A DNA stretch of 64,000 bases, from contig CM073590.1 of the NCBI GenBank assembly GCA_037074705.1, positions 95,286,947-95,350,946 of the forward strand. Direction: 5' to 3'. This DNA is from Zhengitettix transpicula (Eukaryota > Arthropoda > Insecta > Orthoptera > Tetrigidae). The notes under the pieces are model-generated. The model made no database searches, was not told the origin of the DNA, and saw only the letters and a list, made by a program, of their open reading frames with translations. Shown piece after piece: positions 1 to 64,000 of this stretch; positions within the stretch are counted from its first letter, which is position 1; the number at the start of each line of letters is the position of its first letter. The position numbers and the translations under genes were made by a program.

Positions 1-437
1 GTGTGTGTGTGAACGAGCCACTTTCCTTGATACCAGAAACATTAAGGTAAAACTGCACAATTTACTATTTGTAAACCCGCAAGTAAATGATATAATCATC
101 AGTTTTACGAGTTGAAATTTTAAATTTCATATCTCAGAATTTGCATTGTAATTTTCTATTCATTGTTTGAATTAATGCCTTGACAGCTTTGAGAATTTTG
201 ATTGTTTAATAAGTATTCTTTATTGAAGGCCCGGTGATCGGCCCTGAGAAATAGCCGTGGTATTATTGTAAAATATTAAGATGTAATATGATTTAAATAA
301 TTTGCTTTAATAAATTAATTTGTTTGATTATTTTAAATCTTAATTTTTATTAAAACATCCGATCATTATAAAAGTTAATTATTACAAATGGACGCCTCAA
401 CGTTTTTAGTTACATGGTTTAAAGGTAATTTCCAAAA
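1..437 (+). repeat. LTR unit L1, right part only (cut by window start)
   Basis: This is the right-hand part of an LTR whose left end lies outside the window. It shares with L3 and L8 a (GT)n/(CA)n run (here bases 1-10), the text 'aggtaaaactgcacaattt' and the marker 'aggcccggtgatcggccctg' at about 228-247. The U5 tail ends in ATTACA at 386 and is followed at once by a primer-binding-site-like stretch, 'aatggacgcctcaacg'. AT-rich DNA and a short (AT)n tract follow at about 433-465. No internal protein-coding region follows, so this is a solo or truncated LTR. The exact right end of the insertion is uncertain. Confidence 0.7.
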
Positions 438-2096
438 TATATACATATATATATATAGAACAATGATATAGCCCAGAACGCTCTTCTAAGTTGGACATAT
501 TTCGAATTTTGAAGGATATCGCACTTAGGGCCAATGGACTACTAAACCGAACAGAAAGATAAAATTCAGACTTTTATTGACTAATGTTTTAATGATTCTT
601 CCAAAAAGCATTTAGGTATTTTGAAAAAAATTAATGAGATTTGAATGTTTGTGAAATTGCCGTAAGAATTAATACGTGTCATTGATCACTGTAGCAGTAG
701 TCACGAACGATGACGAATGACGCAGATTGAGTGAGGGGAGGCAGCGTGAAATAAACACACAACACGGTCAAACTACGCTTGGCTGTTCAATGGTATTGGG
801 TAGCACCTCTGAAGACGGACACAAAACTGAGCCACCAAGATATTTGGCACGCACTATAGACTTATGTTTTATCAGGGTCGTTACACTAGGTAATATTATT
901 ATCTAAAATTATTCACGGAGAATGAAGAATAATTAATTCGTGTCAAAGAAACGTGTTAATCATAATGATTAATCTGATATTTTCTTTATTTTAAATCCGA
1001 TATAAATAATTTCTATTTAGTAGAAGTTACTGTAAAGAGATGGAGGAGCAATGAGACTAGTCACTTAGAAGTCAACTATTTCAAAATTTAAAAGGAATTA
1101 TGTAGTTTTACTATTTTGTGAAGAACCGCGGTACTTTAAAAACTGTCAATTTTTAATTGGTATGTTCTCATAGAAGCGACACAAAGTTCGGGATATGCGC
1201 AAAAAACAATTATTTTATTTTTCTATTTTATATAGGTCATTTTGAGGATCGGTCAAAGCACATCAGTTATTCTTTCCAAATTTATGGAGTCCTTCCTGCT
1301 TAGTATTTAGCCAGGTATGTTTTAGACTGCCTAATGTGAAAATTTCTCCCCTCCGTTCCCGGCCCCATCGCTCTGTTCCCTTCTGTAAAGGGGAAGCACC
1401 CTAGCGTGTACTTGGCATGGCCAGGTAAGAGGCATCGAATGCGCTGCAACTCACGCGGAACTATGTATTTGAGATGAGAAAGAGATAATTTGAAATGCTG
1501 GCTGTTTGTCAACGCTGGAACATGGCGGTGGTTGTTGCCGCGATTGCAGTGTAGCGGTGGCGCAGTTCATTAGAAGCATACATGTCCACTCACTCTGGTC
1601 GCCAAAAACACAGAGCTGCTCTCTCTCGCTCGCTTTCTCTCTCACACGCGGTATTAAAAAATCATGCTGCAAATCGAAGCGCAGCCGGCCACTCGCTTCT
1701 GCAAAACTATGAACTCAATTACGGCTTGCAGCTCTACGCTAATCTGGTAACTTTCAAAGCGTACGAAAGAAACACACAAACAAGCCCAGTATTGCTGTGT
1801 TACGATGAACGAAGTTTATCGAAGCGATCAGCATGTAAAGTATTGTAAAATATCACGATTAGAAGTTATTTATACTGTACTTAGTTACCGAAGGGAAACT
1901 CAGGTACTTTGACACTTTCAAATCAATATGTTTTTTTATTCCAATTTCACGTCACCTACAACACGACGTCTGAGGAAGCGTACCATTCGGAGAAGAACCT
2001 AAAATCTTTCACAGATGTCGGGTCGATTTCTTCCGATAGTTGCCAGACCAAAAACATTAGCATTGAAGCTATATAAATGTTTATATACATACATAT
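438..2096. other. Unannotated AT-rich stretch with a GC-richer pocket
   Basis: I see no gene or known repeat. Bases 1450-1730 are GC-richer than their surroundings and include a CT-rich run ('ctctctctcgctcgctttct' near 1620). Short open frames on both strands overlap there and none resembles a protein I know. Confidence 0.5.
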
Positions 2097-3029
2097 TGTA
2101 GTAATTGGTAATTAAGACATTGTTCTAATTGGAAATTTGGATTGTAGAGGACTCATTATTAGTGGATATAGAGCGGACGCCGCAACAATCCGGCAAGGCA
2201 AAGAAAACATTGCTGAGAGAGTTTACGCGCTCAAAATCTACGAGACGAAGAGAACAGTCGGGCAGTAAGCAGCGAGGAGAAAAGACCAAAATCCCAAGGC
2301 ATAAAAATTTGAACAGTACAGTCGGTCAGCAGACAGCGAATAGAACGAACGAAAAGAACTCATTGAAAGTTTTACAGTCGGCAGTCAGAACGAAAGATTG
2401 TGGCCCAGTCACAAACATGCTTTCAGTTATTAAAAAGTAAAGCAATATTCAGACAAACCAATGAAGTCCATTGTCAACTAAAGCCACGAGATCTACAAAT
2501 CCAGGTTGCAGTAAAGCATCGAGAACCAACCAATTTGTGCTAAACCAACTAACAAACAACGCCAATTAGAGTCTGTGAGAACTTAGAATCAGTGATGTCC
2601 CCAAAATTGTGCACGAAAAACTAAAAATGAGACCTGGGCGGCCGTAAGTAGAGAAAACTTTAAAATAATTTGTAAACCGTGTTTAAAAGATAAAAGTCAG
2701 ATCGTTCTTTAATTATTTAATTATCGATAAAATGAGATCGTTAATTCTTGATAAAATTGAAATTGTTAAATTCAATCTTTAGTATTATTTCTTCCGCAAC
2801 AAATTTTGTCTATGTTCAGACGCTTTGATTTCCATATAAGGTAAATGTAATTTTGATTATTTAAATTCTGCCATTTATCAAACCCAGATCAAGACCCTGA
2901 GATCCTAAATATTTTGTGTAAAATATAATTGTTTTTAAAATTGATAATAAATTTTGTTAGTTGTTTAAAGTTAATAGTTGTTCATTTAAAAGCGCCCATC
3001 TATTATTATAAATATAGCTAATTATTACA
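2097..3029 (+). repeat. Solo LTR unit L2 with ATAT target duplication
   Basis: A 933 bp block opens with TGTAGTAATT and ends with ATTACA. ATAT directly flanks both sides. Its first ~150 bp and its right part (from 'agaatcagtgatgtcccc' near 2588) match L6 closely, while the middle does not. The marker 'caaacccagatcaagaccct' lies near 2880. No gag or pol coding sequence is attached. The 103-codon open frame inside it (2129-2440) is probably chance reading of U3. Confidence 0.8.
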
Positions 3030-3035
3030 ATATAT

Positions 3036-4089
3036 TGTAATGATTTACTATTTAAACCATTTAATTCAAACAAAGCTTAAAATGTGCCACACGTTGACGA
3101 CGCCAATTTGTAATGATTAATATAAGTAAACAATTTAAATCGTCACGTTGAAGTTTCAATTCGTAGTATTACTATTTTTACAGTGATTTAATTCAAACAA
3201 AGCCTCACGTTGAGGTTTCAATTTTGTAGTATTTACTTTAAACTGATACGATGTTTTAATTAAAAATAAATCAAGATTTAAAGTATACAAACAAATTAAT
3301 TTATTATAGCAAATACTGAAATTACATTATATATACTTGACAATATACCACGGCAATATCTCAGGGTCGACCACCGGGCCTTCAATAAAGAATAATTATA
3401 TTAAACAATTAAATTTACAAAGTTATTAAGGCGTTAATTTAAAAAATCATTAGAATATTACAATAATAGAAGATATGAGATATGAAATTTAAAATCTAAA
3501 ATCTGAACTCGGAAATTCTGACGATAAGATATCATTTACTGGAGGGTTTACAGAAAATAAGTTGTGCAGTTTTACCTTAAAGTTTTTTGTACCAACTAAT
3601 AGGCTCGTCCACACACACACGATTATTAACATTTCATATACAGGCCATTATACACTGAATTTAATGAGCAACACTTACTGCTTGCTGAGATTACATGCAA
3701 CACTTATTTCTCTGTTCTCTCTATCAAAATCTTACTACCATACTCAAAGTTTGGTTATTTGCTGGATTCAATAACAGCCTGGCTCCTAATAATTGAAGAA
3801 AATGTCTAACTCGTAACGTATGCTAGATTCCGGAATTTTGGATCAGGGAAAGAACAGTCGGCGTAGTAACGTTGCAGTTATTTGTTCATAGACCCCACCA
3901 TACACTCTGGAGCTCTGTACCCCCACAAACTGGAGCTCTGCGAATCTCGTAAAATGAATTTCGACAATACCCAGCAAGCAACGATAATCGCCACATATTA
4001 TTGTACACAACTCGAGTATTTAGGCCGCCAACAATCCAAGTCCAAAATTTTTTATTATTAATTAATTATATTTCCTTTCAATAACTACA
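3036..4089 (-). repeat. LTR unit L3 with three PBS/U5-tail modules
   Basis: Read on the minus strand, the LTR begins TGTAGTTATT (from 4089) and carries the 'ggcccggtggtcgaccctga' marker (about 3360-3382), a (GT)n run and a first U5 end at 3225. Three modules follow, each a PBS-like sequence plus an AT-rich tail: 'ttgaaacctcaacgtgaggc', 'ttgaaacttcaacgtgac' and 'ttggcgtcgtcaacgtgtgg'. The last two tails end in ATTACA, the final one at 3036. ATAT lies immediately outside both ends (3032-3035 and 4090-4093), so the modules belong to the inserted unit. L2 abuts it across the shared ATATAT. Confidence 0.8.
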
Positions 4090-4934
4090 ATATAATCAAG
4101 CAATAATTAAATGAACATATTTTCTTTCGTTCTTCCAGAAACACTGAACAATTCGCTGACGACACTAAGCGCTTTCTTTCGTCATCTATCTGTTTGTTAC
4201 TAACTCTCCTACTTATTTCACTTATCTACTAAGAGCGAAACATTATCCTAACAATACCAAGGAATCGTCAATCTCAACTCAAACTTAATCTGCCCCTCTC
4301 TATTTCTACTTTTTCTAAATAACTCCACGAACTATCTCATTCTGCCCCAAAGCAACGTGGTTTAAAATCTTAGATCCACTTTTTCAACACTTGGAGCAGT
4401 TTTCATCCAACTTTCGTTTATTATAATACATCATAGGCCATCGTAAAAATCCGCGGATTTAATGCATCGTTGTCAATACAAATTCCATGTAATTTTGCTA
4501 AACGAAGAAAAAATTTTTTAATGTACGACTATTTTGGCATATTACAACAGTTTCAATTGCCACCGAAAGCACATTATTATTATCAAAAGTCCTATTAATT
4601 TTATTAATTAAAAAAATAAAGACTTTTCTTATTATCGTTACAGTATATGAAAAATATTGTAATAGCTGCTAAAGTAAAACACAATTCTTCTTATATCAAA
4701 ATTCATTTCAAAATAAGCCATCCGAAGACCACTTTGTGTATAGATATGAAGCTAAAAATCAAATTACAAAATAGTCAAAAGCAAACCAGGATTGTGTGTG
4801 AATAAAGGAAAACGGCATTACGCTTGTTTCATTCCTCAGGTGTAGAAATAAAATTCGAAAGAGCTTTAGAAAAATATGTTGTGTGTGTATTAGTTACTGA
4901 CATAAGGAAAAGGACTTGCGTAGTAAAATAAATG
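4090..4934. other. AT-rich spacer
   Basis: No gene, repeat family or structured element is visible here. Confidence 0.5.
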
Positions 4935-5258
4935 AATTTATGAAATTACAACTGTTTTTCTGTAGCATATTATCTGCATAAAAGCAACTGTACTTAAGAT
5001 TTCATAAAACAAAGCACTAACGTCTTATTAGTTATTTGAATAAAATTATTACATTAAAATACGCAAAACGATTTTAGTTTCAGAGGACTCACGATTAAAC
5101 CATCTATTTAAGAAACTAAAATCGTTTTGCGTATTTTAATGTAATAATTTTATTCAAATAACTAAGAAGACGTTAGTGCTTTGTTTTATGAAATCTTAAA
5201 TACAGTTGCTTTTATGCAGATAATATGCTACAGAAAAACAGTTGTAATTTCATAAATT
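4935..5258. repeat. 324 bp near-perfect palindrome (147 bp arms, 30 bp spacer)
   Basis: The left arm (4935-5081) is the reverse complement of the right arm (5112-5258), with only two mismatches found by eye. The 30 bp between them is unique. Transcription from either side would give a long hairpin RNA. No transposase or TIR family is recognised. It could be a MITE-like foldback or an inverted duplication of local sequence. Confidence 0.93.
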
Positions 5259-5273
5259 CTGAACTAGAGATTG

Positions 5274-5300
5274 TTATTTATTATTATTATTATTATTATT
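5274..5300. repeat. (TTA)n microsatellite
   Basis: A short TTA run directly follows the palindrome and leads into a SINE-like tail. It may be the A-rich tail of that SINE read from the other strand. Confidence 0.9.
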
Positions 5301-5350
5301 AAAAGTTTATAATGGTCGCGTTAACAACTTGGTCATTGGCGACCCATAAA
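5301..5350 (-). repeat. Tail fragment of a tRNA-derived SINE
   Basis: On the minus strand, 'cgccaatgaccaagttgtta' resembles the tail of the SINEs at 34205-34395 and 56277-56478 ('taataaccaggggtattgat'). Only the 3' end is present. Confidence 0.45.
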
Positions 5351-5595
5351 TAAATTACAAATAGTGCTTGTTTACGTAAGTATGCTGCGATTCACATTGA
5401 TTCCAATACTATACATACAATTGAACAGTTTGAAAAATTAATTATACATTTCAAAATGTGGGTTTTTTACATTTACATTTTACAATTCACATTTGTTAAT
5501 TATTTATCATAATAATAGGATAATTAATTATATTAACTTATTGGAAGCTGCGACTGTTGCAACTTCCACTGTACTGTAGTTCTAGTTTGTTTTTG

Positions 5596-5940
5596 TTAGG
5601 TAGAGGCGTCTGCTTCTGAATATGTATCATTCTCTTGTTTCTTGACTACATTTACGAGCCTTTTTATTCTACTTTTTGCCGTTTCATCATTTAAGTGTGG
5701 GTACAAAGAGTCCAATACATTTATGAATGATGTAGAGGATATTTGGTAATCTCTAATAATGATTCTTGGGTTCTTTGAGTCCGTAGCATTTAGTATAATA
5801 GGTGGAACACTGGTTTCTTCTTCATATAATATTTTTAGTGGACCTAATGATTGACTAAGCGCCTTATATTTATGATCCTGAATGTTTTGTTTGGTTGTTA
5901 AGTATTGAAAACTCTTTATACAATCTGTATAAATACTTAA
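5596..5940 (-). CDS. Candidate terminal exon, 114-codon open frame without Met, function unknown
   Basis: On the minus strand a frame stays open from just after a TAG (5941-5943) to a TAA at 5596-5598. That is 114 codons in DNA where stops normally come about every dozen codons. The translation is protein-like: it has charged stretches such as NDETAKSRIKRLVNVVKKQE, a mixed hydrophobic core and an acidic end (NDTYSEADAST). There is no Met near the start. An acceptor-like 'tatttatacag' at about 5925-5935 could open an exon there. I do not recognise the family. It could be the last exon of a host gene with long introns, or the end of a decayed transposon ORF. No clear AATAAA follows. Confidence 0.4.
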   Translation of the reverse strand, partial: LSIYTDCIKSFQYLTTKQNIQDHKYKALSQSLGPLKILYEEETSVPPIILNATDSKNPRIIIRDYQISSTSFINVLDSLYPHLNDETAKSRIKRLVNVVKKQENDTYSEADAST

Positions 5941-5950
5941 CTAGTAAACA

Positions 5951-7740
5951 TTTATTTAGAATATGCAAACTTGCTTCAGATTAGACTCACAAATGGATTC
6001 TTACTGCCAAGTAATTTTATATTTTCAACTTATAAAATAATAGTTTGAAATTTACATTAAATTAAAGTTTTAATTTTCCCGTATGAATAGCTATTTTTAT
6101 GACTGCAGGATTGTTAAACCTTTTCTTTTATATTCTTCTCCAGTGAAGGTTTAATTATATTGACAGTAATCATGTGATTTATGCTTATCCCAACAACCTC
6201 TTGTTGAAGGTTGAAAATTTGGGTTTGTTTATGAATTTTCTACTTCGAGAAGTTAGATTATCGTAGACAATGATATATTGCCTGGAAAATTGAGTTTACG
6301 CTCGTTTCACGGTGCATTAACGAGGTGATTAAAAATCTGTGTCGTAAGGGCTGAAATTCACATTAAATTATCAAAATTAAATTCCTGAAGTGGCAAGCCT
6401 TTTGTGACGAACAGCACCCAGTCATCGCCGAACTTGTTCTGACAATCAAGGTAATAAAGGCAACACAATTTACGCATCCGTGTTCCGCGCATTCAATAAT
6501 AACATTCCAAGAAATACTCGCAGAATTCACGGAGTTGGACAATTCCATACCCTCGAACTTGAATTAAACACACACTGTGTACACCAACGAATGTAATTAA
6601 AACATTTATCTACAAAGAGTGATTAACACTTGTATCTGAAGGAGAGATTCTAAATAATCATGAAACGTTTCAGTGAAAAATAATATATTGTGAGTTACCC
6701 TTTACAATATCTATGCTGACGAGTACCATTGATCTATTGATTAAGTTCTTTTGATCTTTTGAAGTTATATTAAACTGTTTCACAATTTGGATTATAAAGT
6801 AATATTTATTAATCGTTTTGTAATACAAAATGAAGATCTATTCAGCTTTGTACACACCTGTTTACATATAATATAATTATTCTATGTGAACGTATAAAAC
6901 TTTTTGGAGACCTTGTCTCTCAATAATCTTCTTAGAAAATGTTATTGAATAATTTATTATTTTGTCACGTAAATACGTATGTATTTAATTGTTAAAACTA
7001 ACTGCCATGAAAAGTTCCAGTTAAATTTGTGACATATACTGATTGTCTACTGACTGTTGTTTCCATTTAATGCGTATTATCCATGTTCCAGGTATTTATA
7101 TTGCATCTCAGATATCTTGATAAAATTTTGGAATTTCTCCCATTTCGTATCTTTTATTTAGTGCTCTCTATTTGTTTTATATATGAAAATCGATTTTAAT
7201 ATCCTTCTTTTGTATTATTTTTCCGTATCGTTTACTATTTTGTAGATTATAATGGTTTATAGGTTTATAGAGATTTGTTTGTCTTAGATTTCTACTTAAT
7301 ATGACTTGTGGGGTTCCCAGATTTAAATTAATGATAATTAAACAAAACATTAACCTGCCTTCAAACAGTTTTATTTATTTTAATACGTACTTTCTCATAT
7401 TGTCATTATAAATTTGTGTTTAATATGCCTGGAATTATTTTATATTTACATTAAAAAGTAAAGACTTGACGATCAGTTATTAGCGTGAACTGACAAAATG
7501 TATTTTAAACTTTTTTTTACCTCTAACTACTTTTTAACGTAAATATAAAACAACTCCAAGAATATTTAATACAAATTGATAATGACAATACGAAAGCACA
7601 TATTAAAATAGCCTTCAAACACTTGGATTTGATTAATGGTTTATTTAATCATCAATAATTAACATTTATATAAATATGAGCCCAATTACATTCAAAGGGT
7701 TCCTATATTTATACGTTAGTGTATATGTCATATATATATA
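5951..7740. other. AT-rich stretch with one weak open frame
   Basis: Mostly featureless. A plus-strand frame stays open from about 6367 to a stop near 6566, with protein-like text (KFLKWQAFCDEQHPVIAEL). There is no Met start and no family match, so I give it little weight. Confidence 0.35.
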
Positions 7741-8530
7741 AAGTAATATTAAACTTAATATAATAAAAAAATGCCAACACGTTGGAACCAAATTTTGTGG
7801 TATTCGAAATTTTTAAAACGGTAGAAAATTAACAGGTTTTCCCTTAAATTTAAACAAAATGTTTTTAAGGAAAAAAATTGTTATATTTATTATTTTAAGA
7901 AAATGCCACATCTTCAATTATATTCATAACTTCACAGCCGCCCACCGGGCCTTTAATAATAATAGTGATTTCCAATTTGCATCAAGAGTTACAAAAAAAT
8001 TACATTTTAAAATAACAAATTATATAAAAGAATCTAACAAAAACCTAGAGACATCTGGCAAATCTAGAGAAATATGACGGTAAATTATATTTACATAAAG
8101 AATTTAGAGCTGCTCTTGTACCGTATCGTGCACTCCGCAGTTATTTTATTTTTAAAGAAAATATTTAATTAACAGACCGTAAAACTGATTGCTATATCGT
8201 TACACTTCACAAAAATTCTGGCGTCTCACTAACATTACGTCGTCCTATTTATTTAGATTGGTTAAATTCCCAAGAAAAGTTTCTCAAAGTATTATCGTTT
8301 GCACTCCCAAGCAGACTCGTATTACACACTTTCGCCTTGACCATCCTGGTCTGGCTCCCACAACACACTGAATGTTTCCGTCAAAGTTCTAAGCTTTTTT
8401 TCGACAATAATCCGTAGCAACCATTACAGACTGCATTCTTGCGCCACACTGACTGTTCTTTACAATGCCCTAGCCTCAAAATTACGCCGACAATAATATT
8501 AAATAAAACGCTTTAGTAATCTCCACTATA
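7741..8530 (-). repeat. LTR unit L4
   Basis: Minus-strand LTR, related to L9. It starts at about 8530 (TATAGTGG, probably a mutated TGTAGTG) and its U5 ends in CCACA at 7796. The PBS-like 'ttggttccaacgtgttggc' follows, then one AT-rich tail reaching (TA)n at about 7728-7740. The 'ggcccggtgggcggctgtga' marker is degraded. L5 lies next to it across a seven-base TA tract (8531-8537). No coding region is attached. Confidence 0.65.
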
Positions 8531-8537
8531 TATATAT

Positions 8538-9848
8538 TGTAATAAACAACAATAAGGCGTTAATTTATTTGCCCCACGTTGTGCGCCAAATGTAATAAAC
8601 AAATATTGAGCTTTAATTAATTTAATTTGCCCCACGTTGTGCGCCAAATGTAATAAACAAATATTGAGCTTTAATTAATTTAATTAAATTAATTTGCCCC
8701 ACGTTGTGGAAGCCAAAATGTAATAATTAAAAATTGAGCTTTATTTAATTTATATTTATATTTAATGAATTTATATCACGTGAAGCGCCATTTAGTTAAT
8801 AATTAAATGAAAGGCGTTAATTAAATGAAGTAATAATCAAAATTAACAAACAAAATATTTATTTATTTATTGGCAATAAAGATAATTACAACAAAATTTG
8901 AGATTTTTCTCTCTATCAGGGTCTCTACTGGGTTTGATAATGGTCAAAACAAACTGATTTAAAAATCTTATTAACAAAGCGTTCTCAATTTACCTAAATA
9001 ATATGTCGATAGAAAGAAATTTAAAAGTAAAGAAATTAACTCTGATTGACAATTAAAAGAGAACGAAATCTGATCTTATCCTCTAATTAGCGTTTACAAT
9101 TAATCATTAGTTTTGGTTTTGTTACTTACGTAGTGTCCAGCTGGTACCAGCATTCTTTTTGGTTTCGGAAGTACACTATGGAAAACTTTTAGACTGATTC
9201 TAAAATGTCGACTCACAGATTTTACACTATTAAAGCCAAAATTGATAGGCTCACAGAAACTCGGATGATCCTTCTGAATCTGATGTCTGCTCGCCTTACC
9301 GTAACCCTATGATTCGTAGATTTATTAGTGTCTTACTGAATTGGACGTAAACTGCAACGTATCTCCTTGACGATTTATTTTAACTGTTTATTCTTTCGGA
9401 GCGAACTAACTTTTCTCTAGCTCCTAGCTGTAGACTTAAACTGCTCTTACTTTTAAATTATTTACGCTGCAATACTTGCGGCATTAATGTTTTCTTCGTA
9501 TTAATTTACAACTTTAACTAGTTATACATTGACGATGTCTAGTCTCTGCTCAACTTATATTTCTTGTTCTGCTCCTCATAATGTCTTTCCGCCATCAGCT
9601 CCTAACAATCTTTCTCCGCTAATTAACAGTTATATTACTTGTTCTGCTCCTCACGATGTTTTTCCGCGAACTGACTCCTAGTTATCCCGAGTTTTAGTGC
9701 GCATACGCCATTTTTGACTTTTCGACAAAGCAAAGTGAGCTCGCTTCTCTCATTGTTGCTTTGTTCGATCAGACCGCTATAATGGATGGATTTCTCAAAC
9801 AAGTCAAATTTTATGTCCAAACAATTAATGGCCTAATTAATTGGCATT

Positions 9849-9851
<3 letters not shown>
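8538..9851 (-). repeat. LTR unit L5 with three PBS/U5-tail modules
   Basis: On the minus strand the LTR starts TGTAATGCCAATTAATTAGG at 9851 and its U5 ends ATTACA at 8719. Three PBS-tail modules follow (8648-8718, 8589-8647 and 8538-8588), each with a PBS-like segment ('ttggcgcacaacgtggggc' or 'ttggcttccacaacgtgggg') and an AT-rich tail ending in ATTACA. The module tail 'aaagctcaatatttgtttat' mirrors the LTR's own U5 end ('aaagctcaatttttaattat'). ATAT flanks both ends of the 1,314 bp unit. The sequence is close to L11. Confidence 0.85.

Positions 9852-9887
<36 letters not shown>
9852..9887. repeat. (AT)n microsatellite at the L5 left end
   Basis: Pure AT dinucleotide run, the apparent target of L5. 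Confidence 0.97.
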
Positions 9888-9889
<2 letters not shown>

Positions 9890-11159
9890 TTAGTTTTGGT
9901 TCTCCATATGATTTTATATACATATATAGAATGTCCTGTATTGTTTCTTGATATTGGTGGATTTTTTGGTTTACTCTCTTTGTGTATGCGTGTGGTGTGT
10001 CTGTGTGAAACAATGAAGGGACAGTATAATTAATTATACCTGAGCTTAACGAAATGCATTCATTTAAAAGTAAATTTTTGCTTCAGATAAAATAAATTCC
10101 CGCGCAGCATTGTTATAGCACACCATGAGTTATTTTGATAAATAAATAAACAGTTCAGCCAATAAATCAGATAAATTAATTAAAAATCAACCACAATTAT
10201 GGGACATCTTCAGGTAAACAGGTAAGGTGCCGTTTTGAATGTAATATGATAAATTATAATAAATATGAATTTAGAGCCTTTATATGCGTTCTGTGACGGT
10301 TGTAGCCGAATTGTTTATTTATTTCTCAAATTATAATTGTCAGATACTACTAAATATTAAGTAAGTTATTTTTTTGTTAAAAGTGAGGAAAAATATATTG
10401 TGTGATCTGTTTTGCAATACAATAGAGACAAACAAGAATTGAAGTATTGAACGTTTATCTGGGTTAGAGTTATCTTTACCGTTGCGGGTTTCATTTCTGT
10501 ATGACATTCACAGTTTAAATTCAATAGTCAAGCAATTTATTGTACTTGAGAATTAGATCATATAGTAACATGCAATTTCAAACAATACCTTTTCGCAAGA
10601 TATAAAATGAGACGACTGCTAATTAAACGCAGATTTCATCTTGAATTGACCAATAAATCTTTCGCGTATGACCAGCTTCGCGGTATGCAATAAGGATAGC
10701 TATTTCCAATTTAAAATTTATGCTACCTCTATGATAGTCCGTGAATAACGTTTGTTCAAAGTAATTTTTAATTTCTCATTCATTTCGAGTAAAATGGTTA
10801 AGAACAAATAATAATTGTAAATTGTAGTTTAACATATGCTAAACAAGATAATTTTACGCTCTTTGCTTTATCAAACCAAACCAACAACTTTTCAAAAATT
10901 CAATGGCCTCACGAACTTATCAAACTAATGTAACTACTTAAGATATTATGTAGCAAAGTTGAATCAAAGAGATAGTTACTTTCAGACTTTAGTCTGTGTT
11001 AGAACACCACAATTGTGTGTATGTTTCATTTCCTATTTGCACAAACTACAAACAAACTTTGTCATTGATAATCATCAATTAATGTAACGTAAAAATTGTT
11101 AGGATATATATATCATTCAAAGTTTACCTATCTAAACATATAATAATGACTATGTATGT
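9888..11159. other. AT-rich spacer
   Basis: No gene or recognisable repeat. A short 'gacatcttcaggtaaacagg' motif near 10203 recalls the foldback family's 'cttcaggtg' but is isolated. Confidence 0.45.
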
Positions 11160-11925
11160 ACCTGCCTGTGTGTCCCCTGTGCGCTCCTAAGCCTTCAATC
11201 GATACTGATCAAACTTTGGTGAGTTGTGCGCTCGCCCGCAAAGGTTTCTGTCGGCCTTTCGAAGCGTTAGGAACCTCCCAAGGGGTGAACGGGGGTGAAG
11301 TTTAAAAGCATACTAAAACGGCCGTTTTTAGCGTCGAATAGTTATTTTTCGGGGCCGATGAGATTAATAGTTTTTACCGGATGTTTTTAGTGTACAATTT
11401 CAACTCCTTACAGCACCACTAAAGAAGGGGTTGGAGAGGCGTTACGTAAAAATAACGCGAAACAACCGAGAAATCTAGTGTCATAGAAGTCAGTGAGTTG
11501 AAATCTGACGTTCACTGTGTCTGTTAAACTGTAATTCAGCCCCCAGGTGTGGGGGTGGAAAGGGTGAAACAAATTTCCGTATACAATCTTAAACGCGTAG
11601 AGCGATTTCTACCAAACGATGTTCATATGTAACTTGCGATCCAGGAACAAACACCTATCAATCTAGGGGTAGGGGTGGACGGGGTGGCATTTAAAAACTT
11701 TGCTAAACGGCCTTTATTAGCGTCGAATGAAACGTTTTCTGGGTCGCTGAATTGGATACTGTAATTCTAGAATTTGTGTCTAATTTCAACTCCGTAGAAA
11801 ATTATGCAGAAAAGGTCGAGATTGCCACCGATTCCTGGGTTATAGAAGTCGCTGAGTTATTCTCGCATTAACCATTGTGGTTAAAGAAATTTTATGTTCC
11901 TCGTCGTGGAGGTGGACGAGGCTGA
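11160..11925. repeat. Direct tandem repeat of ~400 bp, about two diverged units
   Basis: Blocks in the first half recur in order about 400 bp later. 'ggggtgaacgggggtgaagt' is followed by 'acggccgtttttagcgtcga', and then 'ggggtaggggtggacggggt' by 'acggcctttattagcgtcga'. 'caatttcaactccttac' and 'taatttcaactccgtag' also correspond, as do the flanking 'atagaagtc' phrases. GC is higher than in the surrounding DNA. The opening words ('gatcaaactttggtgagttg') resemble a dispersed repeat type common in insects, but I cannot name it. Confidence 0.75.
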
Positions 11926-12160
11926 CAAAATATTACCCGGAGTAGTTTTGACACCACTTAAAATACCGGGTGTATTTTGAATTTTCTGGGGGTACCAGCA
12001 ATATTTTGGTCTGAAATGGTTGTATTTCTTTTAACTCATTTAAGGTACCGGGAGTGTTTTTGGAGTTTATTATGTTGGCGAGTATTTTTCACTCTTTTAA
12101 TTCGCCGTGATTTCTTGGACAATTTTATTTTATGTAGTAGGATAATTCCAGAATTGTTGA
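11926..12160. repeat. Degenerate ~30 bp minisatellite, block 1
   Basis: Loose copies of 'ggtaccgggagtatttttga' plus 'ctctcttaa' follow the ~400 bp repeat without a gap, for example 'aaggtaccgggagtgttttt' near 12040. It is the same unit as the larger block at 14755-15460. Confidence 0.7.
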
Positions 12161-13299
12161 AGTACAGTCAGTCATCATCCTATTTTATTTTAAGTTAGTT
12201 TATTAGAAGGAACAATACCAATAGGTTAGTGTCAAATTAATTTCTTCTCCGGACTAAGTTTAATAAATTCCTGGGCATCGACGAACACTTAGCTACTCTT
12301 GAATAATCATTCACGTCAACCTAAACCAACGCCATGGTAAACATGGCAACGTTTCATTGGGAAAAAGGAATAACAATACGATAAAATATTATTGCTGCAA
12401 TTAATATATCATCAGAATACAGCCCCATTATATATAACAAATCGGTTAATTAGTAGATTCACTTCTTCAAATTGTGGATCATTCTTTCTCTCTGTGTGCG
12501 TGTGTATTTATTTGGGAGTAATTATTAACCAACCAGGCCGCAGTTTAAATAATTATTTCATAAGCTGAGATTAAATTAGAACAGTGCATCTGATTACGTA
12601 TCAGTTGCGTTAAAATTTTTGAGCTTCAAGTGTAAGAAGGTCATCAGGCCATCACGTGTACAATCAACTAATTTCCAGCACTTTATTCTGAGAAAAACGT
12701 TATCTGGACCTATAATTGAGGGAATCGCTCTTTTCCTTTCTGAAAATGTTTGCCAGCTAAGTTTATCCTCTCAAATAAAATTATTCAATGGAATAGTACT
12801 AGTTTTTTTCAACCGAAATAGACAACACAAAAATTAATACAAAAAGGAAACAATAAAACTGAGAAAGTATTAACAAATTGAACTATTCAGTTTCGTGACA
12901 ATAAAATAATATTCCATCAATAATAATGGTCATGATAAACTCCGATGTGAACATTTTGTGTTTTAATTCTCTTACTTAACGAGTACATTTTATTTTATGA
13001 TATACCGTGCTAGATTGACAATAGTTGTTCAAAATCTTTATACAACCGCTGCTAAATATAGATTAATAAATAATCAGATTTTAGGTATTTAACTGAATTG
13101 TTTTGCTGTTTTTGGATCTATATTTAGCACTAAAGAGGAAAAGATCATTAATTGCGTGGAAGGTCTAAATAAAATAGAATCCGTTCCTTTAAAGAGTTTT
13201 CATTTGAACTTCCTCCTTACTACAGATGACAAGAATTAGTTGTAGTTAGAGAACGTTGAAAGACAACCGTTTTTCGAGGAGAATCGTTACAGAAAGATC
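12161..13299. other. AT-rich spacer
   Basis: Nothing recognisable on either strand. Confidence 0.45.
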
Positions 13300-13640
13300 C
13301 GCGCCTCAGTTATTATTTTGTAATGAAATAGTAATGGCGTACGGGGAATGTCTTTTAGAGGAATCCGTTTGTGGCGCCTGAGGGAGTTTGGGGTGGCAAC
13401 GGGGGCATTTGGTATTCCCGCGACAAAACACTGTCGAGGTGAAACAATCGCAGGGGATATTGGAAAACACTCCCTTCTCTGTCAACAAGGCGGGCGCCAT
13501 TCATCGACGTCTTCAACGGCGCGACGCTCGGCGACGCCGCCAGAAACATCAATTGCCCTCTTTTAACTACACTGATTAAACCAGAGCTTCTGGCTGTAAA
13601 GAAACATTCCCTAATTTTTGCAGGCCTTAACAAATGAAAT
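13300..13640. other. GC-rich island, possible regulatory or exonic sequence
   Basis: Much GC-richer than its surroundings and CpG-containing ('aacggcgcgacgctcggcga' near 13516). Three overlapping open frames run on both strands (up to 92 codons, minus strand, 13355-13633). That is expected from base composition alone, and none resembles a family I know. Confidence 0.4.
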
Positions 13641-13912
13641 CTAATTTTATCCTAATTGACAGGTCTCCGTAAATTAAAATTTTTAAGAGCTTTACAAGAC
13701 ATTAGAATATTGATAGATACTTTCATTTTAAAAATTATAATTTACTTAAAAGCAATTACTGTTACAATATAGTTAGTATAACCCTAATTATAACTCTCAT
13801 TCACGTTAAGAAACATCTTCCAACGCTGTTCCACTTTGTCAATCTCTTTCCAAGGTACAACTTGAATGCATTTTGTTTTATTGTGATCACAAATAACTTC
13901 TTCTACAGTTCC

Positions 13913-13992
13913 GAATCCCCCCTTTCAATTCCCTTTCTATGCTATTAAAGGGGAGTTGCCACCACGTGGACTACCCTTATATAGACTGTTAC
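13913..13992 (+). repeat. Element A, 3'-end fragment
   Basis: About 80 bp match the 3' end of element A in sense orientation ('ctattaaaggggagttgcca', 'cacgtggactacccttat'). The 5' part and the poly-A tail are absent. Confidence 0.8.
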
Positions 13993-14754
13993 TACATTTT
14001 TTTTCAAAAATACGCAAGCATTGGCATTAAAATGCTTTGTATCCTCGTAACTGTATTTATTCAATCAAAACTAGTTGTAATCAACGTCAAATATATTATT
14101 TTGTAATTCCTTGAGAGTAGTCGTTATCGGCTCAAGTACTGAGTAAACAACGATTCTTATCATTCGTAATTGAAATGTATAGTGGACTTCAATGTAAAAT
14201 GATTTTATAACCGTTCATATTAAAATTTAAAATATTCTGTAAAGTTTAATTTGTATTAATTGGAATTTATTAGTGTGGTTCTCATATTATAAACAATTAT
14301 AAAGCGGAAGGGAGGACAGTCTTGATATCTATCATTAACTTAAATTGCTGGGTTTAAATTCTTCGTATTGGTTACTTACTGAATGCAGTGTTTTACTGAG
14401 TGTCAAACATACACCCGCACCGTAAAAGGATTGCACTCAGTTGCAAATCGAAATCAATATTCACAACTAAACGTCCGTGTTACTTCATAAAGATGTAAAC
14501 ATTCTCAGATTAGCGACGTACGTAGGAAGGTTGAAAATTAGAAAAACACTTCTATTGAGGTGATCAATTATAATTTATTCTATTAACTATCTTTCCATAT
14601 GAACTAAAAATATATATTTATGTACTAAATATTAATATTTACTCATAAAATAGTGCAAATAGAAACGGCTGTCATTCTGGAAACGTTGTAATTTATTTAC
14701 AATTTTTTGTGATTACTCCTTCTATTATTACTGGATATATTTGTGACTGTCTTA
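13993..14754. other. AT-rich spacer
   Basis: No gene or repeat recognised. Confidence 0.45.
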
Positions 14755-15460
14755 AGGTAGCGGAAATGATTATAATCAGGATTATGTACCGGGAGCATTT
14801 TTGACTCCCTAAAGATACTCGGAAGTATTTTTTACACTCTCTGGGTAACGGAAGTAATTTTGACTCTCAAGTATCGAGAGACTCTCTTAAAGTTTTTTTT
14901 ACTGTATTAGGCTACGGGGAATATTTTTGAATCTCTTAGGTTACTCAAAGTATGTTTTACTTCCTTATGGTACAGAGAGTATTTTTGATTTATGAGGGTG
15001 TAGGTAATGTTTTTGTGTCGCTTTAGAGTCATGGAGTATTTTTGTATCTCTTAAGATACTGGAAATAAGTTTGACTCACTTTATGTACCCGGAGTGTTAA
15101 TATACACTCCATTAAGGTACCGGGAGTATTTTTCACACTCTTAAGGTACAGGAATAAATGTTGTCTGTCTTAGTGTACCTTGTACCTGGTATATAATTGA
15201 CTTTTTAAGGATAATCTATTAGGGTACTGAGAATATTATTGAATTTCTTTGGGTACCCTGAATATTTTATGTTTTTTTTTTCTTTCTTTAGCAATCAAGA
15301 GTATTTTTGATAATATTTGAGTTCCAGGAATATTTTTATTCTCTTGCGCTATCGAGACTATTTTGACTCTCTTATTGTAACAGGAGCATTATAAATTATT
15401 TTAACGTTCCGGGATTACTTTTGTGCCTCTTAAGAAACCGGAAGCAATTTTATGTAACAG
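14755..15460. repeat. Degenerate ~30 bp minisatellite, main block (about 22 units)
   Basis: Some two dozen loose repeats of a unit near 'ggtaccgggagtatttttga' + 'ctctcttaa' run head to tail. Examples are 'gtaccgggagcatttttgac', 'aaggtaccgggagtattttt' and 'gtaacaggagcattataaat'. Units differ by substitutions and small indels, so the array is old. No open frame persists through it. Confidence 0.85.
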
Positions 15461-16237
15461 AGGAGAATTTCATTTACCACAGATTTATTGAAACAATTTC
15501 ATCGATAAAGCCTTGACTTTTTTGCTATATTCTATAAATTTAAACGTATTTGCAATCTGACGACAGTTGCTTTAATATTTGACGTTTCATTCACTCAACC
15601 ATATATCGTTTGGGTTCCAGCTCTGAATATTTTACATCCACCGGATATATTATTGCCTACTTATAGCGACTTCAAATTGATTTTATTCTGCTCTAAGATT
15701 ACAACTATCGCCCTACTTTCATTAAACCCAACGTGTCCTCGCACGATATTTGCTAATATGCCCCACAGGGTTCATTTCATACATGTTTGGTGACATAACA
15801 TTTTTTAGCAAAATTGCACAGCTGTCTTTCAAGTTTACTGATTCGCGTGACGGTATCGAAAATGCTTGCCTCTCATATTTTAAAGTATTTCCGTACCATT
15901 GACAATTTTTATAATACTTCGTATCTCATATATTCCTCCTGTAATATCTTAAAGTGGTCTGAGATACACATTAGATATAAATAACATGTGTAATCATCTG
16001 ATACGTTATGTTGCTCTACTTACTAGCAGTAGTTCAACATTATCTTCTTACAACGTGATTAAGGTGTTCAATTAATGCCTTACTTTAATATACTTTCGTG
16101 GAGCTTCCTCTTATCTCACTCCTTTATTACATACTAATTAAACTTGACTGGAATACCGATAGATTCTCTCAAACATTGGTGTGACGTTGCTTCCCGTTAG
16201 ACGGTATATTTCATCAAAGGGAATTCCGAAGAAAGAA
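15461..16237. other. AT-rich spacer
   Basis: No gene or repeat recognised. Confidence 0.45.
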
Positions 16238-16725
16238 AAAGATAGGCTTTGTATAGGGTAATCCACTCCCTTCTAATAGCAAAGGAAAGGGACTGAAATG
16301 GGGGATGCGGAAAGTTAGAGGAAGGTAGCCAAGGGTTAATCAGGGCCCCCGGGCTGTAGTTTAAGGATCCTACTCGGAAATTCGTCTAAACGTGATGCAG
16401 GGAAAACCCTATAAAAACCTGCATCAGGTAGGTCGGGCATTTGGTACTTGTCCCACGCCCTTCCGATGGCGGGAGAGGGGTTTTATATGGGGACGCAGCA
16501 TTCCCCTCTCCCTACCTTGACCAGTTTAGGAAGCATCTGGCCGAATATTCAAATAGGAATAGCGGACAACACTTAACGTATGGCCAAGGTCTGCAACCCT
16601 AGAACATACACCGCTCAAAACAGGTTTAGGTGCCTGGGCTTGTGAGTACCTTAGTCCAAAAAACCAGAGAGATGTGAAGGCATCCCCAAAGGTAGTCTCC
16701 TCCAGAGCTAACAGCTCTCGCAGGC
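16238..16725 (-). mobile_element. Element A (poly-A-tailed retroposon), near full length
   Basis: One of about eleven copies of a ~470 bp repeat. Its sense strand is minus here, since other copies in this orientation end in poly-A when read on the minus strand. It keeps the 5' end ('gcgagagctgttagctctgg' read on minus) and most of the body, but the 3' tail has decayed. It shares the body landmarks 'gggccctgattaacccttgg' and 'ggaagggcgtgggacaagta' with the other copies. Confidence 0.85.
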
Positions 16726-16829
16726 TTACTTGTGTTGTGAGAGTTGGAATTCCGTAATCGTTTATGTATTTTATAAATCTTAACTTCAAAATGATTGCGA
16801 ATGAAACTCTTCTGTGCTTAATAGTCTTA

Positions 16830-17071
16830 ATAGTCTCGTCTCAGTGGGTACCCTACCCATTTCTTCTTACTTTCTCTTATAATTATCTACCTTCTACCTT
16901 CGCTATTGCAATACGCCTTTTTTTTTTACATCTGATGGCACCTCATGTCTTCAGTGGCTATACTTCCCAGACATTTACTTGCCTTATCCTAATCTTTGCC
17001 TGTCTTCCTTTACCATGCTCTTTATTTTTTTATGTGTTTATTCTCATGCCATATTCCTCAAAAGGTTCATT
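16830..17071 (-). pseudogene. LINE reverse-transcriptase remnant, internally deleted
   Basis: On the minus strand this repeats parts of the LINE pseudogene at 18140-18880. It covers the block reading EYGMRINT followed by a stop, then jumps over ~240 bp to the segment ending in a KKWVGYPLRRD-like text. It shares the stop after RINT with the other copy, so both derive from an already dead source. A 181-codon plus-strand open frame (16764-17309) lies antisense to this and is not a gene. Confidence 0.75.
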
Positions 17072-18139
17072 AAGTCATCAGTTCACTAAAATTTTAATTA
17101 ATGAAATATATCAAAATCAAGCAGGTAAATCGGCAAAAATTTTACAAGCCACGGAAAGCGTGGGAAAATTGATAATTGAACACAAATGTGCCCCTGGGAA
17201 AATTCATTTTTTAAAATTACATTACCCTTTAGCATTTAGTATTAAAAGTTTTTTAATTGTTTCTCAACGTGATTTCGTAATGTATGAATTCGGAAGTAAT
17301 ATGTTTTAATGCATTTAATCTTGCAGACTTTTTTATCGCATTGCTGCAAATCGAGTGCTTTTAGTATACCTTTACTTTTCATGATCTGAATCCGCTAAAT
17401 TTCTTCGAATGTCTATCACGTCGAATTTGTTCGCTTTTCCCCAAAACACGGTCTGACCTACAGCGACGAAACATTGTTTCGTTGTCTGCAGAGCCATGAG
17501 AATAGTCATAGCAATATCTTACCACCATTCGTTATCGTTCCAACACCTTAATTCTGAAACTGTTAATCTAATTGCGACTTATATCGATGATTTATTCCCG
17601 TTAGGGGGAGTCCAGCAATATTAAACTGTCATTCAGCATATTGAGACTCTTCAATCACGTGGAATGAGTTAACATTTCACATTGTTTTGAGCCTGTAATT
17701 AATTACTTAATGTAATAAGAACTATGTTTACGACAACTAACACATTAAGTAATTTATTTGAAGCAAGTAATTAAAATAAGTTAACTTAAATTTTACATTC
17801 TAGAATCAGTACAATGATTATAATTTCTCGTCTGAAATATTTCAATAATTAAGACTAATTATAGTTAATCCTAACTATTTATAGCATAATAACAACAACT
17901 TTATTTATCACTACAATTACTTTCCTAAACTCATTTGAATAGTATCAGATTGCTGGGAGAAATTTTTGGAGTTCACTTTTTAATGCAATTTTGTTAATAA
18001 TAGATATTTCGGTATATTTCATCCCTTTTTGTGCACTGTCAAAGACTAATAACTCCTACTTCTTATATGAAATGTAAAAGATAATATTAGTAGATGGAGA
18101 CAAGCAGTATAAAGTATTAAATCCAAATCCTTGATACTG
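17072..18139. other. AT-rich spacer
   Basis: No gene or repeat recognised between the two LINE remnants. Confidence 0.45.
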
Positions 18140-18880
18140 AAGCAACATCATCATCATAGGCAGATTTACACATTGTACCTCTCTATTTTCTTTTGTCTTC
18201 TGCTATCCTCTTCAAGTTGATATATTTTCCGCTTCCTTTTGTCTTCACCTTCCTCTCAATATTTTCCCGTGAACTAGTCCTTCCATAACTTCCGCTAATT
18301 AGCAGTCTCGTCTCAGTGCGTACCCTACCCAGTTCTTCTTATTTTATCTTATAATTAGCAGCAGTATTCTCCTCTCACCGACTCTTTCCAATGCTTCTTC
18401 ATTTGTCACCCTTTCCATCCAGCTAATCCTCTTTACCCTCCTCCACATCCACATCTCAAAAGCTTCCAGCATTACAACCACTTCTCTACTCCGTATAGTG
18501 CCACACTCCAGACAAAGCACTTGTCTGATCTTTTCCTTAGTTCTTTATATTGGTTTCCGCATAATAACTTTCTTTTTCTACTTTTGCTACCTTCGCTATT
18601 GCAATGCGCCTTTTTTTTCACATCTGATGGCACCTCATGTCTTCAGTGCCTATACTTCCCAGATGTTTACTTGCCCTATCCTAATCTTTGCCTGTCTTTT
18701 TTTACCATGCTCTTTATTTTTTATGTGTTTATTCTCATGCCATATTCCTCACAAGCTTCATTTAAAATTTCTAGCATTTTGTTTGCCGTTCTTTCACTTT
18801 GTCTTAACAGTTCCATGTGTTCAGCAAATCTTATACATTCCACCGACATATATTTCTTCTTTTCCATCTATAGGCCTACT
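18140..18880 (-). pseudogene. Non-LTR retrotransposon (LINE) ORF2 C-terminal pseudogene
   Basis: Minus-strand translation, with stops and frame changes, gives the end of a reverse transcriptase. In order: an RFAEHMELL segment where the FADD catalytic box is expected, then LNEACEEYGMRINT, ELRKR-DKCFVWSVALYG, EAFEMWMWRRVKRISWMERV, TNEEALERVGERR, KKNWVGYALRRD, and a tail with KRIAEDKRKWRG and a poly-Asp-like end. These are hallmarks of LINE C-terminal regions. The second catalytic Asp of the FADD box is lost (FAEH) and several stops interrupt the frame, so it is dead. The N-terminal endonuclease and most of the RT are missing. I do not assign a clade. Confidence 0.85.
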
Positions 18881-19221
18881 ACACTCTGAATAGAATAGAC
18901 CGTGCAAAAAATTTGTGCCATACTAATCCTAAAGTGCACAATTCTTCCATATCAGTTTGAAGGACGAGCGGCCAGAAAATCATATAAAATAAATTACAGT
19001 AAGTGATTAAAATCTAATAAAATTCTAAATAATAATAATAATATTTATAGTTTTATCACAGTACTGAATTTTTAGCAATATACATTGGCGTATATTTATC
19101 AGTAAAATTAAAGTAAACACGTGGGACAGAATTATGATCTGTAATCATTTCTGATAACGAGTATGGTGTTCAATGTTTCTTATTTAGAATGAAAAGTATA
19201 TATATGTTTTGAAAAATTATA

Positions 19222-19330
19222 CTGAGATAAAATAGCCAAATGCAGACAAAAATGGCAGTCAACGGTCCTGGAAACCTTGTTTCTTTCTTCAGGTGCTAAG
19301 AAAACTAAAAGCACAAGAACAATTGATAAT
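19222..19330. mobile_element. Foldback element, left half (split copy)
   Basis: 'actgagataaaatagccaaa' and 'cttcaggtgctaagaaaact' are the reverse complement of the segment at 21383-21515. The two halves are the arms of one foldback element separated by LTR units L6 and L7. Confidence 0.75.
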
Positions 19331-19373
19331 AATCAGGTGATAATCACAAATGTCTCATTCCTTATGTATATAT

Positions 19374-20321
19374 TGTAGTAATTAGTAATTAATTCATTAT
19401 TATAATTAGAAAGTTGGATTGTAGAGGACTTATTAGTGGATAAAGCATACGCCGCAACGAGGCGGCGACACAAAGAAATAATGTATTGTTGGAGTTGAGA
19501 AAGCGGTACGCGCTCAAAATCTACGAGACGAACAGTCAGTCAGCGGCAAGACGCGAAAGGAAAAAATCTACGTCGAGAACTGGGACATAGCAGTTCGGTC
19601 CACATAGAGAAATAGAAACAGTAAAAGTTTGCGGATCCAGAATTATGAATAGGGCTATCTAGGAAGTCCAACGGCGAGCTAATAGTTTACATAAAACGCA
19701 AGTAACCAGTTTTGACGGAGAGACTTATAAAATCGCAGTTTGGAAGCAGAAGTTTTGCTTCACAAACTGAACAAATTTTCGCATAGAGAGACTTTGAGGA
19801 GACCTACGTCCGGAAACTGGCTGAGGGTGAGATGATCGAGGTTCCAGGATATCAGAGATCCAGAGTAACTACCGTGTGTTCAATTTCTAATGAGTAGAAT
19901 CAGTGATATCCCCAAATCGTGTGCACAGAAAAACCAAAAATGAGACCTGAGCGGCCGTAAGTAGAAAACTTTAAAATTGATTGTAAACCACTTTTAAAAG
20001 ATATGTCAGATCGGTCTTTAATTATTTCGTTCTTTAATTATTCACTTCGTTAATTATTTACTTCTTTAGTTCTTTAGTTCTTTAATTTAAATTCAATCTT
20101 TAGTCTTATTTTCGTCCGCAACAAATTTCGTCGATGTTCAGACGAATTAATTTACATAAAAAGCTAAATGTAATTGATTGTATAAAATTCACCCATTTAT
20201 CAAACCCAGATAAAGACCCTGAGATCCCAAATATTATTGTATTTTAAAATTGTTAATAAATGATGTGTTAATTGTTTCACTTAATAATCTTTTTATTTTA
20301 TTTAAACGCCTTTTTATTACA
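19374..20321 (+). repeat. LTR unit L6, mosaic of two LTR families
   Basis: A 948 bp block, TGTAGTAATT...TTATTACA, with ATAT on both sides. The first ~170 bp and the part from 'agaatcagtgatatcccc' (near 19900) match L2. The ~345 bp between them (19560-19905) instead matches L10 (44098-44440), including 'agggctatctaggaagtcca' and 'gcagaagttttgcttcacaa'. The marker 'caaacccagataaagaccct' is near 20200. There is no coding region. Confidence 0.85.
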
Positions 20322-20324
20322 ATA

Positions 20325-21314
20325 TATATATATATAAAGAAGCTTGTAATTAATTAATTAACAAAATTTGACGACTTTCATTGTCGGAGGCGTAAATATA
20401 AGAATTGTGTACAATAATATGGGGCTATAATGCTTGCTTGCTGTGTGCATTGTCGTGAGGGCATAGCTGGACGCGCGGAAATTAATGTGTGTTGGGAGTC
20501 GGTGGAGAGAGGAGAATAAATCTGAAAAGCTTGAGTGTGGTTTGGGAGCTCAGATGATAAAGTAGTACCTTGAGTATGGTTTGGGAACTCAATTGATAAA
20601 GTTGTAAGAGCGTGTTTTTGGGAGTCAACAGGATACAGAGCTGAATGTATTTGTCAGACCTGGAGTGTGTTAGGAGTCGCCAGTTTCCAGTCTACAGTCC
20701 GCAATGGTTGTCTGATGTTACGAGAGACTCCAGTTAGTTAGATGCTCAAGCTAGTGAGCAGTAAATGTTAAGTATGTAACGAGAGAACAGTAAAACAATT
20801 AGTGTGGTCAAATATAAAGAGCAGTAAGTGTTGTGTGTGTGGAAATTATAACCCCATTATAGTCAGTGAAAGATGGCTTGTCTGTGAAGTGGTGTTTTAA
20901 CAATAATCGAGTTGAGTACGAGCCCCCTTTCGCACAGCAAGATGGTAATGTAAACTACAGAAAATTTATTATCTGTAAACCTAATGTAAATTATATTTAT
21001 CGTCAGTTTTAAGATTTCATAATTCACTAATTGTTTAAATTAAGAATTTCTCACTTTGTAAATTTTAATTGTTTTGTCGTAACATTCTTTATTGGAGGCC
21101 CGTTAGTCGGCCCTGAAATCAAGCCGTGGCATTTTTGCCAACATGTAACACAGTTTTCAATTGTGATAATAATTTGTTGTAATAAATTAACTTTGTTTTA
21201 TATTCTAAAGTCTGATTTTTCATTTAAAATCCTATCTTTCAAACTAATTAATTTGCTTTTATAAAATCTCATTTAATTTTGATTATTACATTTTGTGCTT
21301 CAACGTCGTCTTTA

Positions 21315-21325
<11 letters not shown>
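20325..21325 (+). repeat. LTR unit L7
   Basis: Same family as L1, L3 and L8 ('gaattgtgtacaataatatg', marker 'ggcccgttagtcggccctga' near 21098). U5 ends in ATTACA at 21290, followed by PBS-like 'tttgtgcttcaacgtcg' and then (TTTA)n/(TA)n. The left edge has merged into the AT tract shared with L6, so its first bases are uncertain. There is no coding region. Confidence 0.75.

Positions 21326-21381
<56 letters not shown>
21311..21381. repeat. (TTTA)n/(TA)n microsatellite
   Basis: A TTTA run grades into ~55 bp of TA. It separates L7 from the right half of the split foldback. Confidence 0.95.
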
Positions 21382-21382
<1 letters not shown>

Positions 21383-21384
<2 letters not shown>

Positions 21385-21515
21385 GTTGTCGCTCTAGGCT
21401 CATGTGTTTTTTATTTCTCTTGGCATCTGAAGAAAGGAACAAGGTTTCCAGAAACGTTGTGTAGTATTTATAGCACTTCTTTTGTCTGTATTTGGCTATT
21501 TTATCTCAGTATTAA
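21383..21515. mobile_element. Foldback element, right half (split copy)
   Basis: It contains 'gaagaaaggaacaaggtttc', 'agaaacgttgtgtagtattt' and 'tgtatttggctattttatct'. This is the right arm matching the left arm at 19222-19330. Confidence 0.75.
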
Positions 21516-23469
21516 TTTCTAATTTAGACTTGACAGTGATGGTCGGTAGTAAAGTGTGTTATTTTCCCTTCCCTTCCTCCAAAATCCATTGTTCTGATTT
21601 GTAATATATCTTTTGAAGGCTTATAAATTAATTTCAGAAACAATTTGGATTTAAATTTTATTTAAATATTTAAAGCCCAAATTTAATAATGATATAAAAA
21701 GCTTGGCTCAGTACATGAAAATTTCAAAACACAGGGTACGTTGTGCCATTAAATGAAAGTTCCGGCTCTCCCGCGACACACTATTTCAAGCAGTTTTGTT
21801 TTTGTTACCGGGTTATTGTGACGTCTGCAGGCTTTGAGGCGACGAGGACGAGGACCAGCGTGGCAAGTAACTGACCAGTCTCGGTAGGTTTGATGGCTGC
21901 TTCACGTACTCCAAAATCCAGATTTTTTTTATGATACAAGCATCACTTCTCGAAATAAATCAAATTTCACTCTAATTTCTCCAACTATAATGTATATTCT
22001 TCACTCACTCGGACTAAATGTTTTATCCTTAACTAGCTCTGACTGATTCCTTGACTAACTCACTAACTGTTGATTTCTGTACTAACGCGTTCAACATCTC
22101 TCCTAGACAAATTCCGGGTGAGTGTCTCGGATTTCCTTTTCGTACCTTTTTAATAAGGCAGTATGCGCCATCTTGATCTTGTGGTTTCAGTTTCGGGTAA
22201 GATCCCCGCTACCATCTGGTCACTCATAATTTCTGGACCAAAATCTGCCATCTTCCGGCACTCGAATTTCTTAGTCACGCAAACTTAAGATAGCCAATTC
22301 GTAGACGAAACCAAAAGCAACCCGTCTATGATATTAAATTAAGATTTACTCATTACACATTTCTCTTACTGAATATAATGAATTGATTAATAAGGGGGAA
22401 TACAAACTATGGAAGATAAAGATAGTCACCACTTGTTTTTTCAGTCATTTTGAAAGAAAGGTTTTCTGCATAGAGTTGACCCATACTGATAGAGTTTGAA
22501 ACGCCGTGTAAAACAAAGATGGCAGAATGCAACTCGATCCTCCCCTGTACGAGGTCAGATTTATAACACCCCGCAACACCAAATCTGGATGTTTTACACG
22601 ACAAGTAAACAAATTTATGTTTTAAATGAAATGCAGTGATATTGTTTATTCTTGCGCTGTTAAATGTCTGAGAAGTGTCATGTAAGAGTTCTCTTCCCTG
22701 AGTGAGGATGGCAGACTAGTAGAATTTTCGTCTTACGACCTGTTGCTCAAAGTCAACAGGTGTGGCCGGCACAGATAAAAGCAAGTGTCTCTTCGTGCTC
22801 GTAATGGCGGGGAACACGGCCCGTATATCCTTCTCCTTGGAGAGCTCACGCCATCTGAGTGGCCGCGCCGCTCAGACGCAATTACCACTTACGCTAGCAT
22901 ATTAACACTAAACGTGCTCCGCAAACTCGGACCGGCAATGAACCAGCACACAGGCACGCACATGCAACAATCGCCGCGGACAATTACAAACAATTAAACA
23001 ATATTTATAATTAAACTTGCTGGTTGGGTCTGCAGATTTCGTAATTAAAAGGAATCGTGTGTGTTTTCTCTTCTCGTTCCTCTTTTGCTGGTAGTACAAT
23101 AACTTGAAATATCGGAAGAAATAAAAACATTAGTTACCAGAGTAAACCTTCCTTGGGATAAATTTTTGACGCTGAAGCATGCTTAAGATTGGATATACAG
23201 CCGTTGTAATATTTAAAACATAATATTCGACAAACTAGGCGTTTCATCCCTGATTAGGGCCTCTTCAGGTGTAATATTCAACTATCTAAAAAAAATAAGA
23301 AAAATGTATTTTAATATAATTTGGTATAAATATATTTTCTAGTGTGTTTCTTACAATTTATTACAAGAAAATTTAGATTAACATATTTCTAACGTGCGGG
23401 TTTCCCACTCGTTGCGGCAGAAATGGCTGTTATGGACACATATTTTAACATTATTAAAAATAAGAAAGA
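21516..23469. other. Spacer with a GC-rich pocket at 22780-22990
   Basis: No gene recognised. Bases 22780-22990 are GC-rich ('gtggccgcgccgctcagacg') with a 70-codon frame that looks compositional. The rest is AT-rich. Confidence 0.4.
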
Positions 23470-23606
23470 TAGACAAAGACAGACAAAATAAGTGATAATA
23501 TTAATACCACACAACGTTTCTGGGATCCTTGTCCCTCACTTCAGGTGCTAAGAAAAGCCTAGAGCGACACAACTGCACTCGTCAGTTGACAATACAAAAG
23601 CCTTTT
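23470..23606. mobile_element. Foldback element, one arm only
   Basis: 'cacaacgtttctgggatcct' then 'cttcaggtgctaagaaaagc' and 'cctagagcgacacaactgca' match the left arm and core of the complete copies at 30774 and 50535. The opposite arm is missing. Confidence 0.75.
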
Positions 23607-23952
23607 TTTCTTATTTTTAATTTTCAATCAGACGTAAATTTTTTCATATTATGATTATTCTTGGATATTTAAGATAAAATTGGAAATAAACATTTTTATA
23701 AAACAACGGGTAGATCACAATAACAAAGAATCATAAATTTCATAAAATTATTTGTGTCATTTTTTAAAATTAACGGCCAAAACATTAGAGCATTTTGCTC
23801 AACTATCTGGAATTTTACTTACATTCTTCGTCCAAAGTCTTTATATTAAGCCAATCGAAATTATGTTTTTTTAAAAAAATTAATACGTTTGCACACAACT
23901 GAATAATTTTGGACGTTAAATTTCAAATTCTTTTTCTGAAGAAAGAAGAAGG

Positions 23953-24203
23953 TGTAGACAGGGTATAGGGTAATCCAAATAGTGGCAACTCCCCTCTTAT
24001 AACATAGGAAAGTGAATAAAAGGGTGGATGCGGAAAGGTTGAGCAAGGTAGCCAAGGGTTAACTAGGGCCCCGGAACTATGGTTTAAGGATCCTACCCGG
24101 CAATTCGCCTAAAAGTGATGCAGGGGAAACCATATAAAACCCTGCATCAGGTTGGTCGGGCATTTGGTACTTGTCCCACGCCCTTCCGATTGCGGGAGAG
24201 GGG
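23953..24203 (-). mobile_element. Element A, array copy 1 (5'-truncated)
   Basis: Last in sense order of a head-to-tail array of three. It lacks the 5' half. On the plus strand its 5'-truncated end (24203) is nearly flush with the poly-A tail of the next copy (24211-24219). Confidence 0.85.
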
Positions 24204-24211
24204 TTAGCTGA

Positions 24212-24597
24212 TATTTTTTTTAGGGTAACAGGCTACATGAGAGTAATCCACATGGTGGCAACTTCCCTTTAATGGCATACGTAGGTATTTGAAAGGGGGG
24301 ATGCGGAAGGCTAGAGGAAGGCAGCCAAGGGTTAACTAGGGCCCCTTGGCTATAGTTTAAGGATCCTACCCGGCATTCGCCTAAAACTAATGCAGTATAA
24401 ACCCTAGAGAACATGCATCAGGTAGCTCCGGCATTGGGTACTTATCCCACTCCCTTCCGATATCGGGAGAAGAGTTTGCTGTGGGGACACAGCATTCCCT
24501 TCTCCGTACCTCGACCAGTTTTGGAGGCAGCTGGCCGACTGTTCTAATGGGTCTGTGACCCCGGAACATACACCTCTCAAAACAAGCCGAGGTGCCT
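24212..24597 (-). mobile_element. Element A, array copy 2
   Basis: Middle copy of the array, with an eight-T (poly-A on the sense strand) run at 24211-24219. It begins in sense at 'gaggcacctcggcttgtttt', the same 5' point as the copy at 54483-54906. A sense-strand 64-codon frame (24220-24414) ends at the tail. Confidence 0.87.
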
Positions 24598-24604
24598 CAT
24601 TTTA

Positions 24605-24918
24605 TTTTTTATTTTTTTTAGGGCAACAGGCTACATGAAGGTGATCCATATTGGGCAACTCCCCTTTAATAGCATAGGAAGAGATTTGAAAGGGGGGATG
24701 TGGAAGGGTAGAGGAAGGTAGCCAAGGGTTAACTAGGGCCCCCGGGCTGTATTTTAAGGATCCTACCCGGCATTCGCCTAAAGAAATGCAGGGAAAATCC
24801 TAGGAAAACCTGCATCGGGTAGGTCGGGCATTGTATACTTGTCCCACGCCCTTCCGATAGCGGGAGAGGAGTTTGCTGTGGGGACGCAGCATTCCCTTCT
24901 CCGTGCCTCGACCAGTTT
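24605..24918 (-). mobile_element. Element A, array copy 3 (5'-truncated)
   Basis: First in sense order. It is truncated in sense at 'taaactggtcgaggcacgga' and has a T-rich run (24601-24620) as the tail. Confidence 0.85.
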
Positions 24919-25847
24919 AAACGACTGTTGAATATTATGTGTTAAATATGATATTGATTTTTTCTGACTAATAGGCTGTTATTTTTGACATTTGAAGAAA
25001 AGTCAGGTTATTATAATTGTTAATTATAGCCATTGTAGTTTAAATTGCGGATATGGGACGGGATTTTTCATATAATTCCATTGTTATGTTTTACACAAAA
25101 AAAATCCAAACGAAAACATAGCTTTCTCAGTCGTAAACAGTTCTTTTCATTTCCTTCATTTCTGTATTTCGTTCAACATCATTATTTATATTCTTGATCC
25201 AAAACAGTTTTTTGTCAACGTTAAGAAAAAAGTACTACATTGAAGCGCAGAATTGAACCGCCTGCTGCCTCCAAACGATATTTCATTGCATTGAATTTAT
25301 TGAGACATAAATATTACTCGTCGAAATATTTCTACCATACGTTTCGAATGAATTTCAATCCTACAAATACTGATTATTTCTCATCATGACTTGTATGACT
25401 TACTAATTATTCAATACGCAGTGATTTATTTACGAACGTAGGGAATTCCTAATAACTGGTTGATATTTTTCTATAATTAAACGCGAAACGCACATATGAT
25501 TTTTCCCAATTCATTAGCTTCTCTAATTTTTATCGTTTTAATTTGTTTCGTCTACTTTCACTAATATATTCTTCTATATAAAGTTCTGAGAGTATTTTTC
25601 ATTATTTTAATAGTTATTGGAAGAAATATTGGAATGAGCGCATTGTGTATCCTATTTTAATCGCTTTTCTTTTTACCCTATCCATTTATGTTTACAAAAT
25701 ATCTAAAATTTATTATTACTTTTCATAAAATACTCTAAATTTTTTCTCTTGTTAATTTAGTTCATTAGGATTTGGAAGAGATTCGTGGTAATCACAAATG
25801 AAAGACAATTAAAATAAAAAGCAATGCCTCATATAAAGGCGCCAATT
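24919..25847. other. AT-rich spacer
   Basis: No gene recognised. Bases 25820-25847 are PBS-like on the minus strand and belong to L8 ('ttggcgcctttatatgaggc'). Confidence 0.45.
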
Positions 25848-27040
25848 TGTAGTAATTAAATATTAAAATGATAGGATTTCTTAATAAGAATAAAGATTTT
25901 AAAATAGACAAACAAATTAATTTATTAACGCACAAACAATTAAATTTACACAAGTTATTTAGGCTTGTTCGCTATTCCCATTGGAATAGTCGGCCAGCTG
26001 CCTCCTAAACTGGTCGAGGCACGGAGAAGGGAATGCTGCGTCCCCACAGCAAACTCCTCTCCCGCTATCGGAAGGGCGTGGGACAAGTACCAAATGCCCG
26101 ACCTACCTGATGCAGGTTTTTCTAGGGTTTTCCCTGCATTTCTTTAGGCGAATGCCGGGTAGGATCCTTAAACCATAGCCCGGGGGCCCTAGTTACCCTT
26201 GGCTACCTTCTTCTACCCTTCCGCATCCCTCATTTCAAATCCCTTCCTATGCTATTAAAGGGGAGTTGCCCAATGTGGATCACCCTCATGTAGCCTGTTG
26301 CCCTAAAAAAAAAATTATCAAGCCATCATGGACTTAATTCATCAATAGATTAATACTATGCAAAAACATAAAATATGAACTTTAAATTCTGAACTAAATT
26401 CGAAATCTGACGAAAATATCTTTACTTATGAGTTTACAGATAGTAATTCTGTGGAATTTTACCTTACTGTCTCTGGTACTCAAGGAAATTGTCTCGATCG
26501 TACACACACACACACTTATTTCACTTTATAGACAAAGCATTTTATCTATCCGCTGACAATAATCAACACTTTTAGTTCTGCAATAGTTGGTTCACTGTTC
26601 GTTTAAGAAATCCTATTAGCTCGTTCTGCAGATTGTTAACTGCTGGATGTAGTTACCTGGGCTTCCATAATTGAAGAAATGGTCTGAATCGAGAATATAA
26701 TGATTTAGTCTCAGCACTCTAAATATTTAGTGTTGAATATTACGTAGTATCTCACAGACTGCAACTTGTAAAAATGTTCTAACTGTTTTAGCTGTTGTTA
26801 CATGTATCCAGACACTTTCTTTATATAATAATTTTCGTCTGTACACTGCTATATTTCCAAGACGACTTGGCTGGAGCTCGCCCCCCCCCCCCCCACAGAC
26901 TCTACTGCGCGTCTAGCGAACCAACCTCTACAATACCCACAAATATTGCATTCTTGTGTACAACTAGTGTGTTTTATGCCGCTAACAATGCGAGTCCAAA
27001 TTTTCGTTTATTAATTAATTATTTCCTTTTAATTACCACA
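25848..27040 (-). repeat. LTR unit L8, interrupted by an element A
   Basis: Minus-strand LTR. It starts TGTGGTAATTAAAAGGAAAT at 27040 next to (AT)n, and U5 ends CTACA at 25848. PBS-like sequence follows. It is related to L1, L3 and L7 by the (GT)n run (26503-26514), the shared start and 'ggtaaaattccacagaatta'. A 14-base poly-C run (26881-26894) is unusual. Without the element A (25966-26314) it is about 845 bp. Confidence 0.75.
25966..26314 (+). mobile_element. Element A inserted in LTR L8
   Basis: Sense strand plus, 5'-truncated ('cttgttcgctattcccattg'), ending in 'gcctgttgcccta' plus a run of A at 26305-26315. This copy shows the poly-A polarity of the family. It carries a sense frame of 60 codons (25965-26147). 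The insertion is younger than the host LTR. Confidence 0.9.
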
Positions 27041-27065
27041 ATATATATATATATATATATATATA
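27041..27065. repeat. (AT)n microsatellite
   Basis: AT run immediately outside the L8 start. Confidence 0.95.
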
Positions 27066-27609
27066 CATAATATTCGTTCGACCTTTACATTCACCAATTT
27101 CTGTTGAAGTAGAATGCCATTTTCTTTATCTATATTTAAATTCCCGTCCCCTAACACTCCCACTCCTCCAGATAAATTCAAAATGTTCCGACACACACAT
27201 TTAGACTGATAATCCGAATTATTCTAAAATCGACAATTCATCAGGAAACGGAGGCCATTATTTGAATTGGAATTTTAAATCTGGGATCGAAATACAGAAC
27301 TATTGTATCATTTCATTACGAAACTAAATTATCAACATTTTTTTGTAAACTGAATTTGTGGTTTCACAAAAATATTTCACAATTTCAGCATAAAAATCAT
27401 ATGTGTAAAAGTGTTACCAAAGATGGAAAGAATTGCTATGAAATTCCACGTGCTGAAGGTTTTGTAATATTAATTCCGTTCTTACAAAATCGAGTGGAAA
27501 ACATAACGAAGCTTGCAGTTTCAGCTGATCTCTTGTGAGTAGGATGTTGTATCCTCTCTGGAGAAGATGCTTGCATTGACTTCAAAGTCGAGACAAGTTA
27601 ACTGAAAAC
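27066..27609. other. AT-rich spacer
   Basis: A 60-codon plus-strand frame (27356-27538) is present but matches nothing I know. Confidence 0.4.
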
Positions 27610-28290
27610 TGTTGTAATTGAACCGCACTGTTTCTTAATGTGCCCACAGATTTGTGGTTCTTTCTGGCCAAGAGGGAATCTCAATATCATGGAGTCAGCT
27701 CATAGACACACGTTTCATGTGTAGACGAGCATTATACTGTTGAAATAACTTACCGGTGTACTGTCCCATGAGTGATACAACAGAAGGACGCAGGATGTCA
27801 TTGACATACCGTTGTGCATTAAGAGTTCCCTGAAGCACTACCATGATCTGAAGTCGAACCCGATGGTTTCCAATTGACGGTATAGACTTCTTTTCTACTC
27901 GCCAACCGAGGTCGTGCTGTACCGAGACTCATTGCTCAAATGAAAGGGACACCAAAGCAGTTTGAGTTGTGGTGTTAATGGCTGCTAATGCATGGGGCGG
28001 ACAATCAGTTGCTCCAAGTCGCCGGCCAATGGAGCCGGGTGACACGGGGTCTTCCAGTGAGTCAATTTCTTGTTCTCTGACAACAGTGCAAAGTGGACAC
28101 GATGTGTTTGGTAATCATTCCTGTTGTATCATGCCTAGTAGACTGGAAAATTGACACCGTCAGTCTAACATCGAGCCACTATCACATCCGAATGAACCAA
28201 TGGTCTGCATGTTGCTCGATTCCACCAGCCCACCACATAGAGCCTACCAAGAGGCCCGTTTCAAACCCTGTCAGATGCATGTAGCACGGC
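27610..28290 (-). pseudogene. Tc1-like transposase pseudogene
   Basis: Minus-strand translation follows a Tc1-like DDE transposase. It starts with a helix-turn-helix-like text (TGFETGLLVGSMWWAGGIEQ), then SPGSIGRRLGATDCPPHALA. A long in-frame part reads LQGTLNAQRYVNDILRPSVV, then SLMGQYTGKLFQQYNARLH, then LHDIEIPSWPERTTNLWAH. In the family, the residue before NAR in the QQ-NAR motif is the second catalytic Asp; here it is Tyr (27734-27736). A TGA sits at about 27695-27697 and the helix-turn-helix region has frame changes. TIRs were not identified. Confidence 0.85.
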
Positions 28291-28491
28291 ATTCTCCTTT
28301 ACAATGATCAATAATCCCGTCTGGCGTTGTGCACGACTCTTATAAATCCTTTCAGAAAAACACTAAGGCACTCTGTTGGACGCTCTGTCTGTTTTTTACA
28401 TCTCTAACCATACACGCCGATGGTATACAAGAGTACGAAATTAAGTCAGCATGGTAAGAAGTTAAGCTTGGAAGGAATGATTCGTTGCTGA

Positions 28492-28493
<2 letters not shown>

Positions 28494-28532
<39 letters not shown>
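28494..28532. repeat. (TA)n microsatellite
   Basis: Pure TA run ~200 bp from the Tc1 pseudogene's 5' end. Confidence 0.97.
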
Positions 28533-28534
<2 letters not shown>

Positions 28535-29859
28535 TGTGTGTTTTCAATTAAATGTGTATTTTAATTGAACTTCGATTTCCCTTATTCCTTCACATGCGGT
28601 TAAGTGACGTATACTTTTTAAGTTTTCTTGGACACAGTACATAAATTATAACGTGTTCTGCTTTGTGATTTCCTCGTTTCTCGTCGTTATGACTACGAAG
28701 TAATTGGAGGTTCTTCCCCTTTTACCGCAATAGTGGCCCAGTTATTGCCGTGAGACGATTGTTACCTGCAGGAGAACATATCACGCAGCTACTCGTAATG
28801 AGACCCTTAAACATGCCGCTATCGTTCATGTGTGTGAATGTACTTGTACATGCTATTGAAAAGTTAACTATGTAACTCGTATATTACTGTGATATCAGAA
28901 AACAGCGTCGATATCGACATTGCGTTACCTTGTAATCTTCTGTAATTATTTTAAATTTTAAATGTAGTTGGATAATACAGACATTAAACTTCTGTCAGAA
29001 TTTATTATTTCGAACCCTGTCCTGTCCTAAATGATTAATTAAATTATAATTTTGCTTTTATGAAATAGTAATAATGCTGAAAGTCAGTAATATTTAACTT
29101 AATAAACAAAACTATATGTATGTAATATTCTAGAATATAAACAAAAGACTTCGAGAACTTTTATGTACATTGATTTCGAAACGTTAAGGTCTCTCATTTT
29201 AACAATATTGGAACATTTCTCTCCTTTTGTTTATAAAGCCTCTCAAATAGCAAATAGAATATTTTTTTATTATACGTTTAATATTTTTCTTAATTACTGG
29301 TATTTCATGGAGCAAAATAGAATGATAAATCAGTTAGTTTCCTTTATATACATATATATTGCTGTAGATCAGATTTAATACTCTTAATTAAATTGTATAA
29401 GCGATAAATATACTCTGCTAACAACAAGAAAAATACAATGACATAATTCATTTTACTGGATTCAAAATCCTTTGTTTATATTCTGACGAATATCTAATGA
29501 AATTAAAAATATTCTATTCTATAATGCCAGTTTTCGTAGTTTCTCAAACCAAATATTTACTTGCCTCCCTCTTTCTCATTTGAATGTTTGCACAAAAATG
29601 GACCGAAAATGTTTAATGAAACGTTAGCGTTTAATAAAACCTCTATTTATCATTATCTAACTGAACAATTTATAAAAATGTAACAATTTTACTCTCGACT
29701 TACCAATTATTACAGAAGCTGCATGGTGTAAGACAGAAACGTTTTTTTAAATTTTATTCAAACTAGCAATCAGAATTATAAATACAATTCTATTGGCTAA
29801 TGAGCTAACATAGAACACTAATAATTTAAGTACTGCCACCCAGTAGACCCCTAAAACTT
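28533..29859. other. AT-rich spacer
   Basis: No gene or repeat recognised. The 71-codon frame at 29163-29378 is low-complexity. Confidence 0.45.
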
Positions 29860-30690
29860 ATTTCAGCTCTAATGGTAGGCGCCCTTTCAGTCTTCTATTG
29901 GCTTATTGTTGAAGTAATGGCTACAACAGTTCATTGATATCTTTCCAAAAGTGTTTCTTGCTTCTTTAGGATTACGATTTTAATAAACAGTATGCTGAGG
30001 CCAGTGTACAGTGTGAGATTCGAGACAAACGAAGGAGCGTCTGTCATAAATCGCAGATTCTTAAATTGGCTTCTTTGGAGAACAGCAATGCAACTGGCAC
30101 AACCCCAAAGATCGATGTAAAAAGTCAATATCGGCTTGATAATTGCTTTATATACCAGAACATTGTTTTACAGTTCAAGTCGAGATATTTCAACTACTTT
30201 ACCATTTTAATTATTTAAGTTTTAAGTCAATCCGTTTTCTGTTTTCATGATATGTTCTCTCTCCAAGTTAGTGTTTTGTCCAAATGTATTCCCAAATATC
30301 GGACTAACTGTGATTCTGGTATCATTATATTATTCAATTATATGAGTGGGCATTGGCTTTTGCGAAGAGTATGTCACTTTTTTCCCCCTTAATTTTTACT
30401 TTCAATTATGTTTTCCAATCTTGCAGTAAATTTAGGTTATGTAGATGGGCTATTCCAGTCTCAGGCTGATCGTCACTAGCTAGTATCACTGTGTCGTCAG
30501 CAATAGTACCAGAAAATGTCTTTGGTCGTGGGTAAATCTGACGTCTATAATGGATAAAGAATCGGTCCCAGAACACTTCCTGATATTATTGGCTGAATGT
30601 CAGAAACTTCACCATTCATTCTGGTTCTGAATTGTCGATTATATAGGTAGGATTTAAACAAGTTGAAATAAGATGTGAGGCAGCGTTAAA
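29860..30690 (-). pseudogene. Jockey-like LINE reverse-transcriptase pseudogene
   Basis: Minus-strand reading gives, in order, SYLYNRQFRTRMNGEVSDIQ, GSVLGPILYPL (stop) TSDLP, a frameshift, then T-I-A-D-D-TVILASDDQPE with both catalytic Asp codons intact (30493-30498). After more frame changes come LYTGLSI, YIDLWGCASCIAVLQRSQFK and NLRFMTDAPSFVSN. This order (palm motifs, then the Y-x-LWG and L-R-DAP blocks) is that of Jockey-clade RT C-termini. Degraded text to about 29860 (ANRRLKGRLPLEL) fits the end of the ORF. Stops and frameshifts make it non-functional. Confidence 0.85.
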
Positions 30691-30773
30691 TTTTGTAGAG
30701 TCAGCCCGTCGTGCCATACTTCGTCAGATTTTATCAAGAAATGAAAAAAATTACTTCTGATAGAAAATAATAA

Positions 30774-30990
30774 TAAGAAAGATGACCAAATACAGACATA
30801 ATAAGTGATAATATAAATACCGCACAACGTTTCTGGGATCCTTGTGCCTTTCTTCAGGTGTTAAGAAGAGCCTAGAGCGACACGGCTGCAGTGGATAAAA
30901 CTCAAAAGCTGACTGAAGAAAGGAACAAGGATCCCACAAACGTGTGGCATTTATATTATCACTTATTTTGTCTGTATTTGGCTATCTTTC
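30774..30990. mobile_element. Foldback element, complete copy (~80 bp inverted arms)
   Basis: The left arm (30774-30857) is 'gaccaaatacagacataata' ... 'cacaacgtttctgggatcct' ... 'ctttcttcag'. The right arm (30912-30990) is its reverse complement, ending 'tgtctgtatttggctatctt'. The core includes 'cctagagcgacacggctgca'. No coding potential, so it is a non-autonomous MITE-like or foldback element. A Penelope-like LTR origin is an alternative I cannot exclude. Confidence 0.88.
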
Positions 30991-32789
30991 ATATTATTAT
31001 ATCAAGAAATATAAAAGGGAAATTTTTTCAGAAGATCCGTTGATTATTTGAACAATTCTATGACCATATTAAATAAGAGTTTCAGAAGCCAAAATGATGC
31101 TGAGGGATTTCGTCGAGCAGTTATTTTGTGTAATAATAATTTTTCAAGAAATTTAGATAAACTATATACAAAATTTATTCTGTACAAAATTACGTCATGT
31201 CTTTATTTGCTATATTTTTATAATAGAGTTCTTTTTACAATCTTTAGTGATTTCGGCCAATACTGTAAACTCAGTACAGCGTTGAATAAATATAACAGAA
31301 GTATAATGTCCTTTGTTGGGGGTTCCTTAAACATCTTACTTGGTTCAGTCCAGAAAATTTTTTGTTGTTTAATCCTTCTTTAATTTGTTTAGTCGCAGGT
31401 CCAATTCTTTATATATGTTTTTAGTTTTGAAGTGAAACACATTAAAGCAAAATCAAGGTTGTCATTCAAAACCAATAAACATTATTATGTGAAAACTCAA
31501 AAGGCTTTTATAGTAATTGGAACCGAAAAAATTAGATTTTATTTTTTTATCTTCGGGTATTCAATTCAAGTTTTAATTTTCTAATTCGTTGAGACTTCCT
31601 GAAAATATGGAAAGTGATATGCTAATTCCCATGAAACGTTTTGTTTGTTTCGGAATCACGTCTTATGACTCTTGTAGTGAGTTTTAACTCCTTTCTCTCA
31701 TCCAGTAATTTTATAACTACAAAATGTTCCTTGTGTATGTTTCGTAGATTTATTGAAGGATTTGACATTTATTGTCTATACCTGCATGACATATAAATCA
31801 AGGCTGATGACGAGTTATATACAGTGGGATGTTGATGAAACCCTGGCTAATTTTCAGTGTTGAGACCAACTCCTTTATATCTTTGGTGTCCCCGTGGCTA
31901 ATGGTAATATGTTTACATGCCGTTTACATCCGACACTTTTTTTTCCAGGAATATATGTCGAGTGTCGGACAGTAGTTTAGACTGTTGACATACTGATATC
32001 ACTTACTAAAAATTTATGTCATGGAACGTCAGTACCCGATATGTTAAAATGTGTAATAAATGTACGTCGCGTTTAAAAAATTCAAATGCCTCCTGTGTCG
32101 TACATCTGATACATTTCTTTCATTCTGAACACACACGCAATTGAGGATCCAGTGCAGTTTTCGAATTTTTTAAGAATGAATCAAGATAATTTCGAAAAGC
32201 TAGCTTGTATAATTGGTTCACTTATATCCGCAATTTCAGAAAATCTTTTAGTGTAACAGAAGTGTTTTTTAAAAAAAATAAACACCGTTAAATTGATTTC
32301 TTAAGTTATGAACTTTCTTTGTATCTCTTCTACTGACGTACGAAATGCTTCCGCCATTTCTGTTAATATAAATTTTTCATGTAACGTCTCATAGTTCATC
32401 TTTAGCGTGGTACATATTACTTAATTCCTTAACTTGAACGTTCATCCACTATTTTTAATCGCTCATATTTACTCCATAGTTAAAGCACAGTGCTAGAAAA
32501 ATAGACGAGCAGTCAACTTCCGCGATATCTGTCGGACTAGTTTGAACTTGCAAATAATCAGTGTTTACATCTGTGTCAACACATGTAGCTAGTGCTAGAA
32601 ATATATATCTCTAACATAAATAAGTCACTGTTTACAATAGTCACGATTTCTATGTGACATAAATACCATGCAATAAATGTCAAATGTAAACGCATCTTTA
32701 CGATATGTCCTGTGCGTACAAAGTACATCCGTACCAAGTATAAACAATTATTTGTATTTTATTTTAGTGTTTTAGACACACTTGTGTAT
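30991..32789. other. AT-rich spacer
   Basis: No gene recognised. A 111-codon frame (31048-31383) looks like chance: low complexity and no family signal. Confidence 0.45.
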
Positions 32790-33827
32790 ATATAGTGATG
32801 CTCTATTTATGAGAATCGAATTTATTAAACTATCGATAAAGAAACTGTTAACTATTGACGTTTTGGTAAATTAAATAACTGTTACCCAATAAAGTTTTAA
32901 ATACAGAAACATTTATTACAATTTATACTCAATAAGGTTTTATACACAAACACTTTATACAAAAATGCAACGGCTTTAATGTGATTCTTTAAACCTTCAG
33001 GGTCGCTTATCGGGTAATAGTAACCCGAAATGATATAACCAAATTTAGAAAACAAAATATTGCAAAGTATTGAACTGAATTTACTTGAGTATTACAAACA
33101 AGAAATATGACGGTACGGAATATTATAGCAGGTTTACAATAAATTTTTATACATACCAGACATCGGAGCAGCTCTCGTATCACACTAATCATACACTTAA
33201 CCAATTATTTTATCTTTTCACAAATTATTTAAAGGACTTTAATTAAACAGGCCATAGTATGAGACTTTATAAAAAACCTAAGTCAGCATACACGATTAAA
33301 AGCAACACCACAGACAAACCTGTGTTGATCACCAAATATTTCGGCAAACAGTAATAATGTCGACAGAAAGGAAATTACACTTTCCAAATAACAGTTCGAT
33401 TCAACTCACTATGAATTCTACCAATGATATCAGTTCAACAACAGCCAGTACAACTTTCCCTACAATTTGCACGTGTATCCTTCAATTTCTAACGCCAATA
33501 ATCTTAATAATTGTCATTTATTCAACGACTTTTACTTGCAATCCTATAAAGCCGTCCCCACTGTCTGACTGCCACACACAATAACTTTTTTCCGATACAC
33601 ATGTATCAGAGACTCTGACTAACCTTCTCCGTCCAGATCGTAACGCAGACTCCTTTTCTTCACCGGTTCCAACATTACACATTGCCGACAATAATACCGT
33701 CTGAAACACTCCACATTATTACGCAACGCTGACTGCTGCTTACAATACCTGGGCCACAATATTACGCTGACAATACAAATATTAAATAATTTATAAAATC
33801 TTTTCTTTACATATATTGGTGTTCACT

Positions 33828-33830
<3 letters not shown>
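32790..33830 (-). repeat. LTR unit L9
   Basis: Minus-strand LTR starting TGTAGTGAACACC at 33830 beside a long (TA)n. It is related to L4 ('aatattattgtcggc'-type text, 'gaaatatgacggta'). The marker 'acccgataagcgaccctga' lies near 33000-33018. The right part of the U5 and its PBS are degraded, so the end at ~32790 (next to 'tatatatag') is a guess. There is no coding region. Confidence 0.55.
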
Positions 33831-33887
<57 letters not shown>

Positions 33888-33889
33888 GG
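33831..33889. repeat. (TA)n microsatellite
   Basis: Nearly pure TA run outside the L9 start. Confidence 0.97.
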
Positions 33890-34204
33890 CCGTGCCCTTT
33901 GTGTCAGATTAAGTAAGCATAAGTTGTAAATATGATGAATGTGACAGAATCAGTCGAAAGATGCCGCTTTATAGTTATAGACTATATTGGTTCCTACTTA
34001 TTAATTTTATTTTAGGTAGCTTTAACTATATTAAAATTTTACAAGCGATCAAGAAATATACTATGTTAAATGTTCGTAATCTTCATAAAATACGTATTAT
34101 AATTTGTCAAATACATTTATTTGGGTTAAATATTTTGTGGTTATAATTATAACTTCTTTTGATGAAATTAGATCTTTGTTGGTGGTATAGTGTTTCGTCT
34201 CTTT

Positions 34205-34395
34205 GCCTTATTAATATTGATTTATTTACAGTCGCATCAACAACTCTGGTTATTAGCGACTCATTATGAGAACTCAATTTACCTTGTCGTGGGACAGATT
34301 TGGCGACAGTATCTCTCATGCCCTCGACGGGATTTGATCCCAGGACCTCCGTGATTCGAGGCAGTCACGCTGACCCCTACACCACACCGGTGTAT
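34205..34395 (-). mobile_element. tRNA-derived SINE
   Basis: On the minus strand the head reads 'ggtgtggtgtaggggtcagc' (A-box-like), then 'gggatcaaatcccgtcgagg' (B-box-like, RNA polymerase III type). The tail is 'gctaataaccagagttgttg' followed by an A/T-rich end. It is the same family as 56277-56478, with which it shares head and tail. No intact tRNA fold is required or claimed. Confidence 0.85.
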
Positions 34396-35271
34396 TAAAA
34401 TATGATGTGGTATATTGTTTTGGTTCTACTGCAGCAGTGACAAATTGGCGGAGGGATCTTGCAAAAAAGATAGCTATGCGTTAATTAAGTGTGGGAGATT
34501 CTGACGCGGGGTAACACCACCTGCTGTTTCCTTAAGAGGGTTTTACGAGTATTTAGATCTTTTATGTATTCTATTGTCGATAGATTGTTTATTTTTCGTC
34601 TTGATGGTCACTTTTTCTTTCAGTTTGTCTCTTATTACTATCCAGATGTCCTTACTGTTGCAGATGTTTTTTTTTATCATTGTGTATAGGATCGAGTCTA
34701 TTTGGTCACTTCGATGATAATTATCTATAGTCCAATTAAACAATATGTTTACACTGACATATTTATATTCTTCAAATGCTTATTCACTCACTACTAACGT
34801 AAATACATAGAACAATTACAAGCACAAAGTAACCGGGAAAATATGCGGAATATTTTTATTATCACTTTATTTATTGAGCAATCTTTCTGAATTAGACAAT
34901 AAGTTCACTTTATGATTGTTTACATTGGCTTGCAGGGAACATTCCCGTGAATGTTCTCTTATTATTCTTAACTAAATTAATTATTACTTTATTTTACACA
35001 CTATTTTTATATAAACAAAACTTAAGTTTATATATGTTAATGTGTTTGGGCACGCTTCCACTCTGTCGCTGTATTTCAGGCTAAATTTGGATATTTCTTC
35101 TTTAACTGTTGGTATCGTTGTCATATTGGATATTTGTATTAGGGACGTACCGCGCTGCATTCACTATTAATCGCTACACTTTGTTTTTAAATTTTTGTAT
35201 GATTTCAATATTGAGACTTGCAGTTCCTGAAAGCTGTATTCCGAAAGAACATTTTTAAAAAAAAGAATTTA
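34396..35271. other. AT-rich spacer
   Basis: No gene recognised. A small hairpin 'gaacattcccgtgaatgttc' lies at about 34938-34957. Confidence 0.45.
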
Positions 35272-35722
35272 TTAGAGTAACAGGCTAGTGAGGGTAATCC
35301 ACGTGACGTGGTAGCAACTCCCCTTTAATAGCATAGGAAGAGATTTGAATGGGGTGGGGTTGCGGAAGGGTAGAGGAAGGTAGCAAAGGGTTAACTAGGT
35401 CGCCCGGACTATGGTTTAACGATCCTACCCGGCAATTCGCCTAAAAGTGATGCAGGGAAACTCTAGAGAAACCTGCATCAGGTAAGTCGGTCATTTGGTA
35501 CTTTTCCCACGCCCTTCCGATGGAGGGAGAGGGGTTTGCTGTGGGGACGTAGCAATCCCTTCTCCGTGCAGACCCAAGGTCTGCGACCCCGGAACATACG
35601 CCTCTCAAAACAGGACCAGGTGCCTCGTCTTGCGGGAACCTTAGTTCAAAAAACCAAAGGTAGCCTCCTCCAGAGCACTCTGGGAAGGATCACCTGTAAG
35701 AGAATGCTCTCGCAGGCTTCCT
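35272..35722 (-). mobile_element. Element A, near full length
   Basis: It contains the body landmarks and 5' end of the family. A short internal deletion follows 'cccttctccgtgc' (about 35570), where the GQLPPK-encoding stretch of other copies is missing. The poly-A is decayed. Confidence 0.85.
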
Positions 35723-38035
35723 TAATTGTGAAAGGGGGAATACATCACTTTTTATATTAACAGTTTATTTATTAATTTTAACAGCGATTGTCTGCCGATC
35801 ATCCAATATAGTTGTCTCAGTTTCAGTTCCAAGCTGTAACACATAAATTAATAAGATTATGTGCAGTCATTCAAGCAAAAAACAATTTCATTACACTTAA
35901 TAGCATAAAATTTACATTGAACTTTTGATAAAATAATAATGTTTCATTCCTTATTTTTGGGACCCCTTGCCAATAATTTGAAAATCGGGTGAAGATTTAA
36001 TTTCAAAACAAATTTAAGAATCCCTGGAATAACGTATAATACGTTGAGATAATTTCAAAATTCCTTCGAAATTACGTGATTAAACATTGAAGTTAAGTAT
36101 GATGAGAATAATGTATACCGTCTTACATAACTTCAACAGCCGAACTGAGAGCAAACAATGTCAATATTTTCAGTTCCGTGTATTTCCAACACTGCACAAA
36201 AAAAATGAGGAAATATTTATAAGAAGTTACAAATATTTGAATTATATTAAAACAGGATGGTTTAAATTATAGAAATGTAAAATATCTGGCCCGTGATTGT
36301 GTTAAAAAAATCTTTTCCACTCACGCATTCATTGGCAATTCTGAAACATTATTAATTATTTTTATATGTAATATAATAGTGAATTTGTTGTGTTTGAGGA
36401 CAAAGGCGCGGCAGGAGCGGAGCCAAGGCCGCGGGGAAGGGAACCTGCCAAGGACGCGCGGCTATTTTCCTCACAACAGCTGCCTGCCTGCCTGCCTGCT
36501 TGCCTGCTTTCCTGCTTGCCTGCCCGCCACGATGGACATATTTCCGCTTTTCATAATAAAAATGAAAAAAAAAGTTGATTAATAAAAGTTCACAAATTTA
36601 AGTTATGCTTGTTAAATGACTGGATTTCTGCAATTAAATTTAGTTTTGGTGGCACCACAGCGAATCATAAAACGATTTAGCTAAATATTAAAACCATAAT
36701 AGTTTGAAAACTCTAGAAACTCTAATGAAATAAAAGAAAACTATCATTCAAATTTTTGTCACTCATAATTATTTTAATTTATTCTATGAGAATTTAGTTC
36801 ACACAAAGATAATCTTAACGGAAAACGTCGGCAGAAATTAATCCCAATCTGATAACGAGAGAACGAAACTTGCAGACGAATCACTTTAAATTCATCTTTG
36901 CCTGCCCTGACTATTCCCTATTGAAATAGTTTGATCTATGGTTGATTTTCTTTTCTAATTGATTGATAATCGCTTATGTGTTCATTTTCAAAGTCGGTCA
37001 CACTATTCTCCTTTATTTCAAATCACTTTCTTTTACTCCTTTTGATTTACCCTTCTTTTGCTGTTCGGTACAATTTTTGTTTGCACTTTAAATTCTTATC
37101 CAAAATGACCGAATTTATGTGACATCTAAACCCAAGTTTAATTGAACAGAACTCGGTTAACCCCTATGGAAGGTTGTGTGTAAATGTGACGCATGCAAAT
37201 ATAATTAAAACGACTTTTCTTAACAGGAAATTGAAAATGTGAAACTATTTTAATTCCTCGAACACCTGTCATTCCGACAAGTCTCCGTTTTCACGTAAAG
37301 ACTTTGCAATTTCCAGTGACACTTTAGTTTTCGATCAAGAATACACAAGGGCGGTCATGTGAAATTTATTTGATATCAAAATGTCTCTGACACGGTAAAT
37401 TTTATTTTTGCGTTTTCTGATTTAGCCAAGAATTCATGTATTCTCACTTGAAACCAAATATATTTTTTAAATCACGTTTGGAATTTAATTAACCTTAAGC
37501 CTTTAGTGCATAGTGTAGCACATATGCAACATAACTTATGTATCACCCCAGAGGCATCTGTTGCTTTCAAAGAGAGCTAATTTGTGGTGCAGATATGAAA
37601 CAACATGCACTTAAGGAAATGTGAAATTTTGGCTTCCGTGTACATGTTAAAACATGCCTTTCCTAGATTTTTCTACTTCAGAATATTTATTTTCTGTGAT
37701 TTTTGTTCAAGAAAGAAAATTTAAACGTCATTCTCAATGTATTCTAATTGCACTAAAATAATAATTATACAATTCGTGTGAATTATTGATAAATCAGAAC
37801 TAATTATATTTATTTTGAATATGTGCAACATCATGAGCCAAAATTACTTTGGTCACGTTTGATATTTTGTTGGTTATTTTTTCCGTATTGTATTGATAAA
37901 AATACGTCTTAAATATTTAGTTTAAAAAATACAACAAATCATGTACTAGGTGGTTAAAAGGACTTTGTAGAAGATTTTATATTTTAATTTCTGTACTGTT
38001 CTTATACTTTTAAATATATATAAAAATTATTTCAA
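35723..38035. other. Spacer with (TGCC)n-like run at 36478-36527
   Basis: No gene recognised. A GC-rich pocket (36400-36535) contains a CCTG/TGCC microsatellite ('tgcctgcctgcctgcctgct'). The rest is AT-rich. Confidence 0.45.
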
Positions 38036-38039
38036 TGAG

Positions 38040-38260
38040 CATTATTCAATCCTTTCTTGGTATCTTTTTAGCATGGCCAATGTCTCAAAACCACATAAAA
38101 GGAAACTTCCGGCGAAGAATGTCACCAATCTTTTCCATAATTTTATGTCGATCTTCTCATTTCTGTGAAATGCAGCCTTTATTTCTGTTTCACATTTCGT
38201 CGTTTCCGTACGCAGATATTTATATCCTTTTACTTGCGCTCATTTCTCTACGTTCACCCT
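38040..38260 (-). pseudogene. LINE C-terminal fragment
   Basis: On the minus strand one frame is open for about 70 codons: YKYLRTETTKCETEIKAAFH, then EKIDIKLWKRLVTFFAGSFL and CGFETLAMLKRYQERIE. It follows the same plan as the 18140 LINE (Y-K-Y-L-G, I-K, LRKRLVKCF-WSV-LYG-ETW, then a K-Y-E-R segment) but is a different, diverged copy. Both ends are missing. It lies about 240 bp from a second LINE on the opposite strand. Confidence 0.7.
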
Positions 38261-38504
38261 TATTTCCTCCCGTTCTCCTAATTTAATTATTGTTTTATAT
38301 TGCGGCGATATATATCCTGAAGGAAGGGGGTGGCTACGAAGGAATGAAGAAAAGAGAGCTCAAGAGAGGAGTCAGTGGAAAAGATGTAACCATAGAAAAC
38401 TTATGATGATCAGTATTCATTCATTTTCCCGTATAAGAGCAATCAGTCATAGTCATCAATCTTTCTTTTATTATAATTTTATTCATACCCATTTAACACT
38501 AACA

Positions 38505-39570
38505 GCGATTAACTAACGATTTCGTACAATCAATCCAGGATTCTCTGGAAGACAAATTAAAAGTAACAGGGATATTTGCAGATCTCTCCAAAGCATTCGA
38601 CATGGTTGATCACAAAATTTTACTGCATAAACTTGAATTTTACGGAATTAGGGGAAATGCTTCCTTACTTTTCAAATCCTACCTTACTAATCGAAAGCAA
38701 AAAGTCGCCATACAGAACAATGACCACAATATTTATGTCTCTGCTTAGAAAGAAATAACTTGTGGGGTCCCGCAGGGGTCGATTCTTGGGCCGCTACTTT
38801 TTCTTTTATACATAAATGACCTTCCATGTTGCATCAAACCTATAAAATTAATTCTTTATGTCGAAGACACGAACTTCATAATAACCGGTAGCAACGACAA
38901 AATAGTTGAAAAAAAGTCGAAAGTGCCCTGAAGTCTTTAAATGACCGATTCATTGCAAACAAGTCGGTGTTCAACTTACACAAAACTATACTCGTTCAGT
39001 TTTCGTCTGAATGGAATGAAGGTGCTCTCAACGTAAACGTAGTTCCGTCTGTTATTCTCTTCGATTATTAATGCAACAACTGCAAAAACGGTATATTATG
39101 CATATTTCCATTCAAACATGTGCTATGGAATTACGATCTGGAGAGTTTCTTCTCGCTGCGCGGAAATATTTAAACTGCAGAAACGTGCGATCCGAATATT
39201 ATGTGGCAAAAATTACAGAGAAAGTTGCAGACCTCTCTTAAAAGCTCTTGGAATTTTAACATTACCCAGTGCAAACTTTTTGGAAACCGTAAAACGTAAT
39301 CAAAGTCTGTTTGTACCAACGGGGAATTCCATGAATATAATACCAGAAACCGCGCAACATTAGGAACAGACAAATATCATCTCCCACTTTTAGAAGAAAA
39401 AAAGGACATTATTCAGGAATAAAGCAATTTAATTGCCTTCCTCTTAGCATCAAAAGCGTAAGCAGTTACAGCGTATTTATTAAGAAATGCAAAACTCTGC
39501 TGATTAACGGCGCGTATTACTCTGTTAACGAATTTGTAAATCGGCCTGATTTAGTTCCCCAGAAGAAATA
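38505..39570 (+). pseudogene. LINE reverse-transcriptase pseudogene
   Basis: The plus strand encodes QDSLEDKLKVTGIFADLSKA, FDMVDHKILLHKLEFYGIRG and SYLTNRKQK, then a TAG at 38746. Next come [20 protein letters not shown] and LYVEDTNF. The catalytic box, Y-A-D-D in the family, reads Y-V-E-D, so the first Asp is Glu. After a frameshift near 38915 comes [20 protein letters not shown], then a deletion. 39118-39363 reads CYGITIWRVSSRCAEIFKLQ, KRAIRILCGKNYRESCRPLL and ALGILTLPS. A further frameshift leads to GIKQFNCLPLSIKSVSSYSV and a final stop at 39568-39570. It is clearly dead. Confidence 0.9.
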
Positions 39571-40112
39571 GTTAATTTATGGAATAATAATATAAATCTG
39601 TATTGTATGTATGCCCAACTGATACTTCACAATTGTTTATTTCAAGTCGTCCGATTTCCAGCCACTGAGAAGAGCTGCCAGATAAATTCTTCCGGAGGCG
39701 ACAACACTTTGAATGCTCGTCAACACAAGAAGATGATATACAAATTGGAGTGTTATTTGTGCAGTGCAGTGTTATTTTTGGAAAACCGTTTTAGTGCCAT
39801 TAGTGAAGTGAAGTTCAGCTTACAATTATCTTTTTTCCTTACTTTATATTTAAGATTTCTTACTTGCGTAATGTTTTGTAATCCTTATGTTCTCTTATTT
39901 ACGTGTGCAGCATTCCTTATATTCACCCTGAACATATTTCATGAAATTTCAAATATGTACAATTTAAATCCTTCATATCACTATTTATGTATAGTATTTA
40001 ATATCTAGAGTATTTATGTATATCTCATTCATACATTTGTAAGTAATATCAATTTGACTTGTCCTATTTCCTCAGCCGAGGACTAATGGAACTAATAAAA
40101 TCAAATGTAATT
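39571..40112 (+). repeat. 3' untranslated tail of the same LINE
   Basis: The tail ends 'gacttgtcctatttcctcag' then 'gaggactaatggaactaata'. The same tail recurs at 52640-52812, so it is the element's 3' end. A 133-codon frame (39607-40008) lies here but is AT-driven and unsupported. Confidence 0.75.
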
Positions 40113-40959
40113 TAACAGTAATCGAGATTTTTCATACGTGGCAGACGTGGGATGGACGTCGTCGGCCATTTAGGAAAATGATACTGTAACACGTAAAAAC
40201 GTATTTCTGGTTTGAGATTATTTTAGACAATTATCTGTCTGATAATGTATTGCAAATTGGTTATTAATAAATTAAGATTCTTTCAAACAATGTGAACGAA
40301 TCGAGTTATAACTAGGCAGGGAAGAACGGAAAAGTATATTTTGTGCAGGTCAAGTGTTGAATTTGTATCGCCGCAGTAACTGACTCGAAGTCAAGCAAAT
40401 CGAAAGATATCAGACTTTATGAAAATAAAAACAAAGTTAGTTAGCGGATACGTGAGCTTGAAGATTTAGAGGATCTGAAGGGATGGAGGCCTTCGGACTT
40501 TTTATTCAAAACCTACCATTGACACACAGGTGGTTTGAAAATTATCTTACTGGCTGATTAAATGATCTCCCCGACAATTTAGTCTGCCAGTGGTGCAGTG
40601 ACGTGAGTCCGGTCGCGGACTACGCTGGTGAGTTTCCGGGTCTCGGCGTGGTCGGCCGCAGGAGATGAGTGATATTCGCAGATTCCAGCTCCTGAGCACA
40701 TGGTAAGTGAACAATGTTAACGGAACTGCGATAAATTTATCATAATATTTCTTACGAGAAAGCCATAAAATTCCCAGATTTCAAAAACCAACTGCTCTGT
40801 AACTATAACTATTAAGTTATAACATGATTTGTAGACTATTCATGATTAAATGACGTAACTTAAGTTGTTAATAGAAATGTATAATTGATCCAACACGAAT
40901 TTTAAAATTAGTAAGATCTTTGGTAATTAATTTATAAGTAATACAGTAGGGAGTTCGAA
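40113..40959. other. Spacer; weak tRNA-like stretch at 40575-40650
   Basis: 'cagtggtgcagtgacgtgag' and 'gagtttccgggtctcggcg' could be degraded A and B boxes of a SINE head. This is weak. Otherwise nothing is seen. Confidence 0.3.
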
Positions 40960-41740
40960 AAGTTCTCGGCCTCGGAAAGAGGAAATAATTTCTTACCAAT
41001 TCCTTCGTTTATTTTTTAACGAAGTATTCTTTTACATCAATTCTTTTAATCCAACCCTCTTCCGTCTATTTTCATCTTAAGTATAAAACTATTTCTCAAA
41101 ATCCGCAAATACTAGTTAGTCTCTGCTATGACTTCTTCTTTGGAAGTAAATATTCAGAAAGCTATGAATTCTTCTTCAGGATCAGAAAATAAGTGCTAAT
41201 AGTTAAGTCTGGATAGTATGGTTTATATGGAAGCTAATTGAAAATAAATTCATAGATTTAGCAGCAATAATTGAGAATTAGTGCATATATTTGGCAAAAA
41301 TGAACATTTTCTTGGATAAGTGTGAAAAAGTTGATCTTAACGGCTCCAACCATCATGGTCCGTAATATTGTCCGTTAATTGTGTGGGTTATCGTCTGATT
41401 TTCCGTGAGCTTTCCAAAACTCAGCGGTCATGACTTTTCCCGATAATGGATGAGTTTTCGCACATTCAATCTCGAACTTCTGAGAAATGTTCTTTGGTCA
41501 ACGGCAAAAACGTGATTGCCATCTTGGGTCCATTTTTTTCTTTCCTAAATGTTTATGTATCATATCACAGACACGATGAACCAATAGCTTTGTAACTGCA
41601 GAAAATTTAATTGACAGTCATTCAATTCTGCATTTACGGATATGTACGAATTTTTTCCTTGGTCGTAATGGTTGCTTGGCGTCCTAAAGAGACACCACGA
41701 AAACTGAATGTTTCACTGCTTTTAAATTAAGCTTCTCACA
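40960..41740 (-). pseudogene. mariner-like transposase pseudogene
   Basis: Minus-strand reading, across stops and frame changes, gives GKVMTAEFWKAHGKSDDN, then PYKPYYPDLTISTYFLILKK, then SKEEVIAETN and a C-terminal NSFILKMKIDGRGLD-like end. Mariner transposases have F-W-D before a G-x-L block, H-P-P-Y-S-P-D-L-A-P-S-D near the third catalytic Asp, and a final EEVIAETEAYF segment. The first is F-W-K here. The third Asp position (S-D) reads I-S-T. It is therefore inactive. TIRs were not identified. Confidence 0.75.
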
Positions 41741-41930
41741 TATTTACCGTTGAAAACGAACAACGAATCTCAGTTTGTGCCTACTATTGTCATCACCGTC
41801 AGGCCAATTACTTTCCGAAACACCCTCTGACATAAAACTGTATATTTTCGAGTTAATGCATTTGAAGTAGGCCTAATATTCAACGAATGGGATTCTTTAG
41901 CCTGATATTAGCTGAACTGATTTTATAATT

Positions 41931-42245
41931 TTGTTATTTGAAACTCAGTATATTTCACTAGGCGGACTCCCACAACGTCTGAGGTACTTAAAAATGAATT
42001 TCATGCTCTTTTGCTCTCCAAACAACCCAATACTAGCTGGTAACAACACCTGTAGCAAACATTGTATGGTTTACAAAATCTCGTGCTCTGAATGTAATTT
42101 ATTTCTACATAGGGGTAACTATAAGGTCTTTAAAAAATATTAAACAACTTTATCAAATATCATACTCCACAGAGATAAACAATCTGTCGACTCCAAACAT
42201 ATTAATTCAAAACATTACCTTGATTGGCTAAATATTAAGATTTTT
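41931..42245 (+). pseudogene. Possible Penelope-like GIY-YIG domain remnant
   Basis: A frame from 41931 reads NTCSKHCMVYKISCSECNLF, which resembles the G-V-Y-x-I-x-C-x-x-C start of a GIY-YIG endonuclease domain in Penelope-like retroelements (here M-V-Y for G-I-Y). A frameshift near 42143 leads to protein-like text (HRDKQSVDSKHINSKHYLDW). The YIG half is not conserved. This may be chance. Confidence 0.4.
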
Positions 42246-42678
42246 TATGTTGACGTTATGTATTATTTAGAATTGTATGCGAAATTCTACATTTAACATA
42301 ACATCACATCACTTAACTATGAAACTCGGTAATAAGTATGACCCCTTATTTTTATGCATACTTCTTTGATTTTGTCTTTGTTTTTGTTTTACGACGCCTA
42401 CGATAATTTTATCTTGAACATTTGAGTAAAGGTATTTTATTTTATCATTTTATTTTGTCTCATTATTTGGCTCCTTCTGTATCCATTCGTTAATTATTCA
42501 ATTTATTTGCATCACTCTTTCTCTTTATTAAAAGTGTGATGCTTTAATACTTGGCATTCTATACCTAATCTTAGTCCGTAGTAGGAAATCAAATTACCTC
42601 CTCCGTATCTTTTGACATCCATGACATTTGAAGAATACCTGGAGTCCACTAAAGGGTGATTAATTTGATACTACATAT

Positions 42679-42715
<37 letters not shown>

Positions 42716-43867
42716 AATATAATTGCATAGATAGTTATAATAATAAATTTCTCAATTTCAACAACTTACTGTCAACTTATTATGACTGATATATATAATC
42801 TTATTATTGATTAAAATACCGCATATTTTTATATCAGTCGCAGGAATAAGCAGTCATATTTTAAACGATTTATTTAGGATGAATAGCATTCATCAACGTA
42901 ATTTTCCAGAACAACTTTACCGTCTACATCACGCATATAAAGTGGATGATGTTTCCTCATGTGGGGGAACCATGTATAGAGACTCAAGGGGTTTCTTCTT
43001 CTTGGTCACGTTAGCATTTTTTTCTTACACGTATAGTAAAACTTGGTAGAGAAATAGGGACAAACGTTCATGTCGCGAAGCTCTATCGGAGAAAACTAAC
43101 TGCGAGACTAGACAAACGAGGAAACAGGGGAAGCCGTTTGCTATTTTCCTGAAGACGGCAATTACCGAAAAATATTCCGCATGAATGCCGAGGTTATGTA
43201 ATCTAAGAACGAAAATTTTTCTTCTATTACATTTCAAAATGTCATAAAAGTTGTTCCAATTATTAGTATCACTGTTTATATTGATAGCATTTTATATGAT
43301 CTTATATATAGCATTTCACGCATTAATCTCGAGAAGTAGTTCGTTTCTACACACAAAATTTCCACATTACACCTATCTATTTTGTGATTCTTTAAGTAAA
43401 TATGTTTGCAAAAACAGAATAATTTTTAATATTATTATTTACATTATTGTAATGTCCTTTTAACCTAGTTTTTAATCAGCGCTTGGTTAGACCAATGACA
43501 CTTACCTTTTGAAATATTTAATTTTAAATTATCAATTGTTTCTATTATAAACCGTACTCAACAATTTAACTTAGTTCTTACTGGTCGTTCTCGTTTTAAA
43601 TTGTGTACTTCGGCAACGACAATAAGGAACAATGACCTGACTAGCAACATTTGTATGTCCACCTAAGTTTATATGGTTTGTTTTCTGACAATTTTTTCTT
43701 AAAAATTTTATTTTTAACATTGTAATTGTTTGATTTGGTTTTGTAGTGTTAAACTTGAAGCTGAAGAGATCGCAAATTTAGCGACGAAACATAGTTTAAT
43801 TTTCCATTAATAAATATATTTTTCTGACTTAAAATTGGCTGCTGTTTACCTATGAGTAGTCTCAATA

Positions 43868-43870
<3 letters not shown>
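42246..43870. other. AT-rich spacer with (TA)n at 42681-42712
   Basis: No gene recognised. The frames at 42807-43463 are scattered over three phases and both strands without family signal. Confidence 0.45.

Positions 43871-43917
<47 letters not shown>
43871..43917. repeat. (TA)n microsatellite
   Basis: Pure TA tract and insertion target of L10. Confidence 0.97.
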
Positions 43918-43920
<3 letters not shown>

Positions 43921-45026
43921 AATACCAATTAAACAGGCCATTAATTGTTTTGAATATAATTTAATTCTTGGCGGTACGGGTGCTTAAAGACGACAATCGC
44001 AGCGGATCTTTCTTTGTTAACAATGGAGACTGGAGACCGCGCGCTTACAGAACTCAGTCTACGGAGAGACGCGAAACGAAAAAGTCTGCGTGGAGTCTGC
44101 GTCGAGAACTGGGACATGGCAGTTCGGTCCATGTAGAGAAATAAAAACAGTAAAAGTCTGCGGATCTATAATTATGAATAGGGCTATCTAGGAAGTCCAA
44201 CGGCGAGATATAATAGTTTTCATAAAACGCAAGTAAAGAATTTTGACGGAGAGACCTATAAAATCGCAATTTAGAAGCAGAAGTTTTGCTTCACAAACTG
44301 AACTAATTTTCACATAGAGAGACTTCAAGGAGATCTAAGTCCGAGGGCTGACAGTGGGGCGGCTAATCCAGGTTCCAAGATATCAGAGATCCAGAGGAAC
44401 AACCGTGTGTTCAAAATCTAATGAATAGAATCAGTGTATAATGGCCTGTTTAGTGGGTGTTGACTTCAAGATACAATACTCTGAACTGGTACCAGAAGCA
44501 CTGTCGTGAGTACAAAACAATTTTAATGACTGTAAACGATAATTAAAGGGTATAGTCAGATTTCGTTCGCGTTTTTCTTTTCATTCGTTTTCTTTTACTT
44601 TTGTTTTTAATATTGTATTCCGTTAACTTCAATGAGTTTGGATTGTTAATGTTTTAGTTCATTGTATTGGTTCTTCCTATCAAACCCAGTGGTGACCCTG
44701 AGATAAAGAGAAATTCGACGTGGTTTATTGTAAAAATATAAAGCTGTATTTTCATAGAACGCCACGAATTAATAAAATAAAATTGAAATATTTGTTTGTT
44801 AAATTGACGGAATTCGGCGTGCAAAGCAGGGCTTATAATGTGTAATTATCAACATAAATTTTTAAATACATAAATTGGCGTCTTCAACGTGTGGCTAACT
44901 ATCATTCAAATTTTAATAATTTTTTTAATTATTTCTATTAATTAAGACCACCATTTTAATCATTACATAAATGGCTTCTTAACCGTGGGGCAAATTTAAT
45001 TCATCCCCGTTTTTTTAATCATTACA
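43918..45026 (+). repeat. LTR unit L10 with two PBS/U5-tail modules
   Basis: Starts TGTAATACCAATTAAACAGG, like L5 and L11, and carries the ~345 bp block shared with L6 (44098-44440). The marker 'caaacccagtggtgaccctg' is at about 44680. Two modules follow U5: 'attggcgtcttcaacgtgtg' with a tail ending CATTACA, then 'atggcttcttaaccgtgggg' with a tail ending ATTACA at 45026. ATAT flanks both ends of the 1,109 bp unit. (AT)n continues at 45027-45045. There is no coding region. Confidence 0.85.
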
Positions 45027-45045
45027 ATATATATATATATATATT

Positions 45046-46414
45046 ATATTGCTTCAATTCAACATTATAATTTGTCAACGATATTAGTATATAACTTGCC
45101 ATGAGTTTATGTTCAATTTTATGTTTTAACCCCATTTCCGCCACCCGCAGCAAGTCATTGATAGTGAGCGCGCCTCGCCGGAAGGCGAAGGCGACCTTGG
45201 GCGTAGTACTACGATATCTTGGCGAGACTCGCTTCCAGATATCGGAATGTTGGCCCAGGTCACAAGCTCCATTTGACAGCCAGCTTAAAGCGGATGGATG
45301 AGGCGACTGCGAGCGCCATCTACCCCATTCAACAACAGTACACACACACGTTGGCCGCTTCAACGGGGAGAAAAAAGCGGCCCACAACGTGTGCTGATTG
45401 GCTTCTGAATATTTCAACGAACAACGCACTGCGTCCTTCCATCACGAATATGTTTTTCAGACGATCCGACATGGTTGTAACTTCAAATGGAGAGCAAACA
45501 ACTTACTTTGTTTGCTGCAATTTAGTCCCTATTGACAATACTTTCAGAGTTGGAATTTTTCCGTAATAAACTAAGTTCTTCAAAGATTTGATTAAAATCT
45601 AATTCAGCTGGACACTTAACGCTATATTTACACTTGCAAAAAATTGCAATGAGAACTTGTAAGCGTAAAGTGTTTGTCTAGTCGTTGCGCAAGCGCTTGC
45701 ATGTAAGCAAGCAAGAAGTAGAATAATTAGTGTGTAGGATCCAACCGCAAGAGTGCAAGTTCAATTTCCTTGCAAATTTTTAGAAGAAGCATCACGGGGC
45801 ACCAAGTGTAGAATGTTTTGGCGCCAAAGGTATGTGACTTTAAAGGTACATTTAATTGGTACAAATCAAAACATTTTTTTTAATTTACGTGAAACATACG
45901 TTTATTAACCTCTGATAAATGTATAAGAGATGCATTTAAGAACAATCTCCAATTAGTAACGTTTGATTCACAATCCATTAATCTCTATCTCTATAAAAAA
46001 TTGAAGAAATTCGCAAACATATGAAAATAAATTATTAAACAATAAATTATAATGTTCATTGTCATGTCTCGGATAGAGACCAAACTTGTAGTCATAAAAT
46101 AAAGTATGATTTTATTTAGATATAATTGGAGTATATATAAGAAGTATATATAAGAAGGACACTATTCTCTCCAAATAATTAATAATTTAATTACTGGAGT
46201 TACAGAAAAAAATACTAGTACAATGAATAACAAACAAAAATATGTATGTCACAGCACAGCGAGGACACAAAACACGATCAGCACAGCAGTCCTCTGATCG
46301 CCATATTGAAAAAATGAAGTGTGACGTCATAAGTCACCAGATGCTACTTGCACATCTCCAGTGTGAATGGTATCTGCAACTAGTTGCGCGGATAAAATGC
46401 AAGGAGTTTTTGAT
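45046..46414. other. Spacer with GC-rich pocket 45100-45430
   Basis: 45100-45430 is GC-rich, with long frames in several phases (135 codons minus, 45022-45429; 115 codons plus, 45219-45566). I recognise none of them. Beyond ~45580 the DNA is AT-rich, with a run of 'cttgcaa'/'gcaag' words near 45640-45780. Confidence 0.35.
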
Positions 46415-46893
46415 TTTTTTAGGGTAACAGGCTACATGAGGGTAAGCCACATGTTGGCAACTCCCCCTTAATAGCATAGGAATGGATCTGAAAGGGGGGA
46501 TGCGGAAGGGTAGAGGATGGTAGCCATGGGTTAACTAGGGCCACCGGGCTATAGTTTAATGATCCTACCCGGTATTCGCCTAAAAGTAATGCAGGGAAAA
46601 CCCTAGAAAATCCTGCATCAGGTAGGTCGGGCATTGGGTACTTGTCCCACGCCCTTCCGATAGCGGAAGAAGAGTTTGCTCTGGGGACGCAGCATTCCCT
46701 TCTCCGTACCTCGACTAGTTTATGAGGCAGCTGGCCAACTATTCCAATGGGAATAGCGGACAACTCTTACCGTATGCCCAAGGTCTGTGACACCGGAACA
46801 TACAGTTCAAAAACGGAGAGGAAAAGGCATCCCCAAAGGTAGCCCCTTCGTGTCTCTCCTACAAGGTTCTTCCTGCGAGAGAATAGCCCTCGC
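46415..46893 (-). mobile_element. Element A, best-preserved copy, with 114-codon sense frame
   Basis: Runs from a seven-T tract (sense poly-A) at 46416-46422 to the 5' end 'gagggctattctctcgcagg' (read on minus). The sense strand holds a 114-codon frame (46419-46763) from a Met to a TAA whose last bases merge with the poly-A tail. Parts read GIVGQLPHKLVEVRRRECCV and RVFPALLLGEYRVGSLNYSP. The same reading recurs in other copies. No known domain. It may be chance openness of a GC-richer repeat, or the end of a LINE ORF. Confidence 0.88.
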
Positions 46894-47458
46894 AATCAAT
46901 TTTTTGACCTTCGTATGGAAGTTCTTATTAGTTTAAAATGCGCAAGTAACTGTAGCAAACACTGACTTCTAGCGTGAAGCCAGCCTTAGCATTCGTCTTA
47001 GAGTTTCAAGATATGGACATCACAACCAAGTTCTCGTAGAATTTAATTTAGTTCCAGCCCTTGAAACTAGTGGGTTTCAGCATTTTAGCGCAAATGAAAC
47101 CCCGATTGACACAACTCAAAATTTCGACTTGCCACAGTTTTAAAACATTCACGGCGGGCTGTATCTATAGAAAAAAAATGACAAATATGAGTTTTCAGTA
47201 CTTTTCGCTAGATTACGGGAGTGTCACATTCCCAGCTGGCACCAATTTTAAACAGTTTATGTCACACATCCCGAATTGAAACGGTTGCCTCTGAGCTGTC
47301 AAGGTACATGTAATGAAGAAAAAATTTGAATTCGATATCAGTCGTTTTATATGATTTAGTATGTACTGTTCTTATATTTCAAGTTGAGCATGGTCTAATC
47401 TAGTAATTAAGTACAAGCATCAAAATAAATTTGCATATTAATTTTCAATCTTTATTAG

Positions 47459-47580
47459 TTGCACAAAAAAGAGCGGAGTATGCTGTAGAAAAAATCTATA
47501 ACAAATTTCCAGGAGATAATCCAGTTAAATTGAAACGTGAACTTCACAAATTTCTTACCAGCCGCTGTTATTTCTCTTAA
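47459..47580 (+). CDS. Weak candidate terminal exon (about 40 codons)
   Basis: After an acceptor-like 'ttttcaatctttattag' (ending 47458), one frame runs AQKRAEYAVEKIYNKFPGDN, PVKLKRELHKFLTSRCYFS to a TAA at 47578-47580. The text is protein-like and charged, but I do not recognise it. ATTAAA occurs near 47693. It could equally be chance or a transposon scrap. Confidence 0.25.
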
Positions 47581-47697
47581 GGATTTGTATGGAAAGATAA
47601 AATGTTACATTTTTTCTACGTAGTCAGTTGCAATCTTATGACGTTAAGAATGGTCTTAGCATAAACGTATGTAAATTTAAGTTAAAATGTAATTAAA

Positions 47698-47964
47698 GCA
47701 TGGGCTGAAGACGAGTTTCGTAGGAGCACTGACGTCATAACTCCTCCGCTCCCCGACAATGTAGAAAATGGACATTAAGAATATATCCCTTCATTTTAGT
47801 ACTTATTAATTTATAATTTAACATAGAATCTTCCTTCACATCAGCAGCGCATTTAAAACGAAATAATAACAACGAAGTACTGTAATGCAAATTTTCATCT
47901 ACATTGGCTCGGAGGTGGTATGACGTCACTGGTTGCTATTATACTCGTCTTGATCCCAAGCATG
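47698..47964. mobile_element. MITE-like element with ~80 bp inverted arms carrying TGACGTCA
   Basis: The left arm (47698-47775) and right arm (47885-47964) are imperfect inverted repeats. Both contain 'aagacgagt', then 'tgacgtcata' with a CCTCCG block, then 'caatgtaga'. Each arm holds the palindrome TGACGTCA (47730-47737 and 47921-47928), the classical CRE/CREB site. There is no coding capacity. The terminal CATG-like ends and target duplication are unresolved. Confidence 0.75.
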
Positions 47965-48005
47965 AAATACTATAACCTGTGAGAAAAGTTCTTAACTCAC
48001 CCAGG

Positions 48006-48482
48006 CAGGACCTGGAGAGACGGAGACGGAGGGATGCCTTCTCTTTATGCTTTTGAACTAAGGTTCGCATAATCCGAGGCACATCGGCCGTTTATGAGAG
48101 GTGTATGTACCGAGGTCACAGACTTTGGCATACAGTAAGACTTGTTCGCTGTTCCCAATTGAACAGTCGGCCAGCTGCCTCCTAAACTGGCCGAGGCACG
48201 GAAAAAGAAAGCTGCGTTCACACAACAAACCCGTCTTACGCCATCGGAAGGGCGTGGGACAAGTACCAAATGCCCGACCTACCTGATTCAGATTTTCCAG
48301 GGTTTGTCCTGCATACCTTTTAGGCGAATGTCGGGTAGAATTCTTTAACCATATCCCGGGGGCCCTAGTTAACCCTTGGCTACCTTCCTCTACCCTTCCG
48401 CATCGCCCCTTTTCAAATCCCTTCCTATGTTATTTTAAGGGAAGTTGCCACCACGTGGACTACCCTCATGTAGCCTATTGCA
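48006..48482 (+). mobile_element. Element A, near full length
   Basis: Sense strand plus, from 'gacctggagagacggagacg' through the body to 'catgtagcctattgcat'. The poly-A tail is lost. The frame seen in other copies is broken here. Confidence 0.85.
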
Positions 48483-50534
48483 TGAAATATGACTGAAATG
48501 AGTTACAGATTTCTCTTTATTGCTAAGAAAATAACTATAATCTAATAATATGTGTCATAACACTTTCCACATCCTTGAAACCTTCCTTCGCCTAGATAGA
48601 GATTAATCTAATCTAACTTTAATGCATTAAAACTATTAATTTCGAGATATATCAATTTTCATGCCGGAGTGTGTCAACTGTTTAATGATTCGGTGTGGTT
48701 TATACTGGAGGCTTGTACTCTTATAATATGAGACGCGGGATAATACGTACAGTATCTGCTATTAATATGGTGTTCGTAATTTCAACAAGTGCATACTTCT
48801 TAATTTTCGATAAGAAAATCTTAAAAACTCTGACAATTTCAACATTCGAGAACAAAAAAGTAATGTATGCAGGCTGCGAATTACTATGTAATTGACAAAT
48901 ATCCTCATATCAATTCAATTACACATAAATATCGGATTATTGGTTACCCTCGAAACGAGGGTGACAGTTTGCACTCAGTAATCGAAGAAAATTTTAAAAT
49001 ATCTTAAAAATCAGGCACTATTTATGTTAGACGCCATTATGCGACACTTAACCATCCGATAAAATGATCGTTGAACTATATACTGTAAATCATTTTTGCC
49101 ATAACGATTTCTTCAACATCAATACACTGAAAGAACAACTTCAAATTCAACTCAGTTGACTTTAACTTGATAATTGAATTATTAAGAATGTGGTCGTGTA
49201 CTGTCGCAACAAAGTCACAATTATTAAAAATTAGAAATAAACCTTACATTGCAGACCTAGAACTTACGAGTCTTCAGTTGAAGAAGTTTAAAATTGTCAA
49301 AGTAATCATAAAGATAAAACAGTTTTATAGCTTCTGTTCGAAGAGATTTACCACTTTGAATATTGCTGCAGCTTTTATAAAATGTCCAGAATTCTTGAAC
49401 CGTCGCAATAAAACTTGTGAACACTGATTTCTGACCATTTTAAACTTCTACCACGGATGACTGATGTTCATATTTTACCAACACCTGTGTCCTTACAAAT
49501 ATATAAATAAATATTTTCCATGTTAATATTTAAATAATGTTAATTGTATTTCCTATTTACAGGCCTGCATTCAATTCCAGTTGTCTGCCAGTGGATTGAC
49601 GGATGATGAAATCATTTTCTAGTCCTTCATCTCGTCTGTCACAGTCGCAGTCACCACATCCAGTGTCATTAATTGTAGTTCACTCACAGAGGTGTCACCG
49701 CAGGGGTACGATGTAGCCGCAAAGTGTATTTGAAACGAAGGATTTTATCAAAATGGTGTAATAAATAAAACACAATGAAATGAATAGGCTAATCATTGTG
49801 TCAACTTAACCTTAAATATTCATTACATTATTTAGGAAAAAAATGTATAATACCGTTTCAATAACGAACAAACGTACAAGAATGAATAATTTGTTTCGTT
49901 CACTCTATAATCCGTGTTCTTTGTGTGATGATGTGAGGTCACATAACCAACAATCATAAACGTAATTCCCATGTGTTAAAATTTCAACATTGGATTATTT
50001 TACTAAAATTAACATTAGTGCTGTCATTTCTGGGCTTCGTGAAATTTTTCACTTAAGTTAATCAAAAAAAAATTTTTTTTTCTGAGTGCTCCCAAAGAAT
50101 CTTCAAGAATGGGAGATTCTCCTGCAACTTTGCTTGATACTTTTAAGGAATAAATAAAACATCCTTAGGTTTCGATCCGGGTTAATTATTTAGTAATACA
50201 CAACGTTGCGTGGTCTGTCATCGTTGTCACGTGTAGTGGGGTACCAGAGCCGAGGATCCGTATTCAGACAATGATGAGTAAATATTTGGCTGATGCATTA
50301 TAGTTGATTGGTCAGATCAGATTGGCGGTTAAATTACAACAGAAGAAAAACCCTCCAGTCTTTCAATGCTCAGACAACGCACTGACGTCGTCGTGTATCA
50401 ATCAGGGCGATTATGAGGTTGTTCATAATTTTATCAGGATCTGCATGTTGACACTGCCGTTCCGTGAATCCTCTCTCATCGAACGATTCGCCATACTGAA
50501 ATGAAAAATTTACATCTAATTGACAATTAATAAT
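48483..50534. other. AT-rich stretch with a weak exon-like site
   Basis: No gene recognised. At 49544-49562 'ttgtatttcctatttacag' is a good splice-acceptor-like sequence. It is followed by a 19-codon frame (ACIQFQLSASGLTDDEIIF) to TAG at 49620-49622 and by AATAAA near 49760. This could be a terminal exon, but it is short and unsupported. Confidence 0.35.
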
Positions 50535-50752
50535 AATAAAGAAAACCAAATACCGACAAAATAAGTGATAATATAAGTACCACACAACGTTTCTGGGATC
50601 CTTGTCTCTTTCTTCAGGTGCTACGAAGAACCTAGAAGAAGCAAGCTTTTGAGTTTTGTCAACTGACGAGTGCAATTGTGTCGCTGTAGAACAAGGGACA
50701 GGTATCCCACAAGCGTTGTGTAGTATTTATATTATCACTTATTTTGTTTATA
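50535..50752. mobile_element. Foldback element, complete copy with inverted core
   Basis: The left arm 'aaaataagtgataatataag' + 'cacaacgtttctgggatcct' is mirrored by the right arm 'aagcgttgtgtagtatttat' + 'attatcacttattttgttta'. The core ('cttttgagttttgtcaactg', 'gagtgcaattgtgtcgctgt') is inverted relative to the other copies. No coding capacity. Confidence 0.87.
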
Positions 50753-51339
50753 TACTTTATTATTATTGATTCGGCAAACTACCTCTTCAAATTCTCCACA
50801 CCGTCTCTCTCTGTCTGTAATTTCCTCTCCTTTCCTCTCAAAACTCTGAAAAACCCGACGCTACTGGTTAGTCACTATTTTAAACTTCTGATAAGGATTG
50901 CAGTCTCGCAGTTTTCAAGAAATCCGGCAATATAATCCAGTCTGATTGTATTACCGCTTGGGCTCGCACTCCTTTGTGTTCCACAATTTTTAAAAGAACC
51001 CCACAAATTCAGCAGCGACCCGCCTTGCAGCTGTTAAAGACTACCGCACAAAATATAAATTTACATTTTAATCTGTATTTAAATTTAACTCATTTTACCT
51101 TTAATGGCCATTACAAGATATTTTGAAACGTGATTCGGTAATTATAATTAATGGTTCAATCTAATCCAGCTGTTTTTTTCATCTTTCGTGTCTTACAACT
51201 TCACTGTATGTCCGGAAACATACGGCGATTCAGTAGACGTGGAGTAAAATGTACAAGATCCAATAATTGAAAAAGGAATAGCAAGTCTTCCACAAATTCG
51301 TCTCGATTATTGGGTTACCGGTGTTCGTAATTACGTAAA
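50753..51339. other. AT-rich spacer
   Basis: No gene recognised. Confidence 0.45.
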
Positions 51340-51990
51340 CAAGAGCCGCCTTTCGCTTGAATGGGATTCTAGGGGAGAACAAAATTACCCAGATGGAACG
51401 GCATAATTTGAGATCCGCCGGGGATTCCTCGATACCTCATACCCTAGTGGTGTCGTCGTGGCTTGTCGAACACTGCAAGCCACGTCGCTTGTGTGCGGGG
51501 GAGTCCCAGAGATGCGGCGGCAAGTGGCAGCCGGAGAATGATGGCTTCATCTTCCTGTAGCGGTATAATCATATCGACAGAACAATTTCCTCCGCGAGGA
51601 AGCTTGCGGAGAAGTCACCAATAATAGGAAATTACCCGCACAGATTTATCGGCTCGTTCGGAACATCGCGCCGAGGGGGCGGGGGCGGGGAAGCCCCGGC
51701 GATCGTATGTCAACATTACGGAGCGTTTACAATACACCGCGGTGGCAGTTCAATCGTTTGCGTCCCTTATTCATTTATCTATCAAGCAATCACGTAGAGC
51801 GCTTCAACAATGCCTAACCGACTAATACCAATTTTGTGGCGGTGTTTGCGGGAACGTAAACACCAGATCCACTCAGCTACAAAGCGGAACAAATTAACAC
51901 GCTATCCATTATTCGACGATAATTTCAGAGGAGGTCACTAACTGAAATGCATCGTCTTTGCTGCGTCACTGTAGTAACGACAACTCAATT
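51340..51990. other. GC-rich, CpG-containing island; possible promoter or enhancer
   Basis: The most GC-rich stretch of the window. It has a GC-box-like run 'gagggggcgggggcggggaa' at about 51674-51693 and dense CpG ('gaacatcgcgccgag', 'caccgcggtggc'). A 67-codon plus frame (51357-51560) exists but has no family signal. It does not match any repeat elsewhere in the window. Confidence 0.4.
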
Positions 51991-52639
51991 GAGTGATAAA
52001 TACTATCATCGCGGAATAATTCGTAGCTTGAGAACTATCAATAATTTTATTCCTTTATGAATTACAGAATACTATTTTATCTATATTTTCACGACTTTTC
52101 TGTTTACATAATGCTCACTATTTCGAGAACAATCGTAGAAATTAAAGTGATTTAGTTAAACCTTACCGTTAAAACGTATTACAGCCACCACTATAATTTC
52201 ATAGCTTTCCACGAGTATTATTTTTTAAAATTATCATCCCGTTCTAACAGTTAAATTTTGTACATTTTAAAATAATATTTTATCATACGTATGTACAGTT
52301 TTAAACCCGTATAACGACCATGACACCAGGCACGTGCTTAGACCTCCGTAACTTTACCATGGTTATAAATGGATTTAGATTAATTAATTCTCTTCTGATA
52401 AAATATGAAGACATGACAATGCAAATAAATTAAAAAGTATAATAATAAAATAAGAAAAATATAAATGGTATAATTCGTAAATGCGTTAACAAGTAAATGC
52501 ACAAATGAAAAAATGTTAATACACAAACGTAGAAATCATTCCAAAAATAGGTAAAATTGTATACGCAGTAGAAAAATGTACATACATAACAGGTAAATAT
52601 TAATTAATTAATTTATATAGAATTAATCCTACTTTGTAT
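51991..52639. other. AT-rich spacer
   Basis: No gene recognised. Confidence 0.45.
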
Positions 52640-52812
52640 ATTTTCAATTATGTACTTCTGCAATTCATATTACTATTTATGTTTACTCCTAAGTATATAT
52701 TGTATTTTTGTATATCTTATTCTACTCAAATTTGTAATCAATGTCAATTAGACTTGTCCTATTTCATCGTCAGAGGACTAATAGAACTAATAAATTTAAT
52801 ATAATCTAATCT
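52640..52812 (+). repeat. LINE 3' tail, 5'-truncated copy
   Basis: 'gacttgtcctatttcatcgt' and 'gaggactaatagaactaata' repeat the end of the LINE at 39571-40112. Only the 3' tail is present, as expected of a severely 5'-truncated insertion. Confidence 0.8.
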
Positions 52813-53160
52813 GTTCTTAATTTGTCTAGAAATGTTTCATACAATACCAAGCTAGTTCATAATTACAAATAATTAACCTTGAGGAAACAGTAACGTGGGT
52901 ACAAACTAAAAAAGTAAATAGTAAAATATGTCGAACTTAAACACAATTTTTTTTATATGGCATCTCATGAAACGCTATACAGGAAAGATCTCCGGAATAA
53001 TTTATTTACATTATTTGTTTTATGTAGGTCTACGTTATAGCATTTGTAAGATGTCATTTAGCATCCTGGCTTCGCATTTCAACATATTTTAACTTGTACA
53101 AAGAATGAATAATGCACTCACCGTCTGAAATATCTATTTGACGAACAATATAAATTTGAG

Positions 53161-53199
<39 letters not shown>

Positions 53200-54468
53200 A
53201 ATATAGCATCATCGTCGAAATGCCTGTAAAGTAATTTTTCGTTGGTAATCATCTTAAATGTACTATCGTGACGCATCGACAGCCTCATTTACGGTTAATA
53301 CGACTTAACTCTCCAATAATTCCAATATTCATGTTAAAATGACATTAAGGAAAAATGTAGCACACAAAAATTTATTTATTGGAGATTCTCTAATACTTGA
53401 TCCTTTGTAATGGACGGTAAAATATTTCCAGCTCCTAAATTACAAGTGTAGGGACTTTTCATTAGAAAATGACCGTAGTTGGAAAATATTTTGAAATATT
53501 TAAACTGACTGGCAAAGTCATATAATTTAATTTGCAGAACTGGTGGCAGAATTGTAACTAATTTAAGATATCATAGTCTATCTTATTAGTCTGATAGTAA
53601 ACGACATATAGAAAAAATATATATTCATCACTTGAGAACTTCTGACTGTAAGACCCGTATACCATTTGTCCAAAGTACATAAAATAATTGCTCTATTTAT
53701 TTTAAATTCTGTTCTACAAATTACACGGAAGAAAAATAAATGTATCCCAAAACTGAGAAACATTAGGCGAGCACCGAAGTTGGACCTATTCGTTTAAGTG
53801 CATTTTAGTTTTAATGCTATTCATTTTTGACACATTTGTAATCAAAATACAAAAGTGATGGAAGATGTATGTTCGCAAAGAAACGAAAATTCAGAATCAA
53901 AATAGTAGACTCGAGTTTTGTAACAGATCAAACAATGATAATTTATGTGAAAAGATAAAAAAAAACATATCTTATACTTGACTGTATTACATCATGAAAA
54001 TGTATGGTTGTTAAAGAAAAATTACGTTTAACATTATAAGTTAAACGAAAATTGAACCGCCATTTTTTTAAATATCATGTAATATGAATTTTGCGAAGAA
54101 AGTTAAGCTTCTTCATATTTCTGTTCGTAGAAGTTGTGACATTCTGAAAAAATGGATTTGCTTTGCTTTTTCGAAAGCTGGTTGCGAAGCTTTGCTGACG
54201 TACGAGTTATTATCTCAAGATACCATATCTTCTGTTAAGAACGCAGGTTACATAAATACTACGTACAGTTCTAATTGGTTAGAAAAGTACGTTGCGAAAA
54301 CCTTTAAAATCGAGAAGTACATGGAGGATATAACACATTTATTAAAAGAAACACGAAAATTATTTTCATTATATTATTTACTAAGCAGAAATAAAAATTA
54401 ACTTTTAGTCTCTTTATGTACTCTTGGAATTGGAATTTACACTTGCATGTCGGTGTTCAAGAAAAAAA
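52813..54468. other. AT-rich spacer with (TA)n at 53162-53196
   Basis: No gene recognised. A 105-codon plus frame (54084-54401) has no Met-context or family support and is treated as chance, though it could be checked. Confidence 0.4.
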
Positions 54469-54920
54469 ACCACATTGTATTATTATTATTTTTTTTAGGG
54501 CAACAGGCTACATGAGGGTAATCCACATTGGGCAACTCCCCTTTAATAGCATAGGAAGGTATTTGAAAGGGGGGATGCGGAAGGGTAGAGAAAGGTAGCC
54601 AAGGGTTTCTAGGGCCCCCGGGCTATGGTTTAAGGATCCTACCCGGCATTCGCCTAAAGAAATGCAGGGAAAACCCTAGAAAAACCTGCATCGGGTAGGT
54701 CAGGCATTGGGTACTTGTCCCACGCTCTTCCGATAGCGGGAGAGGAGTTTGCTGTGGGGACGCAGCATTCCCTTCTCCGTGCCTCGACCAGTTTAGGAGG
54801 CAGCTGGACGACTATTCCAATAGGAATAGCGGACAACTCTTGCCGTATGCCCAAGGTCTGCGACCCCGGAACATACACCTCTCAAAACAGACCGAGGTGC
54901 CTCGGCACCACATTGTATTA
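54469..54920 (-). mobile_element. Element A with intact 14 bp target-site duplication
   Basis: The element (54483-54906) is bounded by exact direct repeats 'accacattgtatta' at 54469-54482 and 54907-54920. Sense strand minus; the tail is A-rich (eight A then AAT repeats). In sense it begins at 'gccgaggcacctcggtctgt', so it is 5'-truncated relative to the 46415 copy. A sense frame of 74 codons (54654-54878) remains. The target duplication, poly-A and 5' truncation are the signature of LINE-machinery retroposition. Confidence 0.93.
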
Positions 54921-55861
54921 AAATCTTATCAGCACATATTTTAATGTTATTTGGTTCAGACTGAATATTTTATACATTTGTGTCCTGAAAATAGCTGGTA
55001 GTATTGAAACTAGTTCTATCTATAAGAAATACCCTTTTAATGGAATACTGTATACAAGACTGATTCTCGACGTTAATTATTTATAAGAAATCTACAATTT
55101 GGACTCTTAAAATTTTATTACCAAAACATTAATAATTAAGTCATAGGTTTAACAGAAGCTTTTGACCCTTATCTTTTATCTAAAATATTTCAGTCATTTA
55201 TTATCCGTCAAAGGAAATTGATTCTAACAATAAAAAATGGACTATCGGGAAATGATTAAACACTTTCAGTCAAACAAAATCAAAGTAGAATAGGATGACA
55301 TGCGTAACATACGTGTATAATTGTTTAAGAGCGTTTATATTTTGGTGAAACAGTTTAAACGAGGTTGGAACTTCACAAGTGTTTAATATCGTTGTATTGG
55401 AGGTGACACTGTTAGAAATAATCGACAAAATCAGTGGCGTCATTCCATAGCTTAGTTTTTTATTTGTTCATGAAAAATTGTTCCTCAGAAAGTATCGCCA
55501 AGATTGATGCCGCGTTTTCTCACAGTAGAGGAAATCGTATAGTCGATTCAGTAGCAGGTTTGGCGCTTTCCCGATTCAATCATGATGCATTTCCACGTCG
55601 ATACGTAACTTTTGGTGAAATATGGTTCCTTCACTAAATTTCAAAGGTACAAAAGTCGAAACAGTGGACTTCTTGAATCGACACTGCATCGAAGGAGAGA
55701 AGACGGTGCAGTCGGATGACCACGGTATTTTTGAGATGCACTCAGAATTATCCACATTTACTACTGAGAAAGAGGACGTACGATTAATTGAAACTATCAT
55801 GAGTTGCTTAGAATATAAAACGACTGTGCATAAATGTATACTAATTAGGAAATTAATAGAC
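54921..55861. other. AT-rich spacer
   Basis: No gene recognised. Overlapping frames on opposite strands (55576-55884) lack family signal. Confidence 0.4.
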
Positions 55862-56035
55862 AAATGATAAAATAAATAACACACAACGTTTCATCAATCC
55901 TTGTTACTTTAACGGGAGATTCACAATCGCAAGTACTGCGTGAATAACACACGGAAAAATTATCAACTAGTTTGCCATATTGAATCACCTGACGAAAGAA
56001 ACGAGAATTGTAGAAACTTTGTTATTTTTTCACAA
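55862..56035. mobile_element. Foldback element, diverged copy
   Basis: 'acacaacgtttcatcaatcc' + 'ttgttactttaacgg' resembles the left arm, and 'gacgaaagaaacgagaattg' + 'tagaaactttgttatt' the right arm of the foldback family. It is an old copy with much divergence. Confidence 0.55.
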
Positions 56036-56276
56036 ATTTTGTCAGTTAATTACCTACTTCTTTATCTAATTAGTATTATGAGAGTTTATCGAGCTAAGAA
56101 CTAACTTTTGGGAAATTCATCGGCTTTTGTATTGTAATTTATCTGCTATGACTCGGTGTCATCTAAATTATTCTCAATTGTGATCAAAAGAAAGATCAAT
56201 TCTAGACTACGTCACTAAGGTAAATGCTTCACTGTGAGGAAATCATCCTCCATAACCAAAAGTAAAAATGCCAAGC

Positions 56277-56478
56277 CGTCCTCCTGTTGTGTAGGGGTCA
56301 GCGTAACTGCCATGCATCACAAAGGTCTCGGTTTCGAATCCCGGCGAGGGCATGGATGTTTGTATGCGTGGGAGAAAAACTCTCATCAAAGAAGACCCCT
56401 GAATAAGGCAAAAATAAGTTCCCATAATGACGTTAATAACCAGGGGTATTGATGCAACTGTAAATAAATCAATAAAAA
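56277..56478 (+). mobile_element. tRNA-derived SINE
   Basis: The head 'gttgtgtaggggtcagcgta' (A-box-like) and 'ggtttcgaatcccggcgagg' (B-box-like) are followed by a body ('gaagacccctgaataaggca') and the tail 'taataaccaggggtattgat' + 'aaataaatcaataaaaaa'. It is the same family as 34205-34395. An RNA polymerase III promoter is implied. Confidence 0.9.
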
Positions 56479-57239
56479 ACTAACAATTGCATTATTTCCC
56501 ACCATAAATACCCATCTCATTTCTGATCAGTTGAAAATCGAAACTTAAACTGAAAAGTGTCGTTTTCACCGCTGCACAACAATAAAGAAAAGTTTGCGCC
56601 AATCACCCCCCAAACACAAATAATGAAAAGAAAAATTAGAATGTCTGCGCCCGTGACTTCCCCATCAAAAAATAAAATAAGAGCCTCCGTCCGAAATCTC
56701 ATGCTGAAGAGGGTTTCTGTCCCAGTGACATCACTACGAGGACACTTGTTGCGATGTTTACTTGAAACATCTGTTCCTGTTCAGATGTTCACACTTACCT
56801 GGAGCTTTCCATTCTTTGTTTCGGGAATACAACCGGCGCTAACTTGATTGTTTTGCAAGACTTGTATGATGTAGCAATGCGCTGGTCGTGACGTCACGCA
56901 TGACTCACGCACATCCTGCTTGGCATTCCCCGGGCGAGGTTTAGAGGGCATTCCCAAGGCATTGCCACGGGGAAAGAAACAGATACCTTCTCACATCACG
57001 GTCACAGAAACTCTGAGTCAACACAAAGTTTTGTTGATCTCGTTGAGAAGGTGTCATTTATACTAAACACCACTTGAAAAATCTAATCCTTCATATCGCG
57101 GTAAATCGATAAAATCCAATAAATCTCTACGAAGGTCCGGTTGTATAAAGTTTACGGCAGAGGTTATAGTTATAGGTAGAAATGCATGGGTCAGGGAACC
57201 ATCGACATAGACTGGAGCTTTTAAATGAATTAGTGTGTC
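56479..57239. other. Spacer; TGACGTCA at 56889-56896
   Basis: No gene recognised. A moderately GC-rich pocket (56880-56985) contains one CRE palindrome. Confidence 0.4.
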
Positions 57240-57420
57240 TTAAGACGCGTTTGTCAACATTTGTTTGTCACCAACAAGTGTTGGCAACAATACCCATAAA
57301 CATTGTTGCCACTAAATGTTGACAACATTACCCACAGTCTGTAGGAAATATAGACAACAAATGTTCAGAATTCCTTTAAAAGAAGTCAACATTTGTTGGT
57401 AACAATGTTGACAACTTGGG
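57240..57420. repeat. Cluster of palindromic AACATTGTT-type words
   Basis: About 180 bp is built from repeated and inverted CAACA/TGTTG words ('caagtgttggcaacaatacc', 'acattgttgccactaaatgt', 'tgttggtaacaatgttgaca'). It abuts the 3' end of an element A copy. Confidence 0.7.
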
Positions 57421-57446
57421 TGTCAACCCGGCTTTAAGCATTATTT

Positions 57447-57893
57447 TTTAGAGTAACAGGCTCCATAAGGGTTTTAGTAGCATAGGATGAAATTTGAAAT
57501 AGGAAAACCCGGAAGCGTAGAGCAAGGTAGCTAAGGGTTAACTAGGACCCCCGGGCTATGGTTTAAGGATCTTACCCGGCATTCAACTAAAAGTGATGCA
57601 GGACAAACCCTTGTCCCACGCCCTTCCGACGGCATTTTGTTTTGGGGACGCAATATTCCCTTCTCCATGCCTCGACCATTGTAGGAGGCAGCTGGCCGAC
57701 GGTTCAAATGGGAGCAACAAACAACTCTTACTGTATGCTGAGGGTCTGCGTCCCAGGAACATACAAAACAGGTCAAGGTTGCTCGGCTTGTGGGAACCTT
57801 AGTTCAAAAGCAGAGAGAGAAGAAGGCATTCCCTAAAGTAGCAATCTCCGTCTCTCCAGAAAGGTTCATCTGCGAGAGAACAGCTCTCGCAAG
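57447..57893 (-). mobile_element. Element A with small internal deletions
   Basis: Carries both ends of the family, but short segments are missing, for example after 'ggctccataagggtttta' and in the 'catcaggtaggtcgggcatt' region. The poly-A is partly kept as a six-T run. Confidence 0.85.
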
Positions 57894-58172
57894 ATTCTTA
57901 TGCTTTAGGAATTTATTATAAGTGTAAGTATAAAGTATACCTTTATAAATAAATCATCTCTCAATCTAGATATTGAAGTTTAATTCTAGAATTTGAATTT
58001 ATGAACTGTAATGCTGAGTCAATGGTTCAGTGATTCTTACGATGTAACTAGGTTCTAGAATTTCAAAGGCCTTGCTTTGGTATATGAGAAATCTATGGAA
58101 AATTGGGTCTTCGCCCGGGATATTTATTTATATAAGCCCAAAATGAATTTAATTCTACAGTAATATATAAAT
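57894..58172. other. AT-rich spacer
   Basis: Nothing recognised. AAAT at 58169-58172 is the left target duplication of L11. Confidence 0.5.
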
Positions 58173-59006
58173 TGTAATGCCAATTAATTAGGCCATTAAT
58201 TGGTTTTAATAAAATTTAATTGTAGCGTCAGGAGCTTCCAAAGCGACAATGGAGTCGAGCTCTGTTGCTTTGTCGGAAAGTTAAAAATGGCGTATGCGCG
58301 CTAAAACTCGAGGGCACTAAGAGTTAGTTGGTGGCGGGACATTACAGAGGACGGAACGAATAATACTAGAGCAGAGACTAGCCATCGTTAATGTATCATT
58401 AAACAAAGTTGTGAATTTAAGACAAAGTAAAAACATTCACGGAAGTATTACCCCGTAAATATCGCTAAGTTAGCAGTTTTTACGTCTATCAGCAGCCAGG
58501 AAAGGAGTGCAGTTTTACGTCTGTAGCCAGCTAGGAAAGGAAGTCAGTTTAAGTCCAAAGCAGTAAAAGACTAACAAATCTACGAATCATAGGATTCGTA
58601 TAAGGCAAGCAGATATCAGATAGCTGACAAAAAAAAGGATCATCCGAGTTCCTGGGAGCCTATCAATTTTGACTTCAATAGTGTAAAATCTGTGAATCTT
58701 AGAATTTTGTTAATTTCTTTTCTTTTTAATTTATTTCTATCGACGTATTGTTTAGGTAAATGTGAACTGTTTGTTAATAAGATTTTAAAATCAATTTGTT
58801 GTGTCTATTATCAAACCCAGTGAAGGCCCTGAGAAATTAATATTTTAAATTGTAATTGTTTTTGAGTTATTGCCACAAAATAAATAAATAATTTTGTTTT
58901 AAATTCTTGTTGATTATTTCATTTAATTAATTCCTTTATTAATTAATACAAATTGGCTTCCACGACGTGGGGCAAATTAAAGGCTTTCTATTATGAATTA
59001 TTTACA
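58173..59006 (+). repeat. LTR unit L11 with one PBS/U5-tail module and AAAT target duplication
   Basis: Starts TGTAATGCCAATTAATTAGG (same as L5), with the marker 'caaacccagtgaaggccctg' near 58810. U5 ends AATACA at 58950, followed by 'aattggcttccacgacgtgg' and an AT-rich tail ending TTTACA at 59006. AAAT occurs directly outside both ends (58169-58172 and 59007-59010), so the PBS module is inside the insertion. There is no coding region. Confidence 0.85.
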
Positions 59007-59094
59007 AAATTAAGAAGTGATTTAACCTACCGGTATGTTGACACACTGTACCTTAATCGAGTCAATACATCTTAAGACAGTCACAAATACCTGA

Positions 59095-59235
59095 GAGAAG
59101 CATAAATGTTCGCGATACCAAATATAAAAAAAATACTCTTAGTACCTTAAGAGCGTAAAAAATACTCCCTGTGCGTGGAGTGGGCCAAACATTTTGTTAG
59201 CACCCAAAGAGACTTAAAAACATACTTGGTGCCCT
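59095..59235 (-). repeat. Minisatellite block in reverse orientation
   Basis: 'aaaaatactcttagtacctt' and 'aagagcgtaaaaaatactcc' are reverse complements of the 14755-15460 unit. A few degenerate units only. Confidence 0.65.
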
Positions 59236-62200
59236 TTGGTAGAATTCGCTACATATTGCATGCAGAACATTGTTTTCCCCTAACACCCCGTCTCCTAGAG
59301 CTTGAAGTACAACTTGAAGTGCTGCCTGTCACTAAGTGAAAACCAATAATTACCATAATCGGGGACCATTTTGAATAGTAATTTGTCATCATTACGGTTA
59401 TTTCAATGTTAACACTTAATTCATAACATCAGAAGTCTTTCTTTGAGAATGACAGATATTCCACAGGAATATTCTTAACCTAATATAAAACATTGTATCC
59501 GTGCCGAAAAACCTTGTACACGAAAATGTCACTCGACTAAATTTTTATTTATATGTAAATGAGTTAGAACTTTTATATGTATAATATAAGTCTGATGTAA
59601 AGTTAAATAGCTGGTATTCTACGCATTATTCGTTAAGTTAGTAACAAGAAACTTGTTTTGTTGGTAAATAAAATTCAGAGGGTAAATACTTAACACTAAA
59701 CCTGAGTTTCTATTGCATGGGAACTGAGGGGAGGGGTCGTGGGGTATTTTGCTAAGAAGCTACGGAGACGGACATGGGAAACGCTGAAGGACGCGAGGCA
59801 GTGCAGTGACCTTCCGCTGGCGAGGTCACCAAATTGATTCGGGCTCAGCGGAAGCAACAGAATTCTGAAAGCGGGGTCACAGTCTCAGGGAGAACAAAAA
59901 CCGTTATTTTCGTTAATTTATCGTCCACAGAAGGTGAAAAGAAAGCCGAAACAGGCAAGCGCGTTTTACTCTTATGTTCCTGCATGAAACAACGGGAAAA
60001 AATATCACACAGTAATAACATTATCTTTTAGAATTAGTATGAGTATCTCCGAATACATTTACTGCATGAATTTCTATAAATTCTACATAATAATCGAAAC
60101 AACCTGTTGTAGTAAAATCAAAACGATGAGCAATTGCAATTACACCGATATTTATCACAAAGTAATGGAATTGCTGATTTTAATATAAATAATGAAATCC
60201 ATTAAAATAATCATAAAGTGTTACTTTCTATGAAGCACAACCATGGATTTGAGTTTGCAAAAGAAACTTGAGAGATGTTAATAGGAAAATAGTGCATCAA
60301 AGGTTTCTCAGGAGAAGTAAAACGACACAGGAAACACTGAATTGAATGTATGTTGATATCTCTTATTTATGTAGATTATAGATCTTCATTAACTGATTGT
60401 ACTTTTTTAAAACGCAAAATACTTAACACAAACGAATTTAATTGCTTGTGGTTTATTTTCAAGAATAAAATGCCGTTGGTCCATGCAAATTTGTTTCTTT
60501 TTTATGTCTAGATTTATTTCTGCAGAGGTTGATTAGTCCAGTTCTGATACGGCGTGGCGCTACAGCAACTCCTTGCCTACGGCCGCACGCCCCCACTTAG
60601 TGACGTCACAGTCCTCACCTACGCACGACGCTACGTGCTGGCGCATCCGGCCTCTGCGTTCTCACAAAAGCCCATTTATAGTATGAAATTAAAAAAACTC
60701 AAGCAAAAAATCACCAGTTTTATATTGATCCAAAAAAAGTGTCCAAGTCAATTTGCTGTGACATATACTTTCCATTAATGTTTAACGGTTACTGTTGTAT
60801 GAATCTGTAATCAGTCAAGCTGTCCTACAAATATATCATCATTATTAACATCTATGTTAAACCGTATTTCAGAGTGTTGTAGTATCCTCAATTGTAGTGC
60901 CAATAAATTTACTCATTGAATGTTATATGTCGGTACAAATAGACATTTATTAACAAATCATCATATTCCTGACTTCACCACTAGAAACGAACTTAATCTA
61001 TTAAGAAAGACGTAAGTAACTGACCATTGTACAGAATGGTGGACATTATTCAGGCATTTCTATCCTTAGAAAACTCCCACAAATAATTTAACAGTTATCT
61101 AATTTAATTTTTCCTTAGTTAATACTTCTATTCAGTAAAAGATTTTATGTAAGAATCCGATTTACAAATATGATATGTATAAATAACTTATAATGTAAAT
61201 AGTCAACATTTAAAAAATCTGAGCATATTATTAGTTCAAAATTAAATTAGTGTAAATAGTTGGCATACTAATGACATAAATGAATAATGCACATGTACAA
61301 TGCAGCACTAGTGTGAAATTATTTATTCATTAAACTAAAACAAACACTGATACATTCACATCCTTCAAGCTTAGAATCTATTCAAGATATACGGAATAGA
61401 ACATTATTAATATTATCATAACACTCTTTCTGTACTTGCATTAAATCATAATGTTTTCACTATACATAAATTTTAAAAAATTATAAATATATAGGTGTAA
61501 ATTTATAATTTTTCGTTTATGTTCATTATTACTTCACGATTGTTAGAAATAAATATTTATTTTTTGCATTCAAGAATGATTTGATTTTAAGTATTAAATT
61601 GTTTAACATTTTATTATTCATTACACCCTTAATAGAGAAGATTATTGTTGTTCTTCATATTAGATAAATTTTTATAAGAAGAAAAAATGTTATATTTATT
61701 TTTGTTTGAAATATTATATTGTTTGTTCTTTACACCATTTATACCAAAAAAATTGTTACAGTAAAAATATAACAAACAACATGATGAAAGTACAAAAATT
61801 AACAGAAACGTCGATGTGTTGAATAAAATATTCTAATTGTTTCTTAACAATAACAATGGTCTTTAATTTATTTAATTTCTCTGTTGTTATAAATTTCCTA
61901 CACTTATTTCTCCCTTCTCCTCTGTACTGAGCTGCTTTCATGCACTTGGACTCTCTGACTTCTTCGCGTTCTTATAATGTATGTTTAGTTTTGTGACTCC
62001 TGATCATGACACTCTTTGTCCTCCGACCATTCAATCTTCGTATTATGATAACTTGAGTTTTTCAAACTTATTATTCGTTCAAGTCGTTTGTAATTTTGCT
62101 AAACTTTTCCTTAAGTCAATCCTTTATCAATGTGTCTCTTTCCATGATCAAATGTGATAGTTCTTGCCATATGTGAAAACTCGACGTTCTAATTGTTCAC

Positions 62201-62488
62201 AAAGTCCCTTTTGAGTTACGTCATATTGGATTTCAATATCTGAGGAATATTTAAAAATGTGCATCAACTCAGATTTTTTATTATTATTCTGCTGTCCTCT
62301 ATTATTAAAAGCTTGGAATATAAATTGAAAACTTCAGTAAATGCGATTTGTCTCACGTTTGACCTTTATTCAAGCACTTTTCTAACAATTTCGATATACA
62401 GGATTAAGCCTCGGTTATGGATACATTCATTTACCGTATTCATTCTTTTTAAATTCGTGATTTGAAAGACTCTCTTTCGTGGAAATGA
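59236..62488. other. Mostly AT-rich spacer; GC pocket and CRE at 60545-60660
   Basis: No gene recognised. 60545-60660 is GC-rich, with 'acttagtgacgtcacagtcc' (TGACGTCA 60601-60608) and CpG-rich text, perhaps regulatory. 59700-59960 is slightly GC-rich. The remainder is AT-rich. Confidence 0.4.
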
Positions 62489-62706
62489 CCAGAGGCATTA
62501 TATACGGGCCTTCCTGAATGCAACACGCAACACATATTATATTGTTTGCTTTTATTCTTCCCATTACTAGACGCATGAGAAGTCTGCAACTTTTGGTCCA
62601 GAGGCATTATATACGGGCCTTCCTGAATGCAACACGCAACACATATTATATTGTTTGCTTTTATTCTTCCCATTACTAGACGCATGAGAAGTCTGCAACT
62701 TTTGGT
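62489..62706. repeat. Exact 109 bp tandem duplication
   Basis: Copies at 62489-62597 and 62598-62706 are identical over 109 bases ('ccagaggcattatatacggg' to 'cagtctgcaacttttggt'-like end). The unit length is not a multiple of three, so the 137-codon minus frame crossing it (62449-62862) reads it in two phases and is not a gene. Confidence 0.95.
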
Positions 62707-64000
62707 ATTTTCATAATTCGAATATTCCCTCAATTGTATTTTAGAAAAATAACAAAAATATGCGTAGCCTAGAACTAGACAGCGATTTGCGAACCTGTAA
62801 CACATATAAATTTTAAGCGTAAATATCATAACTCTAAAAGAAGCGATTACTAGTGGCGGCAAGGTTTAAGTCAGCAAAATAGCAAGGCGAAGTGAAACCG
62901 TGGATTTAATTTTTATTCCAAGTGAAGTATACATCAAACTATTGATTTTTTAAACTTAAGTGTGCAGTAACGTTAATAGACAATAAATAAGGGACATATT
63001 TAGGATATTATTTTGTATATGGAAGCACAAACGCCGTGCATTGTACCTTAAACCGACAAAATTGTTTTTATTAATCGTGTTTATGAAAATAAAATAAAAT
63101 AATTTGAATTCTTAAGAGCAATATCTAACACTCACATGACAGTACGTAAATATTTCACGAATTACGTTGTTTGAAATAAATAATAGTAATATTCAAGTGC
63201 TTGATTACAAATTACAAGAAAGCTACCCGTGGTATTATATTTTTTCCCCTCTGACCTTGACTTGACTTGAGTGTTTTTTCCTGGTTATGAAATTTCCACC
63301 CTCGAGAATCAAATTCAGGAACTGCAATTGCAGGTACCTTGTGTTTACAAAATTATGAAAGTTTTTTTTAAAACTTTATTTAGCAGGGTCTGCAAGTAAA
63401 ATGTAATTCACTGCTATGATATAATAAGAGATCAGATGGCAAAGAGTATTTGGAGGTGTGAATATTTCACACCTCTGGCTGATTACATTGGGTCCAATTA
63501 TGAAAGTAAGCTTAAACGTCTGACACATTAGAACCAGCCCCGTAGCAGTGCAAACCAGAGACACTAAAGATGGTAATTATTTTATACGTTTTCAATCGCA
63601 GATAAATACATATCAACGGGAGTGTCCCTTGTTAGATGCGTAATTTTGTGTGTAGTTGGGTGTTTTTGTGTATTGTTGAGTTCTCGACAATAGGGACGGG
63701 CGAGCATTATTGTTGTCACCTTGAAAGTCAGGCTCGTAAGCGAGCAGATGATCTAAAATAAGGCACTCAAAGCCACGTGTTGTGTAAGTAAAAACCACGC
63801 GTGAGGAATTTATATTTCATGTTTCGATAAATAAACTATTAAAATAATCAAAGTTTTGTTATTCACTTGATAAAATAATCTGGCGCTCAAGAACTGACGA
63901 ATCTTATTATTCGTTCACGTGTCTTATTCTCAGAAATTATTCTGCATTACGGAAATAAAAGAGTCGGCATAGTACCGTCGCAAAAAAACTCGTGGGCAAG
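62707..64000. other. AT-rich spacer with a small hairpin at 63453-63475
   Basis: No gene recognised. 'gaggtgtgaa' TAT 'ttcacacctc' is a perfect 10 bp inverted repeat with a 3-base loop. Confidence 0.5.

What the first reader, a model, noticed from the sequence alone, without database searches (positions are those of the whole stretch)
8538..9851. LTR right ends built from tandem PBS + U5-tail modules (L5)
After the LTR's ATTACA end at 8719, a PBS-like sequence plus a ~40 bp copy of the U5 end repeats three times. The 4 bp target duplication (ATAT) lies outside the last module. The modules therefore belong to the inserted LTR. An explanation I favour: priming at a downstream duplicate PBS extends the LTR by one module per event. 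If so, LTR length would evolve stepwise at the primer site, a mechanism I do not recall being described.
Basis: partly seen in the sequence, partly recalled or inferred. Interest (0 to 1): 0.75.

Follow-up and report, generated by a model that had tools for sequence, protein, structure and literature searches.

The report
LTR ends built from primer-site ladders
In this genome a family of retrovirus-like jumping genes has end repeats that lengthen in steps, each step adding another copy of the landing site for the tRNA that starts their copying, so the end of the element appears to slide along a ladder of start sites.

Summary
L5 is a 1314-nt solo LTR (minus strand, 9851 to 8538). Its right end holds four units, each primer-binding-site-like text plus a U5-tail copy ending TTACA. 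The host genome is held. Of 40 family copies read, 37 could be counted: 0 units in 9, 1 in 17, 2 in 8, 3 in 2, 4 in 1; LTR length rises in steps. The upstream LTR cores form a star tree without clear signal for unit number. In four full elements with 99-100% identical LTRs the same unit lies in both LTRs, followed by the functional PBS at the 5' LTR and by ATAT at the 3' LTR; a fifth has no unit in either. The units therefore existed before integration. The core TGGCGCCCAACGTGGGGC is complementary to host tRNA-Lys 3' ends. It occurs 289 times with AAAT behind it (unit context) and 29 times before the leader; one ladder has about 16 units. The same end sequence is terminal in some copies and internal in others, so the LTR boundary has moved. 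Fixation by priming at the outermost PBS is inferred. How units duplicate (strand transfer or DNA slippage) is open. No description was found in the papers searched.

The parts
8538..9851 (-). L5, solo LTR of 1314 nt, TGTAATGCC...TTTATTACA, flanked by ATAT on both sides
8719..8794 (-). unit 1 (oldest): PBS-like TGGCGCTTCACGTGATAT at 8773-8790 plus U5-type tail ending ATTACA; older LTR end at 8795
   Evidence: the same type is the first unit in 24 of the 28 copies with units (by eye)
8649..8718 (-). unit 2: TTTTGGCTTCCACAACGTGGGGC (8696-8718) plus tail
8591..8648 (-). unit 3: TTTGGCGCACAACGTGGGGC (PBS 8629-8646, 17 of 18 to TGGCGCCCAACGTGGGGC) plus tail
8538..8590 (-). unit 4 (outermost): TTTGGCGCACAACGTGGGGC (PBS 8571-8588) plus a tail of another type, then ATAT
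3036..4089 (-). L0, LTR of a related family with three PBS-like units (3202-3221, 3141-3159, 3086-3106), ATAT on both sides
43918..45026 (+). L44, LTR with two PBS-like units (44875-44895, 44971-44991), ATAT on both sides
58173..59006 (+). L58, LTR (79% identical to L5 over the best stretch) with one unit (PBS-like 58953-58973) inside; AAAT on both sides, outside AT repeats
2097..3029 (+). L1, related LTR without units, ATAT on both sides
19374..20321 (+). L2, related LTR without units, ATAT on both sides

Best explanation
These are LTRs of an abundant, in part very young Ty3/gypsy-type retrotransposon group whose U5 end has become a ladder of primer binding sites. Each rung is a complete LTR-end/PBS junction: ...ATTACA, a 2-4 nt linker, TGG... 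(PBS), then a short copy of the U5 end. SHOWN: rung number varies from 0 to 4 in the L5 family sample and reaches about 16 elsewhere; rungs sit in both LTRs of full elements; the functional PBS follows the outermost rung at the 5' LTR and ATAT follows it at the 3' LTR; the same end is terminal in one copy and internal in another; the PBS core is complementary to host tRNA-Lys. INFERRED: minus-strand synthesis starts at the outermost PBS, so everything upstream, old PBS copies included, is copied into both LTRs and becomes U5. A PBS + U5-tail duplication therefore lengthens the LTR by one rung, and priming at an inner PBS shortens it. The duplication most likely arises during reverse transcription: when the plus-strand strong-stop DNA, which ends in PBS, is transferred to a minus strand that has run past the PBS into U5, it pairs one rung out of register.
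For: Both LTRs alike, with functional PBS behind the 5' one and ATAT behind the 3' one, in E1, E2, E3, E4; 0 rungs in both LTRs of E5. L055 has the same two units at both ends. Counts in 40 copies 9/17/8/2/1 plus 3 truncated (hand count; script comparison). LTR lengths, where an end was found: 1056-1063 (5), 1122-1139 (8 of 11), 1181-1205 (6), 1248 and 1266, 1314. Star-like tree of the U3-R core of 38 copies: 18 label changes against 18.9 in shuffles, as low in 74 of 200. Terminal ends recurring as internal ends: L024/L030 against L018, L047 against L044, L5 against L015. 27 genomic sites with the matching tRNA-Lys 3' end, tRNA-Lys genes by ARAGORN in the four loci scanned. Exact PBS followed by AAAT 289 times, reversed control 0; before the leader 29 times. 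Ladder of 15.9 x 52 bp. L079 differs from L090 by one 52-nt unit, and its second PBS is the exact 18-mer. 87 PBS-like texts, functional PBSs included, stand directly behind an LTR-end hexamer with linkers of 2-4 nt (0-4 allowed) in 59 loci. Ty3 precedent: plus strong-stop DNA pairs with R-U5 at the minus-strand 3' end, and the PBS is not preserved by copying the tRNA (PMC5371799, passages).
Against: No primer-extension or cDNA data. No clean pair with unequal rung numbers in its two LTRs. E2, E3, E4 and E12 share one unit by descent, so they are not independent gains, and the PBS text of that unit is degenerate. The repeated dimers inside the L127 ladder, and the 98% matched 58-bp pair in L5, are what DNA slippage or unequal exchange also gives. 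The functional PBS of the young elements E1-E8, E11 and E12 (TGGCGCA[AT]CAACGTGTGGC) is not the exact tRNA-Lys complement and matched no tRNA-like pattern tried. The 40 copies are the best-scoring of 7377 first-look candidates, not a random sample; class '2 units' alone shows slight clustering on the tree (6 changes against 7.5 shuffled, as low in 52 of 500).
Confidence: 0.6

Rival explanations
1. DNA-level slippage or unequal exchange: once a PBS + U5-tail duplication exists, the array expands and shrinks in chromosomal copies like any minisatellite, and reverse transcription merely copies what the source element holds.
For: 58-bp units of L5 at 98% matches; dimers repeated within the 16-unit ladder L127; AT-rich tails with many short repeats.
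Against: It does not by itself make both LTRs of an element alike; priming at the outermost PBS is still needed for that. Unit number is scattered over a star-like tree with inner branches of 0-0.005, so much of the change fell within the burst of transposition. Some inner PBS copies are the exact 18-mer beside variant ones (L079, L057, L055).
Confidence: 0.28
2. Deletion scars: recombination or template jumps between the sequence behind the PBS and the U5 of the 3' LTR leave LTR-PBS-tail, and repeated events stack tails.
For: Such junctions exist: L052 joins gag to a PBS tail, L057 joins pol to a unit, L129 joins leader to unit tails.
Against: The same unit is present in both LTRs of full elements with open pol frames; 24 of the 28 L5-family copies with units share the same first unit (by eye).
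Confidence: 0.06
3. The PBS-like text in U5 is kept for a function, such as a second tRNA contact (primer activation, bipartite PBS) or an RNA fold, and repeats are incidental.
For: The CAACGTGGGGC part recurs in divergent LTRs; Ty1 and Ty3 use bipartite PBSs (PMC5371799, passages).
Against: LTRs with 0 units occur and are recent: E5 with 99.9% identical LTRs, 9 of 40 L5-family copies; the part between TGG and CAACG varies much.
Confidence: 0.08
4. A separate satellite inserted beside or into LTRs.
For: None beyond the tandem look of the array.
Against: Units lie inside the target duplication in solo LTRs and in both LTRs of full elements; their tails end like the LTR.
Confidence: 0.01

Closest known systems
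Ty3/gypsy LTR retrotransposons (Metaviridae)
   Same: LTRs TG..CA, 4-bp target duplication, PBS behind the 5' LTR, RNase H of the Ty3 type, purine-rich AATTTGGGGCG before the 3' LTR of E2 and E5
   Different: U5 carries 0 to many PBS + U5-tail units, and LTR length varies in steps within one burst
Retroviral vectors with two primer binding sites (Voronin and Pathak 2004, J Virol 78:5402; seen only as a reference entry in PMC3902901; not held)
   Same: two PBSs on one RNA with frequent dual initiation (from the title)
   Different: engineered; here natural ladders sit inside LTRs and are inherited
Ty1/Ty3 reverse transcription in yeast (PMC5371799, passages)
   Same: plus strong-stop DNA pairs with R-U5 at the minus-strand 3' end and the PBS is not preserved by copying the tRNA, which would let register shifts and variant PBSs persist
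   Different: no PBS repeats in the passages seen
Sireviruses with multiple PPTs (PMC2829016, passages)
   Same: natural multiplication of a reverse-transcription start signal next to an LTR
   Different: plus-strand signal in the internal region, LTR boundary not moved
Template-switch complex insertions in Triticeae (PMC1950507, abstract only)
   Same: abnormal template switching makes odd LTR elements
   Different: fusions of two parent elements, not stepwise U5 growth

Membership tests
LTR retrotransposon (solo LTR) for L5 | TG...CA ends with short direct duplication of target | tested here: met
   ATAT outside both ends, though in AT repeats; L58 has AAAT outside AT repeats
LTR retrotransposon (solo LTR) for L5 | full elements with two such LTRs, PBS and pol | tested here: met
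   E1-E5, of related LTR families of the same group; no full element with L5's own four-unit LTR was sought or found
Ty3/gypsy (Metaviridae) | RNase H of Ty3 type | tested here: met
   170-aa piece hits PF17917 and PF17919 and Ty3 RT/RNase H 4ol8
Ty3/gypsy (Metaviridae) | integrase downstream of RNase H | not tested
   no domain scan of the region behind RNase H; the ORF list of L098 showed no plus-strand frame of 120 aa or more, which does not decide it
Osvaldo/Ulysses-like clade | pol phylogeny | not tested
   recalled resemblance only (long LTR, tRNA-Lys PBS, 4-bp duplication)
tRNA-primed element | PBS complementary to a host tRNA 3' end plus CCA | tested here: met
   TGGCGCCCAACGTGGGGC against 27 sites ending GTTGGGCG, tRNA-Lys by ARAGORN in four loci of two arrays. 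ARAGORN drew most of these genes one base longer, and some array members end GGGCT; the exact match assumes a 73-nt tRNA ending in G73
tRNA-primed element (second PBS type TGGCGCA[AT]CAACGTGTGGC) | PBS complementary to a host tRNA 3' end plus CCA | tested here: inconclusive
   no match to a T-loop-anchored pattern; a looser pattern gave 26 sites, none examined as tRNA
independent satellite | array not bounded by the LTR's target duplication | tested here: not met

The most novel reading that the evidence does not exclude
The LTR boundary of this retrotransposon group is not fixed: it slides along a ladder of primer binding sites. Each reverse-transcription cycle can add or drop a rung through out-of-register second-strand transfer and choice of PBS, so LTR length evolves in quanta during transposition itself, and the ladders can grow into minisatellites of tRNA-complementary units.
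Probability: 0.45. Interest if true: 0.82.

Novelty: new variant of a known kind. Interest (0 to 1): 0.72.

Why it matters
Textbook models fix the LTR end by a single PBS. A natural family in which many PBS-LTR junctions stand in series, both LTRs carry them and copies end at different rungs would let one read strand-transfer errors directly from genomic copies. It offers a route by which LTRs lengthen, a source of satellite-like arrays, and a caution for LTR annotation that expects one PBS just outside the LTR. It also makes the second strand transfer in gypsy elements testable by sequencing cDNA ends.

Tried and rejected
Rejected: chance (0 shuffled matches); separate satellite (units inside target duplications and in both LTRs); general deletion-scar origin (E1-E4). 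A half-tRNA primer (tRNA-His anticodon arm, from recall) was considered for the CCACAACGTGGGG text and dropped once tRNA-Lys 3' ends fitting the 18-mer were found in the genome.

Led nowhere: viral contigs pattern scans (4 loci, none with an LTR end before the motif; none); ARAGORN on the window (0 tRNAs); stretches L091 and L092, which held no 3' LTR; L064, whose 3' LTR has its U5 replaced by AT repeats; the first inverted-repeat script (2 of 39 elements, L052 and L061; control 1 of 40, L042), which missed self-symmetric palindromes and was redone; the first end-finding regex (replaced). For E6, E7, E8, E9, E10, E11 and E12 the 3' piece fetched did not show the 3' LTR end, and for E9 and E10 the 5' piece held no LTR end. 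Those seven are not counted as LTR pairs. Literature: eight searches aimed at repeated PBSs or LTR growth listed no description of PBS ladders in LTRs. Each listing showed only the best-ranked part (for example 20 of 154, 20 of 7,316, 25 of 141, where PBS mostly meant the buffer), and the library lacks most subscription papers.

Full report
WHAT IS IN THE WINDOW. L5 is a solo LTR on the minus strand, 9851 to 8538, 1314 nt, beginning TGTAATGCC and ending TTTATTACA, with ATAT outside both ends. Its right end has four units, not three: 8794-8719, 8718-8649, 8648-8591 and 8590-8538. Each consists of a few linker bases, a PBS-like text beginning TGG, and a tail that ends TTACA like the LTR end itself. 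TRF sees the 58-bp period, and the PBS text does not arise in shuffles. By reading, other LTRs of related families in the window show the same design: L0 with three PBS-like units, L44 with two, L58 with one (AAAT on both sides, outside AT repeats). L1 and L2 have none.

COPIES IN THE HOST GENOME. The L5 query had 7377 first-look candidates, of which 40 were scored (41 matches listed, one a 57-nt piece). I fetched 39 of these loci, the 40th being L5 itself, and printed the right ends. By hand: 0 units in 9, 1 in 17, 2 in 8, 3 in 2, 4 in 1 (L5), right end truncated in 3 (L029, L050, L051). Within the 37 counted, the very end is worn or fused to AT repeats in L013, L023, L028 and L042, and the single unit of L034 is degenerate. 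A script found the same 4-mer (ATAT in every case) directly outside both ends in 25 of 40; one of these, L020, rests on a later end than its own. Because the sites are AT-rich the 4-mer is weak copy by copy; L027 shows GTAT on both sides by eye. LTR lengths where the script found an end: 0 units 1056-1063 (5 of the 9 copies); 1 unit 11 of 17, of which 8 lie at 1122-1139 and three are outliers (L033 with a foreign insert, L022 a deleted full element, L020); 2 units 1181-1205 (6 of 8); 3 units 1248 and 1266; 4 units 1314. The sample is the best-scoring part of the family, not a random one.

LITTLE PHYLOGENETIC SIGNAL. A tree of the U3-R core of 38 of the 40 copies (L047 and L051 dropped because the anchor was not found) is star-like, with end branches near 0.028 and inner branches of 0-0.005; 2 of 35 inner branches are well supported. 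Unit classes need 18 changes against 18.9 in shuffles (as low in 74 of 200); class 2 alone is slightly clustered (6 against 7.5, as low in 52 of 500). Unit number thus changed, or was reshuffled, largely within one burst while the core barely changed.

THE END MOVES. Of 26 distinct terminal ends (last 26 nt before ATAT or GTAT) and 31 internal ends (before a PBS-like text), ten terminal/internal pairs agree within two mismatches. TTAAAGCTCAATTGTTGTTTATTACA is terminal in L024 and L030 and internal, followed by TATTTGGCTTCC, in L018; L047 against L044 and L5 against L015 agree within one. The same LTR end is therefore a true terminus in one copy and an inner rung in another.

FULL ELEMENTS. A leader query (40 hits scored of 365 candidates) gave 39 further 5' regions. 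A 170-aa RNase H piece (PF17917 and PF17919; best solved match Ty3 RT/RNase H 4ol8) found elements with open frames at that place of 1128 aa (E1-E4) and 1084 aa (E5) (150 of 920 candidates scored). For these five both LTR right ends were read. E2: LTRs 99.8% identical over 1014 nt, both ending GGTTTATTACA-ATTTGGCTACCACAACGGTGGACGGAGATAGGAGTAATAGATGGTTATTACA, followed at the 5' LTR by TTTTGGCGCAACAACGTGTGGCACG and leader, at the 3' LTR by ATATATAT; the 5' flank is ATAT too. E3 (99.8% over 414 nt) and E4 (100% over 287 nt) have the same arrangement. E1 has a different single unit in both LTRs (99.2% over 264 nt; 3' end). The left ends of E1, E3 and E4 were not fetched. E5 (853-nt LTRs, 99.9%) has no unit in either; its flanks are TTAT and ATAT. 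E2, E3, E4 and E12 share their unit by descent. A sixth, internally deleted element, L055, has the same two units at both ends, though neither end is a whole LTR. L057 (2 units at the 5' LTR, 3' LTR cut down to one) and L022 (1 against 0, with different U5 types) are not clean pairs. E6, E7, E8 and E11 have 0 units and E12 has 1 at the 5' LTR; their 3' ends were not reached, and E9 and E10 gave no usable ends.

THE PRIMER. TGGCGCCCAACGTGGGGC is listed as the tRNA-Lys1,2 PBS in PMC1084362 (passages), and its first 17 nt equal the human foamy virus PBS quoted in PMC3386198 (passage). In this genome 27 sites carry the matching tRNA-Lys 3' end GGTTCRAGCCCCACGTTGGGCG. ARAGORN calls tRNA-Lys genes in the four loci scanned, which belong to two tandem arrays. 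It draws most of the genes that end in that text one base longer, and some array members end GGGCT instead; the exact complement holds for a standard tRNA ending in G73 plus CCA. The exact 18-mer followed by AAAT (unit context) occurs 289 times, reversed control 0; before the leader it occurs 29 times. Of the unit-context sites I read five single places (L130-L134) and two ladders (L127, L129) besides those in L057 and L079: four of the five single places are LTR ends with ATAT behind, L132 is unclear. In the sampled loci 87 PBS-like texts, functional PBSs included, stand directly behind an LTR-end hexamer, in 59 loci; 26 of them are the exact 18-mer, many from one ladder. The young elements instead have TGGCGCA[AT]CAACGTGTGGC, for which no tRNA pattern was found (26 sites for a looser pattern, not examined). 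That they keep such a PBS fits the report for Ty3 that the PBS is not preserved by copying the tRNA (PMC5371799, passages).

LADDERS. At C1:244026250-244027650 (L127) TRF finds 15.9 units of 52 bp at 96% matches; 12 have the exact PBS plus AAAT, and some repeat as dimers. By eye inverted U5 copies stand on both sides. L131 has five units before ATATATAT, L130 two, L133 and L134 one each. L129 has at least 12 units directly behind a PBS plus the first part of the leader. L079 and L090 differ by one 52-nt unit, and the second PBS of L079 is the exact 18-mer. In L055 the unit's PBS is exact in the 5' LTR and variant in the 3' LTR, while the tails differ at only a few positions.

MECHANISM. Shown: rungs are parts of LTRs, present in both LTRs of single insertions, variable in number, and the terminus moves among them. 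Inferred: priming at the outermost PBS makes everything upstream U5, so a duplication of U5 tail plus PBS lengthens both LTRs by one rung in the next cycle, and priming at an inner PBS shortens them. For the duplication itself I favour out-of-register pairing at the second strand transfer, which predicts an exact tRNA copy in the middle of a new pair of identical tails, as L079 has. DNA slippage is the main rival and probably contributes in long ladders. Palindromic 5' ends (rc(U5)-loop-U5-PBS) in L061, L068 and L085 (3 of 37 in a strict test, 0 of 37 solo LTRs), and by eye in L052, L055, L070 and L078, suggest a minus strand that runs past the PBS into U5 and can fold back. An earlier, faulty test gave L052 and L061 with a control of 1 of 40. 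Such a free U5 end is what the register-shift model needs.

VERDICT. A natural primer-site ladder in LTRs: the structure is firmly shown, the stepwise mechanism is likely but inferred. It is a new variant of a known kind. Eight searches of the held library listed no description of it; the listings show only the best-ranked papers and the library lacks most subscription papers.

Noticed in passing
L061, L068, L085 (strict test); L052, L055, L070, L078, L127 (by eye): Element 5' ends that are palindromes of U5 (rc(U5)-loop-U5-PBS) instead of a normal U3-R-U5, beginning TGTAAT or near it, some at an AT-rich flank: snap-back products that appear to have integrated.
   Followed up: partly
L052 and L129: Junctions where gag or leader is fused to a unit tail or PBS-like text (gag TTTCAAYGTGGG resembles the PBS), as if the polymerase had jumped at PBS-like text.
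   Followed up: partly
G000:C1:93052233, 93057279, 93062325: Three leader-context PBS copies spaced exactly 5046 bp: probably tandem elements.
   Followed up: no
G000:C2:152855333-152858311 and C1:45100846-45101605 (L123-L126): Arrays of tRNA-Lys(CTT/TTT)-like genes, with a period of about 148 bp on C2; some members have altered 3' ends.
   Followed up: partly
E1-E8, E11, E12 (L099-L121): The functional PBS of these young elements, TGGCGCA[AT]CAACGTGTGGC, matches no tRNA pattern tried; its primer is unknown.
   Followed up: partly
window 62489-62706: A perfect 109-bp tandem duplication (TRF, 100% matches).
   Followed up: no
L033: A foreign insert inside the unit tail of an L5-family LTR, itself with an inverted repeat (CTGGATGAAGTTCTCTCGG / CCGAGAGAACTTCATCCAG).
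   Followed up: no
window LTRs L0, L1, L2, L5, L44 and 25 of the 40 L5-family copies: ATAT, often within AT repeats, as the duplicated target.
   Followed up: partly
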